A program made the translations under genes and the position numbers. A DNA stretch of 37,766 nt, from the NCBI GenBank assembly GCA_945865565.1, contig CAMBEK010000018.1, positions 1 to 37,766 of the forward strand. Direction: 5' to 3'. Every line of letters starts with the position of its first letter. Position 1 is the first letter of the stretch. Source of the stretch: Pseudobacteriovorax antillogorgiicola (lineage in GTDB: Bacteria; Bdellovibrionota_B; Oligoflexia; Oligoflexales; RGVZ01). Below the pieces are notes generated by a model. It made no database searches, had not been told where the DNA came from, and saw nothing but the letters and a program-made list of their open reading frames with translations. Positions 1 through 37,766 of the stretch are shown piece after piece.

Positions 1-1
1 C

Positions 2-1429
2 GGTGACTCCGCAATCCCAACCCCGCTGGGCCTGATGCCTGCAAGTTTCGCCGTCGCGGCGATTGGGAACAGCCTCGTCACTGGGGAGTTTATCACCGGG
101 GCTCCCTTTGAACCCCTCTGGTGGTTCAGTGGTGGCTTGATAGGACTTGTCCTTGCGATTTGGTTTCCCGTGTCAGCGGGATTGCTTGCTTTGGTTGGCG
201 CAAGTGTGACCTGGACTGCCGTCTGCACATGCATTTTTGTTTTTGGTGGAATGGCTGTTCCTTGGTTTGTCCCGGTGGTGTCGATCATGACGGGAGGATG
301 CCTTGTCATTTCCCGGAAGGCGAACCTGAGCCGTGCGAATGCGATCAAAGTGGCTGCAGCTTTTGATGGCCGGGTGTCCAACGAATCGATGAAGTCCATG
401 GCTCAGCATCCAGAGCGCATGGACCTTGCCTGCCGCGAAGTCTCGATCAGCGTCATGTTCATCGATATCGCAGGATTCTCGATGTTTTCTGAACGGCGGG
501 GGGCACAGGAGGTTTTCGATTACTTGCGGGATTTTCTAGCGGATGTCAGCAAGTCCGTCCTGGAACATAAAGGCGTGATTGACAAGAGCCTGGGTGACGG
601 CCTCCTAGCTTATTTTGGACAAGAGATCAACTCCAACGGGGAACAGTTGGACCACGCGGTTCGTGCATTCGATTGCGCGCTGAAAATTCAGCGAGATCAT
701 TTGCTGCGAAATGAAGGTGCGTTGGGTTCAGGCCTGCCCGTACTTCCAGTGCGGATTGGACTTAACTCTTCGACATGCCTCCTGGGTGATCTTGGTACTG
801 AAAAAAGGATGGACGTAACCATCGTTGGTGGGGGCGTCAATTTTGCAAAAAGACTGGAAGATGCGTGTGATCCAGGCACGATCCTGATCAGTTCCACAAC
901 CTTTTCATTGGCAATTCCCGACGTGAGAAACTCTGGCTTTGTCCGTAAGTTCGTCCGGATGAAGCACATGAATGCACTGGTGGAGGCTTTTGAATTTGAC
1001 CCGCTGGCTTCGCATCCACAATTAAAAGTCAAGTTGATGGAAGCATTCCGGAAGACCGTTGCGATTGAGCGGGTGGACCGGCGATGGGTCGTACCGCATG
1101 GCAAGTCGATCATGCTCAAAAACGAACTTGGTATATGTGAGCTGGTGAACTTTTCTGGCAAGGGATTTTCGGCCCGACTTCCCGCGCTGTTCGCGCGTGG
1201 ATCCCGTTTTGTGTTTGAAATTGAAAATGAAGGCTTACGTCAAAAATTATCTGGTTGTGACATTTCAAAAATCGAAGCTGAGGTTCGGTCTTGCCACGGC
1301 TCCGGTGGCAATATTGTCCATGGATTTTTGATCAACGGGTTTTCTGAAGAGCAGTCGGCGGCTTTCAACAAGGTTTTGCTGGAGTATTCATTTTCCGATG
1401 ATGAATTCAAATTGCCACGGATCGGATAG
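2..1429 (+). CDS. CHASE2 / class III nucleotide cyclase / PilZ-like protein (5' partial)
   Basis: Membrane receptor cyclase cut by the left edge; the frame is open to base 2, so the ATG at 35 is internal. Numbering from that Met: the window opens inside the end of a CHASE2 sensor domain (TPLGLMP-type motif), followed by three membrane helices (about 28-46, 48-70, 74-92), as in other CHASE2 receptors. A class III adenylate/guanylate cyclase domain spans about 135-300. It has both metal-binding aspartates (D144 in FIDIAGF, D188 in LGDG), K184, T262 at the purine-specifying position, and N269 and R273 in VNFAKRLE, so it looks active and forms cAMP or cGMP. Residues about 340-464 resemble a PilZ c-di-GMP domain, with an Arg-rich RVDRR start and NFSGKG matching the (D/N)xSxxG motif. 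The secreted-protein gene follows 13 bases later. Cyclase call is firm; PilZ is inferred from motifs. Confidence 0.88.
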   Translation, partial: GDSAIPTPLGLMPASFAVAAIGNSLVTGEFITGAPFEPLWWFSGGLIGLVLAIWFPVSAGLLALVGASVTWTAVCTCIFVFGGMAVPWFVPVVSIMTGGCLVISRKANLSRANAIKVAAAFDGRVSNESMKSMAQHPERMDLACREVSISVMFIDIAGFSMFSERRGAQEVFDYLRDFLADVSKSVLEHKGVIDKSLGDGLLAYFGQEINSNGEQLDHAVRAFDCALKIQRDHLLRNEGALGSGLPVLPVRIGLNSSTCLLGDLGTEKRMDVTIVGGGVNFAKRLEDACDPGTILISSTTFSLAIPDVRNSGFVRKFVRMKHMNALVEAFEFDPLASHPQLKVKLMEAFRKTVAIERVDRRWVVPHGKSIMLKNELGICELVNFSGKGFSARLPALFARGSRFVFEIENEGLRQKLSGCDISKIEAEVRSCHGSGGNIVHGFLINGFSEEQSAAFNKVLLEYSFSDDEFKLPRIG

Positions 1430-1442
1430 GGAGACGTCAACG

Positions 1443-2054
1443 ATGCAATTTTCTGTCGTTCCGTTTTATGTTTCGGTGATGGTTTGGATTTTTCTTGCTG
1501 ATGTGCCGGCAATAGCTTCGCCGGAGGAGGACAACCGGTTGAGCCTCGATTGGGGTGAGCTGATGCACGGGCGTTCTGTATCCGTAAAACTCAGGCCTGA
1601 ATCTCCGGTCGATTTTGAAGTCCTTCCGGAACGGACGAGCAAGCTCACCGCGGAATTACGTTCTGATCCAGAACTGGCCCGTTTTGCAGTGAGACGTTCT
1701 TTGGAAAAGCCGGTGACCTTTGATCAGGGTGTTTATGGCAAACTGGGGACATCGACGGTCTATATGGCTCCACTGGCGCGGGTTGGTTCAAGCGACCGGT
1801 TGTATTGGACCATGGTGCGTGTCCTTTCCGAAAAATATGGCTGTTTCATTGTTGAAAAAAATCGAAATGCCGGGAAGTTTCAATTTCGCTGCCGGGATGG
1901 CCGGCAGATTGTGATGCAGAGCAAGATTGATTCACGAGTCGCCCACTTCTGGGGGCGACAGTATGATTCACATGGCGATGAAGTCGTCATCAAGCCAGGG
2001 ACGACTGGAAAGAAGTATTTTGCGAAGATGCTTGCTGCCCGGCGTGAATTTTGA
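1443..2054 (+). CDS. Secreted protein of unknown function
   Basis: A 203-residue protein I do not recognise. The ATG at 1443 is chosen because GGGAG lies just upstream and it gives a clean Sec signal peptide (hydrophobic stretch about residues 5-20, likely cleavage after AIA near residue 25). An in-frame ATG at 1398 would lie inside the cyclase gene and bury the signal. The mature part is mixed alpha/beta in character, with two cysteines (in YGCF and FRCRD) that could pair in the periplasm, and a basic C-terminus. It follows the cyclase by 13 bases and probably shares its transcript, so it may act in the same signalling output. No catalytic motif was seen. Confidence 0.75.
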   Translation: MQFSVVPFYVSVMVWIFLADVPAIASPEEDNRLSLDWGELMHGRSVSVKLRPESPVDFEVLPERTSKLTAELRSDPELARFAVRRSLEKPVTFDQGVYGKLGTSTVYMAPLARVGSSDRLYWTMVRVLSEKYGCFIVEKNRNAGKFQFRCRDGRQIVMQSKIDSRVAHFWGRQYDSHGDEVVIKPGTTGKKYFAKMLAARREF

Positions 2055-2079
2055 CGTACAAGCCCATCGTTACGTAGAT

Positions 2080-2733
2080 TTATTTTTTTTGCTGCTGTCG
2101 TAGTTCTTTGCGGTATTCAGCAGGTGATTGCCGGACATTGGCAGGCAAACTCCAAATCCCTTTTTTACCGGATTTTGCAACGGATTCGGCCTGGATGTAG
2201 GCACTCTGGTCAATGCGCTTGACGGGACCGCGGTAGGCCTCGGCAAAACCGTTTTCCACCAGGGTCATGTTGAAATTTTTTCCAGCGTTCCAGATCACCA
2301 CCACGGGGCGGTTGTATGCATCAAGGTCGACCTGTTCGACTTCGACGGTTTTATCTGCGAGGTTGCTGTTGACATAGTCCGTGGCCTCATCACCCATTGG
2401 CTGGCCTTTGCTTTTATTGCGGCGGTTGGAGGTTTCCGGCGCATCAATTCCAGCCAGGCGCACATTCATCCACATGTGGCCAGGTTCGGTCACGATGCGG
2501 CAAGTGTCACCATCATGGCAGTGCTTGACCGAGGCAGGCATGCGCCCTGTCTTTTCTGTGGCCATGTCCGCCGCAGCGCCCTTTACAGCGCTTGCCGCCT
2601 CTTTCACGGAAAGGCTTTGGCCTTGATTTGCCCATTGCAGGGCGAAGGCGATGGCGGCGGCTGCCATGGTGGTGAGGATGGCTTTTCTATTTCGTTTTTC
2701 TTTTTCTTTGTCTTTTTCTTTATTTGTCGTCAT
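2080..2733 (-). CDS. Membrane-anchored thermonuclease (SNase) family protein
   Basis: Staphylococcal-nuclease-like enzyme of 217 residues, expected to cleave DNA or RNA with calcium. The SNase fold spans about residues 66-205: HDGDT (metal-binding D76), VRLAGIDAPE with R92, D97 and E100, and the later arginine R142 in AYNRP, corresponding to the catalytic Arg/Glu/Arg set. The N-terminus is a Lys/Glu stretch (residues 5-17) written by an AAAGAA-like repeat, then one hydrophobic helix (about 18-34), so the nuclease domain is probably anchored on the periplasmic side. It is the last gene of the leftward operon; its ATG overlaps the kynB stop (ATGA, 2730-2733), which indicates translational coupling. 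It converges with the gene ending at 2054. Confidence 0.85.
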   Translation of the reverse strand: MTTNKEKDKEKEKRNRKAILTTMAAAAIAFALQWANQGQSLSVKEAASAVKGAAADMATEKTGRMPASVKHCHDGDTCRIVTEPGHMWMNVRLAGIDAPETSNRRNKSKGQPMGDEATDYVNSNLADKTVEVEQVDLDAYNRPVVVIWNAGKNFNMTLVENGFAEAYRGPVKRIDQSAYIQAESVAKSGKKGIWSLPANVRQSPAEYRKELRQQQKK

Positions 2734-3356
2734 TTGCTGTTCCTTCTTAGAATTGCCCTCACGGGGCTGGCGTCAAACCCCTGTAGTTTGAGCGGCAGGG
2801 CAATCAGTTCATATTCGCCTGGCTCGACTTGAAAAAGATCAAGTCCCTCCAAGTTCCTGATGTTGTATTGCCCGAAAACCTTGTGGGCAGGAAGTCCCTT
2901 CGAATGGAATGGGTCAACGGAACTCGTGTCGATCCCGGCCAGAAGGACTCCAGCTTCACCCATCATGATCACGGACTCTGGGGAAAACGAGGCAAAGTCC
3001 GTCTCGAATACCTCGCCCTCGCGCCGGGTTCTCGTTTTAAAGAGGAGGCGCCTTGCCCCCGATTTAATGGCTGCGTCGCAATGCTCCGGTTGAATTTGTT
3101 CACACCCCGTGGCATCGACCACCACACATGGTCCAAGGTATGCGTCCAGATCCACCTGGTCTATTGTTGGCCCGCCTTGCAGATAATGACTCGGTGCATC
3201 GGCATGAGCTCCGATGTGCACTGTCGTATTCAAGGTTGAAAGGTCGATGTTGGATCCAGTTTCAAGGCGTGTCAGCCACTGGCGTGTCAGGGGCGTATCG
3301 CCTGGCCATACTGGTGTCAATTCATTCAGGGTCGGCGAAATGTCAATGAGTTGCAT
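2730..3356 (-). CDS. kynB: Kynurenine formamidase (cyclase family)
   Basis: Hydrolyses N-formyl-L-kynurenine to kynurenine and formate in tryptophan breakdown. At 208 residues it has the usual KynB length. Seen motifs: WPGDTP near residue 17, the zinc motif HIGAHADAPSH (H47, H51, D53, H57), GIDTSSVDP and HSKGLPAH in the middle, and the C-terminal ALPLKLQGFDASPVRAILR block, all typical of KynB rather than of the wider cyclase family. The ATG at 3356 has GAGGG upstream. It sits 8 bases after the amidohydrolase gene and overlaps the nuclease start. No tryptophan dioxygenase or kynureninase is in the window, so its pathway partners must be elsewhere; another amide or lactone substrate remains possible. 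Confidence 0.88.
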   Translation of the reverse strand: MQLIDISPTLNELTPVWPGDTPLTRQWLTRLETGSNIDLSTLNTTVHIGAHADAPSHYLQGGPTIDQVDLDAYLGPCVVVDATGCEQIQPEHCDAAIKSGARRLLFKTRTRREGEVFETDFASFSPESVIMMGEAGVLLAGIDTSSVDPFHSKGLPAHKVFGQYNIRNLEGLDLFQVEPGEYELIALPLKLQGFDASPVRAILRRNSK

Positions 3357-3364
3357 GGATGCCC

Positions 3365-4750
3365 TCAGGGTTTAAGGCCGGTCCGTCGCATGATTTCCTG
3401 GACCGCCTGGTCAAAGGCTAAAGTCAGTTGCGGTTCATCAGCAGAACACAACTCGCGTCGCCAGAGGCGCCATTGGCCATCGATCATCACGTGTTCGACG
3501 CCGCTCGACCCGGCTGAGTAGATCAGATTTCTCACGTCATCAAAGGCCGGGCGCATTGAAATGTCATCGCGCAGAAAGACAACGTCCGCCAGGGACTTCG
3601 CCTGCAGCACGCCAAGTTGTCCCGACATGCCAAGTGCGCGCGCGGGAGTTGACGTCACGCTTGCCAGCAACGCATGTGGTTCGAACGTGTCGTTGGTGAT
3701 CTTGCGGTCGCGGGCCAGGAGCCCCATCCATTTGCAGTCGTTGAGCAGGTCGGCGCCATCGTTGCTGGCGGCACAATCCGTCGCAGTTGCCCAATGGACT
3801 CCTGTCGCCGCAATATGTTCCAGTGGTGCAAGGTGTTCATAGATGATCTGTGAGGCCGGACAAATAACTGCCGTGGCTCCAGCGGTTCTCAGTTCCGCAA
3901 AGTCAGATTCACGTGCAGAAACCATGTGAACGGCCAGGGTGCGGTCCCACAGGGCTTCACATGCAAACGCCTTTTGCACGGGAGTCATCCCGTCCTGCTC
4001 ACGAACCCGCTTCAATTCGCCGGTCGTTTGGCTCAGGTGCATGTGCAGGGTCAGATTATTCTGCCGCGCAAACTGAGCCGCCTCGCGTAACATTTTTGAC
4101 GAAACGGTGTCGGCGGCGTGGGGGGCAACGACTGGCCGGACAAGGTCGGAGAAGTTCCAGGACTCTATGGCATCACGAGCCTTGGTCCATGATTCCCAAC
4201 CCGGAAATGCACCGCCGAGATCGGCGATGGTTTCCCCGATGAAGCCGCGCATGCCGAGGCGCTCCAAAGCCCGGCCGACTCCTTGAATCATGTAATAGTG
4301 GTCGGCAATGCAAGTGACTCCGGCGCGCAGACTGGTGATCAGATAAGACCACGAGAGGGGTTCCAGGAGCTCTGGGGTCAGGGCTTTTTCAGCCGGAAAA
4401 AGAAAATTCTCGATCATGTTCGTGTGGCCATGACCAAGGCCACGAAAAAAACCCATGGCAGCGTGGGTGTGGACATTGATCAGGCCTGGAATTGCCAGAT
4501 ATCCCCTGCCGTCGATGACGATATCTGCCGCGTTATTTTTGTGCTGATGGCGATCGTTCTGGACATTTTCGACCCGGACATCTTCGATTCTGTTTCCCGC
4601 GATCAACAAGTCGGCGCGAACAAACTTGGTTTTTCCAGAAACATCATCAGGGGTCAGCACACGCAAATTCTCGATGAGCGTCCGCGTATGATTGCCAGCT
4701 GCAGTGCGACTGACTTGTGGAACCTGATTTTGTTTCATGTTTGGGGTCAC
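3365..4750 (-). CDS. Amidohydrolase, deaminase/chlorohydrolase (MtaD/AtzA-like) family
   Basis: Metal-dependent hydrolase of 461 residues from the family of S-adenosylhomocysteine/methylthioadenosine and guanine-type deaminases. It has the N-terminal beta-sandwich part, PGLINVHTHAAM with H94 and H96, PHAAD (H211), HMHLSQTTGE (H236, H238), H275 in AVHMVS, TDCAASND with D325, and the C-terminal composite-domain block (LGVLQAKSLADVVFL). The metal and proton-shuttle residues are therefore present. The substrate cannot be read from sequence; a purine, pterin or methylthioadenosine-like amine is most likely. The frame starts at GTG 4750, 13 bases after panP; ATG 4738 (residue 5) is an equally possible start, and neither has a clear Shine-Dalgarno. 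It lies between panP and kynB in one operon. Confidence 0.82.
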   Translation of the reverse strand: MTPNMKQNQVPQVSRTAAGNHTRTLIENLRVLTPDDVSGKTKFVRADLLIAGNRIEDVRVENVQNDRHQHKNNAADIVIDGRGYLAIPGLINVHTHAAMGFFRGLGHGHTNMIENFLFPAEKALTPELLEPLSWSYLITSLRAGVTCIADHYYMIQGVGRALERLGMRGFIGETIADLGGAFPGWESWTKARDAIESWNFSDLVRPVVAPHAADTVSSKMLREAAQFARQNNLTLHMHLSQTTGELKRVREQDGMTPVQKAFACEALWDRTLAVHMVSARESDFAELRTAGATAVICPASQIIYEHLAPLEHIAATGVHWATATDCAASNDGADLLNDCKWMGLLARDRKITNDTFEPHALLASVTSTPARALGMSGQLGVLQAKSLADVVFLRDDISMRPAFDDVRNLIYSAGSSGVEHVMIDGQWRLWRRELCSADEPQLTLAFDQAVQEIMRRTGLKP

Positions 4751-4763
4751 GGCGGATCTGCCT

Positions 4764-6413
4764 TTAATTTACAGCCGCGCACGCCGCGCGGAGTTTGTGT
4801 CCGGCGGGACCAGAAAGTAGACGCTCGCTGATCTCACGTTGTTCGTCCAGAATTTCACCGAGGACTTGCCTGGTGGTCAGGGGATTTGCCAGCACCACGC
4901 GGAAAACCGTGCAAGGGTAGTTGTGGTGCTGGGGCAATTCGAACCGGGTCCGGGAGACAAAAGTTTTGCCTTTGGCACGCTGTGCCTTTTGGATCTCGCC
5001 CGTCAGGTCGCTGAGTGCATCGTTGATCCGGGCCGCAGCCGCAGCCCCGGCACGTTTGAGGGCCTCTCGTGCATACAATGGCACGTGACGATAGGTCAGC
5101 AGATTGAGTTCGGGTTCTGTGGTCAACTCAAAATCACTGGAAGACTGGATCATCTTTGCAAATTGCCCGGCCTTGCCGATTCCGAGGTCGATGAGCATTT
5201 CATAACCCTTGCGCCCCAATATGTGCAGCCCCGAATGAACGAGCATCGCCATGCCGGGGCGAGAACCTTCGAGGGTGTGCTTTCCAAGATCGCGGGAGCC
5301 CTTGCGGATGATGTATTGCGCAGAATGTTCGACCGAATCCAGCGCAGCCGGGTCTTTGAACAAAGTCATGCCGGCACCGACGGGGACGTAGAGTTGTTTG
5401 TGGGCATCAATGGTAACCGAGTCGGCGCATTCGATGCCCTTGAGCAGGCCGCGGTAACGATCAGAAAAAAGTGTTGGGGTTCCCCATGCGCCGTCGACAT
5501 GGAAATGGATTTTGTGTTCCGCGGCGATGGCAGCCATTCCTTCGAGGGGATCGACATGGCCTGTTTCGGTAGTTCCAGCCACGCCAACCAATGCGACGAT
5601 GCCGGCACGTCTGGCTTTTTGTTCGGCTATCTTGCGACGCAGGTCGTCCAGATCAAGGCGGTGATTTATGGTGTCCACCATGATCAGGTTGCGTTTGCCC
5701 AAACCGAGGACATCGCATGATTTTTTCAGGGAGTAATGTCCACGCTTACTAACCATAACCACGAGTTCATCGTAGCCCCAGGCGCGCATTCCAGCCATGA
5801 TCCCATCTTCGGAGATGCCAGCAAAATCGTCGCGAGGGGCCAGGAGGCGGTTGCGTGCAACCCACAAGGCGGTCAGATTGGCGACCGTGCCTCCGGAACA
5901 AAAAACACCCAGGGCATGATCACGGTTTTGAATCCATCGGCGGTAGAACTTGTCGTCAAAGGTAGGGGCGCGCCCGTAGATCAGGCGGTGCAGGATTCCA
6001 ATGACCTGGGACTCCATCGGCGTGAAAACCTTGGACGTTTCAATTTTGACCGTGTTCTGGTTCAGGGCGAACATGATTTTCGCCAAAGGCAGCATGAAAT
6101 AAGGGATGGCGGAAGTCATGTGGCCAATGAATGCGGGCGAGGCGGTGTGGACCGATTGAGCCACAACTTTTTCCAAAAGGAATTTAGCCTGCTCGGAGAC
6201 AAAACACGGGTCCTCCGGTAATGCGGATCCCATGAAATCACGTTCGAGTTTTGAAGGCGCTTGCTCTTCGCTGACGATGTGTTCGCGCAGAAATCCCACT
6301 AGATTTCGCGAAATTTCACGATCAATGGCGGCAAGTGCAGAGTCTTCGCCTTCTGGAACAGTGAAAACACGGCGCAAGTGTTCGAGGGACGCCTCGGCTT
6401 TCTTTTCGGTCAC
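4764..6413 (-). CDS. panP: PLP-dependent aspartate 1-decarboxylase PanP
   Basis: Group II decarboxylase that makes beta-alanine from aspartate for pantothenate and CoA, the alternative to PanD known from Vibrio. The 549-residue length and continuous similarity to Vibrio PanP as I recall it (LREHIV, SQSVHT, FIGHMTSA, LNQNTVKIETSK, FCSGGT, RGHYS, VGVAGTTETG, HTLEGSR, FRVVLANPLTT) make this more specific than a glutamate-decarboxylase label. The PLP lysine is K339 in DAHKQLYVP; D307 in HVD binds the pyridine nitrogen and H226 stacks on the ring. The start is GTG at 6413 and overlaps the previous stop by four bases (GTGA, 6410-6413). It is the largest enzyme in the leftward operon and links functionally with CoaX at 16496. 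Confidence 0.9.
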   Translation of the reverse strand: MTEKKAEASLEHLRRVFTVPEGEDSALAAIDREISRNLVGFLREHIVSEEQAPSKLERDFMGSALPEDPCFVSEQAKFLLEKVVAQSVHTASPAFIGHMTSAIPYFMLPLAKIMFALNQNTVKIETSKVFTPMESQVIGILHRLIYGRAPTFDDKFYRRWIQNRDHALGVFCSGGTVANLTALWVARNRLLAPRDDFAGISEDGIMAGMRAWGYDELVVMVSKRGHYSLKKSCDVLGLGKRNLIMVDTINHRLDLDDLRRKIAEQKARRAGIVALVGVAGTTETGHVDPLEGMAAIAAEHKIHFHVDGAWGTPTLFSDRYRGLLKGIECADSVTIDAHKQLYVPVGAGMTLFKDPAALDSVEHSAQYIIRKGSRDLGKHTLEGSRPGMAMLVHSGLHILGRKGYEMLIDLGIGKAGQFAKMIQSSSDFELTTEPELNLLTYRHVPLYAREALKRAGAAAAARINDALSDLTGEIQKAQRAKGKTFVSRTRFELPQHHNYPCTVFRVVLANPLTTRQVLGEILDEQREISERLLSGPAGHKLRAACAAVN

Positions 6414-6844
6414 GGCTGATCCATATGGCGCAGAAAATTTTGGAATTCGCGCTCGGTCGCTTGATCGAGCAGCAATTTAAAACGCAGGGTGGTCCCGTTG
6501 GTGTCTTTGTTCTCAAGTCGCGCCGCGACAAGTGGCAAGACAAACGGTGTGTTTCCGGGCAAACGGTCGGTGTGAAACTGTATGCGATAGAGGTCACCTG
6601 GGGACAACAGGCTGCCTGTGTCGTGAGGCAACTTCGATAAATCAATTTCAGCGCGGAGGCTGCCCGCTGAAATGGATGTGGCTGTGATGTCGAGGCTCAG
6701 GGCCCAGGGATCAAAATCCACAATCAGCCGCGCCGGCAGATGTACTTGGCTCACGCTCGCACCGAATTGGGCGCGCGTCGCATTAGCCAAGCCTTGAAGG
6801 CGGGCCAGCTGGCTCTTGTCGATTCTGGTGTGTAAACGTTCCAT
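6410..6844 (-). CDS. Small PilZ-like protein
   Basis: Predicted soluble protein of 144 residues, not firmly recognised. After a helical start (about 1-30) it has a beta-rich core with a pattern like a PilZ barrel: SISAGSL resembling (D/N)xSxxG, then LSPGDLYRIQF and a late strand with RFKLLL ending in a helix (EREFQNFL). An Arg motif expected for c-di-GMP binding is not obvious, so it may be a degenerate PilZ that does not bind the nucleotide. Start choice: ATG 6844 has CGGA upstream and lies 22 bases past the stop of the VTT-lipase gene; ATGs at 6889 and 6898 would overlap that gene. The stop overlaps the panP start. Gene is likely real; the fold is inference. Confidence 0.6.
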   Translation of the reverse strand: MERLHTRIDKSQLARLQGLANATRAQFGASVSQVHLPARLIVDFDPWALSLDITATSISAGSLRAEIDLSKLPHDTGSLLSPGDLYRIQFHTDRLPGNTPFVLPLVAARLENKDTNGTTLRFKLLLDQATEREFQNFLRHMDQP

Positions 6845-6866
6845 GGTTTCCGAGAATGAACCCAAA

Positions 6867-8318
6867 TCAGCCTTGCTGCAACAATACATTTTCCGCATTG
6901 GATTCGCTGTTATCTTTGGCCTTTGTGGGGCCGGGGGGGCCCAGAATGGCAGCAATCTGGTCGACGACTCCCCGGCTCGAAAGGAATTCGAAATGGGACA
7001 CCTCGTCCAGTTGGATCGGGTGGACTTGCGACGACCGTGGTTCGGGTTGGTAGAGGCCGTCTTTGCCGGTGGCAACACGGTCCCGGGTGGAGTGGAAGCA
7101 GTAAATGTCCAAGCCCTGTGGAATTGGCGAGCGATCAAGTTGTTTAAGAAAAGCTGAGCCGGGACGCATCTGCCACATGTCACGCCAGATCAAACCCAAG
7201 GGCGTGATCAAGGCCAAGTAAGTCAGTCGCGACCCCTTAAATGGTGTTCCAAGCGTAACGACTTTTTTGCAAAACTGGTTTCCGCCCATTCTCAGGAGCC
7301 ACCAAAGGGCCACCAAACCGCCCTTGGAATGGGCGACAATATGGATGTTCTTGATCCCATGACGGTCCAACTGGCGTTTGATCTTACCGTCAATGAATGT
7401 CGCACTGTCCAAAATGGAACTCGTAAAAAAGGTTCCAAGAAGTCCGCCCAGATTGAAAGAGATGACGTCATAGCCCTTTGCGGTCAGGTGTCGCTCCAGG
7501 ATTCTAAGGGACCTGCGGGTGGAAAAAAAACCGTACAGTAAAATGATCGGGGTGCGGTCTGGGCTCAGGTTGGTGCGGCGTTTGATGCGGTTGTTCCTGC
7601 GTACTTCGTTCACGAGCTCGACGTACACGAGGCGGGCCTGTTGCCACATGCTCCGGCCATTGCGCCGGGCCAGGAATTCTCCAGCCGCAAGGGGCAGAAT
7701 GACGGCCACGGCAATCAGGGCCAGTGTGTCAAAGGCAGATTCGGTAAGGGTTGCAGTCGGTGAACTCATTCGGGCGAAAAGCAGCGCCTCGGGCAGGGAG
7801 CCGGCCAGTGTCGTCCAGAGAATATGACGCCAGCGAAAGCCAAGTGCGCCAAAAAAAAGTGAGGCCAGATCGAACGGCACAAGGGGGACGAGGCGCAGGA
7901 AAAAAGCGATTTTGTAGTCTTGTTGCCTGATGAACGTCGAGGTTTGAGGGAGGTTTGCTGTCATCCACGGTGTGACCAGTTGCTTGCCCAGAATCCGGCC
8001 AATCCCGGTGATGATTACGGTGGAAGCCAGGCCACCAATTAACGTGTAGGCCGTTCCGTGCAGAGTTCCAAATGCCGGACCAGCGATCAGTCCCATAAAA
8101 AAAAACGGGGTAAAGACGAAAGGGCGCAGGGCAGAAAGCAGCAGGAAGGCGATGGGCCCAAGGCTCGTGTCGTAATCCACACAGGATTTGAGGCTGTCAC
8201 CGCATATCGAGGTCCAAAAAAAGGTCGAGACGAACATCAAACCCGCAACAATCATTGCCTCAATAAGCAAAACCCAGAGGATCTGCTCGCGGTAGCTGTA
8301 TGGTTGTTCCTGTTCCAT
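6867..8318 (-). CDS. VTT-domain (DedA/TVP38-like) membrane protein fused to an alpha/beta-hydrolase
   Basis: A 483-residue fusion. Residues about 10-220 form a VTT (SNARE-associated/DedA/TMEM64-like) membrane domain: several helices, the FFFMGLIAGPAFGTLHG re-entrant motif, GIGRILGK, then FFLRLVPLVPFDLASLFFG. Proteins of this class move or scramble lipids. Residues about 255-455 form a soluble alpha/beta-hydrolase with a lipase-type nucleophile elbow AHSKGG (S331) and a plausible triad with D413 (STRDR) and H442 (VSHFEF). The cytoplasmic or periplasmic side of the hydrolase is not certain. It is the first gene of the six-gene leftward operon, with AAGG four bases before ATG 8318. A lipid-acting role is inferred from both halves. 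Interfacial lipase, acyltransferase and thioesterase are all open. Confidence 0.85.
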   Translation of the reverse strand: MEQEQPYSYREQILWVLLIEAMIVAGLMFVSTFFWTSICGDSLKSCVDYDTSLGPIAFLLLSALRPFVFTPFFFMGLIAGPAFGTLHGTAYTLIGGLASTVIITGIGRILGKQLVTPWMTANLPQTSTFIRQQDYKIAFFLRLVPLVPFDLASLFFGALGFRWRHILWTTLAGSLPEALLFARMSSPTATLTESAFDTLALIAVAVILPLAAGEFLARRNGRSMWQQARLVYVELVNEVRRNNRIKRRTNLSPDRTPIILLYGFFSTRRSLRILERHLTAKGYDVISFNLGGLLGTFFTSSILDSATFIDGKIKRQLDRHGIKNIHIVAHSKGGLVALWWLLRMGGNQFCKKVVTLGTPFKGSRLTYLALITPLGLIWRDMWQMRPGSAFLKQLDRSPIPQGLDIYCFHSTRDRVATGKDGLYQPEPRSSQVHPIQLDEVSHFEFLSSRGVVDQIAAILGPPGPTKAKDNSESNAENVLLQQG

Positions 8319-8343
8319 ATACCTTCGCCGTGGGAACCATCAT

Positions 8344-8372
8344 TATGTAGTATGATCGGAATAATTGTCGAA
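8344..8372 (-). promoter_or_regulatory. Candidate promoter of the leftward six-gene operon
   Basis: In the 74-base divergent gap between the VTT-lipase gene and the NlpC/P60 gene, the minus strand carries TTCGAC (8372-8367) and TACATA (8349-8344) separated by 17 bases, a sigma70-like arrangement 25 bases before the ATG. Neither box is perfect. A promoter for the rightward gene must also lie here, but no good pair was found on the plus strand. Confidence 0.35.
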
Positions 8373-8392
8373 CTATATTCAGGCAGGCTTCA

Positions 8393-9064
8393 ATGATAAG
8401 AAAATCCATTGTTGTCGGGGTGTTATTGTGGTTTTCAAGCGCGCTTTATGCCGCCTCAACCATAACCCCGGAAACGCTCCGTATCCGGGTCGGGCAAAAA
8501 CTTTCCGGTAAACAGAAAGACCTCATCCTTTCGGCCAGAAAGCTGCTCGAGGAGGCCTCTGTTTCTTATGTTTACGGTGGGGCAAAAATCGGGACAGCAA
8601 CCGATTGCGCCACTTGCAACCAATGCCTCGAGGCCGAGCGCCCCGCGGCGGACCGGCGTCTGCGCGTTTGTCCGGAGTGCAACCGCTGCAGCCTTGATTG
8701 CAGTCACTTCACACAGATTGCGTTCGAACGGGCTGGTATTGCGCACCCATATCTTACCTCGAAAGACATGGCGTCATTGTCGCCGGAACGTCTGGACAAG
8801 GGGTTTGGATTTTTGACCTTTGGGGCAGAGGCGAAGGTTGCTCAGCCCGGCGATTTGCTCGTTTACAAGGGGCACGTGGTGATGGTGGAGCGTCGTCGGG
8901 ATGAGGGCAGGGGTGACGTGATCCACGCCACCGGAGGACGCGACATCAAGGAGCCCGGCCAAGGCATCCAGCGCGAGCGCTGGGCAGATCTTGGGCACTT
9001 CCGGGGGCCTCTCTTGCGAATTTTGCGGCACAAGAGTCTAACCTCAACGGGTCAAGACCATTGA
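8393..9064 (+). CDS. Exported NlpC/P60-like peptidase with Cys-rich insertion
   Basis: Probable cell-wall endopeptidase or amidase of 223 residues. A signal peptide (hydrophobic core about residues 5-16, cleavage near LYA at 20) sends it to the periplasm. NlpC/P60 features: VSYVYGG, LDCSHF with the nucleophile C103, PGDLLVYKGHVVMV with H161, and VIHATGG with H178 as the third catalytic residue. Between the YVYGG strand and the nucleophile lies an unusual insert with C72, C75, C78 and C93, C96, C99, two CxxCxxC groups 15 residues apart, which could bind zinc or a cluster, or form disulphides. It is transcribed away from the VTT-lipase operon and is 88 bases before efp. The ATG gives the signal peptide; the Shine-Dalgarno is weak (AGGCAGG). 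Confidence 0.82.
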   Translation: MIRKSIVVGVLLWFSSALYAASTITPETLRIRVGQKLSGKQKDLILSARKLLEEASVSYVYGGAKIGTATDCATCNQCLEAERPAADRRLRVCPECNRCSLDCSHFTQIAFERAGIAHPYLTSKDMASLSPERLDKGFGFLTFGAEAKVAQPGDLLVYKGHVVMVERRRDEGRGDVIHATGGRDIKEPGQGIQRERWADLGHFRGPLLRILRHKSLTSTGQDH

Positions 9065-9152
9065 ACTTCTCGTTTTTCGGGGTTAAAGTCTGCGGTTCGA
9101 ATCGATTCCATTGCACGACTTGAATCATAGCCATCTGAAATCAGGGGACGAG

Positions 9153-9713
9153 ATGTACGCGACGACCGAATTTCGCAAAGGTCTGAAAATTGAATACAAC
9201 GCCAAGGCTTGGGTCATTGTTGACTTCCAGCACGTGAGTCCCGGTAAGGGATCGGCGTTTGTTCGCACCAAGCTGAAAAACCTGGAGACGGCGCAAGTGC
9301 TTGAAGTGACCTTCAAGTCCGGTGACAAGGTGGCGATTCCCGATGTGGAAACGCGCACGATGCAATACTTGTACAATGATGGCAGCACCTACACGTTTAT
9401 GGACAGCGGGACATACGACCAGCACACACTTTCCGCAGAAGAGCTCGGTGACAGCCGTTTTTACATCATTGAAAACAGCAGCGTGATGGTGACGTTCTAC
9501 AATTCACGTCCTGTTGCCATTGACGTGGACAACTTTGTCCTCCTGCGCGTCACCCAAACCCAACCGAACATCAAGGGCGATACTTCTGGCGGCGGCGGAA
9601 AACCGGCCACCATGGAGACTGGCCTTATGGTTTCGGTACCGTTTCATGTCAGCGAGGGTGATCTGTTGAAAATTGACACCCGCACCAACGCATATATCGA
9701 AAAAGTTAGATAA
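9153..9713 (+). CDS. efp: Translation elongation factor P
   Basis: EF-P, 186 residues, binds between the P and E sites of the ribosome and rescues stalling at consecutive prolines. The three-barrel protein is complete: KOW-like domain I with the tip loop SPGKGSAF, where K32 is the position modified by lysylation in the EpmA branch, then domain II (VLEVTFKSGDKV, MQYLYNDG) and the C-terminal OB domain (TSGGGGKPATMETG, VPFHVSEGD). ATG 9153 is chosen over an upstream in-frame ATG at 9111 because AGGGGA lies just before it and the length fits the family. No EpmA or EpmB gene is in the window. A client type is visible at 14755 (polyproline linker). It is followed by accB after 36 bases. Confidence 0.97.
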   Translation: MYATTEFRKGLKIEYNAKAWVIVDFQHVSPGKGSAFVRTKLKNLETAQVLEVTFKSGDKVAIPDVETRTMQYLYNDGSTYTFMDSGTYDQHTLSAEELGDSRFYIIENSSVMVTFYNSRPVAIDVDNFVLLRVTQTQPNIKGDTSGGGGKPATMETGLMVSVPFHVSEGDLLKIDTRTNAYIEKVR

Positions 9714-9749
9714 CCCGCAGCCTATAGGCATACTAAGGATTTAGCTGAA

Positions 9750-10187
9750 ATGGACTTCGCCAAGATTGAGAAGTTGATGGAACTCATGCGCAAGCATGGA
9801 ATGCAGGAACTGAGCGTTGCTGACGAGAGTCTCGAAATCAGCATCAAGGCCCCATCGGCGGCTGGCGTTCCGGTGCAGACGGCGGCTGCCGTGGTTCATG
9901 CCGTCGCCCACGAACCAGTGGCTGCAGGATCTGTTCGCCCGGCCAGCGCCAGCGGCAAGATGATCAAGTCGCCCTTTGTCGGAACCTTTTACCGGTCTTC
10001 TCAGCCCGGCAGCCCGGCATTTGTGAGCGTCGGTCAGCGCGTCAAAAAGGGCGAAGTTCTTTGCATTGTCGAGGCCATGAAACTCATGAATGAAATTGAG
10101 AGTGAAATGGATGGCGTCATTCGGGAGATTCTCGTGGATAACGAGCATCCCGTGGAATTCGATCAGCCACTCTTTATTGTCGAGTAG
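9750..10187 (+). CDS. accB: Biotin carboxyl carrier protein of acetyl-CoA carboxylase
   Basis: Carries the biotin that AccC carboxylates, for malonyl-CoA and fatty-acid synthesis. The 145-residue protein has the usual helical N-terminus ([14 protein letters not shown]), an Ala/Val-rich linker (about 35-68) and a C-terminal biotinyl domain with [10 protein letters not shown] and [11 protein letters not shown]111 in the AMKLM motif is the lysine modified by biotin ligase, which in this window would be the BirA half of the fusion at 16496. AAGGA about ten bases before the ATG supports the start. It is eight bases or fewer from accC, forming the common accBC pair. Confidence 0.97.
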
Positions 10188-10194
10188 GTTGATC

Positions 10195-11583
10195 ATGAAA
10201 AAGGTTCTGATTGCCAACCGTGGCGAAATCGCAGTCCGCGTGATCCGTGCTTGTCAAGAACTCGGCTTGCGCACAGTGGCCGTGCACTCCACCGCCGACC
10301 GGGATAGCCTTCACGCCAAATTAGCTGATGAAAGCATCTGCATCGGACCGGGTCCGAGTTCAAAGTCTTACCTTTCGATTCCGAGCATCATGAGCGCTGC
10401 AGAGTTGGCAGGCGTTGATGCAATCCACCCCGGATACGGATTCCTTTCTGAAAATCATGAATTTGCCAACGTGTGCCGTGCCTACGGAATCAAGTTTATC
10501 GGCCCAAAACCAGAACACATCCAGGCCCTTGGCAACAAGGTTTCGGCCCGTGCCCTGGCAGAAAAGGCCGGAGTCCCAATGCTGCCCGGCAGCCGCGGGG
10601 TTGTGCGAACGGAGGAAGAAGCCCACGCCATTGCGAAAGAGATCGGTTACCCGCTGATCATCAAGGCCGCAGCTGGTGGTGGCGGTCGCGGCATGAAAAT
10701 TGTTCACGACGAGGCCGATTTGTTTCGCTTGTTTCAACTGGCGCAGGTCGAGGCCTTGAATGGTTTTGGTAATCCGGATTGTTTTATCGAACGCTATTGC
10801 GCCCGCCCCCGCCACGTTGAAATCCAGTTGATCGCCGACGAGCACGGCAACATCCGCCATCTCGGAGAGCGTGATTGCTCCATCCAGCGCCGCCATCAGA
10901 AATTGATCGAAGAGGCACCGTGTCCGGTCTTGACCCAGGCTCAGCGTGAATCCATCGGAGCCACGGCGGTCAGCCTGGCTAAAACCGTTGGTTATCAATC
11001 CTTAGGAACCGCTGAATTCTTGCTCGATGAAGACGGGCAGTTTTACTTCATGGAAGTGAACACCAGGGTTCAGGTCGAGCATCCGGTTACGGAATTCGTC
11101 ACTGGCATCGACCTTGTGAAAGAGCAGATCAAAATTGCCATGGGGCAGGAGTTATCTGCCGCAGTTCGCGAAGCCAAACTATTCGGACATTCGATCGAGT
11201 GCCGGATCAATGCAGAAGATCCGTCAACCTTTGCGCCGTGGCCCGGAAAAATCACTGCCTACCACGAACCAGGTGGGCCAGGGATTCGCGTGGATAGTAT
11301 GGTGTATGCGGGATACACGGTACCTTCTCTGTACGATTCCATGATTGCTAAATTGATTTCATTTGGTCGTGATCGCGAGGAAGCTCTGACCAGAATGCGC
11401 CGTGCACTTCGTGAAATGAAGGTCGACGGGATTCGCACGAATATCGCGTTCCATTTAAAAGTCCTCGACGATCCGAAATTCATCGAAGGCGATTTTTCGA
11501 CAAAATTTCTTGAAACGTTTGTTCCACCTTCTCCGCAATCATCTCCGCAATCATCTCCGCAATCATCTCCGCAGGGTGGTTGA
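10195..11583 (+). CDS. accC: Acetyl-CoA carboxylase, biotin carboxylase subunit
   Basis: ATP-grasp enzyme that carboxylates the biotin on AccB. It shows the full biotin carboxylase layout: LIANRGEIAVRVIRA at the start, HPGYGFLSEN, the glycine-rich ATP loop AAGGGGRGMK, ERDCSIQRRHQK, FYFMEVNTRVQVEHPVTE with the catalytic glutamate and arginine, and the C-terminal domain with RINAEDP. ATG 10195 follows the accB stop by seven bases, with TAGGT upstream. The protein is 462 residues, about a dozen longer than usual; the excess is a Ser-Pro-Gln tail made by a 12-base tandem repeat at 11530-11573. The catalytic core is complete, so the tail is probably tolerated. Confidence 0.97.
   Translation: MKKVLIANRGEIAVRVIRACQELGLRTVAVHSTADRDSLHAKLADESICIGPGPSSKSYLSIPSIMSAAELAGVDAIHPGYGFLSENHEFANVCRAYGIKFIGPKPEHIQALGNKVSARALAEKAGVPMLPGSRGVVRTEEEAHAIAKEIGYPLIIKAAAGGGGRGMKIVHDEADLFRLFQLAQVEALNGFGNPDCFIERYCARPRHVEIQLIADEHGNIRHLGERDCSIQRRHQKLIEEAPCPVLTQAQRESIGATAVSLAKTVGYQSLGTAEFLLDEDGQFYFMEVNTRVQVEHPVTEFVTGIDLVKEQIKIAMGQELSAAVREAKLFGHSIECRINAEDPSTFAPWPGKITAYHEPGGPGIRVDSMVYAGYTVPSLYDSMIAKLISFGRDREEALTRMRRALREMKVDGIRTNIAFHLKVLDDPKFIEGDFSTKFLETFVPPSPQSSPQSSPQSSPQGG
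11530..11573 (+). repeat. 12-bp tandem repeat, 3.7 copies, at the end of accC
   Basis: Three exact copies of TCTCCGCAATCA (11530, 11542, 11554) and a partial fourth (11566-11573) lie end to end. They encode SPQS units in the last residues of AccC. Being a multiple of three, copy-number change lengthens or shortens the tail without breaking the frame. Confidence 0.95.
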
Positions 11584-11586
11584 ACT

Positions 11587-12594
11587 TTGTATCCTGGCCT
11601 TTCCAGTCTGTTGCAGCAGCTCGCCGCCGATCCATCGGACGAGCTGTTGGCATCGCGGATTGTTGCTTTGCTGCAGGATATTCCTGACGGTGAGTACAAG
11701 GTAGACCAACTGCTTGCCGCAGCACAGATGATGCTTGCAGTGTCGCCTCGCCTTGGATTGATTTGTGCCCACGCGGCTTTTCGCAGTGCCCCGTCGCGTC
11801 TTGAATCTTTGGCGATTGCCGAGGAGGCTTTGGCAAAGATGGGGCGTCGCGCCAAGGTACAAGTCTTGCGTCAGGAACGAAAACGCCTGGAAGCCGAAGT
11901 CACGCCAAATATCGAATTGACCGCGACGGTCAGCAAGTTTCTTCTTAACGAGGAATCGGCGCCAATCATTGCGGGCCCAATGAGAGACGCTTCCGAGGGC
12001 TCAAATTATCCTGATTCTGTTGGTGTTCCGGATGCAACCGTTCTGATTTCAAAATCAGTTGCGACCGTGCCTCCGGCCGTGTCGATTATTTCTGAGGATG
12101 TTAAGGCTAATTATGAGTTGTGGCAGCGCCTTGCGGCTTACGACAATGCAGCTCTCAATATTGCCATTGATCGCGCCACCACCATCGCCCGCATGAAAGG
12201 TGATTCCTTGTTCGATGCTGTGGAAAAGATCGCCGGGACTCCTGGCCTTGGTCTGGCTGCAGCCCGAATGACTGCTTTTTTAGTTGTGGATGCCGTCTTG
12301 GCACCGGAAGCATTGCCAGAGAAAGAGAAAGAGAAAGAGAAAGAGAAAGAGAAAGAGAAAGAGAAAGAGAAAGAGAAATCGATGCAGAGATATGAGATCG
12401 CCACAGGAATCATGGCCCGTCTTTTGGCTTGGCATGAGGGAGACTTGTCCGAGGTTGCAACGGCGGTTCGTGACTCCGTGGCCCTTCGACTGAATCGTTT
12501 ACCTGGTGCGTTGCAAGAGGGCCTTAATCGTGTTTTGCGCGAGCAAACAAAACCAGGCCGGCCCAGCCCAACGTTTTCAACGACGACCCTCTGA
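11587..12594 (+). CDS. Unknown helical protein with Glu-Lys repeat
   Basis: A 335-residue protein of unknown function, predicted almost entirely helical and cytoplasmic, with no signal peptide or membrane segment. Residues about 1-110 look like helical-repeat (TPR-like) sequence (ASRIVALLQDI, AAQMMLAVSPRLG, AIAEEALAKMG); residues about 160-245 and 270-320 are two more helical parts joined by ten perfect Glu-Lys pairs (residues about 245-264). The start is TTG at 11587, four bases after the accC stop, with AGGGTGG upstream. No ATG before residue 48 would serve as well. The position argues for co-transcription with accBC, but I see no motif linking it to fatty-acid synthesis. It converges with the methyltransferase gene, leaving 24 bases between them. 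Confidence 0.72.
   Translation: MYPGLSSLLQQLAADPSDELLASRIVALLQDIPDGEYKVDQLLAAAQMMLAVSPRLGLICAHAAFRSAPSRLESLAIAEEALAKMGRRAKVQVLRQERKRLEAEVTPNIELTATVSKFLLNEESAPIIAGPMRDASEGSNYPDSVGVPDATVLISKSVATVPPAVSIISEDVKANYELWQRLAAYDNAALNIAIDRATTIARMKGDSLFDAVEKIAGTPGLGLAAARMTAFLVVDAVLAPEALPEKEKEKEKEKEKEKEKEKEKSMQRYEIATGIMARLLAWHEGDLSEVATAVRDSVALRLNRLPGALQEGLNRVLREQTKPGRPSPTFSTTTL
12319..12378 (+). repeat. Hexanucleotide microsatellite (GAGAAA)10 inside a coding sequence
   Basis: Ten perfect, uninterrupted copies of GAGAAA encode ten Glu-Lys pairs, likely a rigid charged helix between two domains. Perfect repeats of this length are slippage-prone, and each step would add or remove two residues in frame. Confidence 0.98.
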
Positions 12595-12618
12595 TTTTAC
12601 GCTGCCATCATTCCCCGC

Positions 12619-13314
12619 TTATGATGCCTTGAGAAGCAGCATCAGGATGACGAGGGTGATGGCCGTGATGGTTCGCTTTTCACTGCGAATTGCTGGGACA
12701 AAGGTCGCGGGCCATGGCAGTTCATCCAGCGATGGAATTCTTGCAGGAGTCCACGCTGGAACTTTTTTCAGGTATTCCTCGTACTCACTGCCAAACTTTT
12801 TCAGCAGCAGAGATTCCTCGTATTTTACGATGTAGTAATACTGGAAGGCAAAGGCTGCGGCGGACAAAATTACAATCCACACCATTCCCGAATAGATGGC
12901 AACACCAGTGGTGATGAGAAAATTGCCAACGTAGAGCGGGTTGCGAACGATACCAAAAGCGCCTTCCGTGATCAGGCGTTGGTTGGTGCTGGAGGTGCGC
13001 GTGCGCGAAACGCCTCCGATGAACGACACAGCATACATCCTGATCAGTTCACCGGCTCCGATGACAAGCATGCCCAATGTCGCCGAGGCGACGGACGACT
13101 TTGCCGCAACCAGCATCAAAAGAATCAAGGGCACCGGTGTAAAGTCACGCAGCTGAAACAGCTTTTCGCCGATTTCGATGGGGCTCATCCGGGCCCAGTC
13201 ACCGCTCCCGCCGTTTGCGTCATTCGGGGCGTCGCCTTTGCTGGATCCTGATTCGGATCCCGCTTCTGATTGTGTCGCAGATTCTTTCACTGTTTCGTTC
13301 TCTTGTACCGTCAC
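12619..13314 (-). CDS. Membrane methyltransferase of the ICMT / phospholipid N-methyltransferase family
   Basis: A 231-residue integral membrane protein. Residues 1-45 are polar and disordered (Glu, Ser, Gly, Asp rich). Then come about four to five helices and the conserved family core near the C-terminus: GAFGIVRNPLYVGN, a hydrophobic helical pair, and YEESLLLKKFGSEYEEYLKKVPAW, the signature of isoprenylcysteine carboxyl methyltransferase-like and PEMT-like proteins, which use S-adenosylmethionine. The substrate in bacteria is usually unknown; a phospholipid or isoprenoid is the natural guess. The start is GTG 13314 with GGAG eight bases upstream. It lies 68 bases downstream of the RdgC-like gene on the same strand. 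Confidence 0.8.
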   Translation of the reverse strand: MTVQENETVKESATQSEAGSESGSSKGDAPNDANGGSGDWARMSPIEIGEKLFQLRDFTPVPLILLMLVAAKSSVASATLGMLVIGAGELIRMYAVSFIGGVSRTRTSSTNQRLITEGAFGIVRNPLYVGNFLITTGVAIYSGMVWIVILSAAAFAFQYYYIVKYEESLLLKKFGSEYEEYLKKVPAWTPARIPSLDELPWPATFVPAIRSEKRTITAITLVILMLLLKAS

Positions 13315-13382
13315 TTTAGGCTCCGTTTGATGGGCGCGGGAATTTAAAGATTCAACACATTGTCATGACAAAGGGGGCAGGA

Positions 13383-14174
13383 TCAAGCCCCTGCATTTTC
13401 TCCGAGATCGGCAACGCCGACTGAAGCTGGAATTGTTTCGGAAAGATTCGCGAGCCATTGGTCAACATCAGCGCCAGCGGCTTTGCCATCCGCCCAGAAG
13501 CCATCCGGTACCGCAGTCATCGGCGGTTGTATGCGCATCAGAGAGGCATCCAGTGGCCCGCCAAAAGTGCGTGCGAAAAGTTCTTCAAAGGCCTTAAGGG
13601 CAGGTTCCGAAGTTGTGAAAACCAGGAGTTCTCCAGCGGCCTCGCGCCAGAATGCGTCAACAAAGGCAAAGTTTGGCAAGGCCCGGCCAATCAGCGTGTC
13701 CCGCACGTGCTGTTTCAGGGCGTCCCTCTCGGTGCGTGGCAGGCGCTTCTTGCGACCTCCCTTGCCATTTTCCTCGGCGTGGAGTTGCTGTTTGTAGAGG
13801 GCCTGGACCAGCGGTGCTGGAACGCGCCGGCGGTCGATGCGCATGCGCAGCAGGATCCCGTCGTTAACGGCGCCAAAGGAAACATCCCAATTTGACTCAG
13901 CGCCAGCCTGGAATCCGGCCTCTTCAAGACCATTCCTCCATTCACGCACGGCGGCCACGCCTTCCGGGGCAACCCAGCCCGTGGTGACTTCGCGCACGGT
14001 CAGGTTGGACGATCCCTTGCGCGGGGCGTCTTCAAGAAAACTGGATAGTGGTTGGGACTTCCACCCGGCTGCGGCTTCGTTGATTGTGGAAAAGGGCACT
14101 GGCTTTTTCTTCTGAGCTTCAGGGCGCAGCACTTTGAAGCGAGTGACTTGAATTTGGCCAGAATAAATCGTCAT
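13383..14174 (-). CDS. RdgC-like recombination-associated protein
   Basis: A 263-residue protein that resembles RdgC, a DNA-binding ring protein that limits RecA activity in Proteobacteria. The best match is the middle: RRRVPAPLVQALYKQQ, then a basic Gly/Lys/Arg segment, ERDALKQHVRDTLIGRALPN and a strand-helix block LLVFTTSEPALKAFEELFARTFG, which follow the family order. The N-terminus (IQVTRFKVL) is also plausible. It is somewhat shorter than typical RdgC (about 300 residues). AAGGA lies eight bases before ATG 14174. The gene is divergent from the small gene at 14430. The family call is from pattern memory only; the gene itself is secure. Confidence 0.62.
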   Translation of the reverse strand: MTIYSGQIQVTRFKVLRPEAQKKKPVPFSTINEAAAGWKSQPLSSFLEDAPRKGSSNLTVREVTTGWVAPEGVAAVREWRNGLEEAGFQAGAESNWDVSFGAVNDGILLRMRIDRRRVPAPLVQALYKQQLHAEENGKGGRKKRLPRTERDALKQHVRDTLIGRALPNFAFVDAFWREAAGELLVFTTSEPALKAFEELFARTFGGPLDASLMRIQPPMTAVPDGFWADGKAAGADVDQWLANLSETIPASVGVADLGENAGA

Positions 14175-14429
14175 GACGGAGTCCTTGAAGGCAGCGAACG
14201 GGGGTTTTGCCAGTAAAATCTTCGGTGACTTTATGCCCCGTCATGGTTACGGTCAAGGAGTTGGTCAATTGTAAAAAAACGGTGGGAAACTCGCTCCCTT
14301 CGACTCCCTGAAATTGCGTATTTTTTGAGCATTTTTGAGTCGAGTTTTTCGAGCGTCACGTTTTTAAATCCAGTGATTAAGGTTCCGCGGACGTGGTCCG
14401 ATTTACATGGTGGATCTAGGAGGACCATC
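14175..14429. promoter_or_regulatory. Divergent intergenic region with spaced T-tracts
   Basis: This 255-base gap separates the RdgC-like gene from the 14430 gene and should hold both promoters. On the plus strand, T-tracts occur at 14321-14326, 14332-14336, 14345-14349 and 14361-14365; three are followed by GAG or CGAG. The first two are one helical turn apart, which suggests curved DNA. A small hairpin CGGAC-GTG-GTCCG follows, and ATGGT/ACCAT arms flank the AGGAGG of the next gene. No convincing -35/-10 pair was found. Confidence 0.35.
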
Positions 14430-14741
14430 GTGGAATTGACCGGCAACCATCACCAGCTCGACTATGCGACCTATCGCGAGATCATGGGGGATCTTCTCCT
14501 GCCGATTTCCGGTGAAGGGCTGGACTTTGACACGCTCAAGCGGCTGTGTGAAAGCAAGGTGGTTTATCTGGAAAACTTGCGGGTCAAGTGTTTTAAGGAG
14601 AGCAACCGCGCTGGCGGTTCCCACTTCACCTCGGATGATCACGCCCTGATCATCAAGGCAACCGTCCAGGCCAACCTTCAGTTGCGTCAGGTTGTGTTGC
14701 TCGCGATCACAGACAATCTCGCAAAACGCCAAGTATCCTGA
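14430..14741 (+). CDS. Small conserved-looking protein of unknown function
   Basis: A 103-residue soluble protein, not recognised. GTG 14430 is chosen because a perfect AGGAGG (14418-14423) sits six bases before it; upstream in-frame ATG 14325 has no such site and adds a low-complexity Ser/Phe stretch. The sequence is mostly helical (YREIMGDLLLPI, FDTLKRLCESKVVYLENLRVKCF, HALIIKATVQANLQLRQVVLLAI), with no signal peptide. It lies 13 bases upstream of the response regulator gene, so it may be a partner of it. No function is proposed. Confidence 0.68.
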   Translation: MELTGNHHQLDYATYREIMGDLLLPISGEGLDFDTLKRLCESKVVYLENLRVKCFKESNRAGGSHFTSDDHALIIKATVQANLQLRQVVLLAITDNLAKRQVS

Positions 14742-14754
14742 TATCTTATTCAAC

Positions 14755-15624
14755 ATGAATCATCCGTCATCCAATGCTGTGGTACCGCGCATTCTTGTTG
14801 CAGACGACTCGGATACCATCCAGAAAGTCGTGCGCATTGCGCTGTCACGCCAACCGCTCAAAATCGAGGTTGCCTCTTCCTGGCTCGATGCCTCCGGAAA
14901 GGTTGGAAGTGGGATTGCGCTTCTTTTGCTGGACGTCAATTTGCCTGGTGTTGGATCCGATCCGGCCCGTCTCAAGGAAGTTGTCGCCAGTGCCGGTGCC
15001 GTCCCCATTCTGGTCATGCAGGGGTCCCACGACCGTTCGCTGAGCGAGGCCACCCTTAAAGAGTGCGGTATTTCCCACGTCATTCAGAAGCCTTTCGACA
15101 GCAACGAGCTGATTGGCATGGTTACGGGACTGGCTGGTTTATCGAAGTCGGCGCTTGCCTTCAGCGGTTCAGAACAAAAGTCCGCACCGCCGCCTGCCCC
15201 GGCGGCTTCCGCAATTTTGGCTCCGCCGTCACCGGCAACACCTGCTTCAAGTGAAAACATGTTTGATATTGGCGAGTTACCGCCAATTCCAGCAGACCTC
15301 ATCGACACCACCCGCAAGGGTAAAAAGGCATTTGATATCGCGCCAGAGGACTTGTTTAACTTGGTTCCGCCGCCGCCGCCGCCGCCGCCTCCATCATCTC
15401 AACGAATGCCGCCCGCACCTCCATCCCATTTCCCGCCTCCGCCCCCGCCGTCAGACAACAGGGCAGTTTCAAATCCCGCGCCGGTGGACGACATGGGCAA
15501 ACAGGTTCGTCAGGCGGTCGAGGATTATTGCGAGCGGCACTTCCGCAGCCTTGCCATCGAGGTCATCACGGCAGAGCTCCGGCGTCTTGCTGATGAGAAG
15601 GCCCGGCACCTCGTTGACATTTAA
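14755..15624 (+). CDS. Response regulator with polyproline linker
   Basis: A 289-residue protein with an N-terminal CheY-like receiver (about 12-130): acidic pocket D17/D18, phospho-acceptor D60 in LLLDVNLPG and K112 in QKPF. The usual Thr/Ser switch residue appears to be Gln (Q89), which may alter signalling. A Pro/Ala/Ser-rich linker (about 142-245) contains a run of nine prolines and another of six. The last 45 residues form a helical segment (VRQAVEDYCERHF, IEVITAELRRLADEKARHL), an interaction module rather than a known DNA-binding domain. The start at 14755 has no clear Shine-Dalgarno; the DSDTIQKVVR motif right after it confirms the frame. Such polyproline runs need EF-P, encoded at 9153. 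The cognate kinase is not in the window. Confidence 0.85.
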   Translation: MNHPSSNAVVPRILVADDSDTIQKVVRIALSRQPLKIEVASSWLDASGKVGSGIALLLLDVNLPGVGSDPARLKEVVASAGAVPILVMQGSHDRSLSEATLKECGISHVIQKPFDSNELIGMVTGLAGLSKSALAFSGSEQKSAPPPAPAASAILAPPSPATPASSENMFDIGELPPIPADLIDTTRKGKKAFDIAPEDLFNLVPPPPPPPPPSSQRMPPAPPSHFPPPPPPSDNRAVSNPAPVDDMGKQVRQAVEDYCERHFRSLAIEVITAELRRLADEKARHLVDI

Positions 15625-15638
15625 TGCTGCCTGAGTGA

Positions 15639-16499
15639 ATGTCCCGGCTTATGCATGATTTACACATCATTCAAATAGACCCGATTATCACCCGCGCCCT
15701 TGAAGAAGATTGGGGTTTCGGTGATTGGACGACCGACATTTGTGTTCCGGCGGACAAACTTTCTCACGCCACCATCATCGCAAAAGAAACGGCGCTCATC
15801 GCCGGGGTCGATATTGCGGCCGCAGTCTTTCGCAGGGTTGACCCGTCATTGACCATCCAAGCGGCGGTCAAAAATGGACAGCTGGTCCAAAAAGGCGACG
15901 TGTTACTTGAAATCAGTGGGTGTGCCCGGTCGATCCTCAAGGCGGAACGGGTCGCGCTAAATTTTTTCGCACGGATGTGTGGCATCGCCACCATGACTCG
16001 AGCCTTTGTCGACCAGCTTGAAGGCACCAAGGCCCAGTTGCTGGACACCCGCAAGACAACTCCGGGCCTACGCATCCTTGAAAAATCGGCAACTGTCATT
16101 GGCGGAGCCCGCAACCACCGGTTCAGCCTTTGCGACGGAGTCATCGTCAAGGAAAACCACATCCGTGCATCCGGGGGAATTAAACCCGCAGTGTCGCGTC
16201 TTCTTGAGAGCCTTCCGCCAACCCTCAAGGTGGAAGTCGAAGTCAGCAATCTCGAAGAAGTCCAGGAGGCTCTTGATGCTGGGGCTCATGTCCTTATGCT
16301 CGACAACATGTCGCTTTCGGAAATGGCCATGGCGGTTCGCACCGTGCGCGGTCGGGCCCTGATCGAGGCTTCTGGGAATGTTCGCTTGGAAAATGTCCGC
16401 CGTGTGGCAGAGACCGGCGTTGATTTCATCTCCACCAGCGCAGTGTTTCACTCGTCCCGCTGGGTGGACTTGAGCCTGCTTTTTAGTCTTGAACCATGA
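15639..16499 (+). CDS. nadC: Nicotinate-nucleotide pyrophosphorylase (quinolinate phosphoribosyltransferase)
   Basis: Converts quinolinate and PRPP to nicotinate mononucleotide in NAD synthesis. The 286-residue protein is full length, with ALEEDWGFGDWTTD at the start, KAERVALNFFARMCGIAT, LDTRKTTPGLRILEK, GGARNHRFSLCDGVIVKENHI with the substrate-binding His, Arg and Lys residues, VEVEVSNLEE, LMLDNM, and EASGNVRLENV near the C-terminus. Starts at ATG 15639 or ATG 15651 are both possible. Its stop overlaps the birA-coaX start (ATGA, 16496-16499), so the cofactor genes are translationally coupled. Kynurenine-derived quinolinate is conceivable given kynB at 2730, but the usual NadA/NadB route is equally possible. 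Confidence 0.96.
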   Translation: MSRLMHDLHIIQIDPIITRALEEDWGFGDWTTDICVPADKLSHATIIAKETALIAGVDIAAAVFRRVDPSLTIQAAVKNGQLVQKGDVLLEISGCARSILKAERVALNFFARMCGIATMTRAFVDQLEGTKAQLLDTRKTTPGLRILEKSATVIGGARNHRFSLCDGVIVKENHIRASGGIKPAVSRLLESLPPTLKVEVEVSNLEEVQEALDAGAHVLMLDNMSLSEMAMAVRTVRGRALIEASGNVRLENVRRVAETGVDFISTSAVFHSSRWVDLSLLFSLEP

Positions 16500-18109
16500 A
16501 TGAATTCGTAATCCACGAGGTTGTGGATTCGACCTCGGCCGAAGCCCAACGCATGTGCGCGGCACAGCACAAAGCGCCTTTTGCCGTCATGGCCAAACTT
16601 CAGACCGCCGGACGTGGTCGCCGTGGTCGAGGCTGGAGCAGCACGCCTGGCAATCTGATGATGACCGTGGTCTTGCCCGCCGAACTTTGGACCGCGGGTC
16701 CCGAACGGGAAACAGCACCACTAAAGGCAGCGGTCTTGGTTGCGCGCTTCATCCGCGAACATTTTGGAATCAGGATCACCTTGAAGTGGCCGAATGATTT
16801 GCTGTTTGCGGGCCGCAAGTTGGGCGGGATCCTTTGTGAAAGCAGCTCCACGGGAGCCAGCTTCGGCGAACTGCTCATTGGGATCGGCCTCAATATCGCG
16901 GCAGCTCCGCATTTGTCCGGTCCAGACCGTGTCGGCACAATTTGCCTTGAGGACATTGTGGGACGCCAGAGCCAGCGACTGCCTGATGTTGCGATTGTGG
17001 GCCGCGAGCTTGCCGCATGGCTGCTCGGCAATTGGACCTCACTGGAATCGCAGGCGTTGCCTGCCTGCTTTGCTGAATACGGCATCACAACCGGGCAAAT
17101 CTTCGTCAGCAGCGGTCAGACTGCCGTCAACCATGGAATCGACGCGACGGGAGCCCTGGTTCTTGAAACGCACAAAGACCTGCAGAAATTGCATTTAACC
17201 AGTGCCGATCAACCCTGGCGCTGGATTTATCAGGATCTCGCCGGGAACGTCGATGATCCTTTCTCGGGGGAAAGCGCCCCAATCTTGATTGCAGATGTTG
17301 GCAACTCGCGGATCAAATGCGCGGTCTGGAAGTCGGTTTTTGCCAAGGCTCCTGTTTTTTCTGCCAGCTTCACCGTGGCTGAGCTGGCATCGGTCGATTG
17401 GGCAGGGATTGTGCGCGCTGCTTCTCCCGCTTTCCCGCAGATCCCGCTGGTTTGCCATGCGGTTTCTGTAAGCCAAACAAACATGGACATGTTTTCTGAA
17501 GTTGCAAAAGCCAATGGCATCAGTGTGCAGTCATTTGAAAAGCGTCCAGTTTTGCTTCGCACCAGTTATTTGTGGCATGAAATTGGCGCTGACCGTGTTG
17601 CTGCGATTGAAGGTTTTCTTGCCGGGGTCGAAGATACGGCCCGGGGTGATGCCAATTCAATTGGAATTGTAGTCTGTGCTGGAACTGCAACCACGATTGA
17701 TGCCGTCACTTTTGCTGGGCGCCACCTGGGCGGTGTGATCATCCCTGGCTTGACCACATCTCTTAATGCCTTGCATGAGGCTGCACCCGCACTGCCGGAT
17801 TTGTCGCGTGAGGCTGCCAAAATTTCATCGGTCGATATCATGGCGATGTCGACCCACGATGCAATCCTTGGTGGAGAACGGGCCATGGTTGCCGGGGCAA
17901 TTCAAGTTCTGGTGGAAGCCGCCAAGGGAGATCTAAACCCGCAAATTACGGTTGTGTTTACGGGTGGTCACGCCAATACCGTGATGCTAGGCTTTAAAAA
18001 GTCGACGACAATTGAATGCAATTTGGTGGTCAAAGAGCATTTGATTCTGGAAGGCGCGAGGTCGATGGTGCTAGGGGGCGTCATGCACGATGCTTTTTCT
18101 GGTACTTGA
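16496..18109 (+). CDS. birA/coaX: Bifunctional biotin-protein ligase / type III pantothenate kinase (BirA-CoaX fusion)
   Basis: A 537-residue fusion. Residues about 1-250 are a biotin ligase: STSAEAQRM, the biotin/AMP loop GRGRRGRGW (39-47), KWPNDLL with K97, GRKLGGIL and IGIGLN, plus a C-terminal cap. There is no N-terminal helix-turn-helix, so it is not a repressor. Residues about 262-537 are type III pantothenate kinase: IADVGNSRIK phosphate loop, GADRVAAIEGF, GTATTIDAV and LGGVIIPGL. The residue before AGTATT is C394 where many CoaX have Asp; I recall a non-Asp residue there in Neisseria BirA/CoaX too. It activates biotin for AccB (9750) and phosphorylates pantothenate for CoA, downstream of PanP. 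The start overlaps the nadC stop. Confidence 0.93.
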   Translation: MNEFVIHEVVDSTSAEAQRMCAAQHKAPFAVMAKLQTAGRGRRGRGWSSTPGNLMMTVVLPAELWTAGPERETAPLKAAVLVARFIREHFGIRITLKWPNDLLFAGRKLGGILCESSSTGASFGELLIGIGLNIAAAPHLSGPDRVGTICLEDIVGRQSQRLPDVAIVGRELAAWLLGNWTSLESQALPACFAEYGITTGQIFVSSGQTAVNHGIDATGALVLETHKDLQKLHLTSADQPWRWIYQDLAGNVDDPFSGESAPILIADVGNSRIKCAVWKSVFAKAPVFSASFTVAELASVDWAGIVRAASPAFPQIPLVCHAVSVSQTNMDMFSEVAKANGISVQSFEKRPVLLRTSYLWHEIGADRVAAIEGFLAGVEDTARGDANSIGIVVCAGTATTIDAVTFAGRHLGGVIIPGLTTSLNALHEAAPALPDLSREAAKISSVDIMAMSTHDAILGGERAMVAGAIQVLVEAAKGDLNPQITVVFTGGHANTVMLGFKKSTTIECNLVVKEHLILEGARSMVLGGVMHDAFSGT

Positions 18110-18155
18110 TTATTGCTTCGCGTGATTTCGGTTTTAATCGAGGGGTTTGATTGCA

Positions 18156-18929
18156 ATGACTGAAATTCATGCAAACGGCTGCCGCCTTACCGATGTTGAG
18201 GCCCTTAGGCGCATCGTGCTTGCCAGGCGTTCGGCGCGGCGTTTTCTGACCGATCCCATTCCTGCCGGTGTTTTAGAGGATGTTCTGGCGATCACCCAGC
18301 GTGCTCCCACGGGCTATAACCTGCAGGGTTGGATTGCAATTATCGTAACCGATCCTGCGGTGAAGATTAAACTCCGTCACGCAGCCTTCAACCAACGTCA
18401 GGTCGAAGACGCACCGGCCGTTGTGGTTTTTGCCACCGATACCCATGTGGCCCGTAATTTTGAAAACACGGCCTCCCATGCACTCGAACTTGGACATTGG
18501 TCGGAGTCTTACGCCAACTACCTGCGTCGCATTATCAAGGCTGTTTTTGGGCGCGAGTTTTTTGGAGTCGGCAATTTCTTTCGCTGGGCTGGGATGCGCA
18601 GCATGAGTTTCTTCCGTCCCATGCCAATGGTCCCACTTGGAGATATAGGCTTTGCCGGCTACGGTTGGAAGCAAACGGCACTCGCCGCTCAAAATTTTAT
18701 GCTCGCTGCCTCGGCCCATGGCCTGGACACCTGCCCGATGGAAGGGCTTGACGAACGTTGGGTGCGCAAAGCCGTCGGTTTACCCGGGCACTTCAGCGTT
18801 CCACTGATCGTTCCGGTTGGGCGCACACCCGAGCCATCCAAACTCAGTCCGCGTTTTCCGCCGGAGAAAATCTTCCATCGCGACCGGTATGGAACTAAGT
18901 TTGTCGGAATTGAGTCATTGGTCCCGTGA
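18156..18929 (+). CDS. Nitroreductase-family FMN oxidoreductase
   Basis: A 257-residue protein of the nitroreductase fold. FMN contacts are expected from ARRSARRFL near residue 26 and from APTGYNLQGW, the family's AP(S/T)xxNxQPW-type motif with Gly in place of Pro. Later come a helical insert (about 105-160), LAAQNFMLAASAHGLDTCPMEG, and VPLIVPVGRT, both typical. ATG 18156 is preferred because AGGGG is ten bases upstream; TTG 18147 is also in frame. The substrate is not predictable. The stop overlaps the next start (GTGA, 18926-18929), coupling it to the spermidine-synthase-like protein. Confidence 0.85.
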   Translation: MTEIHANGCRLTDVEALRRIVLARRSARRFLTDPIPAGVLEDVLAITQRAPTGYNLQGWIAIIVTDPAVKIKLRHAAFNQRQVEDAPAVVVFATDTHVARNFENTASHALELGHWSESYANYLRRIIKAVFGREFFGVGNFFRWAGMRSMSFFRPMPMVPLGDIGFAGYGWKQTALAAQNFMLAASAHGLDTCPMEGLDERWVRKAVGLPGHFSVPLIVPVGRTPEPSKLSPRFPPEKIFHRDRYGTKFVGIESLVP

Positions 18930-19597
18930 AAAAAACCATCCTTCGCGATCAGACCACAACGGTTGACGGTAAAACCATGACCCTTCATGAACATGAAGGC
19001 ACGTTTGTCATTCGGATTGCGGGCGCCGAGTTGATGTCCAGCCGGCATTACAATTCGGAAGAAAAAATCGCCGAACTGGCCTGTGCCCACATTCGTACGA
19101 AATCTCCCGGAGCAAGGGTGTTGATCGGCGGCCTCGGTCTGGGCTTTACCCTGCGTGCCGCCCTGAAAAGTGTTGCCCATGATGCCGTTGTCGTTGTTGC
19201 TGAAATCATGCCGGCAGTGATCAAGTGGAACCTGGTTCCCGAATATAAACTGGGCGGTGATGCAATGGCCGACCCCCGGGTCGAGGTCATTGAAGGTGAT
19301 GTGACTGATGTGCTGCGAAAAAATCGCGGTGCATTTGATTCTATCATTCTCGACGTAGACAACGGTGCAAGTGGCATGAGCGCAGATTCAAACAGCCGCC
19401 TTTACAAGTCCGCCGGACTGGCCATGGCCCGGTCTGCGTTGAAACCAGACGGGTGCCTTGCCATTTGGTCCGCCACCGATGATCCTGGTTTTGTAAAATT
19501 GATGCGACAATCCGGATTCACCGTGACGGTCGAACGTGCGCGCACCCACCCGACCAGTGGCGGATGGCATACGCTTTTCATTGGGCGTGTGCGCTAA
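18926..19597 (+). CDS. Spermidine-synthase-like protein (Rossmann methyltransferase fold)
   Basis: A 223-residue soluble protein with the aminopropyl/methyltransferase fold of spermine/spermidine synthases: HYNSEEKIAEL, the nucleotide loop LIGGLGLGFTLRAAL, VVVAEIMPAVIKWN with the ribose-binding acidic residue, VEVIEGDVTDVL, FDSIILDVDNG and a C-terminal TLFIGRV strand. It lacks about 60 residues of the N-terminal beta domain found in full spermidine synthases, so polyamine synthesis is not assured; it could methylate a small molecule instead. The GTG start at 18926 overlaps the nitroreductase stop, and the next gene starts one base after its stop, so all three are one operon. Confidence 0.78.
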   Translation: MKKTILRDQTTTVDGKTMTLHEHEGTFVIRIAGAELMSSRHYNSEEKIAELACAHIRTKSPGARVLIGGLGLGFTLRAALKSVAHDAVVVVAEIMPAVIKWNLVPEYKLGGDAMADPRVEVIEGDVTDVLRKNRGAFDSIILDVDNGASGMSADSNSRLYKSAGLAMARSALKPDGCLAIWSATDDPGFVKLMRQSGFTVTVERARTHPTSGGWHTLFIGRVR

Positions 19598-19598
19598 A

Positions 19599-21059
19599 AT
19601 GGTCGATCTGCGGATCCAACGCTTTGCCGTCTATGCTTTGGCTGGATGCAGTGCGGCCGTTTTCTTCAAATTATTTCACTCCTTCACACTGGACGAGAGC
19701 GGAATGCTGGCCCTATTGGATCAGCCGTTTGGTGCGATGTTTGAATCGTACACAAAAACCTATCCCATGATTTCCCTTTATGAAGTCTTCATGTGGGGTT
19801 GGTTGCGCGTCACGGGAATGAACGAATTACTTTTGCGCCTTCCATCGTTTGTTTGTTCAGGTTTAATTCTTTTTGAGACCTGGAAAATTTCGCGCCAGTT
19901 GCGGTTCACCGGTTTCATTTCATTGCTGGCTTGCTTGATTCTGGTCTCGCTGCCTGAATTTCAGCGGTTTGCCACCCAGGCCAGGCCCTACGCGGCATTA
20001 ATATACTTTCAGACAAGGGCCTTGGGATCGTTCATCAATTACACGGCTCATGGTGATCGAAAGGCCTTTTGGGGTTTTGCGATTCATTCGGCTCTAGCCT
20101 GCTCGGTGAAGGTATTCGCCGCCGAGGCTATGATCATTTATGTTCCATTCCTGCTCTGGCAGTTTCGGGAAAAAAAACCACGCTGGATTTTCCATTCCCT
20201 TGCTCCGTTGATGCTGCCGGCTCTTGTTTTGGTCATCCAGTTGCCGCTTGTGATGCACTTTTCCGGGCAAAGTGCCTTGCATTCGCGAGCTTTTTTCGAC
20301 GACCCATACTTCATGGCGCAGATTGTTTTCTGGCGCACCTTTCAGCAGGAAGTGCTGCTGCTCCTTTTGTTGTTGGTGACGGCGCACTGGGTTCTCAATC
20401 GGCAGGCCCTTAAAAATTCAACCGTCCAAGGGTCTTTCCCTGGAGGACCTTCGTTTTGGTGGCTGTGTGCTGGTCTGGTCAGTCTTCCGATGCTTCTCCA
20501 TGCCATTGTCCTGGCTCGCACCGGGGCTTCAATTCTGAATATCAGATATCTGACCGCCGGACTGGTTCCGGCGTCGCTTATGACCGCTGCTGTTTTTCAA
20601 ATGGCCTTGTCCAGATTTTCACTCCAAGTTCTGGCCGTGGCAGGGATTTCCATTCTGGGGCTGTTAAATGCAACGGATCCTGGTGAGGATGAAGGGTGGA
20701 AGCGTGCAGCACAGATCGTCAAAAACATGGCAGGTGAGCGCTCTGGTGTGGTTTTTTATGCTGCTGGTTTCAATGAAAACCATCATGTGGCAATGCTTCG
20801 CGACCGTCTTGTCCGTGGCCCAGCGCTGGTTTACGGATTGAACGACGCCGCCATCCCGGTTTCTCATAATTTGAACCCCGAGACCAAAGCATACGTGGAA
20901 GAATGGATCATAAAATCAAACCTTGAACGGGAGACGAGACCTATTTTGATGGTTGGGTTGGCACCATTCAGTCTGATGCCGCAATTTCTTGCGGAGCGAC
21001 TGGACAAGAATATGACGTTTATTGTTCTGAATAACGTGGTTCTATACTCTCTATATTGA
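19599..21059 (+). CDS. GT-C-type polytopic membrane glycosyltransferase (PMT/ArnT-like)
   Basis: A membrane protein of 486 residues with roughly ten helices. The first external loop carries FTLDESGMLALL, with an acidic pair where GT-C enzymes (dolichyl- or undecaprenyl-phosphate-sugar transferases) have their catalytic Asp/Glu, followed by SLYEVFMWGWLRVTGMNELLLRLPS, a layout common in the PMT_2 group. The soluble C-terminal part (about 370-486) resembles their periplasmic domain (VVFYAAGFNENH, RPILMVGLAPFSL). ATG 19599 begins one base after the upstream stop. It probably adds a lipid-linked sugar to an envelope molecule. Family is inferred from topology and the first-loop pattern, not from a specific signature. 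Confidence 0.72.
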   Translation: MVDLRIQRFAVYALAGCSAAVFFKLFHSFTLDESGMLALLDQPFGAMFESYTKTYPMISLYEVFMWGWLRVTGMNELLLRLPSFVCSGLILFETWKISRQLRFTGFISLLACLILVSLPEFQRFATQARPYAALIYFQTRALGSFINYTAHGDRKAFWGFAIHSALACSVKVFAAEAMIIYVPFLLWQFREKKPRWIFHSLAPLMLPALVLVIQLPLVMHFSGQSALHSRAFFDDPYFMAQIVFWRTFQQEVLLLLLLLVTAHWVLNRQALKNSTVQGSFPGGPSFWWLCAGLVSLPMLLHAIVLARTGASILNIRYLTAGLVPASLMTAAVFQMALSRFSLQVLAVAGISILGLLNATDPGEDEGWKRAAQIVKNMAGERSGVVFYAAGFNENHHVAMLRDRLVRGPALVYGLNDAAIPVSHNLNPETKAYVEEWIIKSNLERETRPILMVGLAPFSLMPQFLAERLDKNMTFIVLNNVVLYSLY

Positions 21060-21120
21060 CGGAGTTTTTGCAGAGATCCACGAGGTTCTGTGTCTGAGAT
21101 CCGGTGAGGAGCAAGCCCAA

Positions 21121-21768
21121 GTGAAAATCCATGCAACAATAACTCGTGTTCTTTTCCCGTTGATGTTCTCGCTGATGGTCTCGTTGTTTGAATCCTTGTT
21201 GGTTTCCTGCGCGCAACAAGGCGGGCAGAGTTCATCCAATTCCAGTCTGGAATCCGTCGGCCCAACAGTGGAATTAACGCAGCCCCCCAAACCGGTGCTG
21301 TTAGTTGATCTGCAGCGCTACGCTGGAACTTGGTACGAGATTGCAAGTTACCCACAATGGTTTCAGCGCGGTTGCAATTGCACGCGGGCCCGTTACAGCA
21401 AGAAAGACGACGGGACCATTGCGGTCGTCAATTCATGCAACCGCGAGAGTGTGGATGGGAAGTATTCAGTCGCGGAAGGAACGGCAGTCGTTCAGAAAGA
21501 TCCTGCTGGTTCAAACTCACGGCTCAAGGTCTATTTTTTCCTTCCTTGGCTTCGCCTGTTTGGGGGCGACTATTGGATCATCGGGTTGGACGAGGAGCAT
21601 CGTTGGGCAGTGGTGGGCGACCCCAGCAAAAAATACCTTTGGATCCTCTCGCGTACGCCAAGCCTCGATGATGCAGAATTGCGCAGGGGCAAGTCCGTTA
21701 TTGAGTCAAACGGACTCGATCTGACGGCGTTGCAATGGACGGTTCAAAAAGGCTGCGTTTATCCCTAG
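21121..21768 (+). CDS. Lipocalin-family outer-membrane lipoprotein (Blc-like)
   Basis: A 215-residue lipocalin, a beta-barrel that binds small hydrophobic ligands such as fatty acids or lysophospholipids. It has a lipoprotein signal with lipobox ending LLVSC (C30 lipidated), a Gln/Ser linker, GTWYEIASYP (the first lipocalin motif), RYSKKDDGTIAVVNSC, GDYWIIGLDEEHRWAVVGDPSKK and WILSRTPSLDD, all in the order of bacterial Blc. The start is GTG 21121 with GAGGAG upstream. Cysteines in CNCTRA and NSCNRE could pair. Its stop shares the tetramer CTAG (21765-21768) with the stop of the convergent mtaB gene. Confidence 0.9.
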   Translation: MKIHATITRVLFPLMFSLMVSLFESLLVSCAQQGGQSSSNSSLESVGPTVELTQPPKPVLLVDLQRYAGTWYEIASYPQWFQRGCNCTRARYSKKDDGTIAVVNSCNRESVDGKYSVAEGTAVVQKDPAGSNSRLKVYFFLPWLRLFGGDYWIIGLDEEHRWAVVGDPSKKYLWILSRTPSLDDAELRRGKSVIESNGLDLTALQWTVQKGCVYP

Positions 21769-23285
21769 ACGGGGACGACCAACATTTTTCCGGTTTCGGT
21801 AAAGCCTTTGACGCGGCACAGCGCCATTGTTCCTGGTGCTGGAGATTCAGCAGGATTCTGACGGCTTGCGCTGAGCACGTTCAGATAGTTTCTGGTCAAG
21901 CCAGAACGCCGTCCTTGGGCGTCCACGTCTTTTTCCCACAACACATCGACCGTCTTGCCAATGAATTTCGCGGCGTATTTAGGCGCAAGTTTTTCTGACA
22001 GCGCCCGCAACCGCGCCGCCCGTTCCTTCACGATTTCGTGGCCCAGGTGTCCCGGCATCCGCGCCGCCGACGTATTGGGGCGCAAGGAATAGGGGAATAC
22101 GTGCAGGTAGTTCAGGCCGACGCGTTCGATGAAGGCCGAGGTTGCATCCGCTTCGTCCTCCGTTTCGCCGGGAAATCCTGGTATGACATCAGCGCCAAAA
22201 CTGGCGTCTGGAAAATATTCGCGCGCCAGATTTATGGCTGCCTCATACCCGGCCGTGTCATAACTGCGGCGCATCAGTTTCAGGATCCGGTCATCGCCGG
22301 ACTGAAGCGGCAGGTGAAAGTGCGGACAAAATTTGTCGGCGTGGCGTTTTAAAACCTGCAGCAAATCTTTGCTGAGTTCGCCTGGTTCAAGGGACGAGAT
22401 GCGCAAGCGCTTTAGTCCCGGAATTTCCATGATCGATTCAACAAACGTCGCAAACGGTTCTGCGTCGCCCGCATAACTTTCCAAATCGCGCCCGTAGTCT
22501 CCGATGTGAATTCCGGTCAGGACAATTTCCGGAGTGCCGGCATCGATGAGTCGTTTGATTTCATTGAAGGCCTGGTCGGGCGCGACGCTTCGGCTAGCAC
22601 CCCGGGCATATGGGATCAGGCAATAGGCGCAAAATCCGTTGCAGCCGTCTTGGATTTTAACGAAAGCTCTAGTCTGGGACGACGACGCGTCGTCGAACAG
22701 GACCAAAGATGATTTGAAATGGGATTGGCGGTTTTCTGTGACCGCCTTCACGTCGGTTGGCATTTTTGAGGCTGGCGTCCTTGGGGCGGGCGCAGCATCC
22801 AAGGCGGCATTTGCCTCGTCGCTGTCGACGTCGCCGTCTGCGTTCCCTGCCGTCTCGCCTTCGATGAAATCGACCAGACGCTCTTTGGCTTCGTTGGGGA
22901 CCACGAAGTCCACTTCATTCATGGCAGCGAGCCTTGCCGAGTCGGTTTGGGCATAGCAGCCGGTGACCACCATGCGCCCCTCGGGATTTTCGCGGCGGTA
23001 GCGCCGGATCAAATAGCGGGCTTCGCGGTCTGCTGCGGAGGTCACGCTGCAGGTGTTCAGGACTGTGATATCGGCTTCGCTGGCGTGATCGACGATGGTG
23101 TAACCCTTGGCCCGAAACTGATTGCCGATGGCATTCCCGTCAAAGGTGTTGACCTTGCAACCCAGTGTTTTGATAAAGACCGTCGACGCGGAACGCCCTT
23201 GGGCTTCGCCTGCGCCTGGTACGGCTGCGGTGGCGCCCGTCGGGAGTGCCATTGTTTTTATGGTTGGGGTCAATGCTTCGGTCAT
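21765..23285 (-). CDS. mtaB: tRNA (t6A37) methylthiotransferase MtaB
   Basis: Radical-SAM enzyme that adds a methylthio group to t6A at position 37 of tRNAs reading ANN codons. Counting from GTG 23294, the N-terminal domain supplies three cluster cysteines (C46 in LGCKVN, C82 in NTCSVT, C113 in GCYAQ), the radical-SAM core has CNGFCAYC (C218, C222, C225), and a C-terminal TRAM-like segment follows. LGCKVNTFD and the SRSV pattern after the cluster fit MtaB better than MiaB or RimO. An acidic Ala/Asp-rich insert (about 147-180) separates the first domain from the radical-SAM part and is unusual. ATG 23285 (residue 4) is preferred to GTG 23294; neither site is decisive. Confidence 0.9.
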   Translation of the reverse strand: MTEALTPTIKTMALPTGATAAVPGAGEAQGRSASTVFIKTLGCKVNTFDGNAIGNQFRAKGYTIVDHASEADITVLNTCSVTSAADREARYLIRRYRRENPEGRMVVTGCYAQTDSARLAAMNEVDFVVPNEAKERLVDFIEGETAGNADGDVDSDEANAALDAAPAPRTPASKMPTDVKAVTENRQSHFKSSLVLFDDASSSQTRAFVKIQDGCNGFCAYCLIPYARGASRSVAPDQAFNEIKRLIDAGTPEIVLTGIHIGDYGRDLESYAGDAEPFATFVESIMEIPGLKRLRISSLEPGELSKDLLQVLKRHADKFCPHFHLPLQSGDDRILKLMRRSYDTAGYEAAINLAREYFPDASFGADVIPGFPGETEDEADATSAFIERVGLNYLHVFPYSLRPNTSAARMPGHLGHEIVKERAARLRALSEKLAPKYAAKFIGKTVDVLWEKDVDAQGRRSGLTRNYLNVLSASRQNPAESPAPGTMALCRVKGFTETGKMLVVPV

Positions 23286-23316
23286 TCTGCCCACCGGACC
23301 TCAGTAGAATTCCCGG

Positions 23317-23335
23317 GGGTTTCTAATAGAAACCC
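23317..23335. promoter_or_regulatory. Perfect 8-bp inverted repeat upstream of mtaB
   Basis: GGGTTTCT, three bases AAT, then AGAAACCC: a perfect dyad in the 95-base gap between the lipoprotein stop and the mtaB start. No T-run follows on either strand, so it looks less like a terminator and more like an operator or a transcript hairpin before mtaB. Confidence 0.5.
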
Positions 23336-23380
23336 TAAGAATTGTCCACTTGATCCGGTGGTTGCCAAAAGCTTCCAAAC

Positions 23381-23926
23381 TCAGAAATCTCCATCCTGCT
23401 CCTGCCCTTCAGAGGTGTCGTGAAATTCCCCGCTGCCGGGTTCGGCATAGTCAGACTCGGGCGGATTGCCTTGCCCGGTCTGTTGCTGCTTATTCCCGCG
23501 CAAATATTCTTCGTACTGTTGTTGGGGCGTTAATTGTTGTTGTGTTGGGTAAGGTGCGTACACCTGATTCCTATCACATTTGCTTAAAGCGTTACGCAAA
23601 ATTTCATCGGCACGGTTGATGCAGTCATGGTGTGTTTGGGCTCTTTGGTCACGAGAGGGTGCGTATGGGTTGAAAGTATCGGGATTGGTGCCATACCGCC
23701 AAAGATACTCGAAATAAGTTTCACGTTGCTGTCTGTATGGTTTAAAATCTGCTTCGCACCGGCTAAATTGGCTATCGTAGTTTAGTCTAGCTTGGTCTCT
23801 GCACAGTTGACGTTGTTCAGCGTCCCCGTATTGCTTCAGCCCGGAGCTTGCTTTGGGCTTACAGGCCACCAGCCCTGAATGGATTGCGGCAACCAAGACG
23901 ATTAATTTGATTGGCAAATGCCTCAT
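23381..23926 (-). CDS. Unknown lipoprotein rich in Gln/Tyr
   Basis: A 181-residue exported lipoprotein with lipobox near residues 19-22 (GLVAC). The mature part has four further cysteines (in QLCRD, SRCEAD, HDCINR, SKCDR) spaced as two possible disulphide pairs, an aromatic middle (TYFEYLWRYGTN), and a Gln/Gly/Glu-rich disordered C-terminal third. I do not recognise the family. GGGGGT about seven bases upstream of ATG 23926 supports the start. The base composition is lower in GC and less third-position biased than its neighbours, which may mean relaxed selection or recent arrival. It may be co-transcribed with mtaB, whose start lies 95 bases downstream. Confidence 0.65.
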   Translation of the reverse strand: MRHLPIKLIVLVAAIHSGLVACKPKASSGLKQYGDAEQRQLCRDQARLNYDSQFSRCEADFKPYRQQRETYFEYLWRYGTNPDTFNPYAPSRDQRAQTHHDCINRADEILRNALSKCDRNQVYAPYPTQQQLTPQQQYEEYLRGNKQQQTGQGNPPESDYAEPGSGEFHDTSEGQEQDGDF

Positions 23927-24081
23927 TCTTTACCCCCAAAAGTTGAGTCTTTATCGGAGGAATCGTGGCGGCAATTGAGCGAGGGCCATTAAGGCAATTA
24001 ATTACCGCTGGTTGCTGCGCTTGATTGGATGCAGCATCTGACTGGCACGATCAAAAAAACATCGAATTGCAGGCGCCTTTC

Positions 24082-24090
24082 TGGCATAAT
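24082..24090 (+). promoter_or_regulatory. Candidate extended -10 promoter for the small Lys-rich gene
   Basis: TGGCATAAT matches the extended -10 form (TGn followed by CATAAT, five of six to TATAAT). It lies about 67 bases before ATG 24157. No good -35 box sits at the right distance, as is common for extended -10 promoters. Confidence 0.4.
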
Positions 24091-24156
24091 AATCATGGGT
24101 TACGTTAAACAAACCGAACCATGGATCGTTCCATCGTTCCACCCAAGGAGAGCCTC

Positions 24157-24261
24157 ATGGCAAAAGGTCAAGATTCCAAGAAGGCGACGAAGAAGCCGGC
24201 CCTGAAAACCGCCAAAGAGAAAAAAGCTGAAAAGCGCGAGAAGAAGAAGTCGAAGGAATAA
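24157..24261 (+). CDS. Very small lysine-rich protein (34 residues)
   Basis: ATG 24157 is preceded by a perfect AAGGAG (24144-24149) and opens a 34-residue frame ending TAA at 24261. The product begins MAKGQDSKKATKKPALKTA and continues as a Lys/Glu/Ala helix; about 15 residues are lysine. As I recall, short basic proteins of this MAKGQ..KK..KKPA..T.KEK type recur in unrelated Proteobacteria and are left as hypothetical. A nucleic-acid or ribosome contact is plausible from charge alone. The gene is easily missed because of its size. It stands alone, with its own candidate promoter. Confidence 0.75.
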   Translation: MAKGQDSKKATKKPALKTAKEKKAEKREKKKSKE

Positions 24262-24623
24262 GTGTTAAACTGCTCTACTTGATTGCGCCTGAAATCGGCT
24301 GTCATTTGAATCGGTTGAAACGATCATTGTGAATGCACATGATTTCATCAATCGGCAGGGTCCATTGGGTCGGCTGCCCCAACGGACCCTGTGCAGACAA
24401 CACGCAAGTTAACGATTTCATATATTTTTTAGACAACGCGCCTCGACCCGGGCCGCTCATGCGGCGACTGCGGGGGGCACCATTGGCAAGCGCCGACCCA
24501 AGGAAACCTTCGATCGATAGAGCATGAAGCACTCAGAGAGATCGTTTCGACGGACGTTAGTGACATCCGATCCCAGGCGCATTCAAGTAGAGCAGTTCGT
24601 AAAGAATAATTCGCAGCCAATTT
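24262..24623. other. Gene-free stretch before hemF holding a long hairpin
   Basis: No convincing coding sequence here; short frames on both strands lack Shine-Dalgarno sites and any family pattern. The clear structure is an inverted repeat at 24356-24391: 14-base arms CAGGGTCCATTGGG and CCCAACGGACCCTG with one mismatch, around an eight-base loop. The word GATTTCAT occurs on both sides (24341 and about 24415). A T-run (TATATTTTTTAG) comes some 30 bases after the hairpin, too far for a standard terminator. The stretch could be the 5' leader of the hemF transcript or a small RNA. Confidence 0.5.
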
Positions 24624-24645
24624 CAGGAGGTGTTATGACCTCCTG
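24624..24645 (+). promoter_or_regulatory. hemF: Inverted repeat pairing a perfect Shine-Dalgarno with its complement before hemF
   Basis: CAGGAGGT, six bases GTTATG, then ACCTCCTG: a perfect 8-bp dyad. The left arm contains AGGAGG and the right arm contains the complementary CCTCCT, immediately before hemF ATG 24648. In RNA this hairpin would hide the ribosome-binding site. AGGAGG is 4 bases from ATG 24635 (a different frame) and 17 from the hemF ATG, so it fits a short overlapping leader frame better than hemF itself. Confidence 0.7.
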
Positions 24646-24736
24646 CGATGAAACTTTTGCCAGAACAACGCGAACGCCTCCAGGCGTTCTTGTCAGACGC
24701 CAGAGACCGCCTCGCCGCAAGGTTGGAAGCGGTTGA
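24635..24736 (+). CDS. Possible 33-residue leader frame overlapping the hemF start
   Basis: ATG 24635 is close behind AGGAGG and opens 33 codons, ending TGA at 24736, out of frame with hemF. The product is Arg/Pro/Thr-rich with no known motif (begins MTSCDETFART). It may be a fortuitous frame. If translated, ribosomes would open the hairpin at 24624-24645 and influence hemF initiation at 24648. Confidence 0.25.
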   Translation: MTSCDETFARTTRTPPGVLVRRQRPPRRKVGSG

Positions 24737-25451
24737 TGGCACTGCTAAAATTCAGTCAAAGTCCTGGGTCCGGCCCGAGGGTGGCGGCGGGACAATGGCC
24801 GTCCTCCGCGGAGCCGTTTGCGAGAAGGCTGGCGTAAACATTTCCTCGGTTTCTGGTCCGGAATATCCAGCCATCGAAGGCGAGCATCGCGGCAAGCCAT
24901 TTACGGCTGCTGGCCTTTCGACAATCACCCACATGATGAATCCCCACGCTCCCATTGCCCACATGAACGTTCGCATGCTCGAAGTCGGCGACTCCTTTTG
25001 GATCGGCGGTGGGGCGGACTTGACGCCTTTCATCGAATACGAGGACGACACACGAGACTTTCACGCTGCCCTCGAGGAAGCCTGCAAGGCTTGGACACCC
25101 GATTGTCACCCAAAATTTCGCGCGTGGTGTGACGAGTATTTTTATATTCCGCACCGCCAGTCGTGTCGTGGGGTTGGCGGCATTTTTTTTGATTACCTCG
25201 AAGGTGACTTTGACCGCTGCCTTGGCTTCATGAAGGCGGTCACCGATGCCTACACCGATATTTACCCGCGCATATTAGACCGTCGCAAGGGCGTGCCTTG
25301 GACAGAAGAAGAAAAAGAAGGCCAGTTGTACTGGCGCGGTCGTTACGCCGAGTTTAACCTAGCGTGGGATCGTGGAACCCGATTTGGACTCATGACCGGT
25401 GGCAATACCGAGGCTATTTTTGTCTCGTTGCCGCCCACAGTAAAGTGGTGA
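24648..25451 (+). CDS. hemF: Oxygen-dependent coproporphyrinogen III oxidase
   Basis: Oxidatively decarboxylates coproporphyrinogen III to protoporphyrinogen IX in haem synthesis, using O2. At 267 residues it is a complete HemF with KSWVRPEGGGGTMAVLRG, KAGVNISSV, HMMNPHAPIAHMNVRM (the conserved histidines), WIGGGADLTPF, WCDEYFYIPHR, RGVGGIFFD, YWRGRYAEFNLAWDRGTRFGL and GGNTEAIFVSLPP. It ends right after PPTVKW, shorter than E. coli HemF by about 25 residues, as in other short versions. The start at 24648 is fixed by the EQRERLQAFL helix, although its Shine-Dalgarno is 17 bases away and inside an inverted repeat. It is first in an operon with the ccm genes, supplying haem for cytochrome c. Confidence 0.95.
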   Translation: MKLLPEQRERLQAFLSDARDRLAARLEAVDGTAKIQSKSWVRPEGGGGTMAVLRGAVCEKAGVNISSVSGPEYPAIEGEHRGKPFTAAGLSTITHMMNPHAPIAHMNVRMLEVGDSFWIGGGADLTPFIEYEDDTRDFHAALEEACKAWTPDCHPKFRAWCDEYFYIPHRQSCRGVGGIFFDYLEGDFDRCLGFMKAVTDAYTDIYPRILDRRKGVPWTEEEKEGQLYWRGRYAEFNLAWDRGTRFGLMTGGNTEAIFVSLPPTVKW

Positions 25452-25454
25452 CCA

Positions 25455-27479
25455 ATGCCTGCCCATCTTGGATTTATGTTTTTACTTTTGGCGCTGATTT
25501 TTTCCCTTTACGGTTTCGGTGCCAGCATCGCTGCCGCGTGGCTGCGCCATCGCCGGCTTTACCGTTCGGGCCGCATGGCGGCGACGATGACGGCCACGTT
25601 TATCGTTCTGGCAGCCATCGTGATGTGGCTTTCGCTGTTTGCGCGCGATTATTCAATCGCCTACGTCTGGCGCAATTCCAGCAATGACCTTCCGGCGTTT
25701 TACACCTTCACGACATTTTGGTCGGCCCTCGAGGGTTCGCACTTTCTCTGGATGATGATCCTCGCTATTTTCACGATGATTGCCCTGTGGACGGGAAACC
25801 GTGACAACGAGCACATCATGCCGTGGGTGGCTGCGTCACTGTTGGCCGTGGTGAGTTGGATGCTTTATCTGGCTGTTAGCCATTCCGATCCGTTTGTCAT
25901 GCAATTGCCGGCTCCGACAAATGGCCTCGGCAAAAATCCGCTGCTTCAAAATCCCTACATGGCGATTCATCCACCGACACTCTTCACAGGATATACGGCT
26001 CTGGCCATTCCATTTGCCTATGCGATTGCGGCGATGGCGTACGGCGACATCACCGAAGGCTGGTTGAAAACCACGCGGCGCTGGACGCTTTTTGCCTGGT
26101 GCGCCCTGACGGCAGGTGTTGCCTTGGGAGGCCACTGGGCCTACGTGGAACTCGGCTGGGCTGGCTATTGGGCGTGGGATCCGGTCGAGAATTCGAGTTT
26201 CATGCCGTGGCTCATGGCGACGGCTCTGCTGCACTCCATGGTGATTCAAGACAAACTCGGCCACTTGAAACGGTCGGGGATCATTCTGGCGATCCTGGCT
26301 TTCTTTTTTAGCTTTTTCGGTACGTTCATCACGAGGTCGGGCATCATCACTTCCGTCCACAGTTTTGCTGACGGAAACATTGGCCCCAATTATTTGATTT
26401 TCATCGCGTCACTTCTGGTGGGCAGCTTGGCTTTATTTGCCTTCCGCGCACCTTCGATTCTGCCCCCCGATGCCGGCAAGGTCTGGGGCGTTTCGAAAGA
26501 ATCAGCCCTGATTGTCACGCAGTTTTTGTTGCTGACCTTGGCCGCTGTTGTTTTTATCGGAACCGTGTTTCCAATTGTTTCCGAGGCTGTGAGTAACCAA
26601 AGAATTTCCATTCAGGCGCCGTATTTCAACGCCTTTGCGCCGTGGATCGGCCTGGCAATGATTGTCGCCATCGCGATGGGGAATCTGCTGCGCTATCACT
26701 CGGCGAAAATTCCAGGCGGACGCGCCGTGCTGATCAACGCTGCGGTGATTGCGATTTTACCAGCGGCACTTTTTTGTTGGCGCGGTGAAGTTTTCAAGAC
26801 GACACGGGCTTGGCCGCTCGGCGCGCAGATTGTCGGTATTTACCTGGTGATGTGGTCGGTGGTTTGCCTGTGTGCGGACTTCCGGCAAAGGCTCGCGCCA
26901 TTTGCCAATGTTGCGGGGGGCGTTTTTGCGCGATGGGCCGCATTTTTACGACGCAATACGGCCTACGCCGGGGCATTTGTGGCGCACATTGGTGTGCTGC
27001 TGGCGATACTGGGTTTCCTTGGAAACTACCGCGGGGTTGACCGCGAGGTGACACTTCGCTCCGGCGAAACGGCCAGTTTGTTTGGTTACGACTTCACCAT
27101 GGGCAAGTTTCAAGTCCGCGAAGAAGGTAATGCGACTTTGTACGAGGCTCCGTTGCTCGTCACGCGCGACGGTCGTGAAATTGGAACAGTCTATCCGGCA
27201 AAAAGTAAGTATCCGACCAAACCGGAACTGATGAACGAAGTCGGTGTTCTTGGTGGGTTTTGGCATGATCTTTATGCCGTGATTGTCGATTTTGAAAAAA
27301 AATCCGGCGAGACGGTGACTTTGCAACTGCACGTCAATCCGACGGTGCGGCTCGTGTTCATGAGCGTCGTCATCATGGTCCTGGGTGGGATCATCGCTGC
27401 TTTTGACCGGATCCGGGGGGATCGCAGCCGCGACGTTGCCGGTGGCGTGTGGGAACACGGCAGTGGAGGTCGCGCATGA
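25455..27479 (+). CDS. ccmF: Cytochrome c maturation protein CcmF (haem lyase subunit)
   Basis: Polytopic inner-membrane protein of 674 residues that, with CcmH, attaches haem to apocytochrome c in System I. The tryptophan-rich motif GGHWAYVELGWAGYWAWDPVENSSFMPWL (about 223-251) is the family signature; ALEGSHFLWMM and the PPTLFTGY loop lie before it, FFSFFGTFITRSGIITSVHSFAD after it, and the C-terminal soluble region (LRSGETASLFGYDFTM) is the usual periplasmic domain. The conserved external histidines are present. It begins three bases after the hemF stop and overlaps ccmH by four bases. The other ccm genes (ccmABCDE) are not in the window. Confidence 0.95.
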   Translation: MPAHLGFMFLLLALIFSLYGFGASIAAAWLRHRRLYRSGRMAATMTATFIVLAAIVMWLSLFARDYSIAYVWRNSSNDLPAFYTFTTFWSALEGSHFLWMMILAIFTMIALWTGNRDNEHIMPWVAASLLAVVSWMLYLAVSHSDPFVMQLPAPTNGLGKNPLLQNPYMAIHPPTLFTGYTALAIPFAYAIAAMAYGDITEGWLKTTRRWTLFAWCALTAGVALGGHWAYVELGWAGYWAWDPVENSSFMPWLMATALLHSMVIQDKLGHLKRSGIILAILAFFFSFFGTFITRSGIITSVHSFADGNIGPNYLIFIASLLVGSLALFAFRAPSILPPDAGKVWGVSKESALIVTQFLLLTLAAVVFIGTVFPIVSEAVSNQRISIQAPYFNAFAPWIGLAMIVAIAMGNLLRYHSAKIPGGRAVLINAAVIAILPAALFCWRGEVFKTTRAWPLGAQIVGIYLVMWSVVCLCADFRQRLAPFANVAGGVFARWAAFLRRNTAYAGAFVAHIGVLLAILGFLGNYRGVDREVTLRSGETASLFGYDFTMGKFQVREEGNATLYEAPLLVTRDGREIGTVYPAKSKYPTKPELMNEVGVLGGFWHDLYAVIVDFEKKSGETVTLQLHVNPTVRLVFMSVVIMVLGGIIAAFDRIRGDRSRDVAGGVWEHGSGGRA

Positions 27480-28036
27480 GGGCTTTTATAATCATACGCC
27501 TGTCGATTTTCTGGTTGGCGGTGTTGGCCTTGACTGCCATCAGGGCACCCATGGTTTTTGCGAACGACATGGCTGATGCCGCTGCGTTTCAAGACCAGTT
27601 CCGGGATGTTGCCAGTGATTTGCGTTGTCCGACCTGCGTCGGATTAAGTGTCTTGGAATCCGACGCCCCGTTTTCAAAACAGATCAAGGACGAGGTGACC
27701 AGCCAGCTCAAGGCCGGCAAGTCCCATGAAGAAATTCTGACATTTTTTACCGAGCGTTATGGCCCCTGGATTTTGCGTGTTCCGCCGAAAACGGGAGTCA
27801 GCATTCTGGCATGGGCCATACCTCTTGCTGTTTTGTTGACCGGGCCTTTGGCCGTCTGGTTTTTGGTTTGGCGCCGTCGCGATGACCTGGCCGGGGTCGA
27901 GGCGGTGAAGCCGCTCGAGGAAATTCTGGCGGAATGGAATCGCGACATCAACACCCGCAGGGGCAGCCTGAATTCAAGCCTGCCAGGCAACGAGGGCTCG
28001 ACGACCCTTGCCACTGAAGGGAGGGATCAGGCATGA
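27476..28036 (+). CDS. ccmH: Cytochrome c maturation protein CcmH (apocytochrome thiol reductant)
   Basis: Short CcmH/CcmL of 186 residues. It has a signal anchor (about 5-24), the redox motif LRCPTCVGLSVLES with C51 and C54, followed by the three-helix segment KDEVTSQLKAGKSHEEILTFFTERYGPWILR, and a second membrane helix near 110-130. LRC..C matches the family's LRC..CQ pattern, with Val in place of Gln. It reduces the apocytochrome CxxCH thiols. ATG 27476 overlaps the ccmF stop and has GGAGG upstream. There is no C-terminal TPR domain; that role is usually CcmI, and the next gene may partly fill it. Confidence 0.93.
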   Translation: MRAFIIIRLSIFWLAVLALTAIRAPMVFANDMADAAAFQDQFRDVASDLRCPTCVGLSVLESDAPFSKQIKDEVTSQLKAGKSHEEILTFFTERYGPWILRVPPKTGVSILAWAIPLAVLLTGPLAVWFLVWRRRDDLAGVEAVKPLEEILAEWNRDINTRRGSLNSSLPGNEGSTTLATEGRDQA

Positions 28037-28998
28037 CCGCGATCATGATCGTATCAGGGCTTTTTGCCTTGGCTGCTTTAGTTGCGACGGTTCTGCCTTT
28101 TTTTCTCGGACGCGGTGGCTTTTTGGCCGCGGCAGGAACCATCAATGACCCGGCCAGGCTTGAATCGATGAAGGCTGCCATCGTCGCCCGTTATGTCAAA
28201 GAAGAGTTGGTTTTCAGTGACGGGGATTTATCCCGTCGGGAATGGGCGCGGCGGCAGGAATACTTGCGCCATCGCTATATTGATGTCGCGCGGCGGCTTG
28301 ATTATTTGCGGCGCGCCGGTGCACCTCTTTTGATTGGCTTTTTTTTATTGCTTGCGGCGAGCCAGGTTTTAAGCGTTCGTGAAGTTCAGGCCGCAACTTT
28401 TATGGGCGAACGCCATGCGATCATGTTGCGTGGTGGTGTGGACCAGGTCTGGGGGCATTATGTTTTCACGCTTCAAAATGATGGCAAGGTGGCCGAGGAG
28501 TTCACCACGCCGGTGATGCTGCCATCTGGTGCCGTCGATGTCCGGCCCCAGGAAGGCGTAACTCCAGAAGAGGTCGTCATTGGGGAAGGGGGACAAGTTG
28601 CCATTCGCCAAAAAGTTGAACCGGGCGTGCATCTGGTCAGTTTCGGGTTTATTGTAGGTGCGAAGGCTGGAAATTCGAAAATAGAGTTTGTTGCGCCGTA
28701 TCCGGTCCAGGATTTGCAGATCCTGACCGCCAAAGGCAGCGGGCTCGAGGTCCGCGGACCAGGGCTCGTCATGCGGCGCGGATCCGAATCGCCCAGTGTC
28801 TGGGGGATTTCGGCGCCGGTTGGGGTTGGAGAACCCCTGGCATTTGAAGTGGTCGGAGTGGCCGAGGGCCGGCAACGCCTCTGGATCATGGGAATTTCTG
28901 TTGCATCACTTTTAATCGGGTTGGGTGGTGGCCTGGCCTGGTGGGGGCGCCCGAAACGCAAAGAGGAGTTTATCAATGAAGAAGCTTTGGGATCTTAA
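28033..28998 (+). CDS. Unknown membrane protein of the ccm operon (CcmI-like N-terminus)
   Basis: A 321-residue protein with a membrane helix at about 4-25, a cytoplasmic Arg-rich helix pair (YVKEELVFSDGDLSRREWARRQEYLRHRYIDVARRLDYL), a second helix at about 98-113, a beta-rich domain (about 118-275) likely outside the membrane, and a third helix near 284-304. The N-terminal part, with one helix followed by an E-L-x-x-D-x-G pattern, recalls CcmI, but there are no TPR repeats. Its start overlaps the ccmH stop (ATGA, 28033-28036) with GGGAGGGA upstream, so its link with haem ligation is likely. The beta domain is not recognised. Confidence 0.68.
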   Translation: MTAIMIVSGLFALAALVATVLPFFLGRGGFLAAAGTINDPARLESMKAAIVARYVKEELVFSDGDLSRREWARRQEYLRHRYIDVARRLDYLRRAGAPLLIGFFLLLAASQVLSVREVQAATFMGERHAIMLRGGVDQVWGHYVFTLQNDGKVAEEFTTPVMLPSGAVDVRPQEGVTPEEVVIGEGGQVAIRQKVEPGVHLVSFGFIVGAKAGNSKIEFVAPYPVQDLQILTAKGSGLEVRGPGLVMRRGSESPSVWGISAPVGVGEPLAFEVVGVAEGRQRLWIMGISVASLLIGLGGGLAWWGRPKRKEEFINEEALGS

Positions 28999-29227
28999 GT
29001 TTCAAGTCTTGGCCGCAACTTTGCTTATTGCAGGAATCATGTCCCGGACTGAAGGCGCTGCAGCCATGTCCGAGTTGTTCCGGTCCCTTGGCCCGGTAGC
29101 CCTGGGTGGAGTGGGGTTCTTTTTCTTGTTCCGGGGCGTCAAAAAAAAGGCTTCTGGCATGATGGAAAAGGTGATGCAGGATACCGGGAATCAACCCGCA
29201 AAGGCTCGCCAGAAGCAAATCCGCTAA
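28976..29227 (+). CDS. Small two-helix membrane protein at the end of the ccm operon
   Basis: An 83-residue protein with a helix at about 8-21, a possible second helix at about 40-51 (ALGGVGFFFLFRG) and a basic tail rich in Lys/Gln. ATG 28976 has GAGGAG upstream and overlaps the end of the previous gene by 23 bases, which fits coupled translation. I do not recognise the family. By position it may be an accessory to haem or cytochrome assembly, comparable in size to CcmD but not clearly related. Confidence 0.62.
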   Translation: MKKLWDLKFQVLAATLLIAGIMSRTEGAAAMSELFRSLGPVALGGVGFFFLFRGVKKKASGMMEKVMQDTGNQPAKARQKQIR

Positions 29228-29259
29228 CGGTTTTGGTGGTTTGAGTGGTGGGCGGAACG

Positions 29260-29274
29260 CCTTGCTGCGCAAGG
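29260..29274 (+). terminator. Weak hairpin after the hemF-ccm operon
   Basis: CCTTGC, loop TGC, GCAAGG forms a perfect 6-bp stem 32 bases after the last stop. Only TCTTTA follows, so it would be a poor intrinsic terminator. It lies in the 223-base gap before the 29451 gene, in which nothing else stands out. Confidence 0.3.
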
Positions 29275-29450
29275 TCTTTACGGGATCTTAACTTTAGCCC
29301 GACTTGACTTATGCGGCCTCGCTGGCTATAAACCGGGTGTTCAAAAAATTTAGCGTTTACAGGGCTTTGTGCCTGTACCCAAAATATAAGCTGGTAATTG
29401 GTCCAGCGTTTCTACCAAACACCGTAAATGTTTGTCTACAAGGGTGATCT

Positions 29451-30389
29451 ATGCAAAGACGTGTCGCGACCAGTGTATTCGCCATCGCCGGAATCATGAT
29501 TTCGGTATCTTTGAATAGCAGCCCCTGTTTTGCGTGGGGATCCAAAGGACATTTCATCGTTAACGAAGCCGCCGCAGAACTCACGAGTTCACCGGCGGCT
29601 GAATTTTTTAAAGACAACAAACAGACCCTTGGAAAGTTTGCCAACACGCCAGACGGTCTTTGGAAGCGCCCAGGCGTTTACGAGAAAGAGCGTGGAACGC
29701 ACTTTTTCCATTGGGACGTTTATAAGAAGTCGAACCTCCTTGGTTCTTTCGACGAACTGACCTTGTCGTCAGTGATCAACAAGAAAGGCATGGCCTTTGT
29801 TGATGAGAACGGTTCTGCCATGTTCCGCGTTGCCGGAATCTACCGCCGTCTGGTCACAGCCCTGCAGAAAAAGAAGTGGGAAGAGGCGATTCAAATGGCC
29901 GGCGTTCTTGGCCATTACATCGGCGACATCTCGCAGCCCATGCACGTTTCAAGCGATTACGATGGCCAGTCGATCAAGCGCCCCGGTGTGCACAAGTATT
30001 TCGAATCTACTTTGGTCGAAACGGTCCCTCACGACCGCCTGACCGGTGAAGTGATTGAGGATGGCGAGAAACGCAAGTCTGGATTGGCTCGCCGCCGCGG
30101 CGGGCGTCCTGGTGAAGGTGCTGCAAAGGGCCTCGCCATGCACGAAGGCGAAGTATCTTTCGGTGAACTGGCAGCCGTTCTCGATCATTTTGACGCTAGC
30201 GGTTCACAAGATGACCGGGGCCTCAAAACATACTTTGCACCGCGGATGGGTTTCGCAGCCGCTGTTCTGGCAGCGATCTGGGACATGGCAGTCGAAGAAT
30301 CTGGGGCCACGAGCGGATTTCCGATGAAGGCTTTGGAAGTTGAAGAGCCGAAGTGGTTCCCCTTGGACAGCTCAGTTGCCAGCCGCTAG
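29451..30389 (+). CDS. Exported zinc-dependent phospholipase C / S1-P1 nuclease-like enzyme
   Basis: A 312-residue exported hydrolase. A signal peptide is cleaved after CFA (residue 28), leaving Trp29 as the mature N-terminus in WGSKGH. In zinc phospholipase C and P1/S1 nucleases the N-terminal Trp itself binds zinc, so the processing site itself supports the call. Other zinc ligands are H34, a DGLW motif, THFFHWDVY, and LGHYIGDISQPMHVSSDYDG (HxxxD and His). The family cuts phospholipids or single-stranded nucleic acid; the two cannot be separated here. AAGGGTGAT lies before the ATG. It has a Gly/Arg-rich loop near residues 210-225. A strong terminator follows. Confidence 0.82.
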   Translation: MQRRVATSVFAIAGIMISVSLNSSPCFAWGSKGHFIVNEAAAELTSSPAAEFFKDNKQTLGKFANTPDGLWKRPGVYEKERGTHFFHWDVYKKSNLLGSFDELTLSSVINKKGMAFVDENGSAMFRVAGIYRRLVTALQKKKWEEAIQMAGVLGHYIGDISQPMHVSSDYDGQSIKRPGVHKYFESTLVETVPHDRLTGEVIEDGEKRKSGLARRRGGRPGEGAAKGLAMHEGEVSFGELAAVLDHFDASGSQDDRGLKTYFAPRMGFAAAVLAAIWDMAVEESGATSGFPMKALEVEEPKWFPLDSSVASR

Positions 30390-30413
30390 GCACTGGATTC
30401 AAGTTTAAAACAG

Positions 30414-30450
30414 AAAACCCGCGCCATTACAGCGCGGGTTTTATTGTTTT
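30414..30450. terminator. Bidirectional intrinsic terminator
   Basis: AAAACCCGCGC and GCGCGGGTTTT form an 11-bp perfect stem around a seven-base loop (30425-30431). On the plus strand T-rich sequence follows (TTTTATTGTTTTT), ending the 29451 gene. On the minus strand the A-run of the left arm becomes a T-run after the hairpin, ending the tRNA-Cys transcript. Confidence 0.9.
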
Positions 30451-30526
30451 TGGAGGCGTCGGCCGGAATCGAACCGGCGAATAACGCATTTGCAATGCGC
30501 CCCCTTAGCCACTTGGGTACGACGCC
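30451..30526 (-). tRNA. tRNA-Cys (anticodon GCA)
   Basis: A 76-base cloverleaf on the minus strand: acceptor stem GGCGTCG/CGACGCC with discriminator T and an encoded CCA end, a D arm starting CCCA, an anticodon stem-loop GCGCA-TTGCAAA-TGCG with GCA (plus-strand 30491-30493), and a T arm with GGTTCGAATCC. The GCGCATTGCAAATGCG loop is the classic cysteine pattern. No other tRNA is in the window. Confidence 0.97.
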
Positions 30527-30688
30527 ACGGGCCGCAAGTTTAAGCACGGCGTGGCTGACCCCGCAACAATAATCTCCCGGCCCGGTTTCTGGCCACCTTT
30601 CGTTCATTCCATTCCAATCTAGGCATTGCCAAGCGCAATAAAATTGCACTAAAGCCAAAACTCCACACATCGCCCTGAAGTCAGGCTG

Positions 30689-31429
30689 GTGGTTTTGCGC
30701 CGGAGGCAATTGGTTTCAGTGATTACTGTTTTTCTGGTCATTTTAGCGGTCATCCTGGCTTTTGCCCAAACGGGCATTCGGGAACTGGCGGGATTTGTCC
30801 GGAGCCTGTTTTTGCTGTCCCGCGCCTGCCTTTGTGAAAAACGTGTGATCGGAATCCTTGGGCGTGGTGTTATGCGTCGCAGGATTCTGCGCCGTGTGTT
30901 TTCTGCAGCATTTTGGTCGATTCCGTCTTACGTCCGTGGCGATTACCGTCAGGCAGGCCGCCGGCTTGGGCCGCTCGTTCGCCACATTGAGACACAACTG
31001 GCTGCGCTTTCTGCCAAACAGAAATCAGAACTTATTGAAGCCGCAGACACGATAGAAATTATGGCCGCTGTTTTCAGCCACCAGATGCGTTGTCATTTGA
31101 TGGGTGGGGCATTGGATGAAGCAATGCACACCCTTGTTCGCGCCCGCGGCGTTCTCGGTGTAGAGCGCCTCGCAGCCTTTCCAGAAATCGATTACAAGGC
31201 TGCCCAGCTGGTCAAGGCTGGATTGGCTGCCGGTCGCTTGATCGACGGCTCGGGAATTTCAGCAATCCTTATGAACCCGCCAGACGGGCGTGGTCTGGGA
31301 ACAACCACTTCGCCTCGCCGTAGTCGGCCTCGCCGCATTGGCGATCTTTCTCGCCTGACGCAGCGCGAGGAAAAACGCGGCGTGTTGATCCAAATGCGCC
31401 GGCCGGCTCCTGAAGACCGCGTGCCGTGA
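30689..31429 (+). CDS. Membrane-anchored unknown protein with Arg-rich tail
   Basis: A protein of up to 246 residues with one N-terminal membrane helix (about 8-26), then a basic helical region (residues 45-100) and a soluble helical part (about 100-190) ending in an Arg/Pro-rich tail. I do not recognise the family. The start is uncertain: GTG 30689 is the longest; GTG 30719 and TTG 30710 follow the best Shine-Dalgarno, GGAGG at 30702-30706. Its stop overlaps the threonine aldolase start (GTGA, 31426-31429), so the two are co-translated. No functional link is evident. Confidence 0.62.
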   Translation: MVLRRRQLVSVITVFLVILAVILAFAQTGIRELAGFVRSLFLLSRACLCEKRVIGILGRGVMRRRILRRVFSAAFWSIPSYVRGDYRQAGRRLGPLVRHIETQLAALSAKQKSELIEAADTIEIMAAVFSHQMRCHLMGGALDEAMHTLVRARGVLGVERLAAFPEIDYKAAQLVKAGLAAGRLIDGSGISAILMNPPDGRGLGTTTSPRRSRPRRIGDLSRLTQREEKRGVLIQMRRPAPEDRVP

Positions 31430-32475
31430 TCGCTGATTTAAGGTCTGACACGTTCACGCGTCCCGGTCTGGCCATGCGCTCGGCAATGGCTGCTGCTGAA
31501 GTCGGCGACGATGTTTTTCAGGAAGATCCGACGATCCGCGAACTCGAGGAAGAAGTCGCTGGCGTCACTGGATTCGACGCCGCGCTCTATGTCCCAAGTG
31601 GGACAATGTCCAACCAGATCGCAATCAATTTGCAAACCCGGCCCGGTGATTCGGTATTGATCGAGGCTGAAAGCCACGTTTTCATTTACGAGGCTGGCGC
31701 CGGACCCGCACTTTCTGGCATCCAGTTTGATTGCGTCTATTCCGCCGATTTTATCCAATGGACTGACGCAGCAGCAGGCTTGGTTCGTGAAGACACCCTG
31801 CATTCTGCAACCACTTCATTGATCGTTGTGGAGAATACTCATAATCGCCACGGTGGCAGGATTTTTCCTGCGGCCGGGCTGGAACGGATTCGGGCCTTTC
31901 GGCAAAAGCATCCAGGCGTTTCTTTGCATTGTGACGGTGCACGCATTTGGAATGCGGCAGTCGCGACTGGAAATTCTGTTGCGGAACTGCTGAACGGATT
32001 TGACTCGGCATCGGTCTGTTTTTCCAAGGGACTTGGTGCGCCGGTGGGTTCCGCCCTTTGTGGTTCCCGGGAGCTGGTTGCGCGGGCCCGCAAGGTCCGT
32101 AAACGTTGGGGTGGCGGGATGCGTCAGGCTGGTATTGTTGCCGCCGGCGCGCTTTACGCCCTGCGCCATCACCGTGAGCGGATCGCAGAGGATCACGAGC
32201 GGGCCGGCATTCTTGCCGAATTATTTCGGGGCCTTTGCTCCGACTATCCGAATAAGGCTCTATCCGCCAAGACACCTGACCCGCAAACAAACATGGTTTA
32301 CCTGCAGGTCCGCCCCGATCAGGCCCAGTCCATGGTGGACGCCCTTTCGGCGATGGGCGTTTTGGTCCTGCCCACCGGTGGGGGATGGATCCGGGCAGTG
32401 ACCCATCTTGACGTGCCCGGGCATGTGATGCCGAAGGTCTGCGATGCCTTCGCCAGGTGCCTGAAGGGGCTTTGA
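31426..32475 (+). CDS. ltaE: Low-specificity L-threonine aldolase
   Basis: PLP enzyme of 349 residues that splits L-threonine or allo-threonine into glycine and acetaldehyde. Family residues: DLRSDTFTRP at the start, GDDVFQEDP, YVPSGTMSNQIA, H84 in ESHVF, ENTHNRHGG, D170 in HCDGAR, and the PLP lysine K201 in CFSKGLGAPVGS, followed by RKRWGGGMRQ. Length and motifs are complete. The start is GTG 31426, overlapping the upstream gene. It gives an alternative route to glycine; nothing here shows its regulation. Confidence 0.93.
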   Translation: MIADLRSDTFTRPGLAMRSAMAAAEVGDDVFQEDPTIRELEEEVAGVTGFDAALYVPSGTMSNQIAINLQTRPGDSVLIEAESHVFIYEAGAGPALSGIQFDCVYSADFIQWTDAAAGLVREDTLHSATTSLIVVENTHNRHGGRIFPAAGLERIRAFRQKHPGVSLHCDGARIWNAAVATGNSVAELLNGFDSASVCFSKGLGAPVGSALCGSRELVARARKVRKRWGGGMRQAGIVAAGALYALRHHRERIAEDHERAGILAELFRGLCSDYPNKALSAKTPDPQTNMVYLQVRPDQAQSMVDALSAMGVLVLPTGGGWIRAVTHLDVPGHVMPKVCDAFARCLKGL

Positions 32476-32593
32476 GCCGTTTTGAACAGATTTGAGGCGC
32501 AATTGTTGCAGCAAATCGCGAATTTCACCTGAAATCACTTGCCGCTGGCTGCTTCTTTGCTAACTTAGGGGCACTTTGTCGAAGGAATCTGAC

Positions 32594-33598
32594 ATGACCA
32601 TTCGCGTTGGTATCAATGGATTTGGAAGGATTGGCCGGACGGTGTTGCGGGCCGCTTATGCCAAGGGCAACAGCGACTTTGAGATCGTTCACATCAACGA
32701 TCTGACCGATACCAAAACCCTGGCACACCTGCTCAAGTACGATAGTGTTCACGGCCGTTTCGATCATCACGTCGAAGCCGTGGAGGGTGCCATCATTGTC
32801 GACGGCCGTAAAATTTCCGTCTCTGCAATCAAAAACCCTGAAGAACTGCCGTGGAAAACCAAGGAAGTCGGCATTGTTTTTGAATGCTCCGGTGTGTTTA
32901 CCAAGCGTTCTGCTGCCGAAGGCCATTTGAAGGCTGGGGCGCGCAAGGTCCTGATTTCTGCGCCGGCAACCGACGAAGACATCACAGTGGTTTACGGCGT
33001 GAACCACGGAAAAATTGACAAGTCGAAACATACGATCGTTTCCAACGGCAGCTGCACCACGAACTGCCTGGCTCCGGTAGCCAAGGTTATCCATGACTTG
33101 GCTGGCATTAAACGCGGTCTCATGACCACGGTTCACTCCTACACGAACGATCAAAACATCCTGGATCTTCCGCACAAGGACTTGCGTCGTGCGCGTGCTG
33201 CTGGAGTTTCCATGATTCCCACTTCAACCGGGGCTGCCAAAGCCATCGGGTTGGTGATGCCGGAACTCAAGGGCAAGATGCACGGGATGGCAATTCGCGT
33301 CCCGACGCCGAATGTTTCGCTGGTGGATGTGACTTTTGAAGTGGGTCGTGCGGTGACCGTCGAGGAAATTAACGACGCCCTGCGCAAGGCAGCCAATGGC
33401 CCGATGAAGGGTGTCCTTGGTTATACCGATGAGCCACTGGTCTCGATTGATTACAATGGGGATAACCAAAGTAGTATCGTTGACGGTGCGAGCACCGCTG
33501 TGATGGAAGGTACGATGGTCAAGGTTCTGTCGTGGTACGATAATGAAACTGGATTCAGCTGGCGGATGCTTGATGTCGCGCGCCTCTTGATGTCCTGA
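32594..33598 (+). CDS. gap: Glyceraldehyde-3-phosphate dehydrogenase
   Basis: NAD-dependent glycolytic GAPDH, 334 residues. Motifs: VGINGFGRIGR at the start, D36 in HINDLTD (NAD-preferring), catalytic C154 in SNGSCTTNCLAP and H181 in TTVHSYTNDQ, then IPTSTGAAKAIG and SWYDNETGFSWRML near the end. The usual SNASCTTN appears as SNGSCTTN, a mild change. ATG 32594 has AAGGA seven bases upstream, preferred to an upstream in-frame start. A possible promoter with TTGCCG (32539) and TAACTT (32561) lies in the gap before it. The usual pgk neighbour is absent. Confidence 0.96.
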   Translation: MTIRVGINGFGRIGRTVLRAAYAKGNSDFEIVHINDLTDTKTLAHLLKYDSVHGRFDHHVEAVEGAIIVDGRKISVSAIKNPEELPWKTKEVGIVFECSGVFTKRSAAEGHLKAGARKVLISAPATDEDITVVYGVNHGKIDKSKHTIVSNGSCTTNCLAPVAKVIHDLAGIKRGLMTTVHSYTNDQNILDLPHKDLRRARAAGVSMIPTSTGAAKAIGLVMPELKGKMHGMAIRVPTPNVSLVDVTFEVGRAVTVEEINDALRKAANGPMKGVLGYTDEPLVSIDYNGDNQSSIVDGASTAVMEGTMVKVLSWYDNETGFSWRMLDVARLLMS

Positions 33599-33649
33599 GA
33601 CCGTTCCCATTATTTCTCTGATGCCTGGCTCTATTGATTGGACGACACA

Positions 33650-34063
33650 ATGACCAAAGAATCCGATAAAACAGTGACCCTGACCCGTAAAGAAGTTCTC
33701 GAGACCCTTGCGGTATCGAAAGACCTGGGCGGGCTCGACATTCGCAAGGCGAACCTGATCAAGATTGATTTTTCGGGTTGTAACCTTCAAAACACGAACT
33801 TCTCGTATTCAAACCTGAAGGATGCCAATTTCACGGATGCCGACATGCGCGGTGTTTCGCTGTGGAATGCAAACCTTGAAGGTGCAAACTTCACCAATGC
33901 AAACCTTGAAGATGCCGATCTTGATTACGCAAAGCTGCGCGGTGCGATTTTGTTTCACGCGAACCTTCGCCGGGCATCGTTGCCGACGGAATTGATCCCG
34001 CGTGACGACATCATGCGAAGTGTCGACACTGGCTGCAAAGTTGGCGCGCACCACAGCGGCTGA
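33650..34063 (+). CDS. Pentapeptide-repeat protein
   Basis: A 137-residue protein with about ten A(D/N)LXX-type repeats at residues 30-105 (LDIRKANLIKIDFSGCNLQN, then NFSYSNLKDANF and so on), which fold as a right-handed beta helix. Members protect DNA gyrase, scaffold membrane proteins, or have unknown roles. There is no signal peptide. ATG 33650 is chosen over TTG 33638. The C-terminal residues after the helix are polar. The next gene starts within or just after this one. Specific role unknown. Confidence 0.82.
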   Translation: MTKESDKTVTLTRKEVLETLAVSKDLGGLDIRKANLIKIDFSGCNLQNTNFSYSNLKDANFTDADMRGVSLWNANLEGANFTNANLEDADLDYAKLRGAILFHANLRRASLPTELIPRDDIMRSVDTGCKVGAHHSG

Positions 34064-34082
34064 AGGTAAAAGACTCATCCTG

Positions 34083-36035
34083 GTGCCTGCTATTTTCGCA
34101 GAACAAACTAAAAAATACCTTACGGCACCGGTTTGCTTTCTGGTTGTCGCGATCTTCATGACCCCTGAGGTGTGGTTTCTGGAACGTCCAGTTACCCACG
34201 ACCACGCTGTACACTACGCCAGGATCTGGCATTGGATCCACCAAGCCAGTAAATTACCTTGGGGATGGAATCACGATTGGTTTACGGGGTATCCAACTGG
34301 CTACCTGTATCCGTTCCTGTCCGATTGGCTGGTCGCCGGGATTCATCGCCTGTTTTCGCTGCTGAGTGGCGGTACTGCTCCGCTCGGCCTTTCTTATTCC
34401 CTCGCTATTATTTTGACGCATTTCCTGGAGGGACATTCACTTTACACGCTGGGTCGTGTGATGGGGTATCGCAAGGCGGGATTCCTTGCGGGTTTAGTTT
34501 TTATGACCCAGGCCGGGGCGCCATTCGTTGGTGGCTGGTTTTGGACCCACTATGTGGGGGTCTGGCCGGTGTCGCTGTCGATATCGTTGTCGATATACGG
34601 CTGTGCTGCGTTTCATCGATTGAGTCAAGATCCCGGACCTCAGACCGCTGGTTGGTTCGGGTTGTGGTGGGGGCTGGCCCTACTGGCTCATCCCATTCAG
34701 ATGATTCATTTCGCGGTGATGTTTCCGGCGATGCTCTTTGCGGTCCACTGGCGAGGGCAACCGGAGCGTCGTCCGAAATTTAGTCGGCTGATGGCAGGAG
34801 CTGCAGCTGCGGTCGGGATTGGAAGCCTTTGGATTATTCCATTCCTATCGGTCAACGATTACTCCGAACAAGTTTTTTTCGTACCTTGGAAGTCCCTGCC
34901 TGTGTTGCTTGGGCAACTTGCCACAGGCACGATTTACAAAGGCCTGCTGCCTGCGATGCAATTCGTTGGCCTCGCAGGAATCGTGCTCGCTTTGCGGCGC
35001 GGAAAGCCTGTCATGCTTGCGATCGCGCTATCTTGCATTGTCTTGATTGTGACTGGCAGCACTACGTTTTACGATACCTTGCATCTGGGTGAAGTTTCTC
35101 AGGCTTTCAAAACGATCCAGTACCTCCGATTCCAATCGATCCTTCGTCCATTCTGGTGCCTTGCCGGGGCTGTCTTTCTTTTGCCGTATGGCGCCAGGTT
35201 ATTTCGTCGCCGGGGCGAACTGATTGTGATCACGCTTTTCGTAGTCGCAAGCCTACCGCATGCAATGGATGGAATGTTCATAAAATTCTCTCGTCATCCC
35301 CACATCCGGAACCACGCCGATTACGAGGCGGTCGTTTCATGGTTGCGTGGTGTTGAAGCGATGGATCATAGATTCTTCAGGATTGCGGTCTTCAATAAAT
35401 TCGAAAAGCCCTTCTCCCATGAGTTGCCCGAACTTGTGAGCCGGGTTCGCAGCCCTGTTCTGGCGATGAACTACCAGCCTTCAATTAATTTCAAGACCGC
35501 TGCCCGCACACTAAACCCAGAAACCTTCAAGTTGTTGAGTATCCGCTTTCTGATCTCAGAGAGGGCGAATCCTGAAGTTCTGCGATTCGGTAATTGGCAA
35601 TTCCGCGAGCGAAAGGGGCGTTATTTTATTTATGAAACCAGCTTCTGGTCTGAGAAACGGGTTTCGTGGCTCACCCCTTTGGGACAAGTCGTGGATGACA
35701 AGAATGTTAGCCAGGTTTTATCTGATGGAAATTCACTAGTCGCCGACGTCAGTTCAGACACAACCGGGTTTGTGCTTTTTCATACGGCGTACTTTCCCAG
35801 GTGGCGTGCGACATGGACTCAGACCGGCGGCGTCGGGCGTCAGGTTGAGTTGAAACCGCGACGTTTTACATCTGATGTGGAAATGATCTCGGTGCCAATA
35901 CCAGATGAGGGTGGCGGAAGGATTGAGTTGCAGTTTGCGATGAACTGGCTCGATTACCTGGCAATTGCGATTTTTATCGTAGGGTTCTGCGTGGCGTTAG
36001 GGCTTGTGTTTCGCCGTCGCCTGTTGTCAGGATGA
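34083..36035 (+). CDS. Large polytopic membrane protein, GT-C / PTPS-related type
   Basis: Membrane protein of about 650 residues with around twelve helices. The first external loop contains THDHAVHYARIWHWIHQASKLPWGWNHDWFTG, followed by YPTGYLYPFLSDWL, the arrangement of the bacterial GT-C-like families (YfhO and the 6-pyruvoyl-tetrahydropterin-synthase-related membrane proteins), with Asp and His that may catalyse lipid-linked sugar transfer. A large external C-terminal domain (about 460-620) precedes the final helix. Start choice is open: GTG 34083 avoids overlap, GTG 34002 and TTG 34041 overlap the pentapeptide gene. The 3' end overlaps the convergent lipoprotein gene by nine bases. An envelope polysaccharide or glycoprotein role is inferred. 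Confidence 0.72.
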   Translation: MPAIFAEQTKKYLTAPVCFLVVAIFMTPEVWFLERPVTHDHAVHYARIWHWIHQASKLPWGWNHDWFTGYPTGYLYPFLSDWLVAGIHRLFSLLSGGTAPLGLSYSLAIILTHFLEGHSLYTLGRVMGYRKAGFLAGLVFMTQAGAPFVGGWFWTHYVGVWPVSLSISLSIYGCAAFHRLSQDPGPQTAGWFGLWWGLALLAHPIQMIHFAVMFPAMLFAVHWRGQPERRPKFSRLMAGAAAAVGIGSLWIIPFLSVNDYSEQVFFVPWKSLPVLLGQLATGTIYKGLLPAMQFVGLAGIVLALRRGKPVMLAIALSCIVLIVTGSTTFYDTLHLGEVSQAFKTIQYLRFQSILRPFWCLAGAVFLLPYGARLFRRRGELIVITLFVVASLPHAMDGMFIKFSRHPHIRNHADYEAVVSWLRGVEAMDHRFFRIAVFNKFEKPFSHELPELVSRVRSPVLAMNYQPSINFKTAARTLNPETFKLLSIRFLISERANPEVLRFGNWQFRERKGRYFIYETSFWSEKRVSWLTPLGQVVDDKNVSQVLSDGNSLVADVSSDTTGFVLFHTAYFPRWRATWTQTGGVGRQVELKPRRFTSDVEMISVPIPDEGGGRIELQFAMNWLDYLAIAIFIVGFCVALGLVFRRRLLSG

Positions 36036-36743
36036 CAGGTACCCAGCTAGTTTATCCTTGCTTGTACTGCCGCTCTGGCCGTTGATTCCGCTGACCATCC
36101 CGCTGATCAGACTCGCTGCCGCGTCGCCACCACTGCTGGCACTTGCGCCGCCGCCACTCAAAAGAGATGACGCATTGATCAGCCCGAGGACAATAGATTC
36201 GGCTGTGGCGTCCGTCAGATTCAGCATTTCTGATGCAGAGACGGTGCCGTCACCATCGGTGTCGAGGATTTTTATTTTCAGTACTGTCGATGCCGTCTGA
36301 AAAATCGACAGCTTCAATTTTTCCGCATCAATGAACGCATCGGTGGGGAGCTGTCCCATCAAGGTAATGGCATAGTCCACATCTTCGATGGCACTGGTCG
36401 TTGCCGCTGGTGTGACGCCGAAAAGCGCCGTGATCCCGTTGCCGCCGGATCCGCCGCTGGAATCCACGCTTCCCATGTTTTCCACAAAATCAATGGGAGC
36501 CACACCGGCGCGTTGCGCATAGGACAACGCAAGCATTGACGTATAAGTGGCATTCCCTTCATCATCGGCAAGGGCCTCCTCCAGCAGGTCTATGGCCTTC
36601 TGTGGTTTGCCTTGCTCCAGATATCGCGCCGCTTCGTCGGCTGGATCCTGCGACTGCAATGGGGCATAAATATTTGATCCGCACCCGGACATGGCCACCG
36701 TGATGGCAATCGTTATTTTCATCAGTTTTGCTTTGCAATTCAT
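36027..36743 (-). CDS. Lipoprotein with TPR-like segment and an EF-hand calcium loop
   Basis: A 238-residue lipoprotein: lipobox at about residues 18-21 (MSGC, C21), then a TPR-like helix pair (AARYLEQGKPQKAIDLLEEALADDEGNATYTSMLALSYAQ, about 38-77), and a canonical EF-hand loop DTDGDGTVSASE (about 160-171) with Asp at 1, 3 and 5 and Glu at 12. A Gly/Ser/Ala-rich tail follows. AAGGGA before ATG 36743 supports the start; ATG 36722 is also possible. It lies 21 bases after the outer-membrane protein gene and is probably co-expressed with it. Calcium binding is inferred from the loop; the overall family is not recognised. Confidence 0.78.
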   Translation of the reverse strand: MNCKAKLMKITIAITVAMSGCGSNIYAPLQSQDPADEAARYLEQGKPQKAIDLLEEALADDEGNATYTSMLALSYAQRAGVAPIDFVENMGSVDSSGGSGGNGITALFGVTPAATTSAIEDVDYAITLMGQLPTDAFIDAEKLKLSIFQTASTVLKIKILDTDGDGTVSASEMLNLTDATAESIVLGLINASSLLSGGGASASSGGDAAASLISGMVSGINGQSGSTSKDKLAGYLSS

Positions 36744-36764
36744 ATCATTCCCTTCGACTCGTTC

Positions 36765-37766
36765 TCAAAATCCGGCCTTTAAACGCAGGAAGTAGCGCAT
36801 GTCGGAACGAAGCCCGACCTTGTCGCCCAGTTCCTCGGTATAAAAACCGCCGTCGATTCGTGCCAGCCAGGCATCGACAAAGACGCCGGCGCATGGTCCG
36901 CCCTGGTTCAGACCAGCGCTGAAACCAAAACGTTTTCCAAGACCAATTTCTCCGCCGACGTGCAGTTTTTTATAGAGATTCGTGGTGTAGACGCTGGTGG
37001 CATCAACGTAATCGACAAGAAGGCGCGCGGTGGCTGCCTTTGAACTCGTGGTCGAGGCATAGCCGACATCAATACGTTGCTTCAGGTTGTCGACCGACAT
37101 GTCTGAAGTTTCGGGACTGACATGGGCATCGCCAAGGTTGTGGACCGTGACTCCAATGCTCGAATCGTTTTTTGCGCCAAGAGGAAACATTGCACCGAGG
37201 GTGACTGGCGACGTTGTGCCGAGTCCGAAGATATCCGATGTGTCGTTAAGGGACTGCGCCTCAAGCAAACCAACCTCTAGTTCAGCTTGGGCTCGTTTGT
37301 AGTAGGCGAGGGTCATCCCGAGTAGCATCTTTCCGCCATAAAACGAATCGGCAAGGGTGAAGGTGAGACCCGTGGTCGAGTACAGGTCGGCTTTGACGGC
37401 TTCAAGGCCACCTTGAGCAGGATCTTTGTAGACGAGTACATCGGTCTCATTCGAGGTCACGATGCCAAGGGCAGCCCGACGCAAAAGAATTCCGCTGAAA
37501 TTGCTAAATCCAATGTGCTGATTGCTGCCGATATGTTGCGTCAGCATGCTGACGGTGTCTCCGCCTTGGGATGACGCCATCTCCTTGACGAGAGAGCGTG
37601 TGTCGCTCGAAATTTCGAATGCTGGGGACAGGACGGTCAGGCCTTTGAATATCCCAGTGCCTTGGGCCAATCCGGCCGGATTATAGAAAATCGCTTCCTC
37701 GTTGTCGGCCACGGCCACTCCCGTGTCCCCGCGGCCCAGGTAGTACGGCGACCGGTAGATGCGCTG
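36765..37766 (-). CDS. Outer-membrane beta-barrel protein (NPAG-type), 5' partial
   Basis: The frame is open to the right edge, so the N-terminus and signal peptide lie outside the window. The visible part starts near QRIYRSPYYLGRGDTGVAVA, leading into NEEAIFYNPAGLA, the YNPAGLA motif of FadL/TraF/PorV-related outer-membrane barrels. After that come alternating beta-strands to a C-terminal phenylalanine (RYFLRLKAGF), as the BAM machinery requires. GTG 37718 is therefore internal. It is first in the two-gene unit with the EF-hand lipoprotein. A transport or porin role is likely but the substrate is unknown. Confidence 0.8.
   Translation of the reverse strand, partial: QRIYRSPYYLGRGDTGVAVADNEEAIFYNPAGLAQGTGIFKGLTVLSPAFEISSDTRSLVKEMASSQGGDTVSMLTQHIGSNQHIGFSNFSGILLRRAALGIVTSNETDVLVYKDPAQGGLEAVKADLYSTTGLTFTLADSFYGGKMLLGMTLAYYKRAQAELEVGLLEAQSLNDTSDIFGLGTTSPVTLGAMFPLGAKNDSSIGVTVHNLGDAHVSPETSDMSVDNLKQRIDVGYASTTSSKAATARLLVDYVDATSVYTTNLYKKLHVGGEIGLGKRFGFSAGLNQGGPCAGVFVDAWLARIDGGFYTEELGDKVGLRSDMRYFLRLKAGF

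Follow-up and report, generated by a model that had tools for sequence, protein, structure and literature searches.

The window analysed here, a stretch of 37,766 nucleotides from Pseudobacteriovorax antillogorgiicola, encodes a genuine fusion of a VTT membrane domain and a lipase-type serine hydrolase within one polypeptide chain. The gene lies at 6867..8318 on the minus strand and specifies 483 residues from an ATG start with no internal stop; the plus strand carries stops in the same interval and frame. A sequence-only reading of this DNA had proposed such a fusion and placed it correctly at 6867–8318, leaving the strand unstated. A Pfam domain search, of the kind that reading had advised, returned VTT_dom (Pfam PF09335) over residues 74–182 (E 4.9e-11; 43.6 bits against a curated cut-off of 33.9) and Abhydrolase_1 (Pfam PF00561) over residues 257–361 (E 3.6e-12; 46.9 bits against 25.8), so both domains score above their cut-offs. 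Both were also matched in all 25 orthologues scanned, VTT_dom at E ≤ 0.001, and an NCBIfam search yielded no model covering the whole fusion protein.

Distribution and conservation

Among 58 genomes of its phylum, 40 carry a full-length orthologue: 40 of the 43 from the order Oligoflexales and none of the 15 from other orders of the class. The three Oligoflexales genomes without one are 72%–93% complete, and absence there is not firm. One open frame is shared by all 40 carriers, which rules out a frameshift or a chimeric assembly; the two outcomes that had been named as fatal to the fusion, a frame created by assembly and absence from relatives, were thus not observed. A chance open frame is likewise ruled out by the Pfam matches, by the presence of both domains in orthologues, and by the ratio of nonsynonymous to synonymous substitution (dN/dS).

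A scan of contigs matched same-genus loci only. The relatives at loci L021–L023 are metagenome-assembled genomes, two designated Oligoflexales bacterium and one Pseudobacteriovorax antillogorgiicola, both names falling within Oligoflexales, Bdellovibrionota. No relative of the fusion was found in the viral contigs searched, it was unmatched in the phages searched, and a plasmid search gave single-domain partial matches only, never the whole fusion; spread by virus, phage, or plasmid is ruled out by these searches.

Orthologues share 33%–50% sequence identity, and an alignment of 30 of them contains 51 invariant positions. Same-genus dN/dS (NG86) is approximately 0.05–0.16 for the VTT half, the linker, and the hydrolase half; all three are under purifying selection, which is similar in the two halves. 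By the same measure, the last 23 residues, forming the C-terminal tail, are under far weaker constraint than the rest.

The VTT half

The VTT core (residues 74–182, 7773..8099, minus strand) is assigned by sequence comparison to the COG0398 (YdjX/TVP38/TMEM64) subfamily. With hhalign, the VTT half matched Escherichia coli YdjX (COG0398) at E 1.7e-12 and gave no significant match to YabI (COG0586, 0.017) or YqaA (COG1238, 0.01), and is therefore closer to YdjX than to the representatives of the other two subfamilies. A tree was drawn, with a hand-chosen root, from 25 fused halves, three E. coli proteins, and 21 further VTT proteins from Oligoflexales. In it, the 25 fused halves all fall into a single clade (local support 0.77), which groups with YdjX and COG0398-like proteins. 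Such a clade fits a fusion that arose once and was then inherited vertically.

The sequence-only reading had also described a re-entrant motif, which here is a prediction from sequence alone: the structural model has low confidence across its VTT part (pLDDT about 30–45, with four close homologues used), and no claim is based on that part. The predicted region of re-entrant helix 1 (residues 58–84, 8067..8147, minus strand) owes its re-entrant character to analogy with the DedA literature (PMC10127716) rather than to the model. As in COG0398 proteins, the tip of this helix bears no acidic residue, with neither D nor E occurring anywhere in residues 58–84 of the window protein, and the segment contains Arg65-Pro66, which is invariant in the 30 orthologues and specific to the family. 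The predicted region of re-entrant helix 2, RLVPLVPFDLASLFFG (residues 136–160, 7839..7913, minus strand), aligns with YdjX RLIPLFPYNIQNYAYG; Arg142 and Asp150 are invariant within it, and outside the fused family Asp150 is present in just a few divergent stand-alone VTT proteins. R65 and D150 therefore map to the two segments corresponding to the re-entrant helices, which is where substrate contacts are expected in DedA proteins (PMC10127716); a contact between these two residues would be a guess.

The loop bearing Cys39 and Cys46 (8181..8204, minus strand) is predicted to be periplasmic from its charge. Both cysteines are invariant in the 30 orthologues and absent from the 24 VTT proteins compared, and a disulfide between them is possible. 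N122 and P124 are similarly invariant in the fused family and absent from the stand-alone VTT proteins compared. With the DedA/VTT proteins of COG0398 (E. coli YdjX, TVP38/TMEM64 type), the fused proteins share the VTT core, a GxxFG following re-entrant helix 1, and RLxPxxPF/Y at re-entrant helix 2, but add to these the C-terminal hydrolase and the invariant C39/C46, R65-P66, D150, N122, and P124.

Topology and linker

Averaged hydropathy and charge suggest a cytoplasmic N terminus and a first helix, followed by the periplasmic C39/C46 loop (one K/R, three D/E), re-entrant segment 1, a further helix, and a cytoplasmic loop (four K/R, one D/E). Re-entrant segment 2 and two more helices come next, and the chain then passes through a basic linker into the hydrolase. 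The linker follows the last membrane helix (residues 214–253, 7560..7679, minus strand), has 10 K/R against three D/E over residues 213–253, and holds five residues that are invariant in the 30 orthologues (Glu214, Arg218, Glu234, Glu238, and Asn243). Because of this distribution, with its basic cytoplasmic loop and strongly basic linker, the positive-inside rule would place the hydrolase in the cytoplasm, and a periplasmic hydrolase is disfavoured; the topology prediction that had been recommended for placing the enzyme thus points to the cytoplasmic side. Two conserved cysteines in the predicted periplasmic loop agree with an oxidising compartment. N- and C-terminal orientation differs among DedA subfamilies (PMC10127716).

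The hydrolase half

The alpha/beta hydrolase core (PF00561; residues 257–361, 7236..7550, minus strand) contains the nucleophile elbow AHSKGG (residues 329–334, 7317..7334), which aligns with AHSMGG of the lipase 6nkc. One clade varies at the third glycine of the elbow, reading HSKGS or HSKGT. The codon of Ser331 is at 7326–7328, that of the catalytic Asp413 at 7080..7082, and that of the catalytic His442 at 6993..6995, all on the minus strand; Asp413 aligns with the Asp of YSTSD and His442 with the His of VSHVGLL in 6nkc. All three residues are invariant in the 30 orthologues and, together with the AHSxGG elbow, occupy LipA-like positions, bearing out the plausible Ser-Asp-His triad that had been read around AHSKGG. 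That the triad is intact argues for an active enzyme.

When compared by sequence with solved structures, the hydrolase half matched lipases best. The first named is 7x2p, the Legionella effector RavL (E 8.5e-19); the others include LipA-type enzymes and a lipase from a marine Streptomyces (5h6b/5h6g). A model of residues 254–461 is of medium confidence, its core pLDDT being mostly 65–83 and falling under 50 around residues 358–388 and 414–428. It aligned best with LipA-type lipases (Z 14.5–15.8, approximately 3 Å over about 160 residues); LCAT, lysosomal phospholipase A2, and PGAP1 are the next structural matches (Z ~14), about 2 Z units lower, where matches within 1 Z unit count as tied. Pfam scores of the window protein for PGAP1 (22.3 bits against a cut-off of 24.3) and LCAT (16.6 against 21) fall below their cut-offs, and weak PGAP1 similarity occurs in 18 of 25 fusion members.

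Compared with Bacillus LipA-type lipases (1i6w, 6nkc) and COG1075-like hydrolases, the hydrolase half has the same fold, A-H-S-x-G-G elbow, and Asp and His positions, but it is membrane-tethered, predicted to be cytoplasmic, and without a secretion signal of its own; sequence identity is 21%–24%. It also possesses an additional hydrophobic insert, TYLALITPLGLIWRDMWQMRPGSAFL (residues 363–396, 7131..7232, minus strand), which is conserved in the alignment and may form a lid that rests on the membrane. The concern that either half might derive from a family remote from lipids was not borne out, both being from lipid-linked families; LipA-type and PGAP1-like folds do, however, also occur in enzymes acting on other substrates, which counts against a lipid reading.

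Gene neighbourhood

Synteny was surveyed at 21 loci across Oligoflexales. A small gene of 144 residues (6410..6844, minus strand) begins 22 bp after the fusion stop, and its cluster is represented in 7 of these loci. Weak PilZ matches (E 8e-5, 0.0025) occur among its orthologues from other genera, and it is a possible partner of the c-di-GMP-type or degenerate PilZ kind. The same gene cluster includes panP, encoding aspartate 1-decarboxylase (4764..6413, minus strand; TIGR03799, 814 bits against a cut-off of 606), a homologue of which is near the fusion in 11 of the 21 loci. On the other side, a conserved, usually divergent, and weakly NlpC/P60-like gene (8393..9064, plus strand) is near the fusion in 15 loci; its product bears a cysteine cluster, CxxCxxC...CPECNRC. 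Beyond it lie efp, accB, and accC (9111..11583, plus strand), identified by NCBIfam and synteny and present in 17, 15, and 16 of the loci, respectively, accB having been found separately. The fusion is divergent from the accB/accC side and does not form one operon with it, which counts against the mechanism proposed below. The proximity of panP and acetyl-CoA carboxylase genes points to CoA and fatty acid supply, but such context is no more than suggestive.

Elsewhere in the window, 16496–18109 (plus strand) is a single frame encoding both a biotin ligase (BPL_LplA_LipB) and a type III pantothenate kinase (Pan_kinase), which, with panP, accB, and accC, makes up a grouping of CoA, biotin, and acetyl-CoA carboxylase functions. 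A Lipocalin_2 (Blc-type) gene is at 21121–21768 (plus strand; E 3.7e-45), and 12619–13314 (minus strand) encodes a PEMT-type membrane methyltransferase that possibly acts on lipids.

Proposed mechanism and alternatives

COG0398 proteins are proposed phospholipid scramblases and their eukaryotic relatives are scramblases (PMC10127716); in the literature examined, no bacterial COG0398 protein has been demonstrated as one. The working proposal that we favour, which we rate as somewhat short of an even chance, is a single-chain inner-membrane enzyme that moves and cuts lipid, the VTT domain presenting a lipid and the hydrolase deacylating it. The COG0398-type VTT domain, a member of the DedA superfamily, would provide a lipid path through the inner membrane and bring a phospholipid or lysophospholipid of the outer leaflet to the cytoplasmic face. 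There the LipA-like serine hydrolase tethered to it would cut off an acyl chain via Ser331-His442-Asp413, and the freed acyl group could feed back into the turnover or remodelling of lipids. We infer the topology, the lipid movement, the hydrolysis, their coupling, and the substrate in this scheme. A more far-reaching form, about which we are doubtful, is a true scramblase-lipase, in which one chain would carry a particular lipid across from the outer leaflet to the inner one and cut it in the same step, with the family-unique Arg65-Asp150 pair setting the choice of substrate.

It is also conceivable, though rather unlikely, that the VTT domain acts as an anchor or sensor without lipid transport, leaving the hydrolase to act on inner-leaflet lipids or membrane acyl carriers. 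Simple membrane-anchored phospholipases do exist, such as PlaF of Pseudomonas aeruginosa (PMC9132575), and the nearby accB/accC and panP would also fit thioester chemistry. A mere anchor would, however, not be expected to keep R65, D150, and R142 invariant at both re-entrant helices over 33%–50% identity, nor to be under constraint equal to that on the hydrolase. The family-specific invariants R65, P66, D150, C39, and C46 argue in the same direction, and conserved residues of this kind along the predicted lipid path favour an active VTT domain over an anchor. Alternatively, the hydrolase may be an LCAT-like acyltransferase or transacylase, or a PGAP1-like deacylase of a lipid-linked molecule, to which the VTT domain brings an acyl donor or acceptor. 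We consider this improbable: the weak resemblance to PGAP1 and LCAT in Pfam would fit it, as would the structural matches to these proteins and to lysosomal phospholipase A2, but the Pfam scores are below the cut-offs, and LipA-type lipases rank first both by sequence and by structure.

Recycling of undecaprenyl phosphate (UndP) by the VTT domain in the manner of COG0586 DedA proteins, with the hydrolase acting on the cell-wall lipid carrier or its inhibitor, appears very improbable. The VTT half does belong to the DedA superfamily and the divergent neighbour is NlpC/P60-like, but the hhalign match to YdjX over YabI disfavours a UndP flippase, and COG0398 proteins are judged unlikely to be such flippases (PMC10127716). 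Moreover, COG0586 proteins are marked by an acidic pair in helix 1 and an arginine pair in helix 2; the first re-entrant segment here lacks acidic residues, and re-entrant helix 2 carries a single arginine, R142, Pro148 aligning with the second arginine of stand-alone DedA proteins.

Relation to known systems

Fusion of VTT domains to enzymes is a known concept: DedA-type fusions with Pyr_redox (COG0398) and with PAP2 and rhodanese (COG0586) have been described (PMC10127716), and these likewise unite a DedA-type domain and an enzyme in one chain. They involve other enzyme classes, and a fusion to an alpha/beta hydrolase is unmentioned there. In the open-access literature, supplements aside, no report was found that describes a lipase-type hydrolase joined to a VTT domain; the sequence-only reading, which knew of no characterised protein of this order, therefore agrees with this limited search as to the particular pairing, but the general idea of a VTT-enzyme fusion was already known.

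Pairing of a transporter with an acyl-chain enzyme has precedents in LplT/Aas (PMC11416262), in PAP2-DedA (PMC10127716), and in the same genome as the fusion. The LplT/Aas system and its fused form couple a lipid flippase to an acyl-chain enzyme at the cytoplasmic face, as is proposed here, but combine an MFS transporter with an acyltransferase, add an acyl chain, and have folds unrelated to those of the fusion. PlaF is similarly a membrane-bound alpha/beta hydrolase with a proposed role in turnover of the cell's own phospholipids (PMC9132575), but is without a VTT domain. TMEM41B, VMP1, and TMEM64 are related to the bacterial COG0398 VTT proteins, whose cargo is an open question (PMC10127716). 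A hydrolase product is measurable, and the substrate cut would indicate what the VTT domain likely presents. The fusion would add acyl-chain removal to the known single-chain couplings of lipid transporter and lipid enzyme, and a scramblase-lipase, if true, would give a bacterial COG0398 VTT domain its first defined physiological role and substrate.

The precedent in the same genome is a 624-residue protein, LplT-like at its N terminus, in which an MFS transporter is fused to a PlsC-type acyltransferase and the ligase part of Aas is missing (L060:792–2666, minus strand); it is a parallel in that lipid transporter and acyl-chain enzyme share one chain. Matches to the LplT-type family occur in 14 of 24 genomes, none above the cut-off and several in frames of 612–654 residues, and across these 24 genomes they show no clear complementary pattern with carriage of the VTT-hydrolase fusion. 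The known VTT-Pyr_redox type is also present in Oligoflexales, where a VTT domain is joined to a pyridine nucleotide-disulfide oxidoreductase (L056:1393–3534, plus strand).
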